DNA from: Taibaiella helva
Lineage (GTDB): Bacteria; Bacteroidota; Bacteroidia; Chitinophagales; Chitinophagaceae
Assembly (NCBI RefSeq): GCF_003545695.1
Contig: NZ_QUZZ01000016.1
Span: forward strand, 1 to 64,000
Direction: 5' to 3'
DNA: 64,000 nucleotides
The position numbers were made by a program, and so were the translations under genes. The notes under the pieces are model-generated. The model did no database searches. It was not told the DNA's origin and saw nothing but the letters and a program-made list of their open reading frames with translations. Numbering within the stretch: the stretch's first letter is position 1; every line of letters starts with the position of its first letter. Shown piece by piece: positions 1-64,000 of the stretch.

Positions 1-1130
1 GCTTTGTGGGGGTGAAGAAATTCTGCACCAAGAAGCCGGTGATGAAGCAGGAGAATGTATTGGTGGATATCTGCCCGGCGGATAAGGACAAATACCGCTT
101 TGGCTTTAACGGGCAGGAGAAAGTAAACGAGTGGGCGGGGATAGGGAATTTTATGGATTACACGGAGCGTGGGCAGGATACGAGGACAGGTAGATTCTTA
201 AGTGTTGACGCATTGTCAGATAAGTTCCCTTGGTATAGCCCTTATCAATTTGCTGGGAATACACCAATACAGGCTATTGACCTGGATGGAGCTGAACCTT
301 TCATGGGGATAAGTAGAGCATATCGAGGCGACTTTGGTAAAACCCCACAGAAAGCAGCGGTTTTCTATATCGACGTTTATAAGGGTGCTGCTAAAACCGT
401 GATTGCAGGCATCGGCCTTTTAACTGAGATACCTGGACAGGCGCATCACGCAGACAGAATGACGCCTGAAAACAGAGCGAATCATTTCACACAGACGAAT
501 GGAAAAAATGTAGCAGCGCTAGCTGCAGAGGCTGTGACAGCACCAATATCTGCAATTAGAGATGTATACAATAATCCGGCAAATGGAGAGAAGTGGGGGG
601 CGTTAGGAGTTATCATATATGGAGCTAAAACAGGGCTTGATTTCGCTTCTTGGAAGAAAGGTTCTCCCGTAAAAACAGAGACACCAGCAACCACCGCTGC
701 AAAGAGCTTTGAGCCAATTACTGTTAGCGATAAATTTTTTGAATCCTTAGGTGAGAGTGAAATAAGAGATAGCAAAAATACTCTCGTTGGAACTGTTTCC
801 AATTCAGATGGTAATTTGAACTTATTTATCCAAACCAAAGAGACCGGGCTTTCAGGAAGAGGAGGAGATGTATTTAAATCTCTTGTTAAGCATGCTCAGG
901 GGAAGGGTGGAGTATCAGGAATAAACGGAGTTTGGTCAGAGGGATCACTTGGTTCAAATCTGAGGTCATTTAATAAAGCAGTTCAGAGTGGTCTCTCTCC
1001 TCAAGAAGCTGCATTTAAAACTTTCACAGGTGAGAATGCTCGTGCACTAGGATTTGATAATGTTCAAATTCATAGATTAGAGGGTACTCCAGGTAATTAT
1101 ACAAGTGTAGAACTTACATTTCAAAAATAA
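1..1130 (+). CDS. RHS-repeat protein, C-terminal core end plus variable toxin-like tip (5' partial)
   Basis: The frame is open to the left edge, so this is the end of a longer gene; the GTG at 6 is only the first possible start inside the window. Residues about 25-95 carry the signature of the RHS-associated core (YRFGFNGQEK, GRFLSVDAL, YSPYQFAGNTPIQAIDLDG). After that comes a roughly 275-residue tail of different, AT-richer composition. In RHS/polymorphic toxins this position holds the cleaved effector domain, exported by T6SS, T9SS or other routes. I do not recognise the tip's fold: its last 130 residues (GDVFKSLVKHAQ, NLRSFNKAVQSGLSPQEAAFKTFTGENAR) match no toxin family I can name. A small gene follows after 10 bp, as expected for a toxin-immunity pair. 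The RHS call is secure; toxicity is inferred. Confidence 0.85.
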   Translation, partial: FVGVKKFCTKKPVMKQENVLVDICPADKDKYRFGFNGQEKVNEWAGIGNFMDYTERGQDTRTGRFLSVDALSDKFPWYSPYQFAGNTPIQAIDLDGAEPFMGISRAYRGDFGKTPQKAAVFYIDVYKGAAKTVIAGIGLLTEIPGQAHHADRMTPENRANHFTQTNGKNVAALAAEAVTAPISAIRDVYNNPANGEKWGALGVIIYGAKTGLDFASWKKGSPVKTETPATTAAKSFEPITVSDKFFESLGESEIRDSKNTLVGTVSNSDGNLNLFIQTKETGLSGRGGDVFKSLVKHAQGKGGVSGINGVWSEGSLGSNLRSFNKAVQSGLSPQEAAFKTFTGENARALGFDNVQIHRLEGTPGNYTSVELTFQK

Positions 1131-1140
1131 ACACAGCTAC

Positions 1141-1431
1141 ATGTTAAAGGAAATGCTTGAACTAGGCTTCTTTGAGATAAAGACAGGCGAAGATTCTAAG
1201 GTTAGGACTTTTAGATTATATGAGAAATATAAAGAAGTGCAATTGCGTATTTTAGTTAGCTTACAAAACGATGTTTTTGAAGTAGAGCATATTTTTTTTT
1301 ATTCTCCCAACTCAGATAAATTGAAGTTGGAACTATTTGGTAATGATATAACTGTCGCAAATGTGATAAGTAAAATTAAGGACCTACATAAGCTGTCTAA
1401 ACCATTTAATAAGAATCCTGAAACTGGTTAG
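1141..1431 (+). CDS. small unknown protein, candidate immunity protein of the RHS tip
   Basis: This 96-residue protein starts 10 bp after the RHS stop on the same strand. It has no signal peptide or membrane helix and is rich in Lys, Glu and Phe, with alternating hydrophobic strands (VQLRILVSLQNDVFEVEHIFFYS). I recognise no family. Position and size are what is expected of a cytosolic immunity protein neutralising the adjacent RHS C-terminal domain, but that is inference from gene order only. Base composition is as AT-rich as the RHS tip, which fits co-acquisition of the two. The gene ends just before a cluster of direct repeats. Confidence 0.5.
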   Translation: MLKEMLELGFFEIKTGEDSKVRTFRLYEKYKEVQLRILVSLQNDVFEVEHIFFYSPNSDKLKLELFGNDITVANVISKIKDLHKLSKPFNKNPETG

Positions 1432-1438
1432 TGGGGGT

Positions 1439-1521
1439 GGTAATGTTACAGATGTGTGGTTTGGTAGTGTGGTAATGTTACAGATGTGTGGTTTTAGGGT
1501 AATGTTACAGATGTGTGGTTT
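1439..1521. repeat. three direct copies of a 24-bp repeat
   Basis: A 24-bp unit containing AATGTTACAGATGTGTGG is present at 1439-1462, 1471-1494 and 1498-1521, identical each time and separated by 8 and 3 bp. Spacing is too short and irregular for CRISPR. Multiple short direct repeats like this occur at the ends of some insertion sequences (IS21-type ends have several), so this may be one end of a lost element next to the RHS tip; that is a guess. Confidence 0.8.
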
Positions 1522-1580
1522 TAGTCGTATTCATAATCTAAATGATTGATTTTTAAAGAAAGTTGTTTTAAGATGTTACC

Positions 1581-1612
1581 TAAACCGGATGGGCAATTGC
1601 CCATCCGGTTTA
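1581..1612. terminator. perfect 32-bp palindrome, terminator-like
   Basis: Two 16-bp arms (1581-1596 and 1597-1612) are exact reverse complements and are followed on the plus strand by TTTTTAAG. It lies between the repeat cluster and the InsA-like gene and could end transcription of the RHS-immunity pair. It also argues against starting the InsA-like gene upstream at 1546. Confidence 0.5.
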
Positions 1613-1638
1613 TTTTTAAGCTAAAAAAATCATCTGTG

Positions 1639-2007
1639 ATGCAACAAAATAAGACCTCATGTACCAGATGTGTGGGTGGTGAGAAATACTGTGATCACTG
1701 CGGCACGATTTACATCAGGCATGGCTACACAGTTTCCGGCAAACTCCGTTATAAATGCAAGAACTGCAACAGAACGAGAGTTGAACATTATAGCTATAAA
1801 GCTTATCGCCATTCTATCAACACTAATATCGTACGGCTCCTCAAAGAAGGCGTGGGCATCCGAAGCACAGCAAGATTATTGAAGATATCCACGACAACGG
1901 TAATAAAACGGATATTACGAATAGCCAGGGACCTTGAGGAGCTAAGTCTATGGGAAAAACACGCTTTAAGGTTTCTAAGAAGAAACTTCGCTATAATGGA
2001 CTTGTAG
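1639..2007 (+). pseudogene. IS1-family InsA-like transposase ORF, element truncated
   Basis: From the ATG at 1639 the protein has a zinc ribbon (CDHCG...YKCKNC) and then a helix-turn-helix region (KEGVGIRSTARLLKISTTTVIKRI), the layout of the InsA part of IS1 elements. A GGAAAAAC stretch near 1953-1960 sits where IS1 elements make their -1 frameshift, and the -1 frame does open there (ATG 1950, stop 2094-2096). After that point no InsB/DDE catalytic sequence follows; instead the tail of an unrelated transposase appears on the other strand. The element is therefore a remnant that cannot move by itself. Start 1639 is chosen over 1546 because of the palindrome at 1581-1612. Confidence 0.65.
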
Positions 2008-2097
2008 TACTTCAATCTTTTAATTCGGGCATAGCAATGCCTGAAAGCGGAGGTGAAGTATCAACGATTTCAAAGAGCAATCAAGGTATGTATTGAT

Positions 2098-2284
2098 TTA
2101 TGTTCGGTTCTGACAACAATAATTTTTGTTGACTTCGCGGCGTCGTTTCCGGTCGGGCGCGAAATCGGTATCCCAGCTTACACGTGTTGCACTGTATACT
2201 TCATGCGGTGTAAGGCCCTTATGACTGCCATGCGGCCTCCGGTGGTTATAGTCATTAATGATCTTTAAAATTTGCCTTTGTGGC
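2098..2284 (-). pseudogene. IS3/IS481-type transposase, C-terminal remnant
   Basis: Reading the minus strand, about 60 codons end at 2098 with INDYNHRRPHGSHKGLTPHEV, the typical end of an rve-type integrase core (YNxxRPHxSL...LTPxE). Nothing upstream on this strand resembles the rest of the DDE domain or the HTH ORF, so only the tail remains. It abuts the truncated IS1-like gene head-on. Together they mark a site of repeated insertion and deletion at the edge of the restriction-modification cassette. Confidence 0.7.
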
Positions 2285-2460
2285 GTGGGCAAAATGCGCG
2301 AAGGATAGGAGCGGAAAGCCCGCAACGAAGCGCAGCGTAGTGAGGACTTGCAGCGGATAGCCTGACCCCGGTTAGAAAAACAAGGCGAGGCACGAGCCGT
2401 AGTTTTTTCTTGCCGGGGGCGCGCCCAAACACACAATAATGTGCGCCGCAATATGCCCGT
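2285..2460. repeat. GC-rich non-coding block, possible interspersed repeat
   Basis: This stretch is markedly GC-richer than its surroundings and has no convincing reading frame. Its phrases (GGAAAGCCCGC, GCGGATAGCC, CTTGCCGGGGGCGCGCCC) remind me of GC-rich intergenic repeats in mobile regions of Bacteroidota genomes. That is recollection, not a search. Confidence 0.35.
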
Positions 2461-2518
2461 AATGTGGCTTATAACCCAACCCCATAAGATCCCTAGGTGG
2501 TGGGTGGGCTGGGTTCTT

Positions 2519-2642
2519 TTGTTAGCGGCGCAGCCGCGTAATTGTTTTAGCCTTTATTTTTAAAAGCAGGGGAGAGGTGCTGACCTGTAAACGGCTGCAA
2601 TTGATAAACGACCCTGTTCATTGTTAGCGGCCTTAGCCGCGC
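2519..2642. repeat. pair of short GC hairpins sharing TTGTTAGCGGC...GCCGCG
   Basis: Two similar elements, at 2519-2538 and 2621-2642, each begin TTGTTAGCGGC and end GCCGCG, so each can fold into a small hairpin. They lie just downstream of the cassette's last gene remnant. No coding function is visible between them. Confidence 0.45.
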
Positions 2643-2700
2643 AAAGTTTTTTGTTCTTTTGTTTTTTAAAAGGGTGTACAAGGGTAGGGGCAATGCAATA

Positions 2701-2886
2701 TTACCGGTCGTATTTTTCTCTTAGCTCCAGCTTTTTTATTCTCGATTCTATGGCTCCTTCGTTACGTGCAAAAATGGTGCTTAGCTCTTGCACTGCCGTT
2801 TTACTTTCGCAAAAAAGCAGCTCCAGCCGTTCATCGTCTTCCCGTGTCCAGCGTTCGTAAGCGTTTTTATGTGCCTGTTGTTTTAT
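2701..2886 (-). pseudogene. small Myb/SANT-like helicase-tail domain, no normal start codon
   Basis: The minus strand encodes about 61 residues: ERWTREDDERLELLF, then VQELSTIFARNEGAIESRIKKL, ending at 2701. This resembles the short C-terminal module found after some bacterial helicases and in small stand-alone ORFs (RWTxEDDExLLxLF...FxRxxGAIxSRIxKL). There is no in-frame ATG: the first codons after the methyltransferase stop at 2889 read ATA AAA CAA CAG, so a lost ATG (ATG to ATA at 2886) or an ATT/ATA start would be needed. It may be the last gene of the cassette or a decaying fragment. Confidence 0.45.
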
Positions 2887-2888
2887 AC

Positions 2889-4700
2889 CTATGAGAATAG
2901 TGCAACTTGTCTGCTTTGAATGGGTGTTATCTCCTCCATAAAATCAGCCCACAATTCAAAAGTCAGATTGAAATTGTATTTTTCGTTTATGTTATTCAAT
3001 TCTTTCTGTAATTCAGATTCATCAATAATCTTGGCCAACTCCAAAAGGTCGATGCGCATTAAAACATCTTTTGTAAACGTCCGCTTTGCATCGGTAAATG
3101 TTATAGACTGCAAGAATTTCATGGTTACATCGGAGTTTAAAAGTATCAAGGAGTATACAGCAAACTCCAACTTATCAAACCCCAACATGTAACAAGTGTC
3201 GTCAAGCATTACAGGCTTTTCACCTTGTGGCAGGACAAGACTAAAATGAAAAGTTTTATAAAGTCCTGAAATAGCTACCTTATATGGCTTAAATGAATAG
3301 TCGCCAATACCAAAAATTGAGAATGGTGGTTTATTCTTGTAAATGCTTGACTTTCTTAAATTGAAAACATCCTGATGTTTGGATAAATATTGATATGTTT
3401 TTGGATAGCCGTATTGGATGTAATTAGTTTCCTGCCCAACTTTTTTTTGTGTAACAATCGTGTATTTTCTCGTTTCTTTTATGACGGTATTTTTCAGGTC
3501 TGAACTTTTTAGAATACCATAAACCAAATCATTTTCTAATTTGATTTCTTCTTTCAGTCCGTTTACAAAATGCCCGTTTACTTTGTCCAATTCCATAATG
3601 GAAGAGCAGTCGTGTTTAATTCCTTGTCTCCATTCAAATGGGCAATTGCCATCTAAGTTTTTAGAGTGTGCATATATGTCGATATTCGAAACAAACTTTT
3701 GCGAAATCCACCCAAAACGGTTAGCTTTCCTTTCTTCCAACCTTCTATTTGTCCGTCGTATAGCTCGCTGTTCATTTGCATTATAAATTGAAAGTTCGGA
3801 ACATTCAAATTCGGGTTGGTTATTTAGTTTGCAATAGAACAAAGAAGCCTCTACAGAAACATTAAATTCCTTTTTGCTGTCAATTGAATATTTTTCGATT
3901 TCAGCAATTTTGTACTTATTATTATTTTGGTCGAAGACAATGTTCTTGATTACCGAATTTTTCACCAGCAAAGCAATATTTCCTTTCAAATTTTGAAAGG
4001 CTTCAATCATACTGAGTGTAATATATTCTGCAATGTCAAAATTTCCTTTTCCCGTAATTGCATCTAATCCACTATGATTTTTGAAGTTTTCTTTTTTAGG
4101 AAGATTGGATGAGTTGAGACCTCCTAACTTTGAATTAGTGACCCAGGGTGGATTGCCTATAACTAAAATTTCTTTGCCTGTATATTCGTTGGCAATGTCC
4201 TCGAAGTTAAAATCAAAAACGCTACTATGAATAATTGAAATTTGAGGCTTGTTCTCTTTAGTATTCTCTAAATAAAAATCAATAATATTGAACTTGCATT
4301 CCCATGTATAAGGTTTGTAAATTTCAATACCAATAATAGCCTTAGTGCTTTCAAAGTGCTGCAATGCTGCAAGAATAAAATTGCCTTTTCCACAAGTTGG
4401 TTCAATAACAATTTCTGGAGAAATACGCTTTGACACCAAACGTAAAGCGACTTTGTTGGCTAATTCTATATTTGTTTGAAAATCGCCATATTCAGCTCTA
4501 TCAGGTTCTTCTACTATATTGGCTATTATTGAAAGCTCTTCTTTAAAGTCAAGAAAATCGGATTCAGATTCAAAAAAAGAATTGATTCCTGATATAGAAT
4601 GAATTAAAAAATTAGCTGCTTCCAGCGATATATAAGAAGTAAGCTTCTCACAAAAGAACCTTTGAACAGCAGGCGGAATATGTGCTTCAAAAATTCTCAT
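2889..4700 (-). CDS. type II adenine-specific DNA methyltransferase
   Basis: This 603-residue protein carries the SAM-binding motif I (EPTCGKGNFILAAL, near residue 100) and the catalytic motif IV (GNPPWVTN, near 183). NPPW is typical of N6-adenine methyltransferases; motif I precedes motif IV, as in gamma-class enzymes. About 400 residues follow motif IV, presumably including target recognition. It would methylate the host's copies of the recognition site and protect them from the neighbouring nuclease. It is the third gene of a minus-strand cassette (regulator, nuclease, methyltransferase), 43 bp after the nuclease. Coding sequence is AT-rich, consistent with horizontal acquisition. The recognition site cannot be read from sequence alone. 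Confidence 0.88.
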   Translation of the reverse strand: MRIFEAHIPPAVQRFFCEKLTSYISLEAANFLIHSISGINSFFESESDFLDFKEELSIIANIVEEPDRAEYGDFQTNIELANKVALRLVSKRISPEIVIEPTCGKGNFILAALQHFESTKAIIGIEIYKPYTWECKFNIIDFYLENTKENKPQISIIHSSVFDFNFEDIANEYTGKEILVIGNPPWVTNSKLGGLNSSNLPKKENFKNHSGLDAITGKGNFDIAEYITLSMIEAFQNLKGNIALLVKNSVIKNIVFDQNNNKYKIAEIEKYSIDSKKEFNVSVEASLFYCKLNNQPEFECSELSIYNANEQRAIRRTNRRLEERKANRFGWISQKFVSNIDIYAHSKNLDGNCPFEWRQGIKHDCSSIMELDKVNGHFVNGLKEEIKLENDLVYGILKSSDLKNTVIKETRKYTIVTQKKVGQETNYIQYGYPKTYQYLSKHQDVFNLRKSSIYKNKPPFSIFGIGDYSFKPYKVAISGLYKTFHFSLVLPQGEKPVMLDDTCYMLGFDKLEFAVYSLILLNSDVTMKFLQSITFTDAKRTFTKDVLMRIDLLELAKIIDESELQKELNNINEKYNFNLTFELWADFMEEITPIQSRQVALFS

Positions 4701-4743
4701 CTTGCTCTGTTTTTGTATAACTGTAATTTAAAAAGACCCATTA

Positions 4744-5229
4744 TTAGAAGTCCTTTATCATTTCTTTTATTTTTTCTACTTTCTTCGCTTCCTTTCTCAT
4801 ATAAACCTCATATGCGTTCTTCATGCCTCTAAAAAATCCTTTTATATCTTGATTCTCATCTACTTTTAAAGGCTTACACATTTGAATAACTCCCCAGCCC
4901 TGCGCTTCTATAGTCAGGCAATCCCAATTTATGTTTTGAACGGGTATTAAACCTGAATCTTTAACAATTTCAAGTCCAGCTTCGGTTATTTTGTAATCAA
5001 CAAATATGAAATACAGTTCGTTCCCTTCTTGTTTTAACCATTCAATAAGTCTTTTAGCTGAGATTATATTAGGTGAATAGTTGTTTTTAGCTACATTGTT
5101 GCTTTTTACGTTCACAGGTTTATTAATCTTGTTGTTTAACAGGAAATCACCTATTGATTTTTTTGTTCCTTTTGCAACAGCGCCATGTTGTAGAGCAATT
5201 TCTGCCTCTATTTGCTGATAAATGTCCAT
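4744..5229 (-). CDS. probable type II restriction endonuclease
   Basis: This 161-residue protein sits between an XRE regulator (its ATG at 5229 directly abuts the regulator's stop) and a DNA methyltransferase. Near the N-terminus, GDF (Asp28) is followed by NVKSNN (Lys42), which fits a variant PD-(D/E)xK nuclease core with Asn in place of the acidic residue. A strand NELYFIFVDYKI and the phrase GWGVIQM follow, as in compact type II enzymes. The family call rests mainly on gene order plus this motif; I cannot assign a prototype. An alternative is a small accessory protein of the methyltransferase. Lys-rich, strongly charged C-terminus. Confidence 0.6.
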   Translation of the reverse strand: MDIYQQIEAEIALQHGAVAKGTKKSIGDFLLNNKINKPVNVKSNNVAKNNYSPNIISAKRLIEWLKQEGNELYFIFVDYKITEAGLEIVKDSGLIPVQNINWDCLTIEAQGWGVIQMCKPLKVDENQDIKGFFRGMKNAYEVYMRKEAKKVEKIKEMIKDF

Positions 5230-5730
5230 TTATTTCTTATCGGTCTGGTTAAGGGTCAAATTTAGGCTAATATTTTGGTGTTCAATAGCATAATATCCCT
5301 TACCGATAAAAACCATTTGCTTAGGCTCATTTCCCCCAATCAGCTTCTCCAACCTCCCCATCATTTCATCTTTCTCCTTTAGCATCCTTTCATATATCTT
5401 CTCATCATGCAACTTCTTTAACTCTTCAATAGGGTTAAAATTAAAAGTGGAGTTGGGATTGCCTACACAAGCATTATCTCCAAATGTATTTGAGATGATA
5501 TTAATCGCTTGCTCCTCATCAAAATTCTGTATTGCTTCCACAGGTATTTTCAATGCAGCAGAAATCTGTTGGAGTAGGGGAGTATCAACAGTTTCCTTTT
5601 GTTCCAGCAGCGATATTTTTTGTTGGTTCCAATCGTCGCCAAGGTCGGCGGCAAGCGCATCTTGCTTTATACCTAGCATTTCACGGAAACGTTTTACGTT
5701 TCGGCCTTCATGTATCTTGTTGTTTGGCAT
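5230..5730 (-). CDS. XRE-family helix-turn-helix regulator (controller-like)
   Basis: From the ATG at 5730 the protein begins MPNNKIHEGRNVKRFREMLG, the usual opening of Bacteroidota XRE regulators, then a helix-turn-helix (IKQDALAADLGDDWNQQKISLLEQ, roughly residues 20-50). A linker and a Lys/Glu-rich helix (about 110-140, likely coiled coil for dimerisation) follow. Upstream in-frame starts (TTG 5757, ATG 5748) exist but would add a non-conserved extension. It is the first gene of the restriction-modification cassette and probably times nuclease expression against methyltransferase expression, as controller proteins do. The regulatory role is inferred from position. Confidence 0.75.
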   Translation of the reverse strand: MPNNKIHEGRNVKRFREMLGIKQDALAADLGDDWNQQKISLLEQKETVDTPLLQQISAALKIPVEAIQNFDEEQAINIISNTFGDNACVGNPNSTFNFNPIEELKKLHDEKIYERMLKEKDEMMGRLEKLIGGNEPKQMVFIGKGYYAIEHQNISLNLTLNQTDKK

Positions 5731-5890
5731 AGTTTTAAAAGTTGTCATTAATGGCAAATTTAATTTATTCGTATCACATTATTTAAAGGTACGTAAAATA
5801 CAATGTTGCATTCGGTAAAGTACAAAGCCACCGTGTAGGTTACGGCATGGCAGCGGCATTGCTTTGCAGTACACAAACAGCATAAACCCC

Positions 5891-6112
5891 ATGAGTACAG
5901 AAAACAACCTTCGCCCAAGCAATGTACGCCTTCTTAAAGTGTACGACAAAATGTTTTGCCGTGGTGGCCGGTTCATCACCGCCCATCATTACACTATCAT
6001 TTTCCCGGAAATAAGATTGATTGGCAAATGGCTTTATGATTGCGGCTTTACACCCGGCCAATGCAAACAATTAACCCCACAACAGCAAACAAATTATCGG
6101 CAAGGCGTATAA
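5891..6112 (+). CDS. SymE-like toxin-family protein, altered C-terminus
   Basis: The 73-residue product has the SymE-type core: VRLLKVYDKM, then FPEIRLIGKWLYDCGFTPGQ (compare ...I.L.GKWL...GF..G). SymE proteins have an AbrB-like fold and act as RNA-cleaving or nucleoid-compacting toxins normally silenced by an antisense RNA. After GFTPGQ the sequence departs from the family (CKQLTPQQQTNYRQGV), suggesting a frameshift in the last strand. It diverges from the restriction cassette across about 160 bp and overlaps the next SymE-like gene by 52 bp. Likely non-functional or altered. Confidence 0.6.
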   Translation: MSTENNLRPSNVRLLKVYDKMFCRGGRFITAHHYTIIFPEIRLIGKWLYDCGFTPGQCKQLTPQQQTNYRQGV

Positions 6113-6300
6113 CCGTTTGTGGTAAACAGCTTGGCCGGTTTTCGGGCCGGCGTTATGTCCGCTTTCCAATCATTAGCCTCACGGGTAAGTGGCTGCAGGA
6201 TAGCGGCTTTAAAATAGGTCATGTGGTAGATGTGGTGAGCGATAATGGAAAAATTACCATCACCTTATCCAAAGAGCAACCGCATTTTGATTACGAATAG
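6061..6300 (+). CDS. SymE-like toxin-family protein
   Basis: The 79-residue protein from ATG 6061 contains VRFPIISLTGKWLQDSGFKIGHVVDVV and a complete final strand DNGKITITLSKE, so unlike its upstream neighbour the SymE/AbrB-like fold looks whole. The two genes overlap in different frames and share the GKWL-(Q/Y)D-(S/C)GF core, pointing to tandem duplication. In E. coli symE lies beside the hsd restriction genes; here too the pair adjoins a restriction-modification cassette. I cannot identify an antisense RNA by eye. An ATG at 6040 in frame is possible, but 6061 gives the more natural N-terminus. Confidence 0.65.
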   Translation: MQTINPTTANKLSARRITVCGKQLGRFSGRRYVRFPIISLTGKWLQDSGFKIGHVVDVVSDNGKITITLSKEQPHFDYE

Positions 6301-6321
6301 TAAAGAAAATCCTGCACGACA

Positions 6322-6455
6322 ATGAAAAAGGCAAAGTATATTGAACTGTGGCTGCAACGGCATCCGGGCCCGATTTAAGCGAATTGGTACTGGATATAGT
6401 GGCATTAATGGACTTGGTGGAGCGGCTGGAAAAGGAAACATATTATGTTAAATAG
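6322..6455 (+). pseudogene. short unknown gene broken by a frameshift
   Basis: From ATG 6322 the frame reads MKKAKYIELWLQRHPGP and then stops at TAA. Switching frame at that point gives a clean helical continuation, DLSELVLDIVALMDLVERLE, ending in a stop at 6453-6455. Neither half is long enough alone, so one indel near 6370 probably split a gene of about 43 codons. The function is unknown. It lies 22 bp after the second SymE-like gene and could be part of the same unit. Confidence 0.4.
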
Positions 6456-6481
6456 GTAGATGTTGTATATTTAATCCCGGA

Positions 6482-6694
6482 ATGAGAAAGGATATTGTAC
6501 AATCGAAAGCTATTGATGAGTTGGGTAAAAAGCTGGGCGCATTGGGCTACAAGCCCCAGCCAGAAAGGGTTTCAGGCCAAAGCATTGCTTTTACATCATC
6601 CAAAGGAAAGCCTTTAGAAGTAATTGTGTGCCTGCTTAACTTGGCAATACATACAGGTTGGCCCGTGTTTCGTAATTATACTCCCGCTCATTAA
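6482..6694 (+). CDS. unknown small protein, possibly truncated
   Basis: This 70-residue frame opens with MRKDIVQSKAIDELGKKLG and GQSIAFTSSKGKPLEVIV, which look like genuine protein, but ends with a less plausible tail. The same frame reopens beyond the stop. No family is recognised. It may be the front of a decayed island gene. Confidence 0.3.
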   Translation: MRKDIVQSKAIDELGKKLGALGYKPQPERVSGQSIAFTSSKGKPLEVIVCLLNLAIHTGWPVFRNYTPAH

Positions 6695-6736
6695 TGCTTA
6701 CGCTGCGCTCCCTATCCAATGCTGTATATGCGCGAT

Positions 6737-6913
6737 ATGAAAACGCTATTGTACCTTATACCAAGTACCGTATTCGATACGCCTAACAATGTTTTCCTTA
6801 ATCACGAGCAACTGCCGGCATTGCGTCATTTTTCCACCTGGGAAATAAAAGTGTTTACCAAAGCCGTTCCTGAACTAAGCCGTTATGCGCTGGACGCTGT
6901 AAGCGAGCTATAG
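6737..6913 (+). CDS. unknown small protein, doubtful
   Basis: From ATG 6737 the frame reads MKTLLYLIPSTVFDTPNN and on to FSTWEIKVFTKAVPELSR over 58 residues. It is in the same frame as the preceding small ORF with one stop between, so the two may be parts of one broken gene. No family is recognised, and composition does not separate it clearly from chance. Confidence 0.2.
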   Translation: MKTLLYLIPSTVFDTPNNVFLNHEQLPALRHFSTWEIKVFTKAVPELSRYALDAVSEL

Positions 6914-7050
6914 CGCGGCCTTGAAAAAATGGCGTTAAATGCAGAGCCTGTGCGGTGGCTTTGTGCCGTAAAATTGGCGGCGTAAATTTCTTTTTTAAAA
7001 CGCCGCAAAAATTTTACCAGCAAAACAGCTTTGGGCAGCGGCTATTTATT

Positions 7051-7109
7051 ATTATAGGACAACGGATTTGCGTGAGCCTAAACAGCGTGTGCCCGTTTTG
7101 TCCTATAAT
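7051..7109. repeat. 12-bp perfect inverted repeat with 35-bp spacer
   Basis: ATTATAGGACAA at 7051-7062 is repeated in reverse complement at 7098-7109. Three further bases (CGG/CCG) can pair after a 2-nt offset. The spacer is not a simple loop and there is no T-run. It could be an operator, a recombination site or the ends of a tiny mobile element. Confidence 0.6.
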
Positions 7110-7726
7110 TTATATTATGTTAAGTAAAAATTTCACTCGCAATCCCCCACCAGCCACATTCGAAATCATCGCTCGTATTTATTGAACTTTCCCAACAGCA
7201 TCTAATGCTCATACCTCAATTCGCATACCAGCGCCCCACATGTTGACAAAATATTCCCGGGAAGCAATGGAAAAGAAAACAGTTTTTCTGCAGCACCAGG
7301 AAAACCATGAGCAAAAAAATCAGCGTTTGTGTCTATTGAAAATGCCCTGGGGTTCATTTTTCTTTGCAGGTAATGACCAGCCCTAAATACAATGTCATTG
7401 CAGCAAGGCCAGCCAATGTATTGAGCAAGTTAATACATAAATCATCACCCGATCGCGGCCAAAATTGATTGAGGTACAGAAAAATGGAAGCAGCACGGCT
7501 CCCTACTCTGCTCCGGACTTCCGGCGCTGAATGGCTGGCCAATTTTGCCTTCGCTTTCCTTCTAAAGTTCTGTAAATACAGGAATATTGGTATTTGTAGT
7601 GCTTGGTAGTTACAATAATATTGTAGGATGAGGATGAAGTATGGGCGATGAAGCTGCCTGGGATAGTCCGAAATGGGTATATATTTTTAAATATTCATAC
7701 TGCATGAAAAATGCACTCTCAGTCTT

Positions 7727-7734
7727 TACTTTTG
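7727..7734 (+). promoter_or_regulatory. candidate -7 element upstream of the Cys-rich peptide
   Basis: TACTTTTG matches the Bacteroidota -7 consensus TAnnTTTG. It would give a leader of about 130 nt before the ATG at 7870. I see no clear -33 TTTG, so this is weak. Confidence 0.3.
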
Positions 7735-7869
7735 CTTCATAACCCGGCTTATTGGTCGTAATGGCTAGTCCCTTTGCCGGTAAATGATATTTCCATAGGT
7801 AGATAACTGGTGGAAGCCGAAAAACCAAACTAAAAACAGAGTAGGCATCATTATTAAATCCTTAAGTGT

Positions 7870-8016
7870 ATGAATCTGTCAAAGATCAATCGGAAGGTGG
7901 TTAAAACCATAAAACCTGTCAATCCGACGCAGACTTTGTCCATTGAATCGTTGAAAAAAGTAATGGGCTGCGGCTGTTATGCCGCCCATTGCTGTGTAGC
8001 CAAAAACGTTCAATAG
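7870..8016 (+). CDS. 48-residue Cys-rich leader-type peptide (RiPP-like precursor)
   Basis: ATG 7870 to TAG 8014-8016 encodes 48 residues. The first 30 are basic and leader-like, ending TLSIESLKKVMG; the last 16 are GCGCYAAHCCVAKNVQ, with four Cys in CxC and CC pairs. 'LS.E.LKKV.G' just before a Cys-rich core is the general look of ribosomally made, post-translationally modified peptide precursors, with cleavage expected near Met32-Gly33. There are no Ser/Thr in the core, so lanthionine formation is not possible there; disulfides, metal binding or another Cys chemistry would be needed. Two large unknown TPR proteins follow on the same strand, starting 161 bp downstream. Function unknown; coding is likely from its clean codon structure. 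Confidence 0.6.
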   Translation: MNLSKINRKVVKTIKPVNPTQTLSIESLKKVMGCGCYAAHCCVAKNVQ

Positions 8017-8177
8017 GTCATTGCCGGGGTAATTGTGTCAGGCGGTCGCCTTTCATGATTACCCTTTCTCCCGGCACATACACAGGTATATGAGCGCCCA
8101 CTAAGACTGTGTTGCTCCTCCTCTCCCCGATACCTGCACTGCCGGCGCCCGAATTGCTTACCAAACCAAGTAAAGCT

Positions 8178-10508
8178 ATGATCACCATTTTACGGGGCAC
8201 TTCCGGGAACCTGATCCGGTATGTAGCCCGGGAGTACACTACACCGAAGGATTTTATCATCCTGGGGTCGAAAGAGTTCGCATTACCTTTTCTCCTTGTG
8301 CGGCTGGTTATGCCAGTGCTGCGCAAGCGGCTGGGTAACGAACAGGTGGAAGGAATGCTGCGTGTCCATAAACTTTCTTTCAGCCTTATTTTCAACAAGC
8401 TCACGGAAGCGCTGAGTCTTGAGGAGCAGGGGGAGCAGACCTTGCTTACCGCCCGCTTGTCTTCCAACATCACCCATAGCAGGGTGGCCAAAGATGCTAT
8501 TTTAAAAGTATATGCCCGGGCGCTTCTGGACATGAAGGAAAGATATGATTTCAGATTGATCATCCCGGATACGACGCACCTGGATACCGGCAGCCTTGAT
8601 CTGCTGCTTTACCTGTACCAGGTTTTCCCCGACAGCGCTCCCGACCTGGTTATCGGTTATGATCCTGCCTGGAAAAAACCGGTAACGGAGCCGGATACGG
8701 GCATCAGCTGGTACTACGCCCTGGACTCAGATACAGTATTGCGCGGTTTTGTATATGCCTTTGAAGCTGCGGCAACCGAGACAAAAGATATTAACAGCAC
8801 GGGTGGTATTGACATTACAGGGAATAAGGCGGACCGGGAGTCGCCAGGTATCGAATGGGCCGAACGCCTGGATACGTTTGACGACGGGCTGGAGCTAAAG
8901 GCCTTTGCGCTCGCCGCGACTGCTCCGCAGCAACTGGATGATAACCAGAAAGCGTTGATGCTCGAGGGCATTCACCGCTGCTTCCGTTTATACGATTTTA
9001 CCAACGCCCTGTTGCTGAGCCTGCGGTCGTTAGCCGCACTGGGACCGGTGATCAGCAACAGCGAGAAGGCTACGCTGTACCACATCATGGCTTTATCGGC
9101 ACACAACCGGCATTTTTTTTCCCAGGGAAACCAGGCGCTGGCCGCTTTTATTGATCATGCATTGCAGAAGGCCCTGCTTTACGAAACGGATCCAGCCACC
9201 AGCGTGGCGATCCTGTATCGCCTCATCGTCACCCACGGAAGACGAAAGGAGGCGCCGGGCGAGGCCTATGCCTTCCTCGAGCGTGCCTACCAGTTATTGA
9301 AGGGAAGCAGCTTTGACCACAAAGAGCTGCTTACGGCCTGGATCAATAATATACACAGCTTCCTGCTGATGAAACAGGGTAAAATAAAAGAGGCGATTGC
9401 GGCGCATGAGGAGGGCTTTTATTTGCTGGACGCACTGACGGTCACCGGTCCGCCTGCTATAAAAAATGAAATAGCCTTTACCAAAGCTGTTCTGGCGGAA
9501 AATCTGTCCACCTTGAATGCGCTGTCGGGAAATTTCAAGCAAATGAAGATATGGTATGCTATCGAGAGCAAGCTGTCGGAGCAATGGCCGGCATTGCATG
9601 CTGTACCTTCTGCCGAATGGCAGTCTTTCCATTATCAGAATCTGGAGCTGGGCAAAGCCCTGGAAAAAACGCAGCAAGGATTGGCAAAGGCCAGGAATAG
9701 CTTTCACTATGTACTGGAATATTTTTTCACGATAAGCGCAGCCGACATTCACTATCGTATGGGTGACGCGGCCAACGCCCTGGTATATTTTGAAAAAGCG
9801 TTGATCTTCCAGGGCCGGATCGGTTATGAATATGCGTCCGTACATACTTTGCGCATTTACCTTATTAAAACGAAGCTACGGCTGAACAGGATCGAGGAGG
9901 CCCTGGTCGACCTAGCAGAAATGAAAAAGGAACCCGTGGAAGTAGCCATGGAGCCTATTGAAATTTGCCTGGTATCCGCCTATGTACATAGCCTTGCGGG
10001 AGCCGTTGCAAAAGCAGAAGCAGAAATAAATACAGCTATCGACCTCGCCATTGCCGACGGTGATTGCGGCACGCTGGTGAAGGTCATGTTGTGGGCAGGA
10101 CTTGTTTGCCAGCAGCTGAACAGGACGGAAGATGCCCTGGCCGCTTATCTCCAGGCCCTGGAAATATCGCGGACAGTATTAGACGGGATACCCTATCAGC
10201 CGGATACGGCAGACCTGGCTGAAGTCTATTTCGGGTTATATGAATGCAGTAAAGAGAATACGGGCTACCTGGACCAGGCTATAGATAATCTATCCTTGTC
10301 CTTGAAAGGAAACGCAGACAGCTGGTGGTGCTTATCTCCCATCCTGGATGCCTTTTCCCGTCTGCCGCCCGGGAAGCGGGAAAGCTACCTGAAGAAAAAT
10401 AAGCCGGCCCTGGACCGTATCAGGAAGGCGGCAAGGCAAAGAAAGGATTGCCGACCCTATTTAAACACGTTAAAACTCAGCTCCACTAAAAAGCTAACAC
10501 CTCAATAA
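8178..10508 (+). CDS. large TPR protein of unknown function, first of a paralogous pair
   Basis: Start ATG 8178 (MITILRGTSGNLIRYV) is preferred over an upstream GTG because the next gene's protein opens the same way (MIRIYQGSSAQIAS). The product has 776 residues. Residues 1-170 form an alpha/beta domain with strand RLIIPD (126-131), a helix, and strand PDLVIGYDP (155-163), which resembles the Walker-B half of STAND/AAA ATPases (hydrophobic strand, Asp, then 'D..SL.LL..L...P...LVI'); no Walker A P-loop is visible. From about 260 to 750 are TPR-like helical pairs (for example AAYLQALEISR, ANALVYFEKAL). It has no signal peptide or membrane segment. It is co-transcribed with its paralogue (1-bp gap) and probably with the Cys-rich peptide upstream. 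The molecular function is unknown. Confidence 0.8.
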   Translation: MITILRGTSGNLIRYVAREYTTPKDFIILGSKEFALPFLLVRLVMPVLRKRLGNEQVEGMLRVHKLSFSLIFNKLTEALSLEEQGEQTLLTARLSSNITHSRVAKDAILKVYARALLDMKERYDFRLIIPDTTHLDTGSLDLLLYLYQVFPDSAPDLVIGYDPAWKKPVTEPDTGISWYYALDSDTVLRGFVYAFEAAATETKDINSTGGIDITGNKADRESPGIEWAERLDTFDDGLELKAFALAATAPQQLDDNQKALMLEGIHRCFRLYDFTNALLLSLRSLAALGPVISNSEKATLYHIMALSAHNRHFFSQGNQALAAFIDHALQKALLYETDPATSVAILYRLIVTHGRRKEAPGEAYAFLERAYQLLKGSSFDHKELLTAWINNIHSFLLMKQGKIKEAIAAHEEGFYLLDALTVTGPPAIKNEIAFTKAVLAENLSTLNALSGNFKQMKIWYAIESKLSEQWPALHAVPSAEWQSFHYQNLELGKALEKTQQGLAKARNSFHYVLEYFFTISAADIHYRMGDAANALVYFEKALIFQGRIGYEYASVHTLRIYLIKTKLRLNRIEEALVDLAEMKKEPVEVAMEPIEICLVSAYVHSLAGAVAKAEAEINTAIDLAIADGDCGTLVKVMLWAGLVCQQLNRTEDALAAYLQALEISRTVLDGIPYQPDTADLAEVYFGLYECSKENTGYLDQAIDNLSLSLKGNADSWWCLSPILDAFSRLPPGKRESYLKKNKPALDRIRKAARQRKDCRPYLNTLKLSSTKKLTPQ

Positions 10509-10509
10509 G

Positions 10510-12765
10510 ATGATCAGAATATACCAGGGATCTTCTGCACAGATCGCAAGCCAGTTCCGCTCGTTAAAGGACGAAGCGGGCAATGCCGTTTACCTAGACA
10601 ACAACAGCGCCTTCCCTACGGGATGGTGGGGCATAAGAAGGTTGATTCATACCTTGAAGGAACATTTTTCTGCTAAAGACATCGATGAGGTTTTAGAAAG
10701 ACACCAGGCCATCAGCTGCTTCCTGTTTCCCGAAAGAATCCATACACTGACGGGCGCCGGAGCAAAGGAGTATGATTTTTACAAGGCCAGGCTGGAATCC
10801 CGTCTTAATGTTCCGTATGGTTTGCTGGAAGCCGTTGCCAGGTTGCTGGAACAGTTGATCAGTCCTTATACCTTCTCCCTGATGATCCCTGATCCGGTCA
10901 CTATCGATTCGGAAAGCCTGAGGGTAATCGAAAATTATTACCGCCTGTTCCCCGGTACACAGCAAAAAATATTCGTAGGTTTCCCGACAGATATTGTTGA
11001 CCGGGAAGATGCCGATGGGATTACCTGGGAGCGTTCCCAGGGAACGGTGCAGTATTTTGTGGGCAATCTTTTCCGCTACCCTGCCGTGGAGGTCATTCAG
11101 CTGGATGTTGCAGCGCAAAAAAACGTAAAGCAAACGGATCAAGCTTCTGAAAGTGCCGCGCGACTGGCAGACCAGGAGACGCTCACCTTCGACAGCTTGA
11201 CCGATCGGGAGCTGGACGCCGGAAAAGTGCTGGCGGCCATCAGGGTGATGACGTCTTCTTATGAACGCTATTCTTTCAGGGCAGTAATGAAGATCGGGAT
11301 GAAAGTGCTGGAAACGCAGCTGTTGACGGACGATGCCCTGAAAGCCGCAGTTCACGGCTTGGTGGGCTCGGCTGCCAGCTTTTACCAATTTACGCATCAT
11401 GGCAATCCGCCCTTTGATGATTTCCTGGAAGCGCACTTCAGGCAGGCGCTGCGCTTTGAGACCCGCCCCGAGATCAGGTCGGCCTTGCTCTACCGTATCA
11501 CCTTTACCCTCGCCGAAAGAAAGGCGGACCCGGGTGGTGCGCTTGCGTGGGCCGAACAGGCAGTGGTTGAAGCCAGTCAGAATGCCCTGCCAGAGTTTCA
11601 GCACGATTACCATCTTGCCTGGGCGCTCAATGTGAGAGCGCATGTATATGCCCATAGCGGAAGGCTGGAAGCTTGCCGGGAAGATGCGGAAAAAGCCTAT
11701 GCTTTGCTGAAAAACGGCCTGACCCGTATGGAACAGGAAGGAGATACTTCGCTGAACTATTGGACCGATGATTACAAACGTTCTATATTCAACCTGGCTA
11801 TTCACCAGGTCTATACCGGCGATGAAATCAATGAGCCGGAGTACAGCAGGGAATGGTTTAAACGAATGAGCTGGGTTATGAGGCTGGTGCCCGGTATCAT
11901 GCGATTCGATACCTTTCACTGGGTAGACTATCACAGGAACAAGCTGGCCTTGCGGGATGCCTTACTGGCAGCAGAGGAAGGCATTGAAGACGCGCTCTGC
12001 TTCAGGCATGGCCAGCTGTATGTATACCTGTTCTGTGCTGCAGACCTGAACTACCGGATCGGTAACGCCGGCAAAGCGCTTCAGCTGTTTGAGCAGGCGG
12101 AACAGGTACGCCCCTTGTACAACGACCTGTTCCATATGTTTTCGTTTCCCTGGTTCATAGGGAATTGCTATGCAAAAATGGGCCAGACCGATAAAGCGGA
12201 AGCCATTTTCAAAAATGAGCTGGCCAATGCCGGTGAGGTGGACTACCGCATCCGGCTGCTGACCAGCCTGGCATTGCTATCTGCCGGGAAAGGAGAAAAG
12301 GAGAAGTCGGAGCGCCGCATGAATGACGCCATTGACCTGGCCGTGGAATATGGCGAGCAGAATCTTTTGCTCAAGGTGACTGCTGGAGCCGGCGATGTCT
12401 TACACCGTATCGGCGATGCTGCCGGAGCTGAGGAAGCTTATAACCAGGCAATGGATCTTGTGTTCGCGCTCGGCCAGGAGGGCCTGGCTTTAAACAGTGC
12501 CTACCTGTTTGAAATGTATGTAGGCCATTTGACCGTTCTCGGATACAATGAAGAACGCTTTGCCGGGGCGATCCGGCTGCTTCCTGATGCGTTGGATGAT
12601 ATGGAAAGCTGGTGGCATCTTCCCGCCCTGGCCCCTTTTGCTGAGAAATTCAGAAATAACAATCCCGGCGATATAGAACACACGGAGATAGCGGGGGTCT
12701 TACAAATATTCGATATGGTAATGGCCGAGCGGACGGAGTATGCTATGACAGCTATGTCCCGTTAA
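10510..12765 (+). CDS. large TPR protein of unknown function, second of a paralogous pair
   Basis: The 751-residue product starts one base after the upstream stop (TAAGATG), so translation is probably coupled. It follows the same plan as its neighbour: opening MIRIYQGSS, helices around 40-80 and 100-120, strand SLMIPD (123-128) and strand KIFVGF (153-158), then TPR-like repeats (GKALQLFEQAEQV, AEAIFKNELANAG, AEEAYNQAMDLVF). Both proteins end with an equivalent 'AIDLA...L.KV..(A)G' helix and a DSWW/ESWW motif near the C-terminus. It also lacks a P-loop. Identity between the pair is low by eye, so the duplication is old and both copies are kept, which suggests a heteromeric complex or ordered action. 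Unknown function. Confidence 0.8.
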   Translation: MIRIYQGSSAQIASQFRSLKDEAGNAVYLDNNSAFPTGWWGIRRLIHTLKEHFSAKDIDEVLERHQAISCFLFPERIHTLTGAGAKEYDFYKARLESRLNVPYGLLEAVARLLEQLISPYTFSLMIPDPVTIDSESLRVIENYYRLFPGTQQKIFVGFPTDIVDREDADGITWERSQGTVQYFVGNLFRYPAVEVIQLDVAAQKNVKQTDQASESAARLADQETLTFDSLTDRELDAGKVLAAIRVMTSSYERYSFRAVMKIGMKVLETQLLTDDALKAAVHGLVGSAASFYQFTHHGNPPFDDFLEAHFRQALRFETRPEIRSALLYRITFTLAERKADPGGALAWAEQAVVEASQNALPEFQHDYHLAWALNVRAHVYAHSGRLEACREDAEKAYALLKNGLTRMEQEGDTSLNYWTDDYKRSIFNLAIHQVYTGDEINEPEYSREWFKRMSWVMRLVPGIMRFDTFHWVDYHRNKLALRDALLAAEEGIEDALCFRHGQLYVYLFCAADLNYRIGNAGKALQLFEQAEQVRPLYNDLFHMFSFPWFIGNCYAKMGQTDKAEAIFKNELANAGEVDYRIRLLTSLALLSAGKGEKEKSERRMNDAIDLAVEYGEQNLLLKVTAGAGDVLHRIGDAAGAEEAYNQAMDLVFALGQEGLALNSAYLFEMYVGHLTVLGYNEERFAGAIRLLPDALDDMESWWHLPALAPFAEKFRNNNPGDIEHTEIAGVLQIFDMVMAERTEYAMTAMSR

Positions 12766-12885
12766 AGGGCGACATCATGCATATCTTCTTGTGGAAAACC
12801 CCGGTAACTGTGCATAAATCAGATAATCGAACTATTTAAATATTGTTTAGTTTGCAGTGAACTTTTTTCAACCTTTTAAAAAACA

Positions 12886-13590
12886 ATGGCTATGAAAAAT
12901 TTTACTGCCGAATTTATGGGCACCTTCTGGCTGGTCTTTGGCGGCTGTGGCAGCGCGCTGCTGGCTGCCGGCATTCCGGAACTGGGTATCGGCTACGCCG
13001 GTGTCGCATTAGCATTCGGACTCACTGTACTCACCCTGGCCTACGGACTGGGCCACATCTCCGGTGCACATTTCAACCCTGCGGTTACACTGGGCCTGTG
13101 GGCGGCCGGCCGGCACAAAGGCGGACAGGTGCTCCCCTACATTATTGCGCAGCTGCTGGGCGCTACAGTCGCTGCGGCGGTGCTGTATTTCATTGCCTCC
13201 GGAAAGCCGGGGTTTGAGGCCGGTGGCTTTGCTTCCAACGGCTATGGCGAGCATTCGCCACATGGCTATTCGATGGGCGCCGCCCTGGTGATCGAGGCCG
13301 TGCTTACTTTCGGCTTCCTGATCGTCATTATCGGTTCTACCGATGAGCGCGCTCCCAAAGGCTTTGCGGGTATCGCTATCGGCCTGGCGCTGACGCTGAT
13401 CCACCTGATCAGCATACCGGTGACCAATACTTCAGTAAACCCCGCGCGCAGCACCAGCCAGGCTATATTTGCCGCAGTTGGCGGACAAGGCTGGGCCCTG
13501 AGCCAGCTCTGGGCTTTCTGGGTAGCGCCGATTGTGGGCGCTGTATTGGCCGGGGCTGTTTACAACCTGTTCTGGAAAAAGAATGACTGA
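12886..13590 (+). CDS. aqpZ: aquaporin Z-type water channel
   Basis: This 234-residue MIP-family channel has both half-helix NPA motifs: [14 protein letters not shown] (near 63) and [13 protein letters not shown] (near 185). Six hydrophobic segments are visible, starting from [22 protein letters not shown]. Arg directly after the second NPA is the selectivity-filter residue, and the sequence as a whole reads as the water-selective AqpZ type rather than a glycerol facilitator. It acts in the inner membrane. It is a single gene: 120 bp after the TPR pair and followed by its own strong terminator. Confidence 0.95.
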
Positions 13591-13616
13591 TCTTCCATTT
13601 AAATTTAGATAAGTAA

Positions 13617-13645
13617 AAAGATCCGCTATTACGGCGGATCTTTTT
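13617..13645 (+). terminator. intrinsic terminator after aqpZ
   Basis: Ten-bp arms (13617-13626 and 13634-13643, core GATCCGC/GCGGATC) close a 7-nt loop and are followed by a T-run. Confidence 0.85.
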
Positions 13646-13724
13646 TTATATGCCGAGTACCTCCGCCTCCTCCCGGCGCAACAGGCGGTTACCTTTGCCT
13701 TTCCAAACACCAAACACCTTAACT

Positions 13725-14621
13725 ATGACTACCTTATGCTCAATTGCAGCACTCAGGAATTATACCGGGCCCGACGAGATCGTCCGTGTGCTGGGCTATC
13801 ACAGCCTGCATGATGGCGGTGGCGGCACTTTTGTCTGGCGGCTGAAATGTCGCTTGCCTGCCGGTGCTGCTGCTGATAATGGCATTTTGTTCGCTTCCGC
13901 CAATATTACAGGCACTATTGCCCGGGATAAAGGCCTGTGGGAACGACTGGACCAGGAAGGGCTCAGCGTAAAATGGTTTGGCGCCAGGGGAGATGGTCGT
14001 ACCGACGATACCCTTTCGCTACAGGCAGCGCTGGATAGCGGTGCTCCGCGTATCTATTTGCCCTACACCTCTGGTGGCTACCGGACTACCGGTATTGTAT
14101 TACCTGGCGGCACATCGCTGATCGGCTTGCCCGGGCACGGTAAGCATGCCGGAAGAAAACCGGTCTTCAAAATAGCTCCTGGTAAAGATCATTATGCGAT
14201 TAAAACCACCGAATATGGTGTCTTTGGGTCATTAGAAAATGTGGCTATCGAAGGCATCCCTGGCATCGCTTTCGGGCTGTCTGTTTCCGCTGGTAATTTC
14301 CGGACAGTGGATGTCTCTGTCTATGGCTTTACCGATGCGCCCGGTTTAGTGATCGATCGCGGCGGGCGTTCTGTTCATTCACGGCTGCAGATCTATGGCT
14401 GTACCCCTGGGTTGCAATTTACGGGTGAATCCTCTCCAGGTTCGGCTGTTATTTTCAACAGCTTACAGCATACAATCCGGGCTTACGGTACGTCCCCAAG
14501 TCTTTCTGCTGTAAGAAAAGGCCTTTGGCAGCCATCGCCATCATACCCCGGCAGTCAAAAGACTTATCCGCGTCGCACCGCGCGGTATGCGGCTGATAAG
14601 ACAATATTTAAGGATGGATAG
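13725..14621 (+). CDS. pectate-lyase-superfamily (right-handed beta-helix) protein
   Basis: From ATG 13725 (MTTLCSIAALRNYTG) the protein has 298 residues. KWFGARGDGRTDDTLSLQAAL, near residue 85, is the hallmark opening of pectate_lyase_3 / tail-spike beta-helix domains (FGAxGDGxTDDTxAxQAAL), followed by short Gly-rich beta turns (LPGGTSLIGLPG, NVAIEGIPG). There is no signal peptide, so it is cytosolic or exported by another route; the same fold occurs in phage tail spikes. It is shorter than typical complete lyases and the C-terminus is low in structure (QPSPSYPGSQKTYPRR). Enzymatic activity cannot be predicted. It stands between the aqpZ terminator and an AT-rich spacer. Confidence 0.7.
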   Translation: MTTLCSIAALRNYTGPDEIVRVLGYHSLHDGGGGTFVWRLKCRLPAGAAADNGILFASANITGTIARDKGLWERLDQEGLSVKWFGARGDGRTDDTLSLQAALDSGAPRIYLPYTSGGYRTTGIVLPGGTSLIGLPGHGKHAGRKPVFKIAPGKDHYAIKTTEYGVFGSLENVAIEGIPGIAFGLSVSAGNFRTVDVSVYGFTDAPGLVIDRGGRSVHSRLQIYGCTPGLQFTGESSPGSAVIFNSLQHTIRAYGTSPSLSAVRKGLWQPSPSYPGSQKTYPRRTARYAADKTIFKDG

Positions 14622-14909
14622 TCTGGTATTTATTTAATTAATTGATTTATACTTATCAATGATTGTTACATAAACTAAATTTTTGGGACAATTTCTCTCC
14701 TGTCCCTCCTACTCTTTAATGGCATAAAATATTGATTAATAATACAGTCCGATTTTCAGATTTCTTTTCTTTAAAAACGGCAAAAATTGATATTTTTTAT
14801 AAGAAATTGGTATACTGATCTTATAGGTCTTTATTGAAACTAAAAAATCAACTGTTCGCCATAGTACCGCTGCAGGAATAATACGCTTATCAGGCAAAAG
14901 ATACTAAAA
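14622..14909. other. AT-rich intergenic spacer
   Basis: AT-rich sequence between convergent genes with no supported ORF, RNA or repeat; only the terminator at its right end is recognisable. Confidence 0.6.
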
Positions 14910-14934
14910 AAATCCGGCCACTGTGGCCGGATTT
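14904..14934 (-). terminator. intrinsic terminator of the T9SS-cargo gene
   Basis: Eleven-bp arms (14910-14920, 14924-14934; core TCCGGCCA/TGGCCGGA) around a 3-nt loop. Read on the minus strand the hairpin is followed by a run of T, 28 bp after the stop at 14963. Confidence 0.85.
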
Positions 14935-14962
14935 TCAAAGATTATGAAGGACTATTTGCCGG

Positions 14963-16741
14963 TTAAGGCTGTATCTGCAGCTTGCGGGCAACGATACCCT
15001 TATCGGTGTAGATCTCGATGGTGTACAGTCCGCCGGCAAATCCGGCGAGGGACAGCACATGTTTTTCTTTGCTGTCAGCGGCTGCCCGATATACAACCTG
15101 GCCCAGCACATTATATACCTCAATGCGTTCCATTTTCAGCTCGCCTTTATTCCGGATCGTAGCTGTAGTTGTTGCGGGGTTAGGATAAATGGTCACTTCC
15201 TCATTACCTACATTCAGGGTTTTGATGCCGACAATATTGGCAGATACAGAATCTACGAGGAAGCCGCAGGAACTGCTGAGCTTCAGCACAACGATATAGC
15301 TGGCCGGGTTGCTGGCATAGGTATGAGAAGGGGATTGCTGGTAGCTGGGCATCGAGCCATCGCCAAAATCCCAGAGGTAACCGACTACATTCTGTGGATT
15401 TACTGCGGTAAACTTAAAGGTGTTGATACCGTCGTTAGTAATATAAACACCGTCGACATGGGGCAGCTGACCTTCCATTTTGATATTAATAGTGTCGGAT
15501 TTGATACAGCCCAGGTTATTGGTGACAAATACATGGTAAGCGCCCATACTATTTACTGTAAGCTGTTGTGTGGTGACGCCTGTGTTCCAGAAATAGCTGA
15601 TGCCGTCGTTCCCTGCATCGAGGGTCAATGTGGCGCCATTACATACTGAGGTATCATTACCCAGGTTCACAATGGGGTTATTTCTCAAGGTGACATTAAT
15701 CGTATCGTGTCCCACGCAGGTAAATTCGTTGACGACGGTCACATAATAAGTGCCGCTCGTTTTGACCCCTCTTACCTGGCTGATGCTGCCATTATCCCAT
15801 TCATATTGCGGGCTATGGGGCAGCACACCGGCGTCGAGCACCAGCTGGGCGCCGGTATCGACGCATATGTTAAGGTCGGGGCCCAGGTCTACCGGCAAGG
15901 GCAGCACATTGACGGCGATCACATTGGTCGTATCCTTTTCACCGCTGTTGGCACAGGTCACGATACATCGGTATTGCAGGTTCCGGATCACCGGTGGTGT
16001 GGCTTGCGTGGAGGCATTGCCGCCAAAATCGGTCCATAGGCCATTGAGCCCGTATTGCCATTGGTAGTCGATGCCCATCCCTATCGTGCTGCCCGTTATG
16101 GTCAGCATCGTCGTCTGGTTACATTCAACCACCGGCATGGCGGCTGCAAGATCGCCTGCAGTAGGCGTACCGCTACATTGAGGACTGATGGTTAGCTCCG
16201 CAAGTTCGAGGGGAACGTCTTCCTGGTCGATTGTCTGGAAAACATAGGTCTGTCCCGGCACAGCGTTGGCCGTGGGTTTGATCACCCATTCCATCTCCGT
16301 TTTTTCGGCATCGTTCAGATTTATGGGTGTGGCGGAAGGGGCTGTGACAATCCGCCCCGGGATGAAAGTGCCAAAGGTGCCCGGCGCCATCTGGTTGGTT
16401 GTGGCCGTGCCATTGGTCACGAAAGTGCTGGTAGTATAGGCAAAAGCATCGCTTGCTGCTCCGTTGATCGTGGTCCAGGTGGCGCCGCCGTCGTCGGAGT
16501 ATTGCAGGTTCTCGGCGAGTGGCGAGCTGGTTGCAAGAGTGTTGTCATTGTCGAATTCTATGCGCAGGCGGATCGACGGTGTGGTAATAGGAATGGTTAC
16601 GGGCGTATTCTCGGCAGCCATCCAGGTAGCGGTAGCCTGGTTACCGTCGTCATTGCGCCACCGGTATTTGGTTTGCCGCAAAGAAGCATGCAGCTGCACA
16701 ACACTAACAAGGAGCAAACAGAAGAGTAACAGTTTTTTCAT
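14963..16741 (-). CDS. secreted PKD-domain protein with T9SS type A sorting tail
   Basis: The 592-residue protein begins with a Sec signal peptide (MKKLLLFCLLLVSVVQLHA). The middle has Ig/PKD-like modules: repeated 'LDAG...Y.W.NG..(S/T)' and SGTYYVTV/MGAYHVFVTN units around 300-400, then YLWDFGDGSMPSYQQSPSHTY, a canonical PKD motif, near 460. The last 80 residues are a type IX secretion C-terminal domain (VTIYPNPATTTATI ... IEVYNVLGQVVY ... GGLYTIEIYTDKGIVARKLQIQP). It should be moved through the outer membrane by T9SS and attached to or released from the cell surface. Its ATG overlaps the stop of lnt by 4 bp. It is probably adhesive or structural; no catalytic domain is seen. Confidence 0.9.
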   Translation of the reverse strand: MKKLLLFCLLLVSVVQLHASLRQTKYRWRNDDGNQATATWMAAENTPVTIPITTPSIRLRIEFDNDNTLATSSPLAENLQYSDDGGATWTTINGAASDAFAYTTSTFVTNGTATTNQMAPGTFGTFIPGRIVTAPSATPINLNDAEKTEMEWVIKPTANAVPGQTYVFQTIDQEDVPLELAELTISPQCSGTPTAGDLAAAMPVVECNQTTMLTITGSTIGMGIDYQWQYGLNGLWTDFGGNASTQATPPVIRNLQYRCIVTCANSGEKDTTNVIAVNVLPLPVDLGPDLNICVDTGAQLVLDAGVLPHSPQYEWDNGSISQVRGVKTSGTYYVTVVNEFTCVGHDTINVTLRNNPIVNLGNDTSVCNGATLTLDAGNDGISYFWNTGVTTQQLTVNSMGAYHVFVTNNLGCIKSDTINIKMEGQLPHVDGVYITNDGINTFKFTAVNPQNVVGYLWDFGDGSMPSYQQSPSHTYASNPASYIVVLKLSSSCGFLVDSVSANIVGIKTLNVGNEEVTIYPNPATTTATIRNKGELKMERIEVYNVLGQVVYRAAADSKEKHVLSLAGFAGGLYTIEIYTDKGIVARKLQIQP

Positions 16742-18264
16742 GGGCTGTTTTTGAGGGGTGAAAACAAACGTTTAGCAAGAAAATACAGCAGGCTTATTGC
16801 GACCAGGAAGATGGTCATCAATTTATATTCTGAGTATAACGTTATGAAATTATTTCCATTTATCAAAATTTTCGATACGTACCCACTAGAAGATGCAGGG
16901 ACCTGTTCCACTTCTCCTGAAGCATCTATTTTTCCCGATATGCCCATATTGCTGTTCACCGCCATGTCTTTGCGGACTTCAACGGCACGTAGCCGCGCAT
17001 TATAAAAATGCTGGTTGACCAGGTAAGGGATCTCACTGAACCATCCATCGTTGCTGATGTTCACCAGGAACGTAGCGCCGTTGTGTACCAGGTCGATAGC
17101 GGCATCATCTACAGTAGCCTCGTTACAGATCAAGACACCTGCTTTCCCTTTAAACGTTGGTAAGGGAAGGGCCTCCTCACCAGCTCTTGCATAAAAGCCG
17201 TCGGTGCTGAGAAAAGGTAAAGCATAGGCGCCCAGCGGCTTTTCGACAAGGGCCAGCAAAAAACGCTTATCATAGCGTCCGGCAACCTTTCCATCGGGCT
17301 GCAGGCAGTAGGCGGAGTTGAATACCACCTCGTCTTTATAGTCAGTGTTGATGCCCATAATATGCGTGATGCCCTGAGGAGAAGAAGTCCTGATCACTTC
17401 CCTGACAAAAGGATCTTCGGCCGAATAGGTCCAGGGAACTGCCGACTCCGTCCATACGGCGATATCCGGTCTGAGGGCGGTCATGCGGGCATTGAGCGCC
17501 AGCATCTGTTTCGCCATAAAATCGCCGTTGTGCAAATCCCATTTCACGTCGGGCGGCGTGTTCTCACACAGCAGGGCTACGGAAAAAGGTTTTGTAGCCA
17601 AACCGGCTTCCCGCCGGACAAAGAGCGCATAGATGCCATAGCCGGCCAGCTGATACAAGAAGATCATGACGACAGGTACCACCAGCCTTTTCCATTGAAG
17701 GGTCCGGATAAAATGTGCGGCAAGGTAGTTGACGAACACCACAAAAAAGCTGATGAGCAGCACACCCCCGAATGCAGCGAATTGAATGGCAAACAAATCA
17801 CGCAGCAGCATATTGCCTGTATGAAAGCCGAACCAGGGCATGCCTTTGAAAGTCGCCAACAACCATTCGCCGCAGGTCCAGAGGCTGGCAGCCAGCAAGG
17901 CCTGCGACCAGCCCGATCGTGCTGCCGGCTTCAGTTTTGCAAAGGCGAGAAGGAGCAGGCCGAAATAAAGCGCCGCAAAGATGAGCGCAATAAGGTAGGC
18001 TCCTATGCCGAATAACATCGAACCGCCGGTAAAATCGGCGACAACGCCCGGCATCCAGTAGAACAGCAATCCCCCGGCCACCAGGCCAAACAGGATACCG
18101 TCGGCAAAGACCTGCTTAGCCTTCCTGCTGCCAAGCGTATAGAAAAGCGGGATCAGGCATACCCAGGCCAGGTAGAAATGGACAAAGATGAGCGCTGTAG
18201 CGAATAGAATACCGGAAAGGATGATCCACAAGCGGGACCGGTTGGCTAAATGAGGCATAAGCAA
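16738..18264 (-). CDS. lnt: apolipoprotein N-acyltransferase
   Basis: This 508-residue inner-membrane enzyme adds the third acyl chain to lipoproteins. About seven hydrophobic segments fill residues 15-220, then a nitrilase-like (CN_hydrolase) domain carries the catalytic triad: Glu in AVWTESAVPW, Lys in YDKRFLLALVEK, Cys in GVLICNEATVDD. A final membrane helix (LMTIFLVAISLLYFL) lies near the C-terminus. Its length matches the family. It is the first gene of a two-gene unit with the T9SS cargo protein, whose start overlaps its stop. Translational coupling with a secreted protein is unusual but may be chance. Confidence 0.93.
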   Translation of the reverse strand: MLMPHLANRSRLWIILSGILFATALIFVHFYLAWVCLIPLFYTLGSRKAKQVFADGILFGLVAGGLLFYWMPGVVADFTGGSMLFGIGAYLIALIFAALYFGLLLLAFAKLKPAARSGWSQALLAASLWTCGEWLLATFKGMPWFGFHTGNMLLRDLFAIQFAAFGGVLLISFFVVFVNYLAAHFIRTLQWKRLVVPVVMIFLYQLAGYGIYALFVRREAGLATKPFSVALLCENTPPDVKWDLHNGDFMAKQMLALNARMTALRPDIAVWTESAVPWTYSAEDPFVREVIRTSSPQGITHIMGINTDYKDEVVFNSAYCLQPDGKVAGRYDKRFLLALVEKPLGAYALPFLSTDGFYARAGEEALPLPTFKGKAGVLICNEATVDDAAIDLVHNGATFLVNISNDGWFSEIPYLVNQHFYNARLRAVEVRKDMAVNSNMGISGKIDASGEVEQVPASSSGYVSKILINGNNFITLYSEYKLMTIFLVAISLLYFLAKRLFSPLKNSP

Positions 18265-18326
18265 ATATATAAGGAAATTGCTTTAATCCGAAGTGCCGGC
18301 ATGAGGCGCTGCCCTGCTCTGTTCCC

Positions 18327-18962
18327 TTAACCGGTTACCGGCTGTTCGGCAGCCACTACCTGCGCAACTGCTGTAAGCCATTGCTGGTATAAACAATCTT
18401 CGATCGCACAGATATCGGCTGCAATATGCTGCCATTGCGGGTCAAAGGCTTCCAGCATGCGGGTCATTTCCTCAAGGTGTCCGGCTTCTTCCAGGATGAT
18501 AGACTTCACATTGACCTTCGAGCCGGCCCGGGTCAAGGCCTCCTGGTAAACACCATACAGCTCATCGGCCCTTACCTCTATCGCGTACGTAACAAGGATA
18601 TAGGCCGCATCATAAAGCGCCCTGCCCTGTTTGCCTCTTTGCTTCAGGTACCGGCAGGTATCCAGGTCGAGCTGCCGCAGGTAATGGTGACTGTGCTTCG
18701 GCGCCAGCAGATAACGGTAGCTGTAATCGGGACAACCGGCTTCGCCCAGCAGCCGGGTAATCTGCTTTTTGAGATAGTAAGCATGCCTGGCTTCTTCCGC
18801 CGCATGCTTCAATATGGTAAGGTTAGTATGTACCGGGTGCTCATACCGGGCGATTTTACGCGCACCGGTATTTTCCATCAGGGAAAGGGAATTGAGCCAA
18901 CGGGCATGCAGGTCATCGTTGGCTATAAGCAGTGTCAGTAAAGTGGTAAGGGACTCCGGCAT
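18327..18962 (-). CDS. ferritin-like di-iron protein in the biotin operon
   Basis: From ATG 18962 (MPESLTTLLTLLIAND) the protein has 211 residues and is almost all helix. It shows an ordered set of di-iron ligands: Glu30, Glu57-x-x-His60 (EEARH), Glu129 (YAIEVRADE) and Glu159-x-x-His162 (EEAGHLEEM). This is the two-times ExxH pattern of ferritin-like oxidases and oxygenases. It starts 10 bp after the bioA stop, so it is the last gene of bioB-F-D-A. No bioC, bioH or other pimeloyl-synthesis gene is visible nearby. A role in providing or handling a biotin precursor is an attractive inference, not a known function. An in-frame extension upstream (to 19184) runs inside bioA and is rejected. Confidence 0.75.
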   Translation of the reverse strand: MPESLTTLLTLLIANDDLHARWLNSLSLMENTGARKIARYEHPVHTNLTILKHAAEEARHAYYLKKQITRLLGEAGCPDYSYRYLLAPKHSHHYLRQLDLDTCRYLKQRGKQGRALYDAAYILVTYAIEVRADELYGVYQEALTRAGSKVNVKSIILEEAGHLEEMTRMLEAFDPQWQHIAADICAIEDCLYQQWLTAVAQVVAAEQPVTG

Positions 18963-18972
18963 AAAATTGATT

Positions 18973-20250
18973 TTATAAGGTGGACAGTAGCTGGTCGATC
19001 TCTTCATAAACAAAACCGAGTTGTCCGGTAGTGATGCAATAAGGCGGAAGGATGTAAATAATGTTCCCCAATGGACGCAGGAGTATTTTGCGCTCGAGGA
19101 AGAAGTGATAGATATGATCGCGATGCCGGTTAAGATAGCCGGTAGCCGTTCCCGTTTCCAGCTCCAGCGCCAGTATGGTGCCACACTGGCGAACAGCTTT
19201 CAGCCCTTTCCCGTTTTGCCAGTGTGTCTTTGCAGCACTATGCGCCGAAACAAGCGCATCGATCTGTAGCCGGCATGCTGGCGCCAGCAGCAGGTCCAGG
19301 CTGGCAATACCGGCGGTGCAGGCAATAGGATTGGCCGTAAAAGAATGCCCGTGATAAAGGGTCTTGTGATGATCTTCACTGAGAAAAGCATCATAGATCC
19401 GCTGCGTACAGGCCGTAACACCCAGCGGCACAGTACCGCCGGTCAGGCCTTTTGAGAGGCAGATAATATCGGGCCGGGCATCCTGAACCTGGTCGCAGGC
19501 AAACCAGGTACCGGTACGGCCGAAGCCGGTCATCACTTCATCAGCGATCACCAGGCAGCCGTATTCCCGGCAGCAGCGCATCATCTGTTCCAGTACACCG
19601 GATGTGTACATGCGCATACCGGAAGCGCCCTGAACCAGGGGCTCCAGGATCAGGGCCGCTGCATCTTCCTGCTGCAACAAGGTTTCAAGCGCATGCAGCG
19701 TCTCTTCCTCCTGCCCGGGATGTGGAAAAGGAATGTAAGCGGTATCGAACAGAAGCGTTTCAAAAGGCCGGGTAAACAAGCTGCGCCCGCTTACCGACAT
19801 AGCCCCGAAGGTATCGCCATGATAAGCGCCTTCCAGGGCGATGATGCGACGCCGGCCGGTATCCTGGTTGCTCTGGTACTGCAAGGCCATCTTTAAAGCG
19901 ACCTCCACCGCTGTAGAGCCGTTGTCGGAATAAAAGATCCTGGCCATATTGCCCGGCAGCAGGGGGAGCAGCCGCTCCGCGAGCTGCACGGCCGGCTCAT
20001 GGGTGAAGCCTGCAAAAATACAATGCTCCAATGTGGTCAACTGCTCGCTTAAACGTTGCGCGATATAAGGATGACTATGTCCATGGAGATTGACCCACCA
20101 GGAGGAGATCGCGTCGATGTACCGGTTGCCGGCTTCGTCGATCAGGTACACGCCCTCCCCTTTTACGATCCCGGTAGCCAGAGGCGACAATTGCATCTGG
20201 GTATAAGGATGCCAGATAACCTCGCTATCTCTCCGGCTGATGTTGTTCAT
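18973..20250 (-). CDS. bioA: adenosylmethionine-8-amino-7-oxononanoate aminotransferase
   Basis: BioA converts KAPA to DAPA using SAM as amino donor. From ATG 20250 (MNNISRRDSEVIWHPYTQM) it has 425 residues. It has the N-terminal WHPYTQM signature, GNRYIDAISSWWVNLHGHSHP, the PLP-site Asp in VIADEVMTGFGRTG and the Schiff-base Lys in ICLSKGLTGG. Class-III aminotransferase fold, usual length. The start codon lies 26 bp inside the end of bioD. An upstream in-frame ATG at 20289 is deeper in bioD and less likely. Confidence 0.96.
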   Translation of the reverse strand: MNNISRRDSEVIWHPYTQMQLSPLATGIVKGEGVYLIDEAGNRYIDAISSWWVNLHGHSHPYIAQRLSEQLTTLEHCIFAGFTHEPAVQLAERLLPLLPGNMARIFYSDNGSTAVEVALKMALQYQSNQDTGRRRIIALEGAYHGDTFGAMSVSGRSLFTRPFETLLFDTAYIPFPHPGQEEETLHALETLLQQEDAAALILEPLVQGASGMRMYTSGVLEQMMRCCREYGCLVIADEVMTGFGRTGTWFACDQVQDARPDIICLSKGLTGGTVPLGVTACTQRIYDAFLSEDHHKTLYHGHSFTANPIACTAGIASLDLLLAPACRLQIDALVSAHSAAKTHWQNGKGLKAVRQCGTILALELETGTATGYLNRHRDHIYHFFLERKILLRPLGNIIYILPPYCITTGQLGFVYEEIDQLLSTL

Positions 20251-20881
20251 ACAAAAAGGATAAGGAAGTTTTGAGTTGTTGTGCCGCATCCCTGATCTGC
20301 CCGGGATTTAGCGGATCCAGCACTCCGGTAAAGAGAACCGGGCTGTCGCCGGTATACCGCCCGATAAAGGATTCGGAAGCCTCGTCACGATGGCCGTTCA
20401 CCACAAGACACAGCAAGGGAATGCCGCGTTGCCGCATAAGCTCGAGGCACAGCAAAGTATGGTTGATGCTGCCCAGGTAATGACGGGTGACCAGGATGGC
20501 GGGCATCTTGTGGCAGGCGATGAAGTCGGCAACGGTATGGTCTGCATCTATAGGCGACATCAGGCCGCCCGCCGTTTCTACCAGCAGCAGGTTGTCCGTT
20601 TCCGGAAACAGGAATTGGCAGCTGTCGTATTCGCGGTTTTCACAGGCAGCAGCATGATGCGGCGAGGCTGCCAGCTGCAGGCGTATAGCTTCCGGATGAC
20701 AGCGGCTTCGGGTATTGGAGATCAGCTCCTGCACCGTCATCCGGTCTGAATGCTCCAGCGTGCCTGCCTGTACCGGCTTCCAGTAGTCGGCCTGCAGCGC
20801 CTCCGTCAGTATAGCAGAAACGATAGTCTTGCCGATGTCGGTATGGATCCCGGCGATTGCTATGGGTTGGATTGCAGCCAT
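20225..20881 (-). CDS. bioD: dethiobiotin synthetase
   Basis: BioD closes the ureido ring of dethiobiotin from DAPA, CO2 and ATP. From ATG 20881 it has 218 residues, starting [19 protein letters not shown], whose GIHTDIGKT is the BioD P-loop. KPVQAG follows at the DAPA-binding site, and VETAGGLMSPI is the conserved 'E.AGG...P' segment. The start overlaps the end of bioF by 22 bp, and its stop overlaps the start of bioA by 26 bp, so translation of the operon is tightly coupled. The frame runs upstream to 21091 inside bioF but the P-loop position fixes the true start. Confidence 0.95.
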   Translation of the reverse strand: MAAIQPIAIAGIHTDIGKTIVSAILTEALQADYWKPVQAGTLEHSDRMTVQELISNTRSRCHPEAIRLQLAASPHHAAACENREYDSCQFLFPETDNLLLVETAGGLMSPIDADHTVADFIACHKMPAILVTRHYLGSINHTLLCLELMRQRGIPLLCLVVNGHRDEASESFIGRYTGDSPVLFTGVLDPLNPGQIRDAAQQLKTSLSFLYEQHQPER

Positions 20882-21996
20882 TGTTCCAGGGTGTGATGTA
20901 GTATTAATATTTCGTTTTCTGTATTGAAGGCATGCAGGCAGATGCGTATCCTCGCGGTACCCTCCGGCACTGTAGGCGGCAGTATAGCCGCTGCTTTTAT
21001 ACCCCGCCTGCCAAGATAAGCAGCCGCCTTCCGGGCACGGGTACCCGATCCGAGCACAAGCCCTTGTATGGCCGTTGTACTTTCGATCCACCGGGCGTCA
21101 CCTGCATTCCTGCATTGCCGGCTGAAGAAGGCGATACGGTCGTGTAGCTGCTGCCTCATGGCATCATGTTGTTCCAGCCATTCATATGCATGCTGTATTG
21201 TTATCACGGCTTGCGGTGGTAAAGCCGTTGTATAGATAAAAGACCGGGCATAGTTGACCAGATACGAACGCAGCAATTCGCTGCCCAGCACGGCCGCACC
21301 ATGGCAGCCCATGGCCTTGCCGAAGGTATGGACCCGTGCAAATACCTGCCGTTCCAGGCCCATCGCGGCGACCAGGCCGCGGCCCTGGTCGCCGATAACA
21401 CCGGTGCTGTGGGCTTCGTCCACGATCAGGGCTGCATCGTGCCTGGCAGCTAAGGCGACCAGGGCCTCCAGCGGAGCTGCATCGCCTTCCATCGAGTAAA
21501 CGGCTTCCACGATTACCAGCAAAGGCCCCGTTCCGGCATACTTGTCCAGCTTACGCTGCAGGTCGTCCATATCATTGTGGTGAAAACGGAAAGCCTTTCC
21601 GGCATGGCTCAGCCTGATGCCGTCGATGATGCTTGCGTGTACATATTCATCGTAGAGGATGGTCATCTGTCGGTGAGCCAGCGCGGTGATCAGGCCCAGG
21701 TTGGCATCATAGCCCGAATTGAACAACAAAGCCGACTGTCCTTTATGATAGGCGGCCAGGTATGCTTCCAGCGCTTCTGCCTCCCGTGTATTGCCCGACA
21801 GCAGGCGGGAGCCTGTAGCGCCACAGGCATAGCGATGCACCGGTAATGCCTCCAGCACCCTGTTGGTCGCGATACCCAGGTAATCATTTGAAAAAAAATC
21901 GATCCCCGCCCGGCGATGGTACAAGCTGCGCAGGCTGTCCCTTGCTTCGCGCCGTTCCAGCTGCCGGTTCAGGTACGCTTCAAGTTGTTCAGGCAT
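20860..21996 (-). CDS. bioF: 8-amino-7-oxononanoate synthase
   Basis: BioF condenses pimeloyl-ACP/CoA with L-alanine to give KAPA. From ATG 21996 ([20 protein letters not shown]) it has 378 residues. Visible features are the alpha-oxoamine synthase signature: [22 protein letters not shown], the PLP-contacting [15 protein letters not shown] and the PLP Lys in [13 protein letters not shown]. The start overlaps the bioB stop by 8 bp. An in-frame ATG at 22041 would lie within bioB. Confidence 0.96.
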
Positions 21997-22993
21997 CGGC
22001 CGTACTTTTTCCAGCAGGTATGTTTTCCCGCTTATCGGCAAAAGCGGCTTTAGGTTTCAGGCCCAGCAATTCAAACATTTCCAGGTCGCTGTTGAATTCT
22101 GGGTTGGGTGTGGTCAGCAGCTTGTCTCCCGCAAAAATAGAATTGGCGCCGGCCAGGAAACACATGCCCTGTTCTGCCAGCGAAAGCTCCAGGCGGCCGG
22201 CAGAAAGCCGTGCCGCAGCTTTGGGCATGACCAGCCGTACCGTTGCGATCATGCGGACCAGGTCGTAGAACGGCACCCGCTTCGATTCGCCGAGGGGTGT
22301 TCCTTCCACCGGCACCAAAGCGTTGATGGGAACCGATTCCGGATGCTGCGGCAACGTGGCGAGGGTATGCAGCATGCCGATACGGTCCTCGTTCGTTTCG
22401 CCCATACCGATAATGCCGCCGCTGCAAACGGTAATGCCCGCTTTGCGCACATGCAATAAGGTACCGATACGGTCTTCAAAATCCCGTGTGCCGATAATAT
22501 TATTATAGTATTCCTCAGAGGTATCGATGTTATGGTTGTAAGCATACAAGCCGGCTTCGGCCAGGCGGGCGGCCTGGCTTTCGGTGAGCATACCCAGGGT
22601 ACAGCAAACCTCCATGTCCAGCTTGTTCACCTCTTTAACCATATCCAGCACCCGGTCAAAGTCGCGGTTGTCCCTTACTTCGCGCCAGGCAGCGCCCATA
22701 CAGAAACGGGAGGCCCCGCCGGCTTTGGCCTCCTGCGCTTTTTCAACCACTTCTTCCACTTGCATCAGAGCCTGCACCTTTACGCCGGTATGGTACCGGG
22801 CAGCCTGCGGGCAGTAGGCGCAGTCTTCGGGGCAGCCGCCCGTCTTGATCGACAGCAGGCTGCTCACCTGCACTTCGCCGAAGGTATGGTGCCTGCGATG
22901 CATGTCGGCAGCTTCCAGTATCAGCTGCAGTAAGGGCCGGTGGTAGATAGCGGCAATTTCTTCTTTCGTCCAGTTGTTACGGATATCGTTCAT
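21989..22993 (-). CDS. bioB: biotin synthase (radical SAM)
   Basis: BioB inserts sulfur into dethiobiotin. The 334-residue protein has the radical-SAM cluster motif [10 protein letters not shown] near residue 53, [14 protein letters not shown] ([12 protein letters not shown]), [12 protein letters not shown] and the Arg/Cys residues around the auxiliary [2Fe-2S] site ([14 protein letters not shown]). It is the first gene of the minus-strand biotin operon bioB-F-D-A-(ferritin-like). Upstream, TACCTTAG (minus strand, 23016-23023) is one base from the Bacteroidota -7 element. Confidence 0.97.
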
Positions 22994-23015
22994 CGTGTGA
23001 TCGTTAAAAAGGCCG

Positions 23016-23023
23016 CTAAGGTA
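23016..23023 (-). promoter_or_regulatory. candidate -7 element of the biotin operon
   Basis: Minus-strand TACCTTAG, one mismatch from TAnnTTTG, lies 22 bp upstream of the bioB ATG. A near-twin, TACCTTAA, lies on the plus strand at 23251-23258 before the histidine kinase. No clear BirA-type operator is visible in the 270-bp divergent region. Confidence 0.35.
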
Positions 23024-23264
23024 GCCGATATACCACTATAGATTACCTGCATGTATGGGTGCGATTGCCAATTAGTGTTAAACAGAGGGCCTTTTATTTA
23101 CATATCACACCTATACAGAGCACCCGGGTAGTAAGATGTCTTTACACCTGGAAACATACGAGTGACAATTCCACGGTCCCCTGTTTCAGGGTTTTCCACC
23201 ATTTTTGCATAGACATACGGGATCGTCAATGCCTGTTTAAATCAAAATCGTACCTTAATCCCTT

Positions 23265-25250
23265 ATGATGAGACGGACGGTATTCTTCTCTTTGGTCTTC
23301 TTCCTGCTACAGGCATTTCATACGCTGAAGGCGCAGCAGCAGGGCACCGCACCCCGGCAGCTCGACAGCCTTACCCGGCTGATGCAGAGCCACCCCCCAC
23401 CGGAAGTGCAAATGAAGGTCTTTATCGGCCTGTCCGATTACTGGCGGAGCCGTGACAATAATAAAGCGATGGCCTATGCCCGGCAAATGTCCGATATAGC
23501 CAGGAGCAGGCAGGACAAGCTTTATATAGGTATTGCAGCTTTCGTGGAAGGCAATGTATACAACAGCGCCGACCAGCTCGACAGCGCCCTGAACCGGTAC
23601 CGGCAGGCGCTGAAGATACTGGAGCCGCTGAAGGAGAAGACAGCGGTTTATTACCAGGCCCGGGTATGGAACAACAAAGGCATTATTCTTCAAAAGAAAG
23701 ACAGCGCCGGGCAATACCTGGATATACTGCTGAACACGGTGGTACCGCTGGCGGAAAAGATAAAGGATAGCGCCATGATCGGTCATGCCTATGTTAATAT
23801 CATTTCCCTGATGGTATATTCGGGCCGCTACGAAAAAGCGTTATCCTATTACGATGCTATTATCGGGCTTTATAAAAAATTCCTTCCCGATGAAATGCTG
23901 GCAATAGCCTATCTCGCGTATGTACGGGGTACATTGTTCAGCGGGATACCCGACCTGAATTTTGCAGGAAAAAACCTGGCCCTGGCACGCGCCCGTCTGG
24001 CCAAAGATACCTCATCGCGGGTATGGATCAATTATTATGGTATGGCAGGCGGCCTGGCCTTTACCGCTAACCAATATACCAGGGCGCTGCAATGCTTCGA
24101 TTCGGGTCTTGCGCTGAATGCACGGTGGAAAGTGGGCTACGATGCGCTCACGCTGGTATGGGGCAAAGCGGAAACCTATTACAAAATGAACCGCGTGCAG
24201 GAAGCGAAGCGCGCTATGTACGAATTGGATAAATTTGTCAGCATTTACAACATGAAGGCGGACCGCATTGCCCTATTGCGGAAGATCGCTTTTCTGGAGG
24301 CGGCCACCGGCAACTACCCGCTTGCTTACCGCAAGCTGGATGAATATGTTCAGCGCATGGATACGGCCAACCTGCTCAAAGCGAATGTGGCGATTGCCGA
24401 CCTGGAGGAAAAATACCAGAATGCCCAAAAACAGCATGAGATCGAGCTGCTGCAAAGCAAGAGCCGCTTCAACCGCTACCTCACCCTTTCATCTATTGCG
24501 CTGACGTTGCTGCTGGTCTTATTGTTGCTGCTGCTGCGCTCACGATACCGGGCCCGGAAAGCAGCGGCAGAGCAGGAGGCAACGCTGCTGTTGCAGAAAA
24601 TACAGCAGCAGCAGCAGGAACAGCAGTACGAGGTAGCCAGGGCCCTGCTCGAGGGTGAAGAACGGGAGCGCCGCCGGTTAGCTGGCGACCTGCACGACGG
24701 GCTGGGCGGCATGCTGGCTACCGCCCGCATGAACCTGACCGGCCTGACCGACGGAGCCGGAGATACACAGCGGGGGCTGGACAAAGTGATCGGTCAGCTG
24801 GACCAATCTGTCAATGAGCTGCGCCGTATTGCCCGCAATATGATACCTGAAGCGCTGCTGCGCTCCGGCCTGGAGACGGCGCTCACCGACCTCTGCGCTT
24901 CCCTTCCCGCCGATAAGATCAACGTAGATTACCAGATGATCGGTATTCCCGACACAACACCTGGCCAGCAGGAGCTTGTGATCTACCGCATTGTGCAGGA
25001 GCTGCTGACCAATGTGCTGCGCCATGCCGGCGCTACCGAGATCTTTGTACAATGCAGCCAGCGGGACCATACCTTTCATATTACAGTCGAAGATAATGGT
25101 AAAGGACTGGACGATGTAGCAGACGGCAACAATAAGGGGATCGGGATAGCGAATGTCCGCAACAGGGTCGCCTTTCTACGGGGAAGGATGGACATCCGGT
25201 CGGCCCCGGGCAAGGGTACGGCCATAGATATTGAGCTGCACCTCACCTGA
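23265..25250 (+). CDS. TPR-containing sensor histidine kinase (NarL/LuxR-partner type)
   Basis: The 661-residue protein has a signal peptide (VFFSLVFFLLQAFHTLKA), a periplasmic region of TPR-like helices (about 30-390), one membrane helix (about 405-425, LTLLLVLLLLLL), a coiled-coil linker rich in Gln, a HisKA_3 dimerisation box (RRRLAGDLHDGLGGMLATARMNL, phospho-His near 476) and a HATPase domain with N-box QELLTNVLRHAGA and G-boxes DNGKGLDD and GIGIANVRNRV. Such kinases normally phosphorylate NarL-type regulators; none is adjacent, so it is an orphan in this window. It diverges from the biotin operon. Confidence 0.9.
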   Translation: MMRRTVFFSLVFFLLQAFHTLKAQQQGTAPRQLDSLTRLMQSHPPPEVQMKVFIGLSDYWRSRDNNKAMAYARQMSDIARSRQDKLYIGIAAFVEGNVYNSADQLDSALNRYRQALKILEPLKEKTAVYYQARVWNNKGIILQKKDSAGQYLDILLNTVVPLAEKIKDSAMIGHAYVNIISLMVYSGRYEKALSYYDAIIGLYKKFLPDEMLAIAYLAYVRGTLFSGIPDLNFAGKNLALARARLAKDTSSRVWINYYGMAGGLAFTANQYTRALQCFDSGLALNARWKVGYDALTLVWGKAETYYKMNRVQEAKRAMYELDKFVSIYNMKADRIALLRKIAFLEAATGNYPLAYRKLDEYVQRMDTANLLKANVAIADLEEKYQNAQKQHEIELLQSKSRFNRYLTLSSIALTLLLVLLLLLLRSRYRARKAAAEQEATLLLQKIQQQQQEQQYEVARALLEGEERERRRLAGDLHDGLGGMLATARMNLTGLTDGAGDTQRGLDKVIGQLDQSVNELRRIARNMIPEALLRSGLETALTDLCASLPADKINVDYQMIGIPDTTPGQQELVIYRIVQELLTNVLRHAGATEIFVQCSQRDHTFHITVEDNGKGLDDVADGNNKGIGIANVRNRVAFLRGRMDIRSAPGKGTAIDIELHLT

Positions 25251-25283
25251 CCTGCAGAGGCGGAAAATTCCCTTAAATTTCGG

Positions 25284-25291
25284 TACCTTTG
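25284..25291 (+). promoter_or_regulatory. -7 promoter element of rimO
   Basis: TACCTTTG matches TAnnTTTG exactly and lies 19 bp upstream of the rimO ATG at 25311. Confidence 0.6.
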
Positions 25292-25310
25292 CACCCTTTA
25301 ACTGAAGGGG

Positions 25311-26618
25311 ATGAAAAGCAGAACGATTAAACAGAATAAGGTCAATATCATTACCTTAGGCTGCTCCAAAAACCTGGTGGACAGCGAGGTGCTGAGCGGA
25401 CAGCTCCGAGCCAACGAGATCGCTGTGGCACATGAGAATGAGAAATTCGATCACAACATAGTGGTGGTCAATACCTGCGGCTTTATCGATAAGGCCAAGG
25501 AAGAGTCCATCAATACCATACTCGAACAAGTCGCTTACAAAGAAGCGGGCCGTCTCGACAAGGTCTATGTAACCGGCTGCCTGAGCGAACGCTACCGCGG
25601 CGACCTGGCTAAGGAGATTCCCGAAGTGGATGCCTGGTTCGGTACCCTGGAGCTGCCTTTCATCCTGAAAGAGCTGAATGCGGACTTCAAAAAGGAGCTG
25701 CTGGGCGAAAGAATGCTGAGCACGCCCAGGCATTATGCTTATCTTAAAATATCGGAAGGCTGCAACCGTACCTGCTCTTTCTGCGCTATTCCCCTGATGC
25801 GTGGCGGACATGTATCCAAGACCATAGAAGAGATTGTAACAGAGGCGAAGCACCTGGTGCGGAACGGAGTTAAGGAGATCATGCTGATCGCCCAGGAGCT
25901 GACCTATTACGGCCTGGATATTTATAAGAAAAGAATGCTCCCCGACCTGCTGAAGCACCTTTCGGATGTGCCCGGGCTGGAATGGATCCGCCTGCATTAT
26001 GCTTATCCTTCCAAATTCCCGATGGAGATCCTCGATGTGATGAAGGAGCGGGACAATATCTGCAATTACCTGGACATGCCTTTGCAGCATTGCAGTGATG
26101 CGATGCTGAAAGCGATGAAGCGCCAGATCAGCAAGCAGGAAATGTACGACCTGATCGCGGCGATACGGGAAAAGGTGCCCGGCATGGCTCTGCGTACCAC
26201 GATGATCACCGGCTTTCCCGGTGAGACCCGCGATGATGTAGAAGAGCTGAAGGCCTTCCTGGAAGAGATCCGTTTTGAACGCGTGGGCATCTTTACCTAT
26301 TCGCACGAAGAGAATACGTCGGCTTACGACCTGGAAGATACTTTGTCTTCCGAAGAAAAGGAGGCCAGGGCGCAGGAGATCATGGAAGTGCAGCAGGAGA
26401 TCTCTTACGAGAAAAACCAGGAGCTGATCGGCCGCGAGTTTAAAGTGATCATCGATAAAATGGAAGCCGGTCGCTATATCGGCCGTACCGAATATGACAG
26501 TGTGGAAGTGGACAACGAAGTGATCATTCATGCTGAAAAGGAGTTGCCCGTTGGTGATTTTGTGCAGGCACGCATTACCAAAGCCTTCGATTATGACCTC
26601 GAGGCGGAAGTCGTATAG
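25311..26618 (+). CDS. rimO: ribosomal protein S12 methylthiotransferase
   Basis: RimO adds a methylthio group to the conserved Asp of ribosomal protein S12. The 435-residue protein has the MTTase N-terminal domain (IITLGCSKNLVDSEVLSG, VVVNTCGFIDKAKEES, VTGCLSERY: the three Cys of the auxiliary cluster), the radical-SAM motif CNRTCSFCAIP near residue 150, and a C-terminal TRAM-type domain (about 370-435). SKNLVDSE and GFIDKAKEES identify RimO rather than MiaB. It has its own promoter 19 bp upstream and stands alone. Confidence 0.96.
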   Translation: MKSRTIKQNKVNIITLGCSKNLVDSEVLSGQLRANEIAVAHENEKFDHNIVVVNTCGFIDKAKEESINTILEQVAYKEAGRLDKVYVTGCLSERYRGDLAKEIPEVDAWFGTLELPFILKELNADFKKELLGERMLSTPRHYAYLKISEGCNRTCSFCAIPLMRGGHVSKTIEEIVTEAKHLVRNGVKEIMLIAQELTYYGLDIYKKRMLPDLLKHLSDVPGLEWIRLHYAYPSKFPMEILDVMKERDNICNYLDMPLQHCSDAMLKAMKRQISKQEMYDLIAAIREKVPGMALRTTMITGFPGETRDDVEELKAFLEEIRFERVGIFTYSHEENTSAYDLEDTLSSEEKEARAQEIMEVQQEISYEKNQELIGREFKVIIDKMEAGRYIGRTEYDSVEVDNEVIIHAEKELPVGDFVQARITKAFDYDLEAEVV

Positions 26619-26687
26619 GATTTTAAAATTTAGAATTTTGATTTTTGAAATTTTACCTTTTGCCTCCTGATTTTTGAATTTTAACCT

Positions 26688-27776
26688 ATGGTATATAAAG
26701 TGATCGGGCTGATGTCGGGAAGCTCGCTGGATGGGCTGGATATTGCCTATACAGAGCTAACGGAGATCAGCGGTAAGTGGAGCTATGAGATCGTGGCGGC
26801 GGAATGCCTGCCCTACCCGACAGCGCTGGCCGATGAGCTGCGGCATGCACATACCCTTACCGTTCCCGGGTTCCTGCGCCTGCATACCAGCTACGGCCAC
26901 TACCTGGGCGAGCAGGTCAACCATTTCATTAAACGGAACAGCTTACAGCATAAAGTACATTTCATCGCATCGCATGGACATACGGTCTGGCACGAGCCTT
27001 CGGCCCGTACCACCGCGCAGATCGGCGACGGCTCTGCTATTGCGGGCTGGACCTTGCTCCCCGTGATCAGCGACCTGCGTCATATGGATGTGGCTCTCGG
27101 CGGACAAGGTGCGCCTATCGTACCGATTGCCGACAGGCTGTTGTTCTCTGCCTACGACTTCTGCCTGAATCTCGGTGGCATAGCCAACGTTACAGTCAAT
27201 GGCGCCGAGCCGCTGGCCTTCGATATTTGCCCGGCCAACCAGTTGCTGAATCACTTCGCGCTGCGGCTGGAAAAAGAATTTGACGATAAGGGCGCCATTG
27301 CCCGTTCAGGTAGCAACAATGAAGCCGTGCTGGAAAAGATCAACCAGGTGGCTTATTATGGCATGAGCACGCCAAAGTCGCTGCACAATGGCTTTGTAAC
27401 GGAAGAAGTATTACCGCATTTTGAATCGTTGGAAAAAATGAATGATGCGCTGTATATCTCCACCCGTCATATCGCCACCCAGGTGGCCCGTGCGCTGCAG
27501 CCTTATGTTAACCCTTTGCAGGAGCAGAAAATGCTGGTCACCGGCGGCGGCGCCTTCAACGATTTTCTCGTGGAGATGATAAAGGAAGAGCTGAACCGTG
27601 AGGGTACTATCGAGCTGGTGATCCCCGACGAGGCAACCATTAAGCATAAGGAAGCCGTTGCCATGGCCCTGTTTGGTACTTTGCGCTGGCGCGAGGAGAA
27701 CAATGTGCTGCATTCTGTTACCGGCGCCGCACGCAGCAGTGTAGGCGGTGCGCTCTGGCTGCCGCCCGTGGATTGA
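26688..27776 (+). CDS. anmK: anhydro-N-acetylmuramic acid kinase
   Basis: AnmK phosphorylates and opens 1,6-anhydroMurNAc released by cell-wall turnover. The 362-residue sequence opens VYKVIGLMSGSSLDGLDIAYTEL, the ATP-binding signature, and has GHTVWHEP, LNLGGIANVT, FDICPANQLLNHFA and a late VTGGGAFNDFLVEMI. It is usual length. It lies 69 bp after rimO, separated by an AT-rich spacer of repetitive 'ATTTTTGAAATTTT' type. With mpl at 44 kb it gives this window two peptidoglycan-recycling enzymes. Confidence 0.95.
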   Translation: MVYKVIGLMSGSSLDGLDIAYTELTEISGKWSYEIVAAECLPYPTALADELRHAHTLTVPGFLRLHTSYGHYLGEQVNHFIKRNSLQHKVHFIASHGHTVWHEPSARTTAQIGDGSAIAGWTLLPVISDLRHMDVALGGQGAPIVPIADRLLFSAYDFCLNLGGIANVTVNGAEPLAFDICPANQLLNHFALRLEKEFDDKGAIARSGSNNEAVLEKINQVAYYGMSTPKSLHNGFVTEEVLPHFESLEKMNDALYISTRHIATQVARALQPYVNPLQEQKMLVTGGGAFNDFLVEMIKEELNREGTIELVIPDEATIKHKEAVAMALFGTLRWREENNVLHSVTGAARSSVGGALWLPPVD

Positions 27777-27794
27777 TATTTAGAAAGTCAGATG

Positions 27795-27877
27795 TTAGAT
27801 ATTAGACAGAACATTCTAAATCTGCTATCTCGTTTCCGCTATCTATCGCATACCACTATTTTATATCTAATATCTAA
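27795..27877. repeat. intergenic inverted repeat between anmK and leuS
   Basis: TTAGATATTAGA (27795-27806) recurs inverted at 27866-27877, within a spacer full of 'TCTAA/TTAGA' variants up to the leuS start. It is not a terminator (no GC stem or T-run). Simple-sequence drift or a dispersed intergenic repeat is possible. Confidence 0.5.
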
Positions 27878-27904
27878 AGTCTAACCTCTAAGATCTAAAC
27901 CCCG

Positions 27905-30706
27905 GTGGAATATAATTTTCAGCAAATTGAGCAACATGCAAAAGCCTTCTGGGCTGCGCAGCAAGTCTATAAAGTAAAGAACGATAGTACACGTCCCAAG
28001 TATTATGTGCTGGACATGTTCCCCTATCCCAGCGGCGCGGGCCTGCATGTGGGCCATCCGCTGGGTTATATTGCCTCTGATATATTTGCCCGCTACAAAG
28101 TGATGAAAGGCTTCAATGTGCTGCACCCGATGGGCTTCGATGCTTTCGGTCTGCCGGCGGAGCAATATGCCCTGGAGACCGGCCAGCATCCTGCAGTGAC
28201 GACCGAGAAGAACATTAAACGCTATAAAGAACAGCTGGATAACATCGGTTTCAATTACGACTGGAGCCGCGAAGTGCGTACCAGCGATCCGCAATATTAT
28301 CGCTGGACCCAATGGATCTTCCTGCAATTGTTCCAAAGCTGGTTCAACCGTGAAAACAATAAGGCCGAGCCGCTGAGCACACTGACCGTTCGCCTGGAAC
28401 AGGAAGGCAACAAAGACTGTCCTGCTCCCGGTGATGAGACCCTGCGCTTTACGGCAGAAGAATGGAAAGCCATGAGCGAGCGGGAGCAGAGAGGCGTGCT
28501 GATGCATTACCGTCTCGCTTATCTCGATCATGCCGAAGTATGGTGGTGCGAAGCCCTGGGCACAGTGCTGGCCAACGACGAAGTGGTGAACGGCGTGAGC
28601 GAACGTGGCGGCCACCCGGTAGAACGCAAGAAGATGCGTCAGTGGTTCCTGCGGATCACTGAATATGCCGATCGCCTGATCCATAGCCTCGATAACCTGG
28701 AATGGAGCGAGGCGATGAAGGAAATGCAACGCAACTGGATCGGCCGCAGCGAAGGCGCTTCCGTGCATTTTGCGCTGGAAGGCCATCAGGGCAGCATCGA
28801 AGTGTTCACCACCCGACCCGATACTATTTTCGGCGTGGACTTTATGGTGCTCGCTCCCGAGCATGAGCTGGTAGACCACATTACCGCTCCTGAACAGAAA
28901 GAAGCCGTCGAGCAATATGTAAGCTATGTAAGAAGCCGCAGCGAGCGGGAACGCATGGCCGAGAAGAAGATCAGCGGTTGCTTTACCGGCGCCTATGCCC
29001 TGCATCCCTTTAGCGGCAAGCGTATCCCGGTATGGATATCAGAATATGTGCTGGCCGGATACGGTACCGGCGCCATCATGGCCGTACCCTCCGGCGATGA
29101 CCGCGACCATGCTTTCGCACGGCATTTCGGTATCGATATTACCAATATCTTCGGCGCCTTGTATACCGGCGAAGCTGCGGTGGGCGATAAGAATGTAATC
29201 ATCGAGCAGAGCGGCTTTGTGAGCGGCAAGAGTGTGAAAGAAGCCGCAGCGTTGGTACTCGAAGCCTTAGAGACCAAAGGTATCGGCACCCGCAAGATCA
29301 ATTATAAGCTGCGTGACGCGGGCTTCAGCCGCCAGCGCTACTGGGGCGAGCCCTTTCCTATCGTGTATAAGAACAATATTCCCTATGCGGTAAACGAGGC
29401 CGGAGTCAACCTGCCCGAAGCCCTGCAGCAATTGCCCGTAGAGCTACCGCATATCGAGAACTACAAGCCCGGCCCCGAAGGCGAAGGCCCGCTGGCCAAT
29501 GTCGCCGAATGGGTCGTGGTGCAAAACAAAGATGGTGAATTGTTGAAGCGCGAGACCAATACCATGCCGGGCTATGCCGGCAGCAGCTGGTATTTCCTGC
29601 GCTATATGGATCCCGGCAATGCCGATGCCTTTGCCGATCCGAAGGCAACCGATTACTGGAAGCAGGTGGACCTGTACATTGGTGGTACCGAGCATGCGGT
29701 AGGCCATTTGCTCTACAGCCGCATGTGGACCAAAGCCCTGCACGATTTGGGCTATATCTCTTTTGACGAGCCTTTCCGCAGGTTGGTGAACCAGGGGATG
29801 ATACAAGGGAGCACGAGATATGTATATCGTATCAATGGTACCAATACTTTCGTGTCACTTGGATTGAAAAATGAACACTTAGTTGATCAGATCCGCGTTG
29901 ATGTGAACTTTGTAGATGGTGTTGAACTGGACGTCGAAGCCTTTAAGCAATGGCGTCCCGAATATGCTGATGCCGAATTTATTTTGGAGAATGGTAAATA
30001 TATCTGTGGTAGCGAAACGGAAAAAATGTCTAAATCCAAGTACAATGTAGTCAATCCCGACGATATTGTAAAGCAATACGGCGCCGATACTTTCCGTATG
30101 TACGAAATGTTCCTGGGGCCGATCGAGATGAGCAAACCCTGGGATACCAAAGGCATTGAAGGTGTGCACCGTTTCCTGAAGAAGCTCTGGCGGCTCTTTT
30201 ACGACGAGCAGCAGGGCTGGATCGTGACGGATGAAGCACCCGCTGCGGCAGAGCTGAAGACCTTACACAAGACCATCAAAAAGATCGAAAGCGACACCGA
30301 ACGTTTTTCTTTCAATACGGTTGTCAGCCAGTTCATGATCTGTGTGAACGAGCTCACCGACCTGAACTGCCATAAGAAGACCATACTCGATCCGCTCGTG
30401 CGTATACTGGCGCCCTATGCGCCGCATGTGGCGGAAGCCTTGTGGAAGCAGCTGGGACATGAAAGCTCCGTGGTCCATGCCGCCTACCCCGAATGGGAAG
30501 AGCAATATACCGTGGAGAACAGCAAGCTGTACCCCGTAGCCGTGAACGGTAAGCCCCGTGTAGAGCTGGAATTTGCGCTGGATGCCGAGCAGGCCTTTAT
30601 CGAGCAGGAAGTGCTGGCCAACGAAGTGATCCGGAAATGGCTGGAAGGCAAGGAGCCCAAAAAGTTCGTCTATGTAAAGGGACGGATGATCAATGTGGTG
30701 GTGTAA
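27905..30706 (+). CDS. leuS: leucyl-tRNA synthetase
   Basis: This 933-residue class Ia synthetase starts at GTG 27905 (EYNFQQIEQHAKAFWAAQ). FPYPSGAGLHVGHPLGY (HIGH motif, near 47) and EKMSKSKYNVVNPDD (KMSKS, near 706) frame the catalytic core; the editing domain is seen as VFTTRPDTIFGVDFMVLAPEH and GTGAIMAVPSGDDRDHAFA. An insertion before KMSKS (about 640-700, INGTNTFVSLGLKNE...DAEFILENGKYICG) is AT-richer than its flanks; I recall Bacteroidota LeuRS proteins carrying this segment, so I do not read it as foreign. It ends before a large palindromic terminator. Confidence 0.97.
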   Translation: MEYNFQQIEQHAKAFWAAQQVYKVKNDSTRPKYYVLDMFPYPSGAGLHVGHPLGYIASDIFARYKVMKGFNVLHPMGFDAFGLPAEQYALETGQHPAVTTEKNIKRYKEQLDNIGFNYDWSREVRTSDPQYYRWTQWIFLQLFQSWFNRENNKAEPLSTLTVRLEQEGNKDCPAPGDETLRFTAEEWKAMSEREQRGVLMHYRLAYLDHAEVWWCEALGTVLANDEVVNGVSERGGHPVERKKMRQWFLRITEYADRLIHSLDNLEWSEAMKEMQRNWIGRSEGASVHFALEGHQGSIEVFTTRPDTIFGVDFMVLAPEHELVDHITAPEQKEAVEQYVSYVRSRSERERMAEKKISGCFTGAYALHPFSGKRIPVWISEYVLAGYGTGAIMAVPSGDDRDHAFARHFGIDITNIFGALYTGEAAVGDKNVIIEQSGFVSGKSVKEAAALVLEALETKGIGTRKINYKLRDAGFSRQRYWGEPFPIVYKNNIPYAVNEAGVNLPEALQQLPVELPHIENYKPGPEGEGPLANVAEWVVVQNKDGELLKRETNTMPGYAGSSWYFLRYMDPGNADAFADPKATDYWKQVDLYIGGTEHAVGHLLYSRMWTKALHDLGYISFDEPFRRLVNQGMIQGSTRYVYRINGTNTFVSLGLKNEHLVDQIRVDVNFVDGVELDVEAFKQWRPEYADAEFILENGKYICGSETEKMSKSKYNVVNPDDIVKQYGADTFRMYEMFLGPIEMSKPWDTKGIEGVHRFLKKLWRLFYDEQQGWIVTDEAPAAAELKTLHKTIKKIESDTERFSFNTVVSQFMICVNELTDLNCHKKTILDPLVRILAPYAPHVAEALWKQLGHESSVVHAAYPEWEEQYTVENSKLYPVAVNGKPRVELEFALDAEQAFIEQEVLANEVIRKWLEGKEPKKFVYVKGRMINVVV

Positions 30707-30726
30707 GCCCGGCTTATACTACAGCG

Positions 30727-30774
30727 ATAAATATAAAGATCCGGCTGCAGCTGCAGCCGGATCTTTATATTTAT
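30727..30774. terminator. bidirectional terminator, perfect 48-bp palindrome
   Basis: Two 24-bp arms (30727-30750, 30751-30774) are exact reverse complements with no spacer; the core is CCGGCTGCAG/CTGCAGCCGG and the outer ends are A/T-rich, giving U-rich tails in both directions. It lies between convergent leuS and the flavodoxin-like gene. Confidence 0.85.
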
Positions 30775-30791
30775 GCCTGGCGAATCAGAGA

Positions 30792-31712
30792 TCAGCTGAG
30801 CTTACCCGCCTGGTAGGTTACTCCTTTGAAATATGCCACTTCTTTCAGGAGCTGCTTTTTCTTCAAAGCAGTTTTGATCTTTGCGGTTAGGCTACTGATC
30901 GGTGATAATACAAAAATAGCCGTGATGAGGATACGGCTGAACAGCTTGATCACCGGCTTCCTTTCCGGCGCGCCGGGACCGCCTTTGCTACGGGCTTTCG
31001 TGGCCCACTTGGGGAACTGGCTTACGCCTCTTTTTTCCAGCACGATCAGGTTGGGTCTTAAATGTACCGCACCCAGGTGCAGCAGGTCCTGCTGCAAGGC
31101 TTCGGTCCGGCCCTCTTTGATGTGGCGCAGGATGGGCTTGCCATAGCGCTGTGTATCGCGCATATCGCGTTCCGATACGCCGGCATCGGGCAAGCGCCCC
31201 GAGGCTTCTTTCTGCCCTTTGAACAGCCAGCGGATAATAGTGAGTGTAGAAGTAAGATTACCGTGCTTGTCTTCCAGCACGATGTTACCGATATGGTTCG
31301 CGCCCAGGCGCTGCAGCTGCTCTTTAACCTTTTCCTGGGCATTGAGCCACATGTTGCGGCAGCCGATCACGGTGATCACCGGCTTGTTGCGTAAGGCTTC
31401 TGCCCACTCGCTTTGCAGGAAGCTATTGGCCGGTATCGAAGGGGAAAGGAACCAGGGTTGATAGCCGAAGATCACCAGGTCATAATCTTTATTGCCGAGC
31501 GCAGGCATGGGCTGTATTTTTGCCGGTACCTGGAGCACGCTTTCAGGCATAGCGTCAAAAAAGGTTGCCGAGCTCCAGGGAAAAGGGAAAGCCTGATCAG
31601 GCCTGATCTCTGCAAAGTCGATCTCTGCCTCGCTCTTCATATCCTGTACTACGTTGTCGAGAATGTTTTTCAGTTGGCCGCTCTGGGAAAAATAGACGAC
31701 GAGAATCTTCAT
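30792..31712 (-). CDS. flavodoxin-like protein (DarA-like, flexirubin/dialkylresorcinol type)
   Basis: From ATG 31712 the 306-residue protein opens MKILVVYFSQSGQLKNILD, the FMN-phosphate loop of flavodoxin folds (strand, then S-Q-S-G-Q). DYDLVIFGYQPWFLSPSIPANSFL and KPVITVIGCRNMWLNAQEKV follow, and a hydrophobic segment (LFSRILITAIFVLSPISSL) lies near 255-275. Bacteroidota proteins of this length and opening are often annotated 'dialkylresorcinol condensing enzyme'; I base this on recollection and cannot confirm the chemistry. No other pigment genes are near. The frame continues upstream to 32111 but that part overlaps the divergent gene and lies beyond the promoter at 31718-31725. Confidence 0.65.
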   Translation of the reverse strand: MKILVVYFSQSGQLKNILDNVVQDMKSEAEIDFAEIRPDQAFPFPWSSATFFDAMPESVLQVPAKIQPMPALGNKDYDLVIFGYQPWFLSPSIPANSFLQSEWAEALRNKPVITVIGCRNMWLNAQEKVKEQLQRLGANHIGNIVLEDKHGNLTSTLTIIRWLFKGQKEASGRLPDAGVSERDMRDTQRYGKPILRHIKEGRTEALQQDLLHLGAVHLRPNLIVLEKRGVSQFPKWATKARSKGGPGAPERKPVIKLFSRILITAIFVLSPISSLTAKIKTALKKKQLLKEVAYFKGVTYQAGKLS

Positions 31713-31717
31713 GGGGC

Positions 31718-31725
31718 CAAAGATA
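31718..31725 (-). promoter_or_regulatory. -7 element immediately before the flavodoxin-like gene
   Basis: Minus-strand TATCTTTG fits TAnnTTTG exactly. It ends only 5 bp before the ATG at 31712, so transcription would begin at or next to the start codon (leaderless or nearly so). Confidence 0.5.
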
Positions 31726-31874
31726 CTCGTATTGTTCAAAATATAGTAAACGCCTGGTTTTTCTACCGGGAAAGCGGTAGAACGTTTTGTACTATAAGCT
31801 GTTAAAAATAGTGCTTGTCCGAAAAGTGCCCTTTTTTCTCCGGTAAGTCCTGTCGGTGAGTACAGCAGCAGGGA

Positions 31875-31882
31875 TACATTTG
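31875..31882 (+). promoter_or_regulatory. -7 element of the choice-anchor gene
   Basis: TACATTTG fits TAnnTTTG exactly and lies 11 bp before the ATG at 31894, giving a very short leader; the second ATG at 31900 would have a slightly longer one. Confidence 0.5.
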
Positions 31883-31893
31883 TCAAAAAAGAA

Positions 31894-32745
31894 ATGACAA
31901 TGAAGAGAACCATTATTCTACCAGGCGTTTTACTATGCGGCATGTATCTCCTCTTCGGCAGTAATGCTGCCGGCCCCGCATCCTCGGGTAGCGGTATCCG
32001 CAACGGCGCTCCCGGAAGCAACGGCACCTGTGCAGCCTGCCATGGCGGCGGCACCGGCACCACCACAGCATCCATTTCCCTGAAAGTAAAAGCAAGCGGC
32101 GCGGCAGTCACCGGCAGCTATACGCCCGGTACCGTTTATACGGTAAGCCTGACCGGCAACAATGCCGACCTGGCTTTCTTCGGTTTCCAGCTAACTGCAA
32201 CCAAGGGCGCTGCACAGGCCGGTACTTTCAGCAATCTGGGCAGCAACAAGCATGCTGCCATGCTCAGCGGCTTGCAGGTGATCGAGCACAGCACTGCATT
32301 AGCCAAGACCGGCGGTGTTTATGAAGCGACCTTCGATTGGACGGCTCCTGCAGCCGGTACGGGCACCGTTATCTTCAACGGTATCATTAACGGTGTGAAC
32401 CACGATGGCGGCACCGGCGGCGATAAAGTAAGCGAGATCGTGACACTGAGCCTTACCGAAAGTACGCCGCCGACCGGCATTGCCGGTCGGGATCTGCTGA
32501 ACCATTTCAGCCTTTCCCCGGTACCGGCTTCCGACAGGCTTCAGCTCAACGGTAGCGGCCTGAACGGCGCTTATACGCTGGCCGTATATGACCTGAACGG
32601 AAAAGTGCTGTGGCAAGGCGCTGCCCAGACACAAAATAATAACCTGCAGGCGGAAATACCCGTGAGCCAGCTGGCGACAGGAACCTATTTCCTCCACCTG
32701 AAAGGTAAAGAAGGAAAAGCGACCCGGGCCTTTACAAAAAAATAG
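31894..32745 (+). CDS. secreted choice-anchor-type protein with CxxCH motif and T9SS tail
   Basis: The 283-residue protein begins with a signal peptide (RTIILPGVLLCGMYLLFGSNAAG). SGSGIRNGAPGSNGTCAACHGGG follows, a single CxxCH haem-c-type site in the context typical of 'choice-anchor V' proteins (GAPG...C..CHGG). A beta-rich domain (about 65-195) follows, and the last 75 residues are a T9SS type A sorting domain (HFSLSPVPASDRLQLNG ... LAVYDLNGKVLWQG ... LATGTYFLHLKGKEGKATRAFTKK). Predicted cell-surface or secreted. Whether haem is bound is uncertain; the motif is family-typical. ATG 31900 is an alternative start. Confidence 0.8.
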   Translation: MTMKRTIILPGVLLCGMYLLFGSNAAGPASSGSGIRNGAPGSNGTCAACHGGGTGTTTASISLKVKASGAAVTGSYTPGTVYTVSLTGNNADLAFFGFQLTATKGAAQAGTFSNLGSNKHAAMLSGLQVIEHSTALAKTGGVYEATFDWTAPAAGTGTVIFNGIINGVNHDGGTGGDKVSEIVTLSLTESTPPTGIAGRDLLNHFSLSPVPASDRLQLNGSGLNGAYTLAVYDLNGKVLWQGAAQTQNNNLQAEIPVSQLATGTYFLHLKGKEGKATRAFTKK

Positions 32746-32794
32746 AACCACCTTATACAGAACCACAAACGGCCGTCTTAAAAAGACCGATTTA

Positions 32795-32838
32795 AAAGAG
32801 GAGCAGTCAAGTTTTTAAAAACTTGACTGCTCCTCTTT
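32795..32838. terminator. bidirectional terminator, perfect 44-bp palindrome
   Basis: Two 22-bp arms (32795-32816, 32817-32838; core GAGCAGTCAAG/CTTGACTGCTC) are exact reverse complements with A/T ends, lying between the convergent choice-anchor gene and queA. Confidence 0.85.
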
Positions 32839-32853
32839 ACTAAATGTATCTTC

Positions 32854-34092
32854 TTATTTTGATCCGGATTGCCACAGCAGGCAGCCGTCGCCATAGCTGA
32901 GAAAGCGGAAGCCTTCTTTCAAAGCATAATCATAGATATCGCGCCAGGCGGCTCCTACCAGCGCCGATACCAGCAGCAATAAAGTGGATTGGGGCTGATG
33001 AAAATTGGTCACCAGGCCGCTAATGATCCGGAACCGGTAGCCCGGAGCAATAATAATGCGGGTGCGTGCCACCACCTTGCTGACCTGGTGGCGATCCAGG
33101 TAAAGGGCCAAAGCCTCAAGCGCTTCCACCGGAGATATAGTGATATCCTCTTCATACGGATACCACTGTGATACTGCGATACCAGCTGTGGGTATATAAC
33201 CAGGGTCTTGCAGCAGCTGTACGCCAATCCAGTAAAGGCTTTCAAGCGTGCGCGCCGACGTGGTACCTACGGCGACGATGGGTAAGCCCTGCTTCAGGCG
33301 ATCGAACAGCTGCTGCAGTATGGCCGGTCCGGCTTCGATCCATTCCGCATGCATATCGTGTCCTTCCATAGTCTCGCTCTTTACCGGCTTAAAAGTGCCC
33401 GCACCGACATGTAGGGTCACCAGGCCGGTAGCGATCTGCCGCTCCGGAAGCGTCGCCAGTATCGCTTCGGTAAAGTGCAGAGCGGCCGTAGGTGCCGCCA
33501 CACTGCCCTCTTCCCTGGCAAAAATGGTCTGATAGCGCTGCTCATCGCTTTGTTCCGCTTCCCGGTTCAGGTAAGGCGGCAGCGGCACACGGCCCGCCAG
33601 CTGCAGGGCTTCCGCAAAGCTGATTTCCGGTGTCCAGCTGAGCTTCAGTATAAAATACCCTTCCTTCTTTTCTGCGATCTCCGCCTGCATGGCCAGCGGT
33701 GTATCCTTCCCTGCGGTGAGGGAAAGCACCTGGCCTTCTTTCCATTTGGCCGCCCCGCCCACCAGGCATTTCCAGTATACAGAGCCCTTTTGCAGCATGG
33801 CCTGCTGCACTTCGGTATAGCGTTCATCAGGTTCCAGGCAGAAGACCTCTATGCGGCCCCCGGTGGGCTTCTGAAACAACAGCCGGGCATAGATCACTTT
33901 CGTCTGGTTGAAGACGAGCAGGGCGCCTGAAGGCAATTCCCCGGCGATATTGCGGTACCGGGTCTCGGTAAGCTTTCCGTCACGGTAAACCAGCAAGCGG
34001 GACTGGTCGCGCTGCGGAAGCGGGTAACGGGCGATACGATCGTCGGGCAGCTCGTAAGTAAAATCTTTAATCTGCAGGCGGGATGGATGCAT
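32854..34092 (-). CDS. queA: S-adenosylmethionine:tRNA ribosyltransferase-isomerase
   Basis: QueA transfers the ribosyl part of SAM to preQ1 in tRNA, making epoxyqueuosine. The 412-residue protein opens LQIKDFTYELPDDRIARYPLPQRDQSRLL, matching the family start (DFDYELPxxLIAQxPxxxRxxSRLL). LHVGAGTFKPVKSETMEGHDMHAEW and GTTSARTLES are the other QueA blocks. Length is slightly above the usual 340-360. It is the last gene of a minus-strand run marR-xerD-lutC-queA with gaps of 24, 36 and 60 bp. No preQ1 riboswitch is visible upstream. Confidence 0.95.
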   Translation of the reverse strand: MHPSRLQIKDFTYELPDDRIARYPLPQRDQSRLLVYRDGKLTETRYRNIAGELPSGALLVFNQTKVIYARLLFQKPTGGRIEVFCLEPDERYTEVQQAMLQKGSVYWKCLVGGAAKWKEGQVLSLTAGKDTPLAMQAEIAEKKEGYFILKLSWTPEISFAEALQLAGRVPLPPYLNREAEQSDEQRYQTIFAREEGSVAAPTAALHFTEAILATLPERQIATGLVTLHVGAGTFKPVKSETMEGHDMHAEWIEAGPAILQQLFDRLKQGLPIVAVGTTSARTLESLYWIGVQLLQDPGYIPTAGIAVSQWYPYEEDITISPVEALEALALYLDRHQVSKVVARTRIIIAPGYRFRIISGLVTNFHQPQSTLLLLVSALVGAAWRDIYDYALKEGFRFLSYGDGCLLWQSGSK

Positions 34093-34152
34093 AGAAAATA
34101 TTGGAGCTGTCTGTCCTGTAACGGCTTGCAGGAGGTATGCAGCCGGTCGGTA

Positions 34153-34815
34153 TTATTGGTTCAGGAAAAAGCAAAAGACTTCTTTAGGGCCATGTACGCC
34201 GGTAACCAGGGTCTTCTCTATGTCTGCAGTACGGCTGGGGCCGGTATTGAGGTTGATCATTGAGGGCAGCTGATCGTTATATTTCTGCTTCAGCAGTTTC
34301 AGCCCGTCGGCAATATCGGGCACGATCTGGTGCGGTTGCAGAACAACGATATGCACCGGGAAATAAACGGGCGCAACCCGGCCATGGTTTTGCTTGCTGC
34401 TGAACAGGAAGCTTCCGGTACGGGCTATCGCCGCTTCGCAATCCGTAATGCAGGCCTGGGCCTGCTCATGCATGGGATTGAATTCCCTCACAAAGGATAT
34501 CTTATTGTTGACCAAGAAAGAGAACAGGGATTTGTGGGCACACAATACCTCCGTCCAGCCGCGGCTTTCGGCCAGCATTTTCAGGTTGGTCAGCAGCTCG
34601 TCCTGGTTGTGGCAAAAAACAAAGTGGCCTCCGGAATTGGAAAACGCAACGGCGAAAGTCTCCTCGGGCGTACTGCCCAACGGGCCGTTGAAAAAAGAAG
34701 GTATAGCCAGCTTTTCCGTTTCGGGAAAGGGCATGGGTACTGCCTCTTCCTGCAAGGCTATCCTGATCTTCCTTAATATGTTCTCCCTGGCTTTTGACGT
34801 TTTGTATGTCTGCAT
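34153..34815 (-). CDS. LUD-domain protein, lactate utilization LutC/YkgG type
   Basis: From ATG 34815 (MQTYKTSKARENILRKIRIAL) the protein has 220 residues. The fold is the LUD domain: an N-terminal helix ARENILRKIRIALQ, the central CITDCEAAIARTGSFLF (ADxxIAxTGT-like) and the final MINLNTGPSRTADIEKTLVTGVHGPKEV, a nucleotide-binding-like GPSRTADIE...GVHGPKE signature of LutC. LutC works with LutA and LutB in lactate oxidation; neither is in this window, so here it is a lone copy, as often seen in Bacteroidota. A near-consensus -7 element (TACCTTCG, minus, 34838-34845) is upstream. Confidence 0.85.
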   Translation of the reverse strand: MQTYKTSKARENILRKIRIALQEEAVPMPFPETEKLAIPSFFNGPLGSTPEETFAVAFSNSGGHFVFCHNQDELLTNLKMLAESRGWTEVLCAHKSLFSFLVNNKISFVREFNPMHEQAQACITDCEAAIARTGSFLFSSKQNHGRVAPVYFPVHIVVLQPHQIVPDIADGLKLLKQKYNDQLPSMINLNTGPSRTADIEKTLVTGVHGPKEVFCFFLNQ

Positions 34816-34851
34816 AGTATACCCCACGGTTCAAGGGCGAAGGTACATAAG

Positions 34852-35757
34852 TTATCGGTTATGGAAGCGTGGATGGTATTTTTTGAGGGTCTGCCGCAGG
34901 AAGCCCCGGTCGAGATGGGTATAAATCTCGGTGGTGGTAATGCTCTCGTGCCCCAGCATCTCCTGTACGGCCCTCAGGTCTGCGCCGCCTTCTACCAGGT
35001 GGGTGGCAAAGCTGTGCCGCAGGGTATGCGGATGAATGTTCTTGGTGATCCCGGCGCGCTGAGCGGCTTCCTTAATGATGTAGAAGATCATTACGCGGGA
35101 CAGTCCGCTACCCCTGCGGTTGAGGAACAGGATATTTTCCTGTCCCTTTTTGGGCAGGATATGGCTGCGCACATGCTCCCGGTACAGCTCAATGTATTTC
35201 ACTGCCTCATCGCCTATCGGCACCAGGCGCTCTTTGTTGCCTTTTCCGATCACGCGGATAAACCCCACGTCGAGATAGAGATTGGTAAGCTCGAGCGTGA
35301 TCACTTCGCTAACGCGCAGTCCTGAACCATACATAGTTTCCAGTATGGCCCGGTTCCGTTGCCCTTCAGGGGTGCTGTGGTCGATACCGGCAAACAACTG
35401 CTCTACTTCCGTAAGCCCCAGCACATCGGGTAGTTTACGCTTCAGCTTCGGTGCTTCCAGCAGCTCGGTTGGATTCTTGGAGATCACCTCTTCGGTAATG
35501 AGGTAATGAAAAAAGGCTTTTACACCGGAGATGATCCTGGCCTGGGAAGCAGCCGCCAGCTCCTGCTCGTGTATCGATTGCAGAAACTGCTGCAGGTGCT
35601 GCAGGGCAATCGCTTCGAAAGCAATGCCGGAATACTGTTGCTCCAGGAAGCGCGCCAGCAGCTGCACGTCGTGCAGGTACGCATCAACGGAATGCGGCGA
35701 CAACGATTTTTCCAGTTGCAGGAATGCCTTAAAGCCTTTGATATAGGTGCTCCACAT
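34852..35757 (-). CDS. xerD: tyrosine recombinase, XerD type
   Basis: The 301-residue recombinase has the N-terminal SAM-like core-binding domain (KGFKAFLQLEKSLSPHSVDAYLHDV) and a catalytic domain with Arg in YGSGLRVSEVI, Lys in GKGNKERLVPIG, the HxxR box HTLRHSFATHLVEGGADLRAVQEMLGH, and Tyr in TEIYTHLD. Size and the phrase GADLRAVQEMLGH are those of chromosomal XerC/XerD, which resolve chromosome dimers at dif, rather than of phage integrases. XerD is favoured over XerC by overall look; the distinction is soft. It has no adjacent mobile element. Confidence 0.88.
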   Translation of the reverse strand: MWSTYIKGFKAFLQLEKSLSPHSVDAYLHDVQLLARFLEQQYSGIAFEAIALQHLQQFLQSIHEQELAAASQARIISGVKAFFHYLITEEVISKNPTELLEAPKLKRKLPDVLGLTEVEQLFAGIDHSTPEGQRNRAILETMYGSGLRVSEVITLELTNLYLDVGFIRVIGKGNKERLVPIGDEAVKYIELYREHVRSHILPKKGQENILFLNRRGSGLSRVMIFYIIKEAAQRAGITKNIHPHTLRHSFATHLVEGGADLRAVQEMLGHESITTTEIYTHLDRGFLRQTLKKYHPRFHNR

Positions 35758-35781
35758 AAGCGTTCGGTAAAGGGCCGGCGA

Positions 35782-36258
35782 TCAGTCTTTCCCGCAGCCG
35801 GGCGTCTGTTCCCTGATCTTGTCGAGCCAATCGCCTATCAGGCGGGCATCACTTTCGCTGATGGCGCCCGCCATTTGTTCATAAGCCTCTACGGCTATGG
35901 TATCGGTGCTATTGATGAGGTCGAGCCCTTCGTCGGTGAGCCGCACATCGATCATCCGGCGGTTAACGGTGCTGTTCTCGCGGGTGACGAGGTTTTTCTC
36001 TACCAGCTTTTCCAGTATACGGGTTACATTGGAAGTGCGGTGGATCATGCGTTCCTGGATAGCAAAGGCGCTCATCGGCTTGCCTTTTTGTCCGCGCAGG
36101 ATACGTAAAACATTGAATTGGGGAGTAGTGATGTTGTAATGCTTCAACTTTTGCTGCATGTTGGTTTCCATCCAGCTGGCCGTAAAAATAATGTTCAGGT
36201 AGGCTCTTTGGAAATTATCCGTAAATTGTTGCATTTTTAATTCGTCTTCAAGTCTCAT
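35782..36258 (-). CDS. MarR-family transcriptional regulator
   Basis: This 158-residue winged-helix regulator reads KLKHYNITTPQFNVLRILRGQKGKPMSAFAIQERMIHRTSNVTRILEKLVEKNLVTRE (recognition helix and wing near 40-100) followed by NRRMIDVRLTDEGLDLI, the standard MarR core. It is the first gene of the run leading to xerD, lutC and queA, 24 bp upstream of xerD. Its ligand and targets are unknown. The divergent YihY-like gene starts 118 bp away and may share its control region. Confidence 0.88.
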   Translation of the reverse strand: MRLEDELKMQQFTDNFQRAYLNIIFTASWMETNMQQKLKHYNITTPQFNVLRILRGQKGKPMSAFAIQERMIHRTSNVTRILEKLVEKNLVTRENSTVNRRMIDVRLTDEGLDLINSTDTIAVEAYEQMAGAISESDARLIGDWLDKIREQTPGCGKD

Positions 36259-36375
36259 GGCAGGCGTTTATAAACAGTATATAGGTACGTCGTCGGGGCA
36301 CAATTGCCGCCTGGCCGGTGGCCTGCCTGTAGGCGTGTTCCGCCCGGCGGCTGATGCCGCAAATCATTTAGGTGT

Positions 36376-37314
36376 ATGGCAACGAAAGTAAAACAAATTA
36401 CCAATAAATATTGGAGAATTTTAGTGGATGCAGCAACAGGCTTTGCTGACGATAAGGGAATGAAGCTGAGCTCGGCACTGGCCTACAGCACTATTTTCTC
36501 CCTGCCGCCAATGCTGCTGCTCATCATTATTTTCGGGGGCGCCGTCTATGGCCAGGATGCGATACAGGGCAGGATCTTCACCGAGCTTAAAGATGTGCTG
36601 GGCGAAGCCACGGCCCGGCAGGTGCAGGATGTGATCAGGGCGCTGCAGTCGCAGAAGAACAGCCTGATGGCTACGGTGATCGGTGCGGTAGCCCTGGTGA
36701 TCGGAGCAACGGGCATCTTTGTGGAAATACAGGATTCGCTCAATATGATATGGGGCGTGCGGCCCAGGGCCAAGAAAGGGTTCATTAAGCTGCTGCTCAA
36801 CCGTGCATTGTCTTTTTCCATGATCATCGGGCTCGGCTTCCTGCTTATCGTTTCACTTATCGTCAATGCCCTGTTGATCGGGATGAGCAATTACCTGCTC
36901 AGGCTATTGCCTGAGCTGCCGATCAATGTGCTGAGCCTTATCAATACCGCTGTGATCTTCTTTGTGATCAGCTTCCTGTTCTCGGTGATCTTCAAAATGC
37001 TGCCCGATGTGCGTATCCGCTGGAGACAGGTATGGCCCGGGGCCTTCGTGACCTCGGCTCTGTTCATGATCGGGAAATTCATTATTGGCCTGTACATCAG
37101 CAAAACCAATACGGTAAGCCTTTACGGAGCTGCCAGCTCTGTTATCGTGCTGCTGCTGTGGATCTACTTTTCCGCTGCAATCCTTTACTTCGGAGCGGAA
37201 TTTACAAGGGCTTATATCGAGTATCACGGCAAGCGTATTATCCCCAGCAGCTATGCCGAATACAGCGACAAGCGGCTGCTCAAGCACCTGAAGGAAGAAC
37301 ATAAATTATCGTAA
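36376..37314 (+). CDS. YihY/BrkB-family inner-membrane protein
   Basis: The 312-residue polytopic protein has SSALAYSTIFSLPPMLLLIIIFGGAVYG (the family's LAYxTLLSLxPLL opening, near 35), then about five more membrane helices, the signature NMIWGVRPRAKKGF, and LYGAASSVIVLLLWIYFSAAILYFGAEFTRAY near the C-terminus, all typical of the family once misnamed RNase BN. Function is unknown; transport or envelope roles have been proposed. It is a single gene divergent from marR. Confidence 0.9.
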   Translation: MATKVKQITNKYWRILVDAATGFADDKGMKLSSALAYSTIFSLPPMLLLIIIFGGAVYGQDAIQGRIFTELKDVLGEATARQVQDVIRALQSQKNSLMATVIGAVALVIGATGIFVEIQDSLNMIWGVRPRAKKGFIKLLLNRALSFSMIIGLGFLLIVSLIVNALLIGMSNYLLRLLPELPINVLSLINTAVIFFVISFLFSVIFKMLPDVRIRWRQVWPGAFVTSALFMIGKFIIGLYISKTNTVSLYGAASSVIVLLLWIYFSAAILYFGAEFTRAYIEYHGKRIIPSSYAEYSDKRLLKHLKEEHKLS

Positions 37315-37680
37315 ACTGTGGTTTAGCGACACCCGACAGGGTGCATACAAGGATGAGCATCTGCCTTCACCGCTTAGGTAAGGCGTGCTACAAAGCCCGG
37401 AGTATCACGGCTTATTGACCAGGCTTTTGATACAATAGTGGCCGGTTGTTTGGTACGATATCAGTGAAGAGTTACCGTCCATATTTAATGGAGTGGTTTC
37501 GCTTAAATTACGCATGTCGTATGACGCGCTATAGCCTGTTTCCTCTGTAATTTTACGCCAGCTTATCCTTATCAGTTACGCATTTCTCTTTGACCTCCGG
37601 ACCTGGCATTTCAATCATTGCTAACAATTAATTACCCCCAGATTTTTGTTATTCACGATTGTTAAACCAAACTCAATTTT
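37315..37680. other. intergenic region before a RiPP-type precursor gene
   Basis: 366 bp with no supported ORF. No exact TAnnTTTG element was found near the downstream ATG. Apart from small possible hairpins I see nothing identifiable. Confidence 0.4.
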
Positions 37681-37872
37681 ATGAAAAAGAAAACTGCCCA
37701 AAAGCTGATGCTTTCTAAATCGACCATATCTCATCTTCAACCGCAAGCCCAGAAGGCGATACAAGGTGGTGAAAGTATTCTGGGTCTCGTATGCGTTAGC
37801 ATCGGAGATTGTCAGACAAGGACTAAAATTTGCATCGGCGTATTGTCTAAGGTTGTCTGCATCAACCCGTGA
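37681..37872 (+). CDS. small RiPP-type precursor peptide with GG leader (class I lanthipeptide-like)
   Basis: The 63-residue peptide opens MKKKTAQKLMLSKSTISHL and reaches QGG at about residue 29, the Bacteroidota 'KKK..KL.L.K.TI..L....' leader ending in a double Gly. The core ESILGLVCVSIGDCQTRTKI continues with CIGVLSKVVCINP, giving four Cys and several Ser/Thr, as needed for lanthionine rings. No modifying enzyme or exporter is adjacent, so it is an orphan precursor. A hairpin terminator lies about 150 bp downstream. Its real modification state is unknown. Confidence 0.7.
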   Translation: MKKKTAQKLMLSKSTISHLQPQAQKAIQGGESILGLVCVSIGDCQTRTKICIGVLSKVVCINP

Positions 37873-38330
37873 GGATAAGCGGACTTTAAGACGCGACCAT
37901 AGCGTTCCTCAGGTTCCGGACTTTTAGTCATTTATCTTTTCAGCATTCGTATTTGTAGGGATAAGCTAATGGCCTAAAAGGATCATTTAAGTAGTTCTGC
38001 ATCCTTCTTATGCTATACATGAAGAGAAAGCTATTTCCACTCCGGAGATAGCTTTCTTTTTTGAGCTGAAGAGTTAAGTGTAGTATCGCTTGCATGGTAT
38101 AAAGCTCGCGGGAGCCGGATATTTGTTGTGTTACAAGGAATAACATAACCTAGCTACGCAGGAGCAAAGCCATGACAGGCAAGAAGTAGCTGCATTCAGC
38201 CGCCGTTGTCCCAACCGGGCCTGGGCGTACAATCTCTTTATTACTTCTGCTTTGCCTGACAAATATATCCATCCCTCAGCGTTTTTATGGAATTCCGGTG
38301 CCGCGCAGTCTCATGATGAAAGCAAACATT
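37873..38330. other. intergenic region with a terminator hairpin
   Basis: About 460 bp between the small precursor gene and exbD. A short minus-strand frame here (37940-38146) has no protein-like character. A hairpin at 38024-38060 is the only supported element. Confidence 0.4.
38024..38062 (+). terminator. intrinsic terminator
   Basis: GAAAGCTATTTCC pairs with GGAGATAGCTTTC (one G-U) around a short loop and is followed by CTTTTTT. It probably ends the precursor-peptide transcript. Confidence 0.65.
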
Positions 38331-38846
38331 ATGGCAGAGCTCCTGATCGCTGCCGGGCGGAACCGCCGGCAAAGAAATAATCCGCGTATCGATCTCACAC
38401 CCATGGTAGACCTGGGCTTTCTCCTAATCACTTTCTTCATGATGACGACGACTATGGCCAAATTGAAAGTCATGGACATCCAGATGCCCTATGCTCCTTT
38501 CCCGGCCACCACGGTCTTTTATGAACCCTCAGCCATTACCCTGATGCCGGCCAAAGGTCACCGGATCTATTATTATGAGGGCCTGTTCCGGCCGGATGTA
38601 CCGCTTAAGCGAGCGGACACAGAAGAAGCCTTGCAGGCCCTGCTCCAGGATAAGCAAAAGGTACTTCGCGTCAGGCCCATAGCAAGCGAACGGCAGCTAC
38701 AGGTGCTGATCAAGCCGCATGCCACGGCAACAGTGGCCGATATTATCGGCCTGTTCGATGAAATGGATATCCTGGACATACGGCAGGCCGCAATGGTGGA
38801 TATCAGCCCGGAAGAAGTTAAGGCAGTATATGCCGCGTTTCAATAG
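38331..38846 (+). CDS. ExbD/TolR-family biopolymer transport protein
   Basis: From ATG 38331 the 171-residue protein reads MAELLIAAGRNRRQRNNPRI, then DLTPMVDLGFLLITFFMMTT, the single membrane helix with the proton-carrying Asp of ExbD/TolR. The rest is a periplasmic domain ending FDEMDILDIRQAAMVDIS. ExbD works with ExbB and TonB to energise outer-membrane transport; no exbB or tonB is present here, so this is a lone or extra copy. In-frame starts at 38298 (GTG) and 38313 are rejected because family proteins begin MAE followed by a basic stretch. Confidence 0.85.
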   Translation: MAELLIAAGRNRRQRNNPRIDLTPMVDLGFLLITFFMMTTTMAKLKVMDIQMPYAPFPATTVFYEPSAITLMPAKGHRIYYYEGLFRPDVPLKRADTEEALQALLQDKQKVLRVRPIASERQLQVLIKPHATATVADIIGLFDEMDILDIRQAAMVDISPEEVKAVYAAFQ

Positions 38847-38867
38847 ACGTCAAGCCTGATGGCGCTG

Positions 38868-40127
38868 TTACTTTTTACCCAGGAATACAGGCATGATACC
38901 CAGCAAAACGCCCGAGCCAACCAGTATAGCGAAAGGTTTGAGTATTCCTTTCCAGCCGCTGTTGCGGAGGATCACCTCGTTCACGCCTTCCAGGCTCCAA
39001 TGCAAAGGGGAGAAAAGAGCGATCTTTTTCATCACTTCAGGCAGGATCTCGACAGGTACCCATACGCCACCTATGGCCGAGAACAGCACGATCGAGATCG
39101 CACCGAAAGGCATCGCCTGGTTGGCTGTTTTGAAAATGCTGCCGATGAAATAACCGTAGTTCACTGCGGCAAAGGAAATGGCGAAGGCCATGGGCAGGAG
39201 GTTCAGGGCATGTGCGCCCAGCGTGAGCTGTGGCAGGCCGAAGAGCGGCAGGATAAAAATACCCACCAGCATCATCACGAAGAACTGGAGTATGCATACC
39301 AGGATATAGAAGACGATCTTGCCCAGCCCTACCCTTTTGTTGGCTGTGGGAATAAGCCGGATACGCAGCGCACTGCCTTCGTCCCGCTCGCGGATCATAT
39401 TGCCGGAGATCGGCACCACGATCAGGAACATGCCGAAGATGGCCCATGCGGGCACGTTGTGCTGGGTTGAGTTCATAGAGGGATTGACGGAGGGGCCGTT
39501 GTCAAGGCTTTTCTCGGCAACTGCCAGCACATTCATACTTTCCAGGTTTACCGGCTTATCGCCACTACCGTTCATCCGGCTCAGACGCTGCAGCAATATC
39601 TCCGTCTTGACCTGGGTAAGATACTGGTTGAGGGCGAAGCCCAAGGCGCTACGGAAAGAGGGTTTCACCACAGGGTCGAACAACAGCTGAATCGCAGCGC
39701 TATCCTGACGGCCCTGGACCGGTAACCCTGCCGGAAGGCCCATGGCGCCGGCCATTTCGTTGGCGAGCTTGTTGGAAGTGTTGATCAGGGAAGCAGTGGC
39801 GTCTTCAGGGATCACAATGCCCATCTTGTATTGACCGTCGCGAAGGCTGGCCTTCAGCTGCTCCTCGGTAACGGCTACACCTTGCAGCCTGTCGATCATA
39901 ATGAAGCTTTTGTTCTTTCTCAGCCCTTCGATCAGCTTCGTACCGGTATTCCCTTTATCCTTATTGGCGACCAGTATCTCGAACTTCATTTCCTGGTAAT
40001 CGCGGTAAGGGGCATCCTGCACCACGGCCATAACGATAATGAGCGCTGCCGGCATCAGCAACAGCAACAGTAGCCCGCCGGGGTCGCGCAGCAGCAGCAA
40101 AAGTTCTTTTCGGAGGGTTGCAAACAC
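38868..40127 (-). CDS. ABC-2 type transporter permease
   Basis: The 419-residue protein has a first membrane helix in ELLLLLRDPGGLLLLLLMPAALIIVMAVV, a large extracytoplasmic domain (about 40-230), then five further helices including VPAWAIFGMFLIVVPISGNMIRERDEGSALRIRLIP and SIVLFSAIGGVWVPVEILPEVMKKIALFSPLHW, the ABC-2 permease pattern of DrrB/YhfP-like exporters. The matching ATPase is not in the window; upstream on this strand are the M16 peptidases, about 110 bp away and behind a terminator. The substrate is unknown. Confidence 0.85.
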   Translation of the reverse strand: MFATLRKELLLLLRDPGGLLLLLLMPAALIIVMAVVQDAPYRDYQEMKFEILVANKDKGNTGTKLIEGLRKNKSFIMIDRLQGVAVTEEQLKASLRDGQYKMGIVIPEDATASLINTSNKLANEMAGAMGLPAGLPVQGRQDSAAIQLLFDPVVKPSFRSALGFALNQYLTQVKTEILLQRLSRMNGSGDKPVNLESMNVLAVAEKSLDNGPSVNPSMNSTQHNVPAWAIFGMFLIVVPISGNMIRERDEGSALRIRLIPTANKRVGLGKIVFYILVCILQFFVMMLVGIFILPLFGLPQLTLGAHALNLLPMAFAISFAAVNYGYFIGSIFKTANQAMPFGAISIVLFSAIGGVWVPVEILPEVMKKIALFSPLHWSLEGVNEVILRNSGWKGILKPFAILVGSGVLLGIMPVFLGKK

Positions 40128-40183
40128 AGTTTTCGCTTAAGGTCGCCGGTAACAGGCCGCAGGCAAAGGCTTACGGCCACAAA

Positions 40184-40217
40184 AAAAGAGTGGCGGCAAA
40201 GATACCACCACTCTTTT
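40184..40217 (-). terminator. intrinsic terminator of the M16 peptidase gene
   Basis: Ten-bp arms AAAAGAGTGG (40184-40193) and CCACTCTTTT (40208-40217) with T-run on the minus strand, 20 bp after the stop at 40237. Confidence 0.8.
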
Positions 40218-40236
40218 AAAAGGGAAAGGAAAATGC

Positions 40237-42297
40237 TTATTTAAAATCGCTTTCTTTCAGATTGCTGTTGGCTTTGGCCGAAGATACTTTAGTGCCGCCG
40301 CCGGTCAGGGTCTTTGATTCATAGGGGATCTTATATCCGTTGCCGTTCTTTACCTCACGATAGTCGGAAAGGGTCCGGATCTCGACTTTGGATTTAAGGC
40401 CTTCGTTGGTGCTCTCTACTTCTTTCACCAGCAGGCCTGTAGCTACATCATATGACTGGATGGTCTTCTTATGGCCGTCGTTCTCTACGCGCTCTACGCT
40501 ATAGGCTTCCTGGCCGTTCACTACCTCTTTACCCAGCAGCGTAAAGTTAACGCCGTGCTGTGAGGGGTGCAGCAGCAACTGCAGGTCGGCTTCAGGCTTG
40601 TATTCCTTGATGGCTTCGGCAGGCAGGGTTTGTTTCTGTCCGCCGCCTTCGGCATAGCCGGTCTCGCCATTGATCACCATCTTCTGCATCACTTGGCCGT
40701 CCACAGTAATCGTTTGCTTAATGTGGGAAGGGGAAAGGACAACCACGCTTTGGGTGTATTCCTGTCCGCCTTCAACCACATTGGATACGATAGAGAGGTC
40801 CTTCAGACCTTCAAGAGCTGCTTTACCGCCAATCGCATTGATGTATTTATCCAGCACCTGGTCGATGCTTACGCCGTCGATCACTTTGGATTCGGTCACG
40901 ATGGTCGGGTTACCGTAGTTGTCATAAAACTTCACCTCGCCGAATTTTTTCAGCTTGGGCAACTCGGTCTTGTTACCCACCACGATGATATTGGCGTTAG
41001 CAGGTTTCAGGTATTTCTGTGCGACAGCCTGTATGTCGGCGGTTGTGGTCGCGCTCAGGTTTTTGAGGTAATTTTTGTAATAATCTTTCGGCATCTTGTA
41101 CCGCTCGATGTTGATCGCATATTGGGCGATGGTTTGCGGGCTTTCGAGGCCGAGCGCGAATACGCCGCTGATGAAATTAACAGCGCCCTGCAGCTCCTCC
41201 TGTGTAAGCGGTGTGTTCCGCATGTTATCCATTTCCCTCATCATTTCGACAATGGAGCTGTCGGTTACTTCGTTGCGGCACTGTACATTCACGTCCACAT
41301 TACCCACGATATCGTCGGAAGAGATGGAGGAGTTAGAGCCGTAGGTCCAGGCGTGGGTTTCCCTCAGGTTACGATCGAGACGTTGGAAGCTGCCGCCCAG
41401 CACCTGGTTCATGATACGGGTCTTGATCACATCAGGTGTGCCGATCATCAGGTCGATGGGATAGGTAATGCTCACCGCGCTCTGCACCGCGCCGTCGCGG
41501 GGCACGAAGGCTACCTGAGTCTTGGCCGGAGCCGTTGCAGCAGGGTACTGGCTGCGGGGTACGTCGGCCTTTTCCCATTTACCGAAATATTTATTGGCCA
41601 TCTCTTTTGCTTTGGCCAGGTTGATATCGCCTACGATCGCCATATAAGCGACATTGGGACGGAAGTACTTTTTATAATAAGCATTGCAGTCGGCCAGGGT
41701 AATATTATTGACCGTAGCCTCTGTGGTCACCTGTCCATAAGGGTGGTTAACACCGTAATTCAGCACGCTGCTTACATTACTAAGCATGTCGTCCGGATCG
41801 GTCTTGCTGGCCTCCAGGCCGGATAGAGCCTGCTTTTTCAGCTTGTCCAGCTCTTCCTGCTTAAAATTGGCGTTCAGCAAAGCGTCGCTCATAAGCTCCA
41901 GCATCTGGTCCTGGTATTTGGTCAGCGAGCGGCCGAAAATGCTGCTGTTGCTGGCGCCGATATTGGCGGCGATGCGGTCGGTTTCTTCATCGAACTTGTC
42001 TTTGGAGCGGGTTTTGGTACCGGCGGTAATCAGCTCGCCTACCATACTGTGCATACCGCTCTTGCCGCCTTCCGGTTCCGGCCTGATATCAAGAACGATA
42101 GAATAGGTTACTGCAGGCAGCTTGTGGTTCTCCACCACAAAAACTTTAAGCCCGTTATCCAGGGTAAAGCTTTCGGCATCGCCCAGCTTGATCTCCGGTG
42201 CGGGCCCCGGCTTCGGACGAATGCTTCTGTCCAGCTTTTGCGCGTGTACAGCAGTAAACAGCGATAAAGCAGCTATAGAAAAGAGTATCTTTTTCAT
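40237..42297 (-). CDS. M16-family peptidase-like protein lacking the zinc motif
   Basis: From ATG 42297 (MKKILFSIAALSLFTAVHAQ, signal peptide) the 686-residue protein has two M16 lobes. Where active members have HxxEH, it reads MHSMVGELITAGTKT, with no His/Glu zinc ligands, so it should be the non-catalytic partner. The second lobe keeps the Arg/Tyr-type signature FQRLDRNLRETHAWTYGSNSS. The last ~190 residues (GGKAALEGLKDLSIVSNVVEGG onward) are a separate beta-rich domain resembling periplasmic lipoprotein-carrier-like folds. It follows the active M16 gene by 82 bp, as in known alpha/beta pairs. Its substrate is unknown. Confidence 0.88.
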   Translation of the reverse strand: MKKILFSIAALSLFTAVHAQKLDRSIRPKPGPAPEIKLGDAESFTLDNGLKVFVVENHKLPAVTYSIVLDIRPEPEGGKSGMHSMVGELITAGTKTRSKDKFDEETDRIAANIGASNSSIFGRSLTKYQDQMLELMSDALLNANFKQEELDKLKKQALSGLEASKTDPDDMLSNVSSVLNYGVNHPYGQVTTEATVNNITLADCNAYYKKYFRPNVAYMAIVGDINLAKAKEMANKYFGKWEKADVPRSQYPAATAPAKTQVAFVPRDGAVQSAVSITYPIDLMIGTPDVIKTRIMNQVLGGSFQRLDRNLRETHAWTYGSNSSISSDDIVGNVDVNVQCRNEVTDSSIVEMMREMDNMRNTPLTQEELQGAVNFISGVFALGLESPQTIAQYAINIERYKMPKDYYKNYLKNLSATTTADIQAVAQKYLKPANANIIVVGNKTELPKLKKFGEVKFYDNYGNPTIVTESKVIDGVSIDQVLDKYINAIGGKAALEGLKDLSIVSNVVEGGQEYTQSVVVLSPSHIKQTITVDGQVMQKMVINGETGYAEGGGQKQTLPAEAIKEYKPEADLQLLLHPSQHGVNFTLLGKEVVNGQEAYSVERVENDGHKKTIQSYDVATGLLVKEVESTNEGLKSKVEIRTLSDYREVKNGNGYKIPYESKTLTGGGTKVSSAKANSNLKESDFK

Positions 42298-42379
42298 TTT
42301 ATGGATCAATTTTTTGAAATAGGATGGATAAGACTGCTATCCACCGGAATTTTAGATAATTTCTTTGCGTTGTCCAGGC

Positions 42380-43699
42380 TTATTGCCCTTTGGGAACGTA
42401 GTACAGCACTACGCAATTGTCTTTGGTTAAATATTTGTCCGCTACTCTTTTCAGGTCTTCACGTGTAATTTTCTGATAACGGGCCAGCTCTGTATTGATG
42501 AGATTGGTATCGTGGAAATAAGTGTAATTGGTCGCCAGCGATTCTGCAATACCGGCAATGCGGCCATTTTGCGATACAAAGCTGTTTTCAGCCTGGTTCT
42601 GCAGCTTTTTGAATTCCTCTTCGCTGATGAGGTTATCCCTTACTTTTTCGATCTCGTTTTTCATGGCTTTTTCCAGCTCAGCGGCAGTAACGCCGCGGGC
42701 GGCAATACCCAGGGTGATCATCAGGCCCGGATCTTCCAGTGGAGTGTTAAAGGCGCCCACCTGCACGGCTTTCTGGTCTTTGTCCACCACCTGCTTCTGC
42801 AGGCGGGAGCTGGCGCCCTGCGACAGGAGCTGGTTTAGCAGCTCGAGCGCATACATATCATCTGTACCCATCTTGGGGGCATGATAGGCCAGCACTACCA
42901 TAGGCAGCTGTACATTGGCGTTGTATTTAACGCGCTTTTCCTTGGTCTGCGCAGGCTCTGCAACATTAGGCCGGGGCACTTCGCCGGTACCTCTTGGAAT
43001 ATCGCCGTAGTATTTATTGATCCACTCTTTGGCCTGCTCGGGCTTAAAGTCGCCTGCGAGCACCAGCACAGCGTTGTTGGGTACATAAAAGGTCTTATAG
43101 AAATCCATGAACTCGCTGGCCTTGGCCTGGTCGATGTATTGCTCTTTACCGATGGGCGTCCAGCGGTAGGGATGCTTGGTAAAGGCGTTTTCAAAGATCA
43201 GGGATTGCCACATGCCGTAGGGGCTGTTGTCGTAGCGCATCTTCTTCTCTTCTTTAACCACCTTACGTTGGGTCTCGATACCGGTGCTGTCGATCTTGGC
43301 ATGCAGCATACGCTCCGCTTCCATCCACAGGCCCAGCTCCAACTGGTTGGCCGGCAGCTCTTCAAAGTAATAGGTCCTGTCCTGGGAGGTATTGGCGTTC
43401 AGCACGCCACCATTGTTCTGCACCAGCTTCATATATTCTCCGCGCTGGATGTTGTCCGTACCTTCAAAAAGAAGGTGCTCGAAAAAGTGAGCAAACCCGG
43501 TACGGGAGGGGTCTTCGTTCTTAGAGCCGACGTGGTACATCACCGACACCGATACGATGGGCACTGCATGATCCTCATGCAGGATCACATGCAGCCCGTT
43601 GGGCAGATCGTACTCGGTGAATTTGATATTCCCCTCCTGTGCAGACACCGAGAAGGCGCCGCCAGCAAACAGAACAGCACTCAGGAAAAAACGTTTCAT
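42380..43699 (-). CDS. M16-family zinc peptidase (active-site intact)
   Basis: From ATG 43699 (MKRFFLSAVLFAGGAFSVSAQE, signal peptide) the 439-residue protein carries HFFEHLLFEGT, the inverted zinc motif HxxEH, with the downstream Glu of the third ligand in the ERMLHAKIDSTGIETQRKVVKEE segment. A second M16 lobe follows (YNANVQLPMVVLAYHAPKMGTDDMYALELLNQLLSQGASSRL). It is exported to the periplasm. It probably forms a heterodimer with the zinc-less protein encoded next, like bacterial M16B pairs. An upstream in-frame extension to 43933 lies beyond the promoter at 43727-43734 and is rejected. Confidence 0.93.
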   Translation of the reverse strand: MKRFFLSAVLFAGGAFSVSAQEGNIKFTEYDLPNGLHVILHEDHAVPIVSVSVMYHVGSKNEDPSRTGFAHFFEHLLFEGTDNIQRGEYMKLVQNNGGVLNANTSQDRTYYFEELPANQLELGLWMEAERMLHAKIDSTGIETQRKVVKEEKKMRYDNSPYGMWQSLIFENAFTKHPYRWTPIGKEQYIDQAKASEFMDFYKTFYVPNNAVLVLAGDFKPEQAKEWINKYYGDIPRGTGEVPRPNVAEPAQTKEKRVKYNANVQLPMVVLAYHAPKMGTDDMYALELLNQLLSQGASSRLQKQVVDKDQKAVQVGAFNTPLEDPGLMITLGIAARGVTAAELEKAMKNEIEKVRDNLISEEEFKKLQNQAENSFVSQNGRIAGIAESLATNYTYFHDTNLINTELARYQKITREDLKRVADKYLTKDNCVVLYYVPKGQ

Positions 43700-43726
43700 G
43701 AAATTTGATTTTGATTTTATTGTTCG

Positions 43727-43734
43727 CAAAGATA
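43727..43734 (-). promoter_or_regulatory. -7 element of the M16 peptidase pair
   Basis: Minus-strand TATCTTTG fits TAnnTTTG exactly, 27 bp before ATG 43699. It fixes the start downstream of the long open frame. Confidence 0.55.
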
Positions 43735-43914
43735 ACAGAATAAGCAAATTAACATTCACACCTTCCAGGGGAATTCTTTTACGGAATGTTTTTGATACAT
43801 TAACTAACAAACTGGTTGCAGGCGAAATGAAAAATGCTGTTTCCCATAACGGAAAACAGCATCGGAATAGTGTAAACGACCAGGCAGGGACAGGGCGCCG
43901 GAAGAAATTACCTG

Positions 43915-44100
43915 ATGGAAAGCAACGATACAAACGACTGGATCCTTTCAGGGCATCCGTATTTATTGCGGGAAGAAGCGCAGGACTGCATCATCAGACA
44001 TAACAAGGCACCCACCAAGGCCGCGCTCCAGAATTTGTTCATTTTTTTCATTTCCAGAATGATTTTATTTAAAATTGTTATTGGTACTTTGCTGCAATGA
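43915..44100 (+). CDS. unknown small protein
   Basis: The 61-residue frame reads MESNDTNDWILSGHPYLLRE, then EAQDCIIRHNKAPTKAALQN and a hydrophobic end LFIFFISRMILFKIVIGTLLQ. The first 45 codons have host-like, GC-rich third positions, which favours coding. No family is known to me. It lies between the divergent M16 and mpl promoters, ending 32 bp before the mpl -7 element; the hydrophobic tail may be AT-rich read-through rather than a real membrane helix. Confidence 0.35.
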   Translation: MESNDTNDWILSGHPYLLREEAQDCIIRHNKAPTKAALQNLFIFFISRMILFKIVIGTLLQ

Positions 44101-44132
44101 TAAATAAAAATCCCGTTTAGGTAAACGGTTAT

Positions 44133-44140
44133 TATTTTTG
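44133..44140 (+). promoter_or_regulatory. -7 element of mpl
   Basis: TATTTTTG fits TAnnTTTG exactly, 26 bp before the mpl ATG at 44167. Confidence 0.55.
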
Positions 44141-44166
44141 CACGAAATTAATACAAAATTTAATAA

Positions 44167-45513
44167 ATGCACATACATTTTATTGCTGTGGGCGGGGCTA
44201 TTATGCATCAGCTGGCTATAGCTCTTCACCTGAAAGGGTATACGGTTACCGGAAGCGACGATGAAATAACCGATCCTGCCCGCACCAATCTCCGCCACTA
44301 TGGCCTGCTGCCCCTGGCCTACGGCTGGTTTCCTGAGAAAATAACCGGTCAGCTCGATGCCGTTATTCTCGGCATGCACGCTAAAGAAGACAACCCCGAA
44401 TTGAAAAAAGCAAGGGAAGCTGGTATACCGGTTTACTCTTTCCCTGAATACATGTACGAAGCTTCCCGCGACAAAAAGCGTGTCGTTGTTGCCGGAAGCC
44501 ATGGCAAAACCACTACCACCTCGATGATCATGCATGTGCTGCGCGATCAGCAAATGGATTTCGACTACCTGGTGGGCGCCCGCGTCGAAGGTTTTGAGCA
44601 CTCCGTAAGAATATCCGAGGCGCCGGTGCTGATCCTGGAAGGCGATGAATATCCTGCCTCCGTGATCGAGAAGCGGCCCAAGATCCATTTTTACCATCCG
44701 CAGGTGTCGGTGCTTACCGGCATTGCCTGGGACCATGTCAATGTATTTCCCACGTTTGAGCAGTACAAAGAGCAGTTTGCGATCTACCTGAGGGAAATGG
44801 AAACGGGCAGCGTCCTTATCTATAATGCAGAAGATAAGGAAGTCGTATACCTGGTGGAAAAGGAAGCGTCGCACCTGAAGCTGATGCCTTATGTAACGCC
44901 CAATTTCAAGGTAACGGACAACGCTGTCGTGCTCAACACTTCTGAGGGAAAAGTAAACCTGCAGATCTTTGGCAGCCATAACCTGCAGAATATGGAAGCT
45001 GCCCGCAAGGTGTGCAATATACTTGGCATAAGCGATGCTGGTTTTTACCGTTCCATAGCTGGCTTCAGCGGTGCTGCCCGCCGGTTGGAAAAGATAACCG
45101 AAAGGGAGGGCTTTATCGCTTACCGCGATTTTGCTCATGCGCCCTCCAAGCTAAAGGCCACGCTGAGCGCCGTAAGGGAACGTTTTCCCGGCCACGAACT
45201 CATCGCCTGCTTCGAGCTGCACACCTTCAGCAGCCTCAACAGCGCCTTCCTGAAAGAGTATGCCCATACTATGGACCCTGCCGATCATGGCGCGCTGTTC
45301 TTCAGCGCCCATGCCCTGGAACTGAAAGGGTTGCCCCCACTCGATCCCGTAGAAGTCAAGCAACATTTCGCCAACGACAAGCTGGCTGTGTTTGAGCAGA
45401 AGGACGCGCTGGAAGCCTGGATCAGGGAGGCTGCCGGCAAAAGCGACAGGCCGGTATGCCTGCTGCTGATGAGCTCCGGCACCTTTGACGGTATGGACCT
45501 CTCCTCGTTCTGA
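44167..45513 (+). CDS. mpl: UDP-N-acetylmuramate:L-alanyl-gamma-D-glutamyl-meso-diaminopimelate ligase
   Basis: Mpl re-attaches recycled murein tripeptide to UDP-MurNAc. The 448-residue Mur ligase opens MHIHFIAVGGAIMHQLAIALHLKGYTVTGSDDEI (MurC-like Rossmann domain), has the ATP-binding GSHGKTTTTSMIMHVL near residue 114, LILEGDEYPASVIEKRPK, and the C-terminal DFAHAPSKLKATLSAVRERF. The phrase GGAIMHQLAIAL at the N-terminus and the GDEY segment separate Mpl from MurC. A peptidoglycan-recycling partner, anmK, lies 16 kb away. accC follows after 42 bp. Confidence 0.92.
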   Translation: MHIHFIAVGGAIMHQLAIALHLKGYTVTGSDDEITDPARTNLRHYGLLPLAYGWFPEKITGQLDAVILGMHAKEDNPELKKAREAGIPVYSFPEYMYEASRDKKRVVVAGSHGKTTTTSMIMHVLRDQQMDFDYLVGARVEGFEHSVRISEAPVLILEGDEYPASVIEKRPKIHFYHPQVSVLTGIAWDHVNVFPTFEQYKEQFAIYLREMETGSVLIYNAEDKEVVYLVEKEASHLKLMPYVTPNFKVTDNAVVLNTSEGKVNLQIFGSHNLQNMEAARKVCNILGISDAGFYRSIAGFSGAARRLEKITEREGFIAYRDFAHAPSKLKATLSAVRERFPGHELIACFELHTFSSLNSAFLKEYAHTMDPADHGALFFSAHALELKGLPPLDPVEVKQHFANDKLAVFEQKDALEAWIREAAGKSDRPVCLLLMSSGTFDGMDLSSF

Positions 45514-45555
45514 GCCGCTGCTCTTTTATCCGAATCTGTATAATAACCGTAATAA

Positions 45556-47034
45556 ATGAACAAAATCTTAGTCGCCAACCGTGGCGAAATTGCTTTAAGA
45601 GTAATGCGCTCTGCAAAAGAAATGGGCATCAAAACGCTGGCTGTTTTTTCCGAAGCTGATCGCAACATGCCTTTTGTTACCTATGCCGATGAAGCGGTAT
45701 GCATAGGGCCTGCCCCTTCGGCCCAGTCTTACCTACGTGCCGACAAGATCATCGAAGTCGCTAAAGCCTATGGCGCCGATGCCATTCATCCCGGCTATGG
45801 CTTCCTGAGCGAGAATGCCGACTTCTCCCGGTCGGTAGCGGAAGCGGGGCTTACCTTTATCGGTCCCTCGGCCCATTCCATAGAGATCATGGGCAGCAAG
45901 ATCGCAGCCAAGCAGGCGGCACAGAAGTTTAACGTACCCATGGTGCCCGGCACCGACAAGCCGCTGCAGAGCTATGAAGAGGCCCGTGATGTCGCCGAAA
46001 GCGTGGGCTATCCCATCCTGATCAAAGCTTCGGCCGGCGGCGGCGGTAAAGGTATGCGCGTGGTGAACAGCGCCGACGAGCTGGAAGAGCAGATGCGTAT
46101 GGCCAAAAGCGAAGCGCTGAGCGTCTTCAGCAATGACGATGTCTTTATTGAAAAATACGTGGGCTCGCCCAAGCACATCGAGATACAGCTGATGGGCGAC
46201 CAGATGGGCAACTATGTTTACCTGTTCGAACGCGAATGCTCTATACAGCGACGCCACCAGAAACTGATCGAAGAAGCGCCTTCCTCCTGCCTTACGCCCG
46301 ATATCCGCAAAGCGATGGGCGAATGCGCCGTGGATGTAGCCCGTGCCTGTAAATACTATGGTGCAGGCACTGTTGAGTTCCTGGTGGATGAGCAGCTTAA
46401 TTTTTACTTCCTCGAAATGAACACCCGCCTGCAGGTAGAGCATTGTGTAACGGAAATGATCACCGGCATCGACCTGGTCAAAGAGCAGATCAGGGTGGCG
46501 CGTGGCGAAAAGCTGTCTTTTTCCCAGGAAGACCTTCATATCAACGGACACTCGATCGAGCTGCGTGTTTGCGCCGAAGATCCTATGGACAACTTCATGC
46601 CCGATACCGGCCGGCTCAACATCTACATCCGGCCGCAGGGACCAGGCGTGCGGGTGGACGACGGCTATGAGCAGGGTATGGACATTCCTATTTTCTACGA
46701 TCCGATGATCGCCAAGCTGGTGGTATGGGGGCGCGACCGCAATGAGGCTATAGACCGCCTGTGCCGTGCCGTTGATGAATACAGGATACAGGGCATCCAG
46801 ACCACGCTGGGCTTCGGTAAATGGGCGGTGCGCCAGCCCGCTTTTGTGGAGGGTAAATTCGATACGAATTTTATTGCCAAATATTTTAAGCCGGAGTACC
46901 TGGTGCATGAAACCGAAGACGAAGCCGCGGTGGCCGCCGCGCTGGCCGGCATCCTCTGGGACAAAGGGAAGAAGGAAATGCAGGCTGCGGTAAGCGGTGG
47001 CAATGTTTCCCGCTGGAAGATGCAGCGGAATTGA
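45556..47034 (+). CDS. accC: biotin carboxylase subunit of acetyl-CoA carboxylase
   Basis: The 492-residue protein opens MNKILVANRGEIALRVMRSAKEMGIKTLAVF, the biotin carboxylase N-terminus. The ATP-grasp Gly loop is KASAGGGGKGMRVV near 156, followed by FIEKYVGSPKHIEIQLMGD, FERECSIQRRHQKLIEEAPS and FLEMNTRLQVEHCVTEMITGIDLV, which includes the catalytic Glu and Arg. It carboxylates biotin on the carrier protein AccB, which is not adjacent here (in many bacteria it is). The last ~45 residues (EDEAAVAAALAGILWDKGKK) are a short extension common in Bacteroidota homologues as I recall them. Confidence 0.94.
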   Translation: MNKILVANRGEIALRVMRSAKEMGIKTLAVFSEADRNMPFVTYADEAVCIGPAPSAQSYLRADKIIEVAKAYGADAIHPGYGFLSENADFSRSVAEAGLTFIGPSAHSIEIMGSKIAAKQAAQKFNVPMVPGTDKPLQSYEEARDVAESVGYPILIKASAGGGGKGMRVVNSADELEEQMRMAKSEALSVFSNDDVFIEKYVGSPKHIEIQLMGDQMGNYVYLFERECSIQRRHQKLIEEAPSSCLTPDIRKAMGECAVDVARACKYYGAGTVEFLVDEQLNFYFLEMNTRLQVEHCVTEMITGIDLVKEQIRVARGEKLSFSQEDLHINGHSIELRVCAEDPMDNFMPDTGRLNIYIRPQGPGVRVDDGYEQGMDIPIFYDPMIAKLVVWGRDRNEAIDRLCRAVDEYRIQGIQTTLGFGKWAVRQPAFVEGKFDTNFIAKYFKPEYLVHETEDEAAVAAALAGILWDKGKKEMQAAVSGGNVSRWKMQRN

Positions 47035-47042
47035 TCTGATTC

Positions 47043-47075
47043 AAAAAGTGCGGACCGGTTCCGCACTTTTTTTGA
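47043..47075 (+). terminator. intrinsic terminator after accC
   Basis: Twelve-bp arms (47043-47054, 47060-47071; core AGTGCGGA/TCCGCACT) with a 5-nt loop and a T-run. Confidence 0.85.
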
Positions 47076-47256
47076 CCTTGCCTTGTGGATGGCACTGTCC
47101 GTCCGGTTTTCAGAGAAAGGCAGCCGGGGTTTTGCCCCTGTAGGCTTAACCTTTTTTAACGGAAATAAAATTTCTGTTTGCCATGCAAATATTTTAGCTT
47201 TATGCAGTGCGGAACCGTATTTGCAATACACAGTAATTTAATAAATTATTCCTTTT

Positions 47257-48132
47257 ATGAAAGCAGATGATGATTACAAAGAGCAGGATGGCGAAGGGGA
47301 AGAAGAACGGTTCAGCGATGATCCCGAAGAGCAGCTGAGGATCGAAAACGAATTGCTGCGCCTGCAGCTGCAGGCGGAGACCGGCGCCGATATTCACCAG
47401 CTGGAAGACGTGCCGCCGGAGGTGGAGCATGCTTTCCTCAACAATATCCTCGCCTTCGAACGGCAGCTGGACAGCGTCGCCGAGGTAAGCATTTACAAGA
47501 TACTGGGCGAGCCCAAAGACTTCAGGGACGCTGCTGCGCTGAACGATGAGCAGATCGAAAAAGAGCTTGAGCGGCTGGAGGTTTTTATGCGGGATAAAAA
47601 TATCGAAGTGGATTACGGTGCCGAATATCCTGCGCGGCTCAAGTACAAGTTCATCACCGAGGAGCTGTTCCAGCATGAGACCCAGCAATTCGATATCCCG
47701 GAAATGGTGAACCATTTTATTTATGAAGAATTTCATCCCAACCACCGGCTGACCATAGAGGGCATTGCCGAAGACTTCCTGGAAATGTGGCTCGACCGTC
47801 AGATCGATGAGCAAAGCTTTATTTTCAGTGATACCTTCCGTACGGACAACGACGGTGTGTATACCAAAGAGCAGTTCCTGGGCCATATCCGGAACATCTT
47901 TGCGGCTTACCTTTCTTTCGATAACGGCGGCTACCGGATCAGCAATATTGCTTTTGAAGAGGGGAACGGAGAGCCGGAAGGCCCCGGTTATGCGGAGGGA
48001 ATGATCACTTACAATGCTACTTTGGAAAGCAAAGAAACAGAGACGGTAGAAGCCCCTTTCAGGATCAGCATGGCCTGGATAAACGGCTACTGGGAGATCG
48101 TTAATGTTATCATGCCAGGCTTGTCGCTTTAA
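47257..48132 (+). CDS. conserved acidic protein of unknown function
   Basis: This 291-residue protein has a strongly acidic N-terminus (DDDYKEQDGEGEEERFSDDPEEQ), then a helical region (LLRLQLQAETGADIHQLEDVPPEVEHAFLNNILAFERQL) and a C-terminal half that reads like an NTF2/SnoaL-type cone: FSDTFRTDNDGVYTKEQFLGHI, then strand ending FRISMAWINGYWEIVNVIMPG. It has no signal peptide or membrane segment. It resembles uncharacterised proteins I associate with Bacteroidota; no function is claimed. It lies 22 bp before proC and is probably co-transcribed with it. Confidence 0.75.
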   Translation: MKADDDYKEQDGEGEEERFSDDPEEQLRIENELLRLQLQAETGADIHQLEDVPPEVEHAFLNNILAFERQLDSVAEVSIYKILGEPKDFRDAAALNDEQIEKELERLEVFMRDKNIEVDYGAEYPARLKYKFITEELFQHETQQFDIPEMVNHFIYEEFHPNHRLTIEGIAEDFLEMWLDRQIDEQSFIFSDTFRTDNDGVYTKEQFLGHIRNIFAAYLSFDNGGYRISNIAFEEGNGEPEGPGYAEGMITYNATLESKETETVEAPFRISMAWINGYWEIVNVIMPGLSL

Positions 48133-48153
48133 ATACCCCGATACTTTTTTATC

Positions 48154-48954
48154 ATGAACACAACACTTGCCATCATAGGCGGTGGCAATCTTGGTGTTGC
48201 CATAGCCGAAGGCCTTATCAGCAGCGGCTTTGCACAGCCGCAGGAGCTTATTGTTACCCGGCGGAATACCGCTGCCCTGGCCGGGCTGGCCGCACAAGGC
48301 GTTACAGTTACTGAAGACAACGCCGCTGCCGCCAGGCAGGCCGATTGGCTTATCCTGGCGGTAAAACCCTTCCAGGTAAAGGAAATACTGGCCTCTCTAC
48401 AACCCGTTCTCGATCCGGCACGGCACACCATCGTGAGCGTAATAACCGGCGTATGGCTCAGTGACCTGCGCGGCATGCTGGGCGAAGGGTTCAGCCTGTT
48501 CAGGGCCATGCCCAATACGGCGATCGCCATCAGGGAAAGCATGACCTGTATTTGTGCCGACGGTGTGACCGAGCCACAAACGGACTATGTCAATGCTTTG
48601 TTCAGGCGTCTTGGTAAAACGGTCTTCATCGATGAAAAGCTGATGGATGCCGCGACGGTGCTGGGCGCCTGCGGCACAGCTTATGCTATGCGCTACATCA
48701 GGGCCAATATCCAGGGCGGTATCGAGATAGGGTTCGATGCACAGACAGCCTCGCTTATTGCTGCGCAGACCGTGAAAGGCGCTGCGGAACTGCTATTGAC
48801 GCGACACACGCACCCCGAACAGGAAATCGACAAGGTTACCACGCCTAAAGGCTGCACCATTGCCGGCCTGAACGAAATGGAGCATCAGGGCTTCAGCTCC
48901 TCGCTGATCCGCGGCATTGTGACCAGCTACCGGAAGATACAAACCGATATGTAA
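48154..48954 (+). CDS. proC: pyrroline-5-carboxylate reductase
   Basis: ProC reduces P5C to proline with NAD(P)H. The 266-residue protein opens TLAIIGGGNLGVAIAEGLISSG (Rossmann GxGxxG-type GGGNLG), has LAVKPFQVKEIL, FRAMPNTAIAIRESMTCIC, and the C-terminal dimerisation helices with VTTPKGCTIAGLNEMEHQGFSSSLI, matching the conserved 'V.SPGGTT..(G/A)L..LE' ProC signature. Usual length. It is second in a two-gene unit with the acidic unknown protein. Confidence 0.93.
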   Translation: MNTTLAIIGGGNLGVAIAEGLISSGFAQPQELIVTRRNTAALAGLAAQGVTVTEDNAAAARQADWLILAVKPFQVKEILASLQPVLDPARHTIVSVITGVWLSDLRGMLGEGFSLFRAMPNTAIAIRESMTCICADGVTEPQTDYVNALFRRLGKTVFIDEKLMDAATVLGACGTAYAMRYIRANIQGGIEIGFDAQTASLIAAQTVKGAAELLLTRHTHPEQEIDKVTTPKGCTIAGLNEMEHQGFSSSLIRGIVTSYRKIQTDM

Positions 48955-49029
48955 TACAGGCATTATCCTGATAAAACCTGTATTTGAATATACAGGGAAG
49001 CTGGTATTCCCCGCGCTTTGAATGGAAGC

Positions 49030-49037
49030 TAACTTTG
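49030..49037 (+). promoter_or_regulatory. -7 element of the 49.1 kb precursor gene
   Basis: TAACTTTG fits TAnnTTTG exactly and lies 93 bp before ATG 49131, within the proC-precursor spacer. Confidence 0.45.
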
Positions 49038-49130
49038 GTATCGTCTGCAAGGGCAGACCATGCTGAACAACCTACCCATGGCATGATTAAGATTAGAGAC
49101 AGGGAAGGATCATCAGACTCAATTTTTTTT

Positions 49131-49310
49131 ATGAAAAAGAAAAGCATTTCACTGAAAGCAAAGCTTACCCTGAACAAAGTAACCCTTGCTCAACTGAATC
49201 AGCAACAGCAAACGGCAGTAGCAGGAGGAGGAACTCTTAGCCGTTGCGAAACCGTAAGAACCTGCGCACCGCAGCATACGGGATTTGCCAGCTGCGAAAA
49301 TATCTGCTGA
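49131..49310 (+). CDS. small RiPP-type precursor peptide with GG leader (class I lanthipeptide-like)
   Basis: From ATG 49131 the 59-residue peptide reads MKKKSISLKAKLTLNKVTLA, then QQQQTAVAGGG, then core TLSRCETVRTCAPQHTGFAS and CENIC. The leader shares the 'MKKK...KL.L.K.T...L' layout and Gly-rich cleavage site with the peptides at 37.7, 57.6 and 58.0 kb. The core has four Cys and several Ser/Thr. It has its own promoter-like element and terminator, so it is expressed as a single gene; no modification or export gene is adjacent. A longer in-frame start at 48984 is rejected because the leader motif begins at 49131. Confidence 0.7.
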   Translation: MKKKSISLKAKLTLNKVTLAQLNQQQQTAVAGGGTLSRCETVRTCAPQHTGFASCENIC

Positions 49311-49335
49311 TCCCTGTTTAACATTGATCGCATAA

Positions 49336-49370
49336 AAAAGGTAAAGCTCAACAAAGGCTTTACCTTTTGT
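49336..49370 (+). terminator. intrinsic terminator after the 49.1 kb precursor gene
   Basis: Twelve-bp arms AAAAGGTAAAGC (49336-49347) and GCTTTACCTTTT (49357-49368), 25 bp after the stop. Confidence 0.8.
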
Positions 49371-49542
49371 CTTTACAGGATGGAGAACATTTGATTGTGC
49401 TTATGGCTGCATCATTTTTTTTGCATCATGCTTGCTTTATCTTCCGCAAAAAACGGCGACATTTACAGCCGGTAAGCGGAACACTGAGAACCCTTCCGCT
49501 GCACTGCATTTTATTGTTTTACTACCATCAAATTATAGAGCT

Positions 49543-50247
49543 ATGTCTGTTAAAACAGCATTGATTACCGGCGGTTCCAAAGGCATCGGCTACGGTGTGG
49601 CTGAGGCCCTGATCCGCCAGGGCATACGCGTGGCCCTTACCAGCCGTTCCCTGGCCGGCGCCGAAGAAGCAGCGGCAAAGCTTAATGCCATACAGCCCGG
49701 CTATGCTCTGGGCCTCGAAGCCGATGTACGCGACCTTGCCTCCCAGCAACGGGCCGTAGATAAGACCCTGCAGCAATGGGGGCAGATCGATTATGTGATC
49801 GCCAATGCCGGTGTCGGTCATTTTGCGCCGGTACAAACCATGACCATCGATACCTGGAAAGAAACCATCGATACCAATCTTACCGGTGTTTTTTATACAG
49901 CTAAGGCTACCCTGCCCTCTCTCGGGCAAAGCAAAGGCTATTTCATTACGATTGCCAGCCTTGCCGGCGCCAACTTCCTACCGGAAGGCACAGCATACAA
50001 TGCCAGTAAATTCGGCCTGGTCGGCTTTACACAAGCCATGATGCTCGATGTGCGGAAGGAAGGCATTAAGGTAACCACCATTATGCCGGGCTCAGTAGCC
50101 ACGCAATTCAATAACCATACAGTGAGCGAACAGGATGCCTGGAAGATACAGCCCGAAGACATAGGACAGATCGTGGTTGACCTGATCCGTATGCCGGCGC
50201 GTACCCTTCCCAGCAAAATAGAGGTACGGCCCGCGGTCCCCGGATAG
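49543..50247 (+). CDS. short-chain dehydrogenase/reductase (SDR)
   Basis: From ATG 49543 (MSVKTALITGGSKGIGYGVAEAL) the 234-residue protein has the classical SDR pattern: TGGSKGIGYG cofactor loop, NAGVGHFAPV, Ser in ITIASLAG and the YxxxK pair in AYNASKFGLVGF. The Arg at SRSLAG after strand 2 suggests NADPH preference. It is shorter than FabG enzymes and resembles 3-ketoacyl-ACP reductase-like SDRs whose substrates are usually unknown. The upstream in-frame extension (to 49432) is low-complexity and rejected. Confidence 0.88.
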   Translation: MSVKTALITGGSKGIGYGVAEALIRQGIRVALTSRSLAGAEEAAAKLNAIQPGYALGLEADVRDLASQQRAVDKTLQQWGQIDYVIANAGVGHFAPVQTMTIDTWKETIDTNLTGVFYTAKATLPSLGQSKGYFITIASLAGANFLPEGTAYNASKFGLVGFTQAMMLDVRKEGIKVTTIMPGSVATQFNNHTVSEQDAWKIQPEDIGQIVVDLIRMPARTLPSKIEVRPAVPG

Positions 50248-50401
50248 TTGTACAAATAAAAATTTGTGTTAAAGGCAACAAGAAGCCAGTTAATTCGTTG
50301 TAGTTTAGCGCAACATCACAACCGTTTTCTATTCAGTAGCTTTACCTCATATATTTTTTCAATCAACATCTAATCCCTGCCCCGCAGGACCGTTTTAATA
50401 T

Positions 50402-51955
50402 ATGCAAGCAGAAATTTTATGGGTAGACGATGAAATAGAATCGTTGAAATCTCAGATCCTTTTCCTGAAAAACAAAGGTTATGAAGTAAAGCCTTTCACC
50501 AATGGCTACGATGTGCTCGAGCACCTCAAAAGCAACCAGGCCGATGTTATCCTGCTGGATGAGAGCATGCCCGGCATGACCGGTCTCGAAACCCTCTCCC
50601 GCATCAAAGAAAGTTATCCAACCGTGCCGGTGGTGATGGTCACCAAGAACGAGGCGGAGAACATTATGGAAGAGGCCATCGGCTCACAGATAACCGACTA
50701 CCTCATCAAGCCGGTAAACCCCAACCAGGTGCTGCTTTCGCTGAAGAAGATCATGGATGGCAAACGCCTGGTGTCGGAAAAGACCACCATTGAGTACCAG
50801 AAAGACTTCCGCAACCTGTTTATGGCGCTCAACAGCAATCCCAATGTGGAAGAATGGAAGGACCTGTATAAAAAGCTGGTGTATTGGGAAGTGGAGATGA
50901 GCAAGAGCGATAGCCCGGAAATGCAGGAAGTATTCAACACCCAGAAGTCGGAGGCCAATACCGAGTTCTTCAAATTTGTTTCCCGCAATTATATCGACTG
51001 GATCAAGAACAAGCGCGAAGATACGCCTGTGATGTCGCATACCTTGTTCAGCCAGATGATCGCGCCGCATGTGAAGAAAGGTAAGCCCACCTTTATGGTG
51101 CTGATTGATAACCTGCGCTATGATCAGTGGAAATCGATAGAACCTATCGTGAACCAGTTCTTCAGGGTACAGGAAGAAGATATGTTCTATGCCATACTGC
51201 CCACTTCTACCCAATACAGCCGCAACGCCATCTTTTCCGGTATGCTACCGGTAGAGATCGAAAGGCGTTACCCGCTGGAATGGAAGAATGACGATGAACA
51301 GGGCGGCAAGAACCTTTATGAACGCCAGTTCCTGGGCGACCAGATCAGGGCGCTCAATATGGGCAATATCCGTTGGGAATACCTGAAGATCACCAATAAT
51401 GAAGATGGTAAGACCATGGAGGATAATATCCATAACTACCTGAAGAACGACCTTACAGTGATCGTTTACAATTTTGTAGACATGCTATCGCATGCCCGTA
51501 CGGAAATGGAAGTGCTGAAGGAGCTGGCCGGCGACGAACAATCTTATCGTTCGCTTACCGTAAGCTGGTTTGAGCATTCCCCCTTGTTCCGTGCGCTGAA
51601 GAAGATCGCGGAAAAGGATATACAAGTAATCTTTACTACCGACCATGGCACCATGCGTGTGAGGACCCCCAGCAAATGTGTAGGCGACAAATCGACCACG
51701 ACCAACCTGCGTTACAAGCATGGCCGCAATATCCAGTACGAGGAGAAAGACGTGTTTGCCATCACCACGCCGCATGATGCCGGTCTGCCGCAGCCCAATG
51801 TCAATTCCAAGTACATTTTTGCCAAGGAAGATGTTTTCCTCTGCTATCCCAACAACTATAACTATTACGTGAACTATTACCGCAACACCTTCCAGCATGG
51901 AGGGGTATCGCTGGAAGAAATGATCGTACCCGTAGTGCGGATGACCAGCAGGTAA
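50402..51955 (+). CDS. porX: PorX-type response regulator with PglZ domain
   Basis: The 517-residue protein has a CheY-like receiver (ILWVDDEIESL..., phospho-Asp in VILLDESMPGMTG near 54, Lys in DYLIKPVNPNQ near 104), a helical linker, and a PglZ/alkaline-phosphatase-like domain (FMVLIDNLRYDQW, ILPTSTQYSRNAIFSGMLP, VYNFVDMLSHAR, VIFTTDHGTMRVRTPSKC) carrying metal-binding Asp/His residues. This receiver-PglZ pairing is PorX, the regulator that with kinase PorY and sigma factor SigP controls T9SS genes. It fits the two T9SS cargo proteins at 15-16.7 kb and 31.9-32.7 kb. No porY is in the window. Single gene with a strong terminator. Confidence 0.93.
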   Translation: MQAEILWVDDEIESLKSQILFLKNKGYEVKPFTNGYDVLEHLKSNQADVILLDESMPGMTGLETLSRIKESYPTVPVVMVTKNEAENIMEEAIGSQITDYLIKPVNPNQVLLSLKKIMDGKRLVSEKTTIEYQKDFRNLFMALNSNPNVEEWKDLYKKLVYWEVEMSKSDSPEMQEVFNTQKSEANTEFFKFVSRNYIDWIKNKREDTPVMSHTLFSQMIAPHVKKGKPTFMVLIDNLRYDQWKSIEPIVNQFFRVQEEDMFYAILPTSTQYSRNAIFSGMLPVEIERRYPLEWKNDDEQGGKNLYERQFLGDQIRALNMGNIRWEYLKITNNEDGKTMEDNIHNYLKNDLTVIVYNFVDMLSHARTEMEVLKELAGDEQSYRSLTVSWFEHSPLFRALKKIAEKDIQVIFTTDHGTMRVRTPSKCVGDKSTTTNLRYKHGRNIQYEEKDVFAITTPHDAGLPQPNVNSKYIFAKEDVFLCYPNNYNYYVNYYRNTFQHGGVSLEEMIVPVVRMTSR

Positions 51956-51974
51956 GCAATATGTAAATTAATGC

Positions 51975-52005
51975 AGCCGTGCCGTTCACCGGCACGGCTT
52001 TTTTA
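51975..52005 (+). terminator. intrinsic terminator after porX
   Basis: Ten-bp arms AGCCGTGCCG (51975-51984) and CGGCACGGCT (51990-51999) with a 5-nt loop and T-run. Confidence 0.88.
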
Positions 52006-52224
52006 TGCGCCGCCTTTGTTGGTGTTTTCAGCAATAAAGGCGGAAAACAGCAACTCCCGCTTTAAGAAACCGGAAGTAAAAGGGAGGCTTTAAGCCTGAC
52101 AGGCTTGAAACCTAGTTGCTATCCCCATTGCCGGAGTTTTAACCAGCAAGAGTGGAGCTTGGGCCTCGTTCCATGCTAATTTGACCAAATAGTTTTACCT
52201 TTACGCCTACATTTCAACTACAAT

Positions 52225-53385
52225 ATGCCTCACTATTATAGCCTGGGAAATATCCCCCATAAGCGACATACACAGTTCCGCAAGCCCGATGGCGGGCTGT
52301 ATTCCGAGCAACTGTTCAGCACCGAAGGTTTTTCTTCCAATTATTCGCTGCTGTATCATGTTCATCCGCCGACAAAAATCATCAAAACACTGGAGCCTGT
52401 TGATGTTTCGCCAAAGGCTTCTACCGACAATATCCTGAAGCACCGCAGTTTCCAGGGCTTCAAAGTGCAGCCCGAGGCCGATTTCCTGAAAAGCAAGAAA
52501 ACGGTGCTGTTCAACAATGACGTGCACCTCTCCCTGGCGGCGCCACAGAAAGGTCTTACGGGTAATGTTTTCTATAAGAATGCCGATTCCGATGAAGTGA
52601 TCTTCGTGCATGAAGGTAGCGGCGTATTGAAAACCCAGTATGGACAGCTGAGATTTGCCTACGGCGATTACCTAGTGATCCCCCGCGGTACCATTTACCA
52701 GATCGAGTTCGATACCGAGGCCAACAGGCTCTTTATTGTTGATTCTTTCAGCCCGGTAACTTATCCTAAAAGGTACCTGAGCAAATACGGTCAGCTGCTG
52801 GAGCATGCGCCGTACTGCGAGCGCGATATCCGCAAACCCGGCGACCTGCAGACTTTCGACGAGCAAGGCGAATTCCTGATCAATATCCGGAAGAAAGGCC
52901 TGATGTATCCCATCTGGTACGGCACACATCCCTTCGACGTTGTCGGCTGGGACGGCTACGAATATCCTTATGCCTTAAGCATCCATGATTTTGAGCCGAT
53001 CACCGGCCGGGTACACCAGCCGCCGCCTGTACACCAGACCTTCGATGCACACAATTTTGTGATCTGCTCTTTTGTGCCCCGTAAATATGATTATCATCCC
53101 CTGGCGATACCGGCACCCTATAACCACAGCAACATCGACAGCGACGAAGTGCTGTATTATGTCGATGGCGAATTCATGAGCCGAAAGCATGTCGAACGCG
53201 GTATGATCACTCTGCACCCCGGCGGCATTCCCCACGGACCGCATCCCGGCGCTGTGGAGAAGAGTATCGGTAAAACCGAAACGCCTGAACTGGCGGTAAT
53301 GGTCGATACCTTCCACCCGTTGATGATGACGGATGCGGCCAAGGGTATCGAAGACGAACATTATGTGATGAGCTGGGCAGAGTAA
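52225..53385 (+). CDS. hmgA: homogentisate 1,2-dioxygenase
   Basis: HmgA opens the ring of homogentisate to maleylacetoacetate in tyrosine and phenylalanine catabolism. The 386-residue cupin-fold enzyme opens MPHYYSLGNIPHKRHTQFRKPDG. Iron ligands are recognisable around NHSNIDSDEVLYYVDGEF (Glu) and HPGGIPHGPHPGA (His), with VHQTFDAHNFVICSF before them. Length is on the short side, as in bacterial forms. A TACCTTTA (52196-52203) is one base from the -7 consensus. Its pathway neighbour hpd is 6.9 kb downstream rather than adjacent. Confidence 0.93.
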   Translation: MPHYYSLGNIPHKRHTQFRKPDGGLYSEQLFSTEGFSSNYSLLYHVHPPTKIIKTLEPVDVSPKASTDNILKHRSFQGFKVQPEADFLKSKKTVLFNNDVHLSLAAPQKGLTGNVFYKNADSDEVIFVHEGSGVLKTQYGQLRFAYGDYLVIPRGTIYQIEFDTEANRLFIVDSFSPVTYPKRYLSKYGQLLEHAPYCERDIRKPGDLQTFDEQGEFLINIRKKGLMYPIWYGTHPFDVVGWDGYEYPYALSIHDFEPITGRVHQPPPVHQTFDAHNFVICSFVPRKYDYHPLAIPAPYNHSNIDSDEVLYYVDGEFMSRKHVERGMITLHPGGIPHGPHPGAVEKSIGKTETPELAVMVDTFHPLMMTDAAKGIEDEHYVMSWAE

Positions 53386-53408
53386 GCCCCGGCTTAAGGT
53401 ATAGCGAT

Positions 53409-53442
53409 AGAGGTTTCCCGCAAGGACAAGCCTCTTTTTTTT
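53409..53442 (+). terminator. intrinsic terminator after hmgA
   Basis: AGAGGTTT (53409-53416) pairs with AAGCCTCT (53428-53435, one G-U) followed by a run of T. Confidence 0.7.
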
Positions 53443-53539
53443 ATGCGGTGGCCTGGGAAGGAAGTATATCAACGTTTATCGCCTTCTGTCCCTGTTCGAC
53501 AATACCAGGTAGCTTATACAGGGCAAGGCAGCGCCGAAC

Positions 53540-54304
53540 TTACCGCTCCGCTGTTTTGATCCTGACAGCCTGAAGGAACTCTTCCCTTTTTCGCTGCGAT
53601 ACATTTACTTCGGTATTGTCGCTCATCAGTATCGTTCCACCCCTGCCATACTGGTATTGCAACAAATGGTCCGGATTGATCAGGTGTTGATGATGCACTC
53701 GGATAAAACCATGATCCTTTAGCAACATCTCGTAGCTTCCCAATGTACGGCATACCAGCACCGGCCTTCGATCCGTAAAATGAAAGAGCGTATAATTATC
53801 CGATGCTTCGCAACGGATGATTTCTGTAACAGGCACATAAATGAATCCATTGGTCGTAGGCAGGTCTATTTTGGCTTTGAGTACAGAAGGCTGTTGCAGG
53901 CTTGCCAGCAGGCCATCGATACGCCCTGCCAGCTGTTCGCGCGTACAATACTGTTGCGCCCGGTCAACTGCCGCCGAAAGACTCTTTACATTCAGTGGCT
54001 TCAGGATATAGTCCAGCGCATGCTGCCTGATGGCTTGAAGCGCGTAGCTGTCGTATGCTGTAACGAATATGGTTTGAAAGGACGGATCGGATATTTTCTG
54101 AAATAAAGCAAACCCGTTCTCTTGAGGCATATTGATATCCAGGAAAAGCAACATGGGATTGTGTCTCTCAATTTCCGATACCGCGGCCTCAACCGAATCG
54201 GCCTCGCCTACGACATGAACATCGGGGCAATAACGGTCCAGGAAATTCCGCAGGGTTTGCCTGCTTCCCATTTCATCATCAACGATTAACGTAGTCAGGA
54301 TCAT
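53540..54304 (-). CDS. LytTR-family response regulator
   Basis: The 254-residue protein has a receiver domain (TLIVDDEMGSRQTL, phospho-Asp in LLFLDINMPQENG near 56, Lys in DYILKPLN near 106) and a C-terminal LytTR DNA-binding domain (VTEIIRCEASDNYTLFHFTDR, LKDHGFIRVHHQHLINPDHL). Its start lies 26 bp inside the end of the sensor-kinase gene, so the two are translationally coupled and form a LytS/LytTR two-component pair. Tandem Cys-rich precursor peptides lie on the far side of the kinase, possible targets. Confidence 0.93.
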   Translation of the reverse strand: MILTTLIVDDEMGSRQTLRNFLDRYCPDVHVVGEADSVEAAVSEIERHNPMLLFLDINMPQENGFALFQKISDPSFQTIFVTAYDSYALQAIRQHALDYILKPLNVKSLSAAVDRAQQYCTREQLAGRIDGLLASLQQPSVLKAKIDLPTTNGFIYVPVTEIIRCEASDNYTLFHFTDRRPVLVCRTLGSYEMLLKDHGFIRVHHQHLINPDHLLQYQYGRGGTILMSDNTEVNVSQRKREEFLQAVRIKTAER

Positions 54305-57197
54305 GAGTCGTTAATTTTAAGGGTATCAGTAAGGATACCTGTGTGCCGCCGGGCTCACCTCCGGTATCCGGTTTATCGGTAATCTCTACCTGTACGGTGA
54401 TCCCGTACATGCGGTTAATGGTCTCTATACGCTGGTGGGTGATCTTCATACCCATAGAGGTATGTTGCGGCTGCCGGTAGCTTACCGCCTGCTTACGGCC
54501 TATCCCGTTGTCGTCTATGATACAGCACAAATTGTCCTTCTTAAGCGTGAAAGACAAGGTTAGTTTACCCTCCCGGCCTTTAAGATAGCGTAATCCATGG
54601 TTAACCGCGTTTTCAACATAAGGCTGGATAAGCATGGCTGGTATGGCAATCTGTTCCGCAGAAATGTTGGACGCAATATCGAAAGTAACCGTAAACAATT
54701 GCCGGAAGCGGACCTGCTCCAGTTCCAGGTAGGTTTGTAACATAGCGATCTCTTCGTTTAAAGGTAACCAATGCGCTTGTGAATGAGCGAGTGTGAGCCT
54801 GATAAAATGGGCGAACGAAGTCATGTAATCATTGGCCGTTATTTCATCATGCTGGCTGTAATAGAATTGGATCGCATTAAGCGCATTAAAAATAAAATGC
54901 GGATTGATCTGAGCCCTCAGGGCATTCAATTCCAGTTCGGCCAATTGCTGCTGCTTCCGTGCTTCCTGCGCCGCGCGTTTTTTCACCCTGTTTATCCTGA
55001 AGCGGAAGACCATTGCTACTATGGCGCCAAGGAGCAGGATAAAAGCACCGACCAGGGCGGGATGGCGCCAGAGTGGCGGCAGGATGGTAATGGAAAGCTG
55101 GAGCGGCTTCGCTGTCCATTCACTACCAGGACTACGGCACCATAGCAGCAGCTTATAGTCTCCCGGGCCCAATGCAGAGAAATCAATGGTTTGCGCATAG
55201 GTGTATAGTGTATCGCCTGTACCGCCCATCAGCAGGTATTTATATTGCAGCGGGGTGCCTCCTGTATAGCTCAGGCCGGTATAAGAGAGCTGTAGGTTTT
55301 GTTCTTTATTAGAAAACCGGAGGGTTTGCCCGTTGATCGCGCGGCCGTTTGCCGTCTCTAAGTAAAGCCGGGGTGGTTTGGATTGTAAGGTATCCTGGCT
55401 GTTTAGGATCAGAATACCCTGATCCGTGGCCAGGTACAGCCTGCCGCCGCTTTCCGCCAGATCATTGATCTGTTTGCCTGCTATACCTGGAGGAAGGGGA
55501 AATGGTTTTACTGTAAAATGTCCGTCTGTTGTCTGCCGTATGCGGTCGATACCGCCGTCTGAGCTCAGCCAGATACAACTGTTCTCAGCAACAAAAAGCC
55601 GCTTGCAGCTATTGCCTGCCAGTCCATGATGTCTGTCCAACTGTACCGGCGGCAGCCCGTAGTCTTTTATAAAAAGCAGGCCCCGGGTACTGCTGCCCGC
55701 GAGGATACCGCCACCAGGTGCCGGCACCATGCAGGTAATAAAGCAATCCGTTAGCAAGCTGTCCGGGTCGTATTTCACTGGTTGACCATTCTTAAAATAG
55801 CGTAATCCATTGATACCGCCGGCCCATAAGATTTGATTGTTGTCCAGTGCCAGGGCTGTTATGCGTCCTATATGGTCACACCTGGTTTTCCGGGTGCGGT
55901 TGTCGTAAACAACCAGGCCGAAAATGCACCCGGCATAGAAAAAGCGTTCGGAAAAGAAACCGGCTTTCATTGAAGCCTGCCGCCGGATGCAGGATACATC
56001 GTTGTGAATAGTATATAGCCCGACATCGCTTCCCGCCATCAACAATTCATGACCATTATCGCGGACAAACAGGACACGGTTGTTTTGCGGCGTGGTGAGG
56101 GTATGCACCTGTATGGTATTGTCTTTCTTTATCCGATAGACATGCCCGAAATCGTCACCAGCGATAATATTTCCTCCCCTGCTTAAAGCAATAGACAATA
56201 TATTGTTTCTCACCAGACCCGAACGTCGGTCAATGAGCCGGCCACCGTTTGCGGGTATAAAGTATATGCCATCGTTTAAAGTGCTTAGCCACCGGTTGCC
56301 TTCATGGTCTGTCCGCATACAGTTCGTGGGTAGACCACGGGGGAAAGCCGTATCCGGTACGATCTTCCCGGACAAGCTATCATAAATTTGCATGCCCCTG
56401 GCTGTACAAAGCAGCATACCGCCCTTCCCGGAAGGGCCTATCTGGTATATCCGGCCGGGCACACGATGCGTTTTTAACCTTTGCAGACTATCTCCCACAA
56501 AATACCATTGATCCAGTTCCTGTCTCCTGTCCGGATGCCCGAAGCCTGAGGCGAAAAGTGTGTGGCCATCAAAAAATAAAGCGTCGATATAGCCTACCGG
56601 CAGTTTTTGATTGAAGCCGGTTTGGATATTGAATACGTCATTACCGGCGACAATATAGTCCTCTCCGTTTCTGCGAAAGTGCTTTACCCGCTCCGGTGAA
56701 GACAGCTCAATATTCTGCAATACGCGCAGGTATGGGAACCCGGGACAGAGGATCCCTATTTTTTTGCCCACCAGGCAATCATTACCTTCCCGATCGGTAA
56801 ACAGCTCGTCATAATATAGGCTCTCGGCATCTATTTTCCGGCAAAGCGGGTCATTCTCACTGGTATATATTTTCCCGTATTTCAGGTAGCAAGCTTTCCT
56901 GTTGTAACAGACCAGCCAGTAGCGATGCTGTTTGTCTTCTCTTATCCTGAAGACCTCCATATCCGGAATACCTTCTTTAATGGAATAATTCAGAAAAGCC
57001 GATCCATCATAACGGCTTATGCCCTGATCGGTACAAAACCACATAAATCCTTTGCTGTCTTCATACACATCGTACACCACATTGCTGGGCAGGCCGTCTG
57101 CCATAGTAACATGTCGTGCCAAAGGCTCCCATGTGGCTGAAGCATACTTTGCAAAGCATAAGGGCAATAGTAAAAAAAGCAATGGGCAGCACCGCAT
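54279..57197 (-). CDS. hybrid-type LytS sensor kinase with beta-propeller sensor domain
   Basis: From ATG 57197 (MRCCPLLFLLLPLCFAKYASA, signal peptide) the 972-residue protein has a large periplasmic two-component propeller: repeated blocks such as LPSNVVYDVYEDSKGFMWFCTDQGISRYDG, NCMRTDHEGNRWLSTLNDGIYF and GNSCKRLFVAENSCIWLSSDGGIDRIRQ. A Y_Y_Y domain (LQLSYTGLSYTGGTPLQYKYLL), one membrane helix near 760-785 (LVGAFILLLGAIVAMVFRF), a LytS His_kinase domain (LRAQINPHFIFNALNAIQFY, phospho-His near 818) and a HATPase (ENAVNHGL, DNGIGRKQA) follow. Bacteroidota use this layout to sense extracellular ligands, often glycans. The longer frame to 57338 lacks a signal sequence at its start. Confidence 0.9.
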   Translation of the reverse strand: MRCCPLLFLLLPLCFAKYASATWEPLARHVTMADGLPSNVVYDVYEDSKGFMWFCTDQGISRYDGSAFLNYSIKEGIPDMEVFRIREDKQHRYWLVCYNRKACYLKYGKIYTSENDPLCRKIDAESLYYDELFTDREGNDCLVGKKIGILCPGFPYLRVLQNIELSSPERVKHFRRNGEDYIVAGNDVFNIQTGFNQKLPVGYIDALFFDGHTLFASGFGHPDRRQELDQWYFVGDSLQRLKTHRVPGRIYQIGPSGKGGMLLCTARGMQIYDSLSGKIVPDTAFPRGLPTNCMRTDHEGNRWLSTLNDGIYFIPANGGRLIDRRSGLVRNNILSIALSRGGNIIAGDDFGHVYRIKKDNTIQVHTLTTPQNNRVLFVRDNGHELLMAGSDVGLYTIHNDVSCIRRQASMKAGFFSERFFYAGCIFGLVVYDNRTRKTRCDHIGRITALALDNNQILWAGGINGLRYFKNGQPVKYDPDSLLTDCFITCMVPAPGGGILAGSSTRGLLFIKDYGLPPVQLDRHHGLAGNSCKRLFVAENSCIWLSSDGGIDRIRQTTDGHFTVKPFPLPPGIAGKQINDLAESGGRLYLATDQGILILNSQDTLQSKPPRLYLETANGRAINGQTLRFSNKEQNLQLSYTGLSYTGGTPLQYKYLLMGGTGDTLYTYAQTIDFSALGPGDYKLLLWCRSPGSEWTAKPLQLSITILPPLWRHPALVGAFILLLGAIVAMVFRFRINRVKKRAAQEARKQQQLAELELNALRAQINPHFIFNALNAIQFYYSQHDEITANDYMTSFAHFIRLTLAHSQAHWLPLNEEIAMLQTYLELEQVRFRQLFTVTFDIASNISAEQIAIPAMLIQPYVENAVNHGLRYLKGREGKLTLSFTLKKDNLCCIIDDNGIGRKQAVSYRQPQHTSMGMKITHQRIETINRMYGITVQVEITDKPDTGGEPGGTQVSLLIPLKLTTHDPDYVNR

Positions 57198-57592
57198 AAC
57201 AAAAGCATAATTCACAATATAGGTAAAAATAAAAATATCTCTTAGTAATCTGCTTTTGTAGTATACAGATAAGCAGGGAGAAGTATTCCTTATGCCTGAA
57301 CCGCTCTTTAACCGGTCACTTGTTGCATCATCAACCATAGCGGATAAAAAAAGATCGCGTTTCTGTAGCTGCCAGCTAATGCATTCCTGTCGGTGCAGTT
57401 AACAGTATAGGCGTGCATTTGCTCCTCAGCCGGACATACTTACTCAATGTCGTTTCTTTATATGGTCTCTAATAGCCTAATTGCAGGTATAAGGCCCCGG
57501 GATCCCTATTACCGGCCATTTCGTACACAATCGCTGAACAACCACCCCATGGCGGTATAAGACAGGGGAGGACAAATCTAAATTTCTCAACG
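57198..57592. other. divergent intergenic region between sensor kinase and precursor peptides
   Basis: 395 bp without a supported ORF. GGGGAGGACAA (57566-57576) before the peptide ATG could serve as a ribosome-binding region. No exact TAnnTTTG element was found in either direction. As the shared upstream region of the kinase and the peptides it is where LytTR sites would be expected; I could not pick out a repeat pair with confidence. Confidence 0.4.
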
Positions 57593-57850
57593 ATGAAAAA
57601 ATCAAAATTAGTGCTGAACAAAAAACTATCTTTTGGTAAAGAGGACATTATGCCCCTTAGCGGAATGAAGAACATAGCCGGCGGAGCAGATACCATACAT
57701 CAATGCGCGCCATCCGCAGCATGTACGATACCCGCAGGCGGTTGCAACGAACAAGATTATACTGCTACTTGCCCTGCAGGCTGTGTATTTCCACCTCAAT
57801 CCGTCAATCAGTGCAGTATCAGCACTGATACAATAAGCAAAATGCCATAG
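57593..57850 (+). CDS. small Cys-rich RiPP-type precursor peptide with GG leader
   Basis: The 85-residue peptide has leader MKKSKLVLNKKLSFGKEDIM, then PLSGMKNIAGGA (GG near 29-30), then a long core with six Cys (HQCAPSAACTIPAGGC, TATCPAGCVFPP, VNQCSIS) and many Ser/Thr. The layout is that of Bacteroidota class I lanthipeptide-like or other Cys-rich natural-product precursors. It is followed 110 bp later by a second such gene and diverges from a LytS/LytTR system. No modification or export enzyme is visible nearby. Modification and activity are unknown. Confidence 0.7.
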   Translation: MKKSKLVLNKKLSFGKEDIMPLSGMKNIAGGADTIHQCAPSAACTIPAGGCNEQDYTATCPAGCVFPPQSVNQCSISTDTISKMP

Positions 57851-57960
57851 TGCCCCAACACAAAGCCCGTCTGTCTCCCCCACTTTTAATTAAGTGATGG
57901 GTCATCCGATACCAGGATCCATATTTTTCCTGTCAACGCAAATATTCAAAATTCAAACCG

Positions 57961-58194
57961 ATGAAGAAACAATCAATCGATTTAAAAAAGCTGGAAATAA
58001 AAAAGACATCTATTTCCAGGCTGGAAAGCAGTAACATTACAGGAGGAGACGCTTCACAATTTTGTGTGCCGTCGGAACCACAGCAGTCCGATATTTGCTC
58101 ACATTTAGACCAATGTGCCTCACAGAGGTGTACGTGGAGACTTTGTTATTCGGTGTTGTGCTCCACCTCGCCCGTATTGAAATGTGTCGCTTAG
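57961..58194 (+). CDS. small Cys-rich RiPP-type precursor peptide with GG leader
   Basis: The 77-residue peptide opens MKKQSIDLKKLEIKKTSISR, reaches NITGGD (GG at 28-29) and then has a core with seven Cys (SQFCVPS, SDICSHLDQCASQRC, WRLCYSVLC, LKCVA). The leader layout matches the neighbour at 57.6 kb, but the core differs, as expected of diversified precursors. A near-consensus TATTTTTC lies about 30-40 bp upstream, and a long hairpin follows the stop. An odd number of Cys argues against simple full disulfide pairing. Confidence 0.7.
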   Translation: MKKQSIDLKKLEIKKTSISRLESSNITGGDASQFCVPSEPQQSDICSHLDQCASQRCTWRLCYSVLCSTSPVLKCVA

Positions 58195-58213
58195 GTCCGT
58201 TCCTGGAAAATAA

Positions 58214-58255
58214 AGGCTGTCTCCTGCGCATGTACGCAAACGTAGGAGGCAGCCT
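58214..58255 (+). terminator. hairpin after the tandem precursor genes
   Basis: Fifteen-base arms (58214-58228, 58241-58255; AGGCTGTCTCCTGCG versus CGTAGGAGGCAGCCT) pair with two G-U positions around a 12-nt loop; there is no long T-run, so it may be a stabilising hairpin or weak terminator. Confidence 0.6.
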
Positions 58256-58333
58256 CAGGCGATAAGGAGACCGGACCCGGAATAGTATTGTTTCCGCTGG
58301 TGAATTTCCGCAGTATTTGCCTATCTTCAGCCC

Positions 58334-59956
58334 ATGAATTTTGCCGGTAAAGGCCTGCACTGGCTTACAGCGAAAAATCACAGGATATTCTTTTTCTTCC
58401 TGGCGCTGGCCGGTTTGCTCTACCTGCCTTCCCTCGATGCCAAGTTTACCTCCGATTTTATTTTTTGGTCAAATCGTTATGATAAGCAGGGGACTGCCGG
58501 TTTAAAAAACGGCTTCGGCGATCCCAGCCTCAAGTATATGTACCACCTGCTGATGTATGGCTGCTACCGCTTGTTCGGTACGCATCCTTTTGGCTGGTAT
58601 CTCATCTGCCTGGGACTGCATGCGCTTAACGCCACATTGCTGCAGGTTCTGCTGCGCAAGATCCTGCAACACCTGCAGATCGCACGCCCTTGGCTGCCGC
58701 TTACGGCGACCTTATTCTTCCTCCTCTCTCCTTACCAGACGGAAGCGGTGGTATGGGCTGCGACTATTCATTTCCTGTTTGCTTCCGTTATGTTGCTGAC
58801 AGGTCTTATCGCATTGATCCGTTTCTGGGAAACGGGTGCCTTAAAAGCACTGGCCGGCCTCTTTATCCCGTTTGGCATTGGCCTGTTTGCGACTGAAGCC
58901 ATATTCGTGCTGCCTTTGCTGCTGTGCTGCCTGACGGCTTTGTTTGTCTTAAGAAGCGACCTGAAAATACCTTTGGGTAAAACAATCCTTTGGGCACTGC
59001 TGCCGGCCTTCCTGATGGTAGCCGGCTTTGTGGGACTTACCTATCTCCGTTTCGGCAATCCCGTAGGGCACTATGGCGCTGCCATGCACCTGAATACCGA
59101 CTTATCCTATATCGGTGTCAACTGTTTTAAATACTTCCTGAAGTTCGTTCTGTGGTTCCGGTACCTGCCTTTCAGCCACGCGGCCTTTCTCAATTACCTG
59201 GATAAGGATATGAACGGTGTGTATGTATTGCTGGCGCTGGGGACCGTGCTGCTCCTGTGCCTGCTCCTGCTTAGGAAAACGGGTCGAAAGGGAATGCTGC
59301 TGTGGTTTTTGTTCTTTAGTTTCCTGGCCGCCCTGCTCCCTGTGATCAACCTGGAGACTTTGTTTGTAAAAGACATCCAGTCGGATCGTTATGGCTATCT
59401 GCCTTCTCTTTTCTTCTACCCGCTCGCGGCTGCAGCCATTAGCTTCCTGTTCGGGGAATGGCTGCGGAAGCTTGTGGCCAGCTTGTATCTTATCGCCAGC
59501 ATCATCTGTCTCAGCAACGCTGTACAAAAATGGCGCTTCGCCGGTGAGATGATCGAGAATCTTGTCCGTACTTTTCCTCATAAGGCAAGCGGCCGTGTCT
59601 ATATCCTTAACCTGGTTGACACTTACGGCGGCGCCTACTGCCTGCGTATGGGCTTTGACGTCAAACTCACCCGTAAGTATGGCCATGATTTGCCGGATAT
59701 AACCTCGCTAGCGCACTATACGATGTATGCGCCTGAAGATTCGGTGAGCGTGGTACCGAAAGGAAACAATACCTACGAGGTGCGTGCCGGTGGCTGGGGT
59801 GGCTGGCTATGGGGGATGCCGCTGGGCGATAGCCCGGAATACGAGGTGACTACCGACGGCAGCACACGGCAGTATACTATACATTTCAAAGACCTGAAGC
59901 CGGAGGATATGATCCTTTACCAGGCGGGCCCCGAATGGCGCGTACTTTCCCGTTAA
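58334..59956 (+). CDS. polytopic membrane protein, GT-C glycosyltransferase-like
   Basis: The 540-residue protein has about ten membrane helices (first FFFFLALAGLLYLPSL) and a conserved-looking early loop FWSNRYDKQGTAGLKNGFGDPSLKYMYHLL. LSPYQTEAVVWAATIHFLFASVMLLTGLIAL resembles the 'HP.QTEAV.W...R..LL..LF.L' segment of TMTC/GT-C type transferases. A C-terminal globular part of about 150 residues follows (GRVYILNLVDTYGGAYCLRMGF ... EYEVTTDGSTRQYTIHF). It would use a lipid-linked sugar at the inner membrane; the substrate is unknown. It follows the Cys-rich precursors on the same strand, but there is no evidence that it modifies them. Confidence 0.65.
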   Translation: MNFAGKGLHWLTAKNHRIFFFFLALAGLLYLPSLDAKFTSDFIFWSNRYDKQGTAGLKNGFGDPSLKYMYHLLMYGCYRLFGTHPFGWYLICLGLHALNATLLQVLLRKILQHLQIARPWLPLTATLFFLLSPYQTEAVVWAATIHFLFASVMLLTGLIALIRFWETGALKALAGLFIPFGIGLFATEAIFVLPLLLCCLTALFVLRSDLKIPLGKTILWALLPAFLMVAGFVGLTYLRFGNPVGHYGAAMHLNTDLSYIGVNCFKYFLKFVLWFRYLPFSHAAFLNYLDKDMNGVYVLLALGTVLLLCLLLLRKTGRKGMLLWFLFFSFLAALLPVINLETLFVKDIQSDRYGYLPSLFFYPLAAAAISFLFGEWLRKLVASLYLIASIICLSNAVQKWRFAGEMIENLVRTFPHKASGRVYILNLVDTYGGAYCLRMGFDVKLTRKYGHDLPDITSLAHYTMYAPEDSVSVVPKGNNTYEVRAGGWGGWLWGMPLGDSPEYEVTTDGSTRQYTIHFKDLKPEDMILYQAGPEWRVLSR

Positions 59957-60238
59957 CAGGTCATTCTGATGATGTTAGGCAATTTTCATTTATTTTTGTG
60001 TCACCGGCCGGTCATTTGTATGTTGGCCTGACTTTTCGAGGCAAGAACCTAAAATCAATAAGCAGTGGAAAGAGAATTTCATAACTCTTCTTACATCAGG
60101 GTAAAGAAGAGGCTCAAAAAGCTGGTCATGGCGATGTGGAGCTGATAAGATGTTTTTTTTAAAAAAGTATCAGGGAGCGCAAACTCCTTTATACCCGATT
60201 CTGAATCTACCAACTAACATCTTAAATTTAATAAAGAC
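59957..60238 (+). promoter_or_regulatory. hpd upstream region with a -7 element
   Basis: TATTTTTG at 59991-59998 fits TAnnTTTG exactly and would give a leader of about 235 nt for hpd. A short frame in the leader (GTG near 60065 to TGA near 60145, containing FHNSSYIRVKKRLKKLVMAM) is possible but unsupported. No known riboswitch fold was recognised. Confidence 0.4.
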
Positions 60239-61378
60239 ATGTCTACAGTAACCGGAAAAACATTTGCTGAGAAAATAGCTCAGGCCCAGGATTTCCTGCC
60301 GATCAACGGTACCGATTATATTGAATTTTATGTAGGTAATGCCAAGCAGGCAGCGCACTATTACAAAACAGCCTTCGGCTTCCAGTCTGTGGCTTATGCA
60401 GGCCCCGAAACCGGTGTACGCGACCGTTCTTCCTATGTATTGCAGCAGGGTAAGATCCGTCTTGTGCTGACCACTGCATTGAACTCCGAGCATCCTATTT
60501 CTGAGCACGTGAAAAAGCACGGTGATGGCGTAAAGGTATTGGCTCTGTGGGTTGAAGACGCTTACAGCGCATTTGAAGAAACCACCAAACGCGGCGGAAA
60601 ACCTTACCAGGAGCCTGTTACGCTTACCGATGAGTTCGGCGAAGTGCGCATGTCGGGCATTTACACTTACGGTGAGACGGTACACATGTTCATCGAGCGT
60701 AAAAACTATAAAGGCGCTTTTATGCCGGGCTATGAGGCCTGGAAGAGTGATTACAACCCTTCCGACGCCGGTCTGCTGTATGTCGACCATTGCGTGGGTA
60801 ATGTCGGTTGGAACCGTATGCTGCCGACTGTAAAATGGTATGAGGATGTGATGGGCTTTGTGAATATCCTTTCTTTTGACGACAAGCAGATCAATACCGA
60901 ATACTCGGCCCTGATGAGTAAGGTAATGAGCAATGGCAACGGCTATTCCAAGTTTCCCATCAACGAGCCCGCCGAAGGCAAAAAGAAGTCACAGATCGAA
61001 GAGTACCTGGATTTCTATGAGGGAGAAGGCGTACAGCATATCGCCGTAGCGACCAAAGATATTGTGAAGACCGTGATCGAACTGAAAGCACGTGGTGTAG
61101 AATTCCTGAGCGCTCCGCCCGATGCATATTATGAAATGCTGCCCGAGCGCGTGGGCTCTATCGATGAAGATATCAAGAAGCTGCAGGGACTGGGCATCCT
61201 GGTCGATCGCGACGAGGAAGGCTACCTGTTACAGATCTTTACCAAGCCGGTGGAAGACCGCCCTACTCTTTTCTTCGAGATTATCGAGCGCCATGGTGCG
61301 CAGAGCTTCGGTGCCGGTAACTTCAAGGCTTTGTTTGAAAGCATTGAAAGAGAGCAGGCCAAGCGCGGCAACCTGTAA
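60239..61378 (+). CDS. hpd: 4-hydroxyphenylpyruvate dioxygenase
   Basis: Hpd converts 4-hydroxyphenylpyruvate to homogentisate, the substrate of hmgA at 52 kb. The 379-residue protein has two vicinal-oxygen-chelate domains. Iron ligands are His in LLYVDHCVGNVG (near 182), His in GVQHIAVATKDIV (near 265) and Glu in FFEIIERHGAQSFGAGNFKALFE (near 347), the last block being the HPPD signature. Usual length for the enzyme. It ends before a symmetric terminator. Confidence 0.96.
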   Translation: MSTVTGKTFAEKIAQAQDFLPINGTDYIEFYVGNAKQAAHYYKTAFGFQSVAYAGPETGVRDRSSYVLQQGKIRLVLTTALNSEHPISEHVKKHGDGVKVLALWVEDAYSAFEETTKRGGKPYQEPVTLTDEFGEVRMSGIYTYGETVHMFIERKNYKGAFMPGYEAWKSDYNPSDAGLLYVDHCVGNVGWNRMLPTVKWYEDVMGFVNILSFDDKQINTEYSALMSKVMSNGNGYSKFPINEPAEGKKKSQIEEYLDFYEGEGVQHIAVATKDIVKTVIELKARGVEFLSAPPDAYYEMLPERVGSIDEDIKKLQGLGILVDRDEEGYLLQIFTKPVEDRPTLFFEIIERHGAQSFGAGNFKALFESIEREQAKRGNL

Positions 61379-61395
61379 GGTTATCGTTGTGATAT

Positions 61396-61441
61396 AAACA
61401 AAAGAGAAGTCAAGTTTCGAAACTTGACTTCTCTTTTGTTT
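61396..61441. terminator. bidirectional terminator, perfect 46-bp palindrome
   Basis: Two 23-bp arms (61396-61418, 61419-61441; core GAAGTCAAGTTTC/GAAACTTGACTTC) are exact reverse complements between convergent hpd and the saccharopine dehydrogenase-like gene. Confidence 0.85.
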
Positions 61442-61453
61442 TACCTGTTACCA

Positions 61454-62782
61454 TTAATCGATGATCTCAATAAACTCGATACCGTTTTTCTTCAGCTCCT
61501 TCAGCACAGGCACATAAACCTCCGGCATTACCGGGATGTGCACACCAGTGATGTTCCTGGTGCTGATCTCCTGCAGCAGGATCTTCTTGGCCAGGATCGC
61601 CATAGGCAGGCCCACGGTCTTGGACATGGCGCTGTACTGGCGGTTGTCGCCGGTTACGATCATAGAGCTGGTAAGCTTTACCAGCACGCCTTTCCTTTCG
61701 TAATCGATCTGGTGCTGCATCACGACCATATCCTTATCCAACGCTTTCATTTTCCAGCGCTCTTCCAGCAGGGTCTGCAGGATATCGGCCGAAGACAGCT
61801 GGCCGACGCCATTGATGCGGCGGTTGTCGAACAAGCCCAGCCAATCCATTTGCTTCATCTCTTTTTCATCGGCGCCGAATTTCTTCTTGAATTGTTCGCG
61901 CAGCTTGGCATCGTTGGCCACACCGACCACTTTTGCAGTCCAGTCGGCATATGAGCTGTTGTCGGCCTGGAACTTGTCGTCCTCATTCACCAGGCCGGCC
62001 TTGATCACCAGGTCCCAGCCTTTCATAAAGGCCGGATGACGCAGCGTTGCGCGCATAAAGGTTTTGATCTCGGGAAGGCTGTAGAGCTCCAGATACTTCA
62101 GCGAATCCCGGTTGGGATAATAGCTGAGCGAACCCAGCTCCGCCACTTTGATCTTTTTGCTGGCAGAGAACAACTGCTCGTATTTCGCTTCATGCTGCTT
62201 GCCGTTTTCCAGCCATACGGCACCTTGTTTTCCAGCCAGGACAATGTTGCGCGGGTTCCAGCTGATCTTGTAATGCCAGGGATTGTCGTCGCTCTCGGGC
62301 GCTACCAAGCCGCCGCAGTAGCTTTTGAAACTCTGGATCGTGCCGGCAATACGCTGTACGCCATGAATAATGGCGTTGGCCGACATGTGGTCGATACCAG
62401 GGTCCAGGCCCATTTCACACATCATGCAGATGCCCGCCTTTTTTGCCTCGGCATCCAGCGCCCTGATCTCCTCAGATACATAGGACGAGGTAATGAGGTT
62501 CTTTTTGAATTTCAAGCAGTCTTTGGCCAGCAGGTAATGCAGGTGGGGCGGCATCAGCGACAGAACGATATCCGCATTTTTGACCAGCTGCTGCCGGGCA
62601 TGCTCGTCCATAATATCGATCACTGCGGCTTCTCCCTTGGGGTGCCCGTTCAGCTTTTCAGCGATCATTTCCGGGTTGGCATCCATTACGACCACTCTCC
62701 ATTTTTGCTTCGCGTTGGAGAGCATATAGTCAATGAGATGAGCAGACGACTTGCCTGCTCCTGCAATAAGAACTGTAAGCAT
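61454..62782 (-). CDS. saccharopine dehydrogenase-family enzyme
   Basis: The 442-residue protein opens LTVLIAGAGKSSAHLIDYML, a Rossmann loop, then ADIVLSLMPPHLHYLLAKDCLKFKKNLITSSYVSEEI and MCEMGLDPGIDHMSANAIIHGV, the saccharopine dehydrogenase (glutamate-forming, LYS9-type) signature. ESDDNPWHYKISWNPRNIVLAGKQG follows in the substrate domain. In lysine catabolism this enzyme oxidises saccharopine to aminoadipate semialdehyde and glutamate; the LKR partner is not in the window. Start 62782 lies 34 bp from a consensus -7 element on the same strand. Confidence 0.9.
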   Translation of the reverse strand: MLTVLIAGAGKSSAHLIDYMLSNAKQKWRVVVMDANPEMIAEKLNGHPKGEAAVIDIMDEHARQQLVKNADIVLSLMPPHLHYLLAKDCLKFKKNLITSSYVSEEIRALDAEAKKAGICMMCEMGLDPGIDHMSANAIIHGVQRIAGTIQSFKSYCGGLVAPESDDNPWHYKISWNPRNIVLAGKQGAVWLENGKQHEAKYEQLFSASKKIKVAELGSLSYYPNRDSLKYLELYSLPEIKTFMRATLRHPAFMKGWDLVIKAGLVNEDDKFQADNSSYADWTAKVVGVANDAKLREQFKKKFGADEKEMKQMDWLGLFDNRRINGVGQLSSADILQTLLEERWKMKALDKDMVVMQHQIDYERKGVLVKLTSSMIVTGDNRQYSAMSKTVGLPMAILAKKILLQEISTRNITGVHIPVMPEVYVPVLKELKKNGIEFIEIID

Positions 62783-62816
62783 AGTACATTTTGTTAATTG
62801 GTTAGTAAGTGCATTG

Positions 62817-62824
62817 CAAATATA
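62817..62824 (-). promoter_or_regulatory. -7 element of the saccharopine dehydrogenase-like gene
   Basis: Minus-strand TATATTTG fits TAnnTTTG exactly, 34 bp before the ATG at 62782. Confidence 0.55.
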
Positions 62825-62913
62825 GTCAACTAGTACACATTTTTTTTACATTTAAAAAAAAAGGTTTGTTTTAATTGCGCACTTTTTAAAGTATAAATAA
62901 ATCGGGTAAGCAT

Positions 62914-62921
62914 TAACTTTG
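62914..62921 (+). promoter_or_regulatory. -7 element of the thioesterase gene
   Basis: TAACTTTG fits TAnnTTTG exactly, 18 bp before ATG 62940. It rules out the in-frame TTG at 62919 as a start, since that codon overlaps the promoter element itself. Confidence 0.6.
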
Positions 62922-62939
62922 ACGGCTCAATCTTATTGC

Positions 62940-63374
62940 ATGTCAATCTGGAAAAAAGAAAATATAAGCCTGGATGAGCTGAATGCCTTACGCCATAAAA
63001 CACTGGCGGGTGTTCTGGACATGCAGTTTACCGAGATCGGCGACGATTTTCTGCGTTTGCAGATGCCGGTAGACGAACGGACGCATCAACCCTACGGCCT
63101 GCTGCATGGCGGCGCTTCAGCAGCCCTGGCCGAAACTGTGGGTAGTGTAGCCAGCTGGCTGTGCATCGATACCGATAAGCAGATCTGCGTGGGTATGGAG
63201 ATCAATTGCAATCATGTACGCGGCAAACGGAACGGTATAGTTACTGCTACGGCCACTGCCCTGCATCTCGGCGCTACTTCGCATGTATGGGATATCCGGA
63301 TCACGGATGAAGGCGGTAAGCTGGTCTGTATCAGCCGCCTGACGATGGCAGTGCTAAAGAAAAAAGAGCCGTAA
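62940..63374 (+). CDS. hotdog-fold acyl-CoA thioesterase (YdiI/MenI-PaaI type)
   Basis: From ATG 62940 (MSIWKKENISLDELNALRHKT) the 144-residue protein has the PaaI/YdiI hotdog core: QPYGLLHGGASAALAETVGSVASWLCID, whose HGG and catalytic Glu (ALAETVGS) are diagnostic, then VGMEINCNHVRGKRNGIVTATATALHLGATSHVWDIRI. Relatives hydrolyse DHNA-CoA in menaquinone synthesis or phenylacetyl-CoA-pathway intermediates; I cannot separate these. It has its own promoter and stands upstream of a glycosyltransferase gene (42 bp gap). Confidence 0.88.
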   Translation: MSIWKKENISLDELNALRHKTLAGVLDMQFTEIGDDFLRLQMPVDERTHQPYGLLHGGASAALAETVGSVASWLCIDTDKQICVGMEINCNHVRGKRNGIVTATATALHLGATSHVWDIRITDEGGKLVCISRLTMAVLKKKEP

Positions 63375-63416
63375 GCCTCTTGCCCCAATCGTATTTCTAA
63401 ACACTATTCTTGTCTC

Positions 63417-64000
63417 ATGCCTTCCGATCTGCAAATACCCGCACCCATAAGCCTCTGTATCGTTTCCAACCAGCTGAACAGCATGTTGGAGCGGATCGTA
63501 AGGGCGGCCTCGGGTTGGTTTGCTGAGATATTGATCGGCTTCGATGGTCCGGCTTCGGATATACCGGAGGCGCTGCTATCGGCCGTACCCAACCTAGGTA
63601 TTGTACCCGTACAATGGGAAGGCTATAGCACCACTAAAAATAAGCTGGCAGAGCGAGCCCGCTACTCCTGGATCTTATCGCTCGACAGTGACGAGCTGCC
63701 CGATGAGCAGCTGTTCCAGTCGATAACGGCTTTACCTTTTGCTGATCTGCCACGTAACCGGATATATGCTTTCAGAAGACTTTCCTTTTTTGAGGGGAAA
63801 AAAATCAGGTTTGGTGCCTGGGGCCGCGATCACGTTACCCGCTTATACAACAGGGAGATCACAGCGTGGGATAATGCTATTGTGCACGAGGCGCTGACAC
63901 TGCCACCAGGTACGGAGGCGCTTCTGCTGGAAGGCGTCTTGCTCCATTATACCGCTGATGATTACGCCACCTTCCTGGAGAAGAACCGGCGCTATGCACA
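63417..64000 (+). CDS. family 2 glycosyltransferase (3' partial)
   Basis: From ATG 63417 the frame stays open to the window edge (194 full codons). It reads ISLCIVSNQLNSMLERIVRA, EILIGFDGPASD, then WILSLDSDELPDEQLFQSI, where LDSDE is the DxD-type metal/nucleotide-sugar site, and RFGAWGRDHVTRLYNREITA, followed by IVHEALTL. This order matches GT2 enzymes of the WaaE/KdtX type involved in lipopolysaccharide or surface glycan assembly (W.L..D.DE...RLF.....VHE). The C-terminal part is outside the window. It starts 42 bp after the thioesterase gene. Confidence 0.82.
   Translation, partial: MPSDLQIPAPISLCIVSNQLNSMLERIVRAASGWFAEILIGFDGPASDIPEALLSAVPNLGIVPVQWEGYSTTKNKLAERARYSWILSLDSDELPDEQLFQSITALPFADLPRNRIYAFRRLSFFEGKKIRFGAWGRDHVTRLYNREITAWDNAIVHEALTLPPGTEALLLEGVLLHYTADDYATFLEKNRRYA

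Follow-up and report, generated by a model that had tools for sequence, protein, structure and literature searches.

A conserved Cys-rich peptide gene beside a TPR paralogue pair: a candidate peptide-making system in Bacteroidota

Introduction

The window, that is, the whole 64,000-nucleotide stretch of Taibaiella helva DNA analyzed here, carries a short gene for a Cys-rich peptide ahead of two large genes for proteins with TPR repeats. This locus raises the question of whether so short a frame is a real gene and, if so, what its product does together with the two TPR proteins. The preliminary description of this DNA had read the genes as a peptide-linked system, and this reading was borne out by a peptide gene in all six loci found and by a C39 exporter and an HlyD adaptor in five of them. 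On balance, we lean toward an operon whose product is a short RiPP-like peptide destined for export and in which the TPR1/TPR2 pair would handle the precursor in the cytosol. Judged from its genes, the system looks like an undescribed peptide-making system that recurs in distantly related Bacteroidota. The features of the locus are listed in Table 1. The preliminary description was silent on both RNA elements and on the exporter, which is usual in the system yet absent here.

Table 1. Features of the peptide locus in the window
Feature	Position	Strand	Remarks
DUF805b cis-regulatory RNA (Rfam RF02914)	7807..7847	+	22 nt before the peptide ATG; cmscan 37.9 bits
48-aa precursor-like peptide	7870..8016	+	leader to about residue 35, then a short Cys/His core
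Stem-loop between peptide and TPR1	8022..8076	+	-27 kcal/mol, z -4.7; attenuator, terminator or processing site
TPR1, 776 aa	8178..10508	+	alpha/beta N-terminal domain matching no detected family, then TPR superhelix
TPR2, 751 aa	10510..12765	+	TPR1 paralogue; begins 1 nt after TPR1

Conservation of the peptide gene

The TPR pair was found in six genomes of four genera: the window genome, G302 of the same class, Kordia sp. TARA_039_SRF (locus L020, genome G581), and G776, G944 and G978, which belong to one other genus within the family of Kordia. A homologous peptide ORF of 47 to 51 codons lies directly 5' of TPR1 in 6/6 loci, and the pair was found without it in 0/6. In the window, the three frames are open on a common strand with no internal stops. 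The claimed 48-residue peptide is genuine and not a chance ORF, because homologues precede the pair in every locus, third codon positions vary most, and pN/pS is 0.12 to 0.52 among peptide pairs with amino acid differences. G776 gave ratios of 0.12 with G944 and 0.15 with G978; more distant pairs, in which synonymous sites are near saturation, gave 0.22 to 0.52. The peptides of G944 and G978 are identical, and their genes differ at synonymous sites only. Conservation at the amino acid level was also found, with 56% between the window peptide and that of G302, 63% to that of Kordia and 38 to 40% to the other three. Alignment of the six peptides showed 13 invariant columns (M1, N2, L3, K5, V11, K12, S24, K30, M32, G33, G35, Y37 and C41). 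The G302 peptide starts with MNLFKIKP and later reads KKVMGGGAYNSHCC, the Kordia peptide starts with MNLSKINS and continues with KKVMGGGGYGAHCC, and the G776 peptide starts with MNLSKLNS and includes NKIMGGGCYCNCSS; those of G944 and G978 contain NKIMGGGCYCHCST.

The junction of leader and core reads GGG in five of the six peptides. The window peptide is the sole exception; when tested for a double-glycine junction, it showed G-C-G. The cores (CYAAHCC, AYNSHCC, GYGAHCC, CYCNCSS and CYCHCST) are rich in Cys and His. A core lacking Ser and Thr, as described for the window peptide, holds for the window and Kordia but does not extend to G302, G776, G944 and G978, whose cores have Ser or Thr. The Cys/His-rich cores could also belong to a metal-binding, chalkophore-like exported peptide, which we consider quite improbable, given that the ligand pattern varies by lineage and that neither an MNIO nor a metal-uptake gene was recognized by eye in the loci. 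Neither NCBIfam nor PHROGs gave the window peptide a name. The A9 profile, used to look for the peptide apart from the TPR pair in 194 genomes from the family to which G776 belongs (a sample from which G581 and G944 were presumably absent), recovered G776 itself and four further matches of 15 to 22 residues (E 0.004 to 0.008). These four were judged to be chance matches, as they lie in long other frames or run across stops.

Exporter and adaptor genes

In five of the six loci (G302, Kordia, G776, G944 and G978), a C39-peptidase ABC exporter (PCAT) gene and an HlyD adaptor gene lie directly behind TPR2 on the same strand. Each PCAT exceeded the Pfam cut-offs for Peptidase_C39, ABC_membrane and ABC_tran, as did each adaptor for HlyD_3, and the Cys, His and Asp motifs of the C39 domain and the ATPase motifs were present in 5/5 PCATs. 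In the three PCATs scanned against NCBIfam, peptide-export ABC families were the best matches (E 1e-135 to 1e-137, below the curated cut-offs). The PCAT and HlyD genes in these five loci are direct evidence, at the level of predicted genes, for a peptide-export locus.

Between the peptide and the adaptor, the five loci contained only TPR1, TPR2 and PCAT genes, and the window only TPR1 and TPR2; no class-defining lanthipeptide, rSAM or YcaO enzyme was found when the window TPR proteins were scanned with Pfam and NCBIfam, ten N-terminal parts with Pfam, and the flanks were mostly read by eye. In the window, neither a PCAT nor an HlyD gene lies behind TPR2, and a major intrinsic protein (aquaporin) gene starts at 12886, 120 nt past it. 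With the exporter and the cleavage site both missing, the window copy, a single case, appears uncoupled from export at its own locus. Elsewhere in the window genome, one match on contig C33 spans a whole C39 transporter, 50% identical to that of G302. It adjoins a lantibiotic dehydratase gene (Lant_dehydr_N and Lant_dehydr_C), an HlyD-like gene (by eye) and an 84-aa precursor-like ORF with GGG. This region (L021 4645-12609, on C33) is a separate class I lanthipeptide-like cluster of the same genome.

RNA elements around the peptide gene

The DUF805b motif ahead of the peptide gene scored over the RF02914 gathering cut-off of 35.6 in four of the six loci (37.9 in the window, 46.6 in G302, 44.5 in Kordia and 38.0 in G776); in G944 and G978 the score was below the cut-off, and the motif was visible in the alignment. 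DUF805b reportedly originates from a published motif survey, and we found no function for it in the literature. Three of the genomes gave 48 matches to it in total (10 in the window genome, 6 in G302 and 32 in Kordia). Thirty of these loci (L022-L051) were read, 7 of them scoring under the cut-off. An ATG followed the motif at 9 to 32 nt in 26/30 and overlapped it in one, and three loci (L027, L036 and L045) were not oriented. By raw count, the next ORF was a leader-type peptide (by eye, at most 92 aa) in 12/30, with a GG junction in 10 of the 12; three of the 12 were the peptides of TPR-pair loci, and the other DUF805b loci preceded secreted or other proteins. DUF805b may be a 5' UTR element common ahead of peptide precursor genes.

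Pairing within the motif was tested in 33 loci (L022-L051, L060, L061 and L064), of which 30 were parsed, L027, L036 and L045 being left aside. The three bases before GAAAA paired with the three after AGTA at all three positions in 25/30 parsed loci; L031, with ACC/GGT by eye, is one beyond the 25. The pairings included GCC/GGC, TCC/GGA, ACC/GGT and GCT/AGT, and partners exchanged between loci paired in 40%. This pairing points to a putative 3-bp pseudoknot in DUF805b.

A stable hairpin lies 3' of the peptide gene in 6/6 loci, with z from -2.9 to -8.8; for G776, G944 and G978 the minimum-energy fold behind these values takes in a second hairpin, and in G776 one of 200 shuffles was as stable. 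In a terminator scan, the hairpin was terminator-like in the five relatives and not in the window, and a second terminator-like hairpin lay behind the first in G776, G944 and G978. Attenuators often come after precursor genes, and for this reason we read the hairpin as a device for peptide excess. Alternatively, the peptide and TPR genes could be largely transcribed separately.

Sequence of the TPR proteins

The two tandem proteins are paralogues, as had been proposed, with 24% identity between TPR1 and TPR2 (E 1.4e-31) and N-terminal parts that match each other in profile-profile comparison (E 1.3e-20). Window TPR2 is 44% identical to that of G302, 48% to that of Kordia and 29 to 30% to those of G776, G944 and G978; for TPR1, identity was 32 to 40%. 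Translational coupling of TPR2 is plausible in the window because its start lies 1 nt past the TPR1 stop, but it is not a conserved feature, since 4 to 43 nt separate the two genes elsewhere, in the other five loci, depending on the start assigned.

The statement that the two proteins match no known modification, immunity or transport family withstood profile searches, in which only TPR repeats exceeded the Pfam cut-offs. NCBIfam and PHROGs named neither window protein; one PHROG of unknown function matched the TPR part of TPR2 (E 2.2e-4). No Pfam family exceeded its cut-off in ten N-terminal parts, and stray matches below the cut-offs (E 0.005 to 0.15) in three of the ten differed between members. 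A STAS likeness of TPR2 residues 106-148 was dropped as too weak (E 0.27).

Most of the invariant residues lie behind residue 250, namely, 80 of 106 in TPR1 and 95 of 119 in TPR2. They include 5 Trp in TPR1 and 6 in TPR2, and 3 and 6 His, respectively; invariant Trp, His, Arg and Asn are found along the TPR part, and invariant Asp is also present in the pair. The conserved residues past 250 would fit a binding surface or an active site there.

These residues bear on a rather unlikely alternative, in which a new RiPP class would have the TPR pair as its maturase, with an enzymatic N-terminal domain and a TPR part that holds the leader. The pair occupies the slot between precursor and exporter, the usual place of RiPP enzymes, it shares an N-terminal domain that matches no detected family, and it has invariant His, Asp, Arg and Trp. 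However, no enzyme family or fold was found, and the N-terminal 250 residues have fewer invariants (26 in TPR1 and 24 in TPR2) than the remainder. A more elaborate version, to which we give equally little credence, sees a new ribosomal peptide class whose whole maturation machinery would be the TPR pair with its new N-terminal domain, a two-component maturase under DUF805b control; the window version would have been cut loose from export and would now be an intracellular peptide-protein module.

Predicted fold of the TPR proteins

Structure prediction, which the preliminary description had named as a check, gave, for both proteins, a long TPR superhelix preceded by a low-confidence alpha/beta domain at the N terminus. 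The AlphaFold models were built with three sequences each and had mean pLDDT values of 69.8 and 72.5, with the N-terminal domains partly below 50, so low that fold searches scarcely probed these domains. The TPR parts matched peptide-binding TPR structures, LGN among them (best Z 23.1 for TPR1 and 17.6 for TPR2). The RRNPP receptors Rap, NprR and PlcR were among the matches listed with Z 14.0 to 19.3, other TPR proteins scoring equally or higher. Because TPR is a common fold, these matches are merely permissive. Fold, Pfam and profile searches detected neither a leader-binding domain nor an enzyme fold in the TPR proteins.

The RRNPP matches bring up a peptide-pheromone system, in which PCAT exports a signal and the TPR proteins are intracellular receptors akin to Rap, NprR and PlcR. 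Regulatory genes do adjoin several loci. Within the G776 genus, all three loci (L060, L061 and L064) have a response regulator on the minus strand beyond HlyD (domain confirmed in L060 and L061, from G776 and G944), with a 119- to 130-aa protein and, further on, a histidine kinase (confirmed in L060, from G776). A histidine-kinase ATPase gene is divergent from the peptide gene in G302, and an AraC-type regulator lies upstream in Kordia. Against this, Pfam found no DNA-binding domain in the N-terminal 260 residues of the ten parts, no oligopeptide importer was recognized by eye in the ORF lists, the Z-scores are generic for TPR proteins, and the adjacent regulators vary between loci. We therefore regard a pheromone system as improbable. 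The genes beyond HlyD in L060, L061 and L064 are possible regulators of the operon; the 119- to 130-aa protein matched no Pfam family in L060, the locus tested.

A STAND/MalT origin of the N-terminal domain is hinted at by strand order, by an IPDxxxxDxxSL motif and by a Foldseek match to 6mfv, a STAND-TPR protein, which ranked first for TPR2 and 48th for TPR1. No GK[ST] of a Walker A P-loop was found after strand 1 in 6/6 TPR1 and 6/6 TPR2 sequences. In hhalign, the N-terminal profiles scored 15.0 to 16.8 against a profile of seven MalT-like sequences, with a probability of 0.1 to 0.2 percent, which is not significant. The joint N-terminal profile, for which alone shuffles were made, scored 15.3 against 9.7 to 14.7 for eight column-shuffled controls, and its best alignment lands on the Walker B stretch of MalT. 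Because the P-loop is absent and the profile match is not significant, the TPR proteins were not classed as STAND.

Distribution of the TPR pair

The TPR pair is rare. With P0001 as the query, it was found in 1/195 genomes of the window's own family (E 1e-10; its own genome) and in 2/395 genomes of the class (E 1e-6; its own and G302), and three congeneric genomes gave no match. With the A4 query at E 1e-20, the counts were 1/12 in the order of G302, 3/397 in the family of G581, 3/3 in the genus of G776 and 1/396 (its own genome) in the window's own order. The A8 query at E 1e-12 found 1/395 (its own genome) in a sample of the phylum in which G302 and the other carriers were not all included. 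These samples overlap, the large ones were often scored on the two best candidates per genome, and distant relatives can escape such counts. A scan of genome contigs with two peptide patterns matched 90 stretches, of which one was confirmed.

With six TPR2 patterns, one stretch of viral contigs matched and none was confirmed, and a search of plasmids for TPR2 relatives found none. PADLOC at 0.01 gave no match for the window TPR proteins (P0001 and P0002). An origin in phages, plasmids or defense systems was dropped on these grounds.

Proposed mechanism

In the operon reading that we favor, the DUF805b leader RNA would control the message, and the stem-loop behind the peptide gene would lower read-through into the TPR genes, leaving the peptide in excess. 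The dedicated TPR1/TPR2 pair would recognize the precursor in the cytosol, either carry out its maturation or protect its thiols from oxidation, and then pass it to the exporter. As its catalytic motifs are intact and GGG is present at the junction, the C39 peptidase of PCAT would probably cut at GGG, and PCAT and HlyD would export a Cys/His/Tyr peptide of 12 to 16 residues. The window copy may use the distant PCAT on contig C33, may work intracellularly or may stand at an early stage of decay.

Several points count against the operon reading. It draws on six loci from four genera, and neither export feature is present in the window copy. In the window genome, no match other than the PCAT on C33 spans a C39 domain, and this PCAT lies beside its own LanB and its own precursor-like ORF. 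The low confidence of the TPR models and the variety of regulators from locus to locus weigh against a firm reading.

Comparison with known systems

The export of double-glycine peptides is already known. The present loci resemble PCAT-exported peptides with double-glycine leaders (class II bacteriocins and many RiPPs, including the Bacteroidales clusters of PMC10352776) in the short precursor, the GG(G) leader end and the PCAT with an HlyD-type adaptor (5/6). They differ in having two dedicated TPR paralogues and no recognized modification enzyme from precursor to adaptor, and the window copy has neither the exporter nor GG. The leader wording near the junction is similar to that of Bacteroidota leaders of the TIGR04149 and NF038158 types, but of the five distinct peptides scanned (the sixth is identical to the fifth), three gave matches, all of them sub-threshold (E 0.41 to 0.97).

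The nearest published parallel consists of two Bacteroidales clusters, BGC2 and BGC9, in which a TPR gene lies within a PCAT-bearing peptide cluster beside an rSAM gene (BGC2) or a LanM gene (BGC9) and is discussed as a regulator (PMC10352776). By gene content, the TPR gene and PCAT are common to these clusters and the present loci, whereas rSAM and LanM are theirs only.

RRNPP receptors and the TPR proteins both have a TPR superhelix, predicted in the latter, which could hold a peptide; in place of the receptors' HTH or Rap-type helical N-terminal domain, which Pfam did not detect in the ten N-terminal parts, the models give a low-confidence alpha/beta domain. STAND ATPases with TPR (MalT and 6mfv) share the layout of an alpha/beta N-terminal domain followed by TPR, but the P-loop is missing here at its expected place. 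In the literature searched, we found no report of a precursor and an exporter accompanied solely by two TPR paralogues that share a new N-terminal domain. Such a set is easily overlooked because RiPP finders seek known enzymes. If the TPR pair is a maturase or an obligatory carrier, peptide biosynthesis would gain a further protein fold. In addition, the locus offers an experimental handle on DUF805b, which often precedes leader-type peptide genes in the loci read.

Genomic surroundings of the window copy

A further explanation concerns the window copy alone and is compatible with any reading of the other loci, namely, that it is a decaying relic with no present function. The missing PCAT and HlyD genes, the change from GGG to GCG, the three same-genus genomes with no match, and a low-GC stretch just upstream that contains restriction-modification genes and a fragment of an IS1-like transposase speak for a relic. 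The peptide frame and both large frames are nevertheless intact, and a relic is possible but, in our judgment, not the likelier state of this copy.

In 4-kb steps, GC was 39 to 40% over window positions 1-8000 and 48 to 55% elsewhere, which places the peptide gene at the border of a GC-poor region. The IS1 fragment, with an InsA-type HTH domain, lies at 1546-2007. The region 2889-5757 on the minus strand is likely a restriction-modification system; it contains a gene for a type II methyltransferase (MTase_II in PADLOC, E 1.6e-133), an HTH gene and an ORF of 161 aa that matches a SwaI-like endonuclease below the threshold (E 0.003). At 6-1130, an ORF looks by eye like the C terminus of an RHS-repeat protein, with no Pfam match at 0.01, and a 96-aa ORF that follows it could be its partner.
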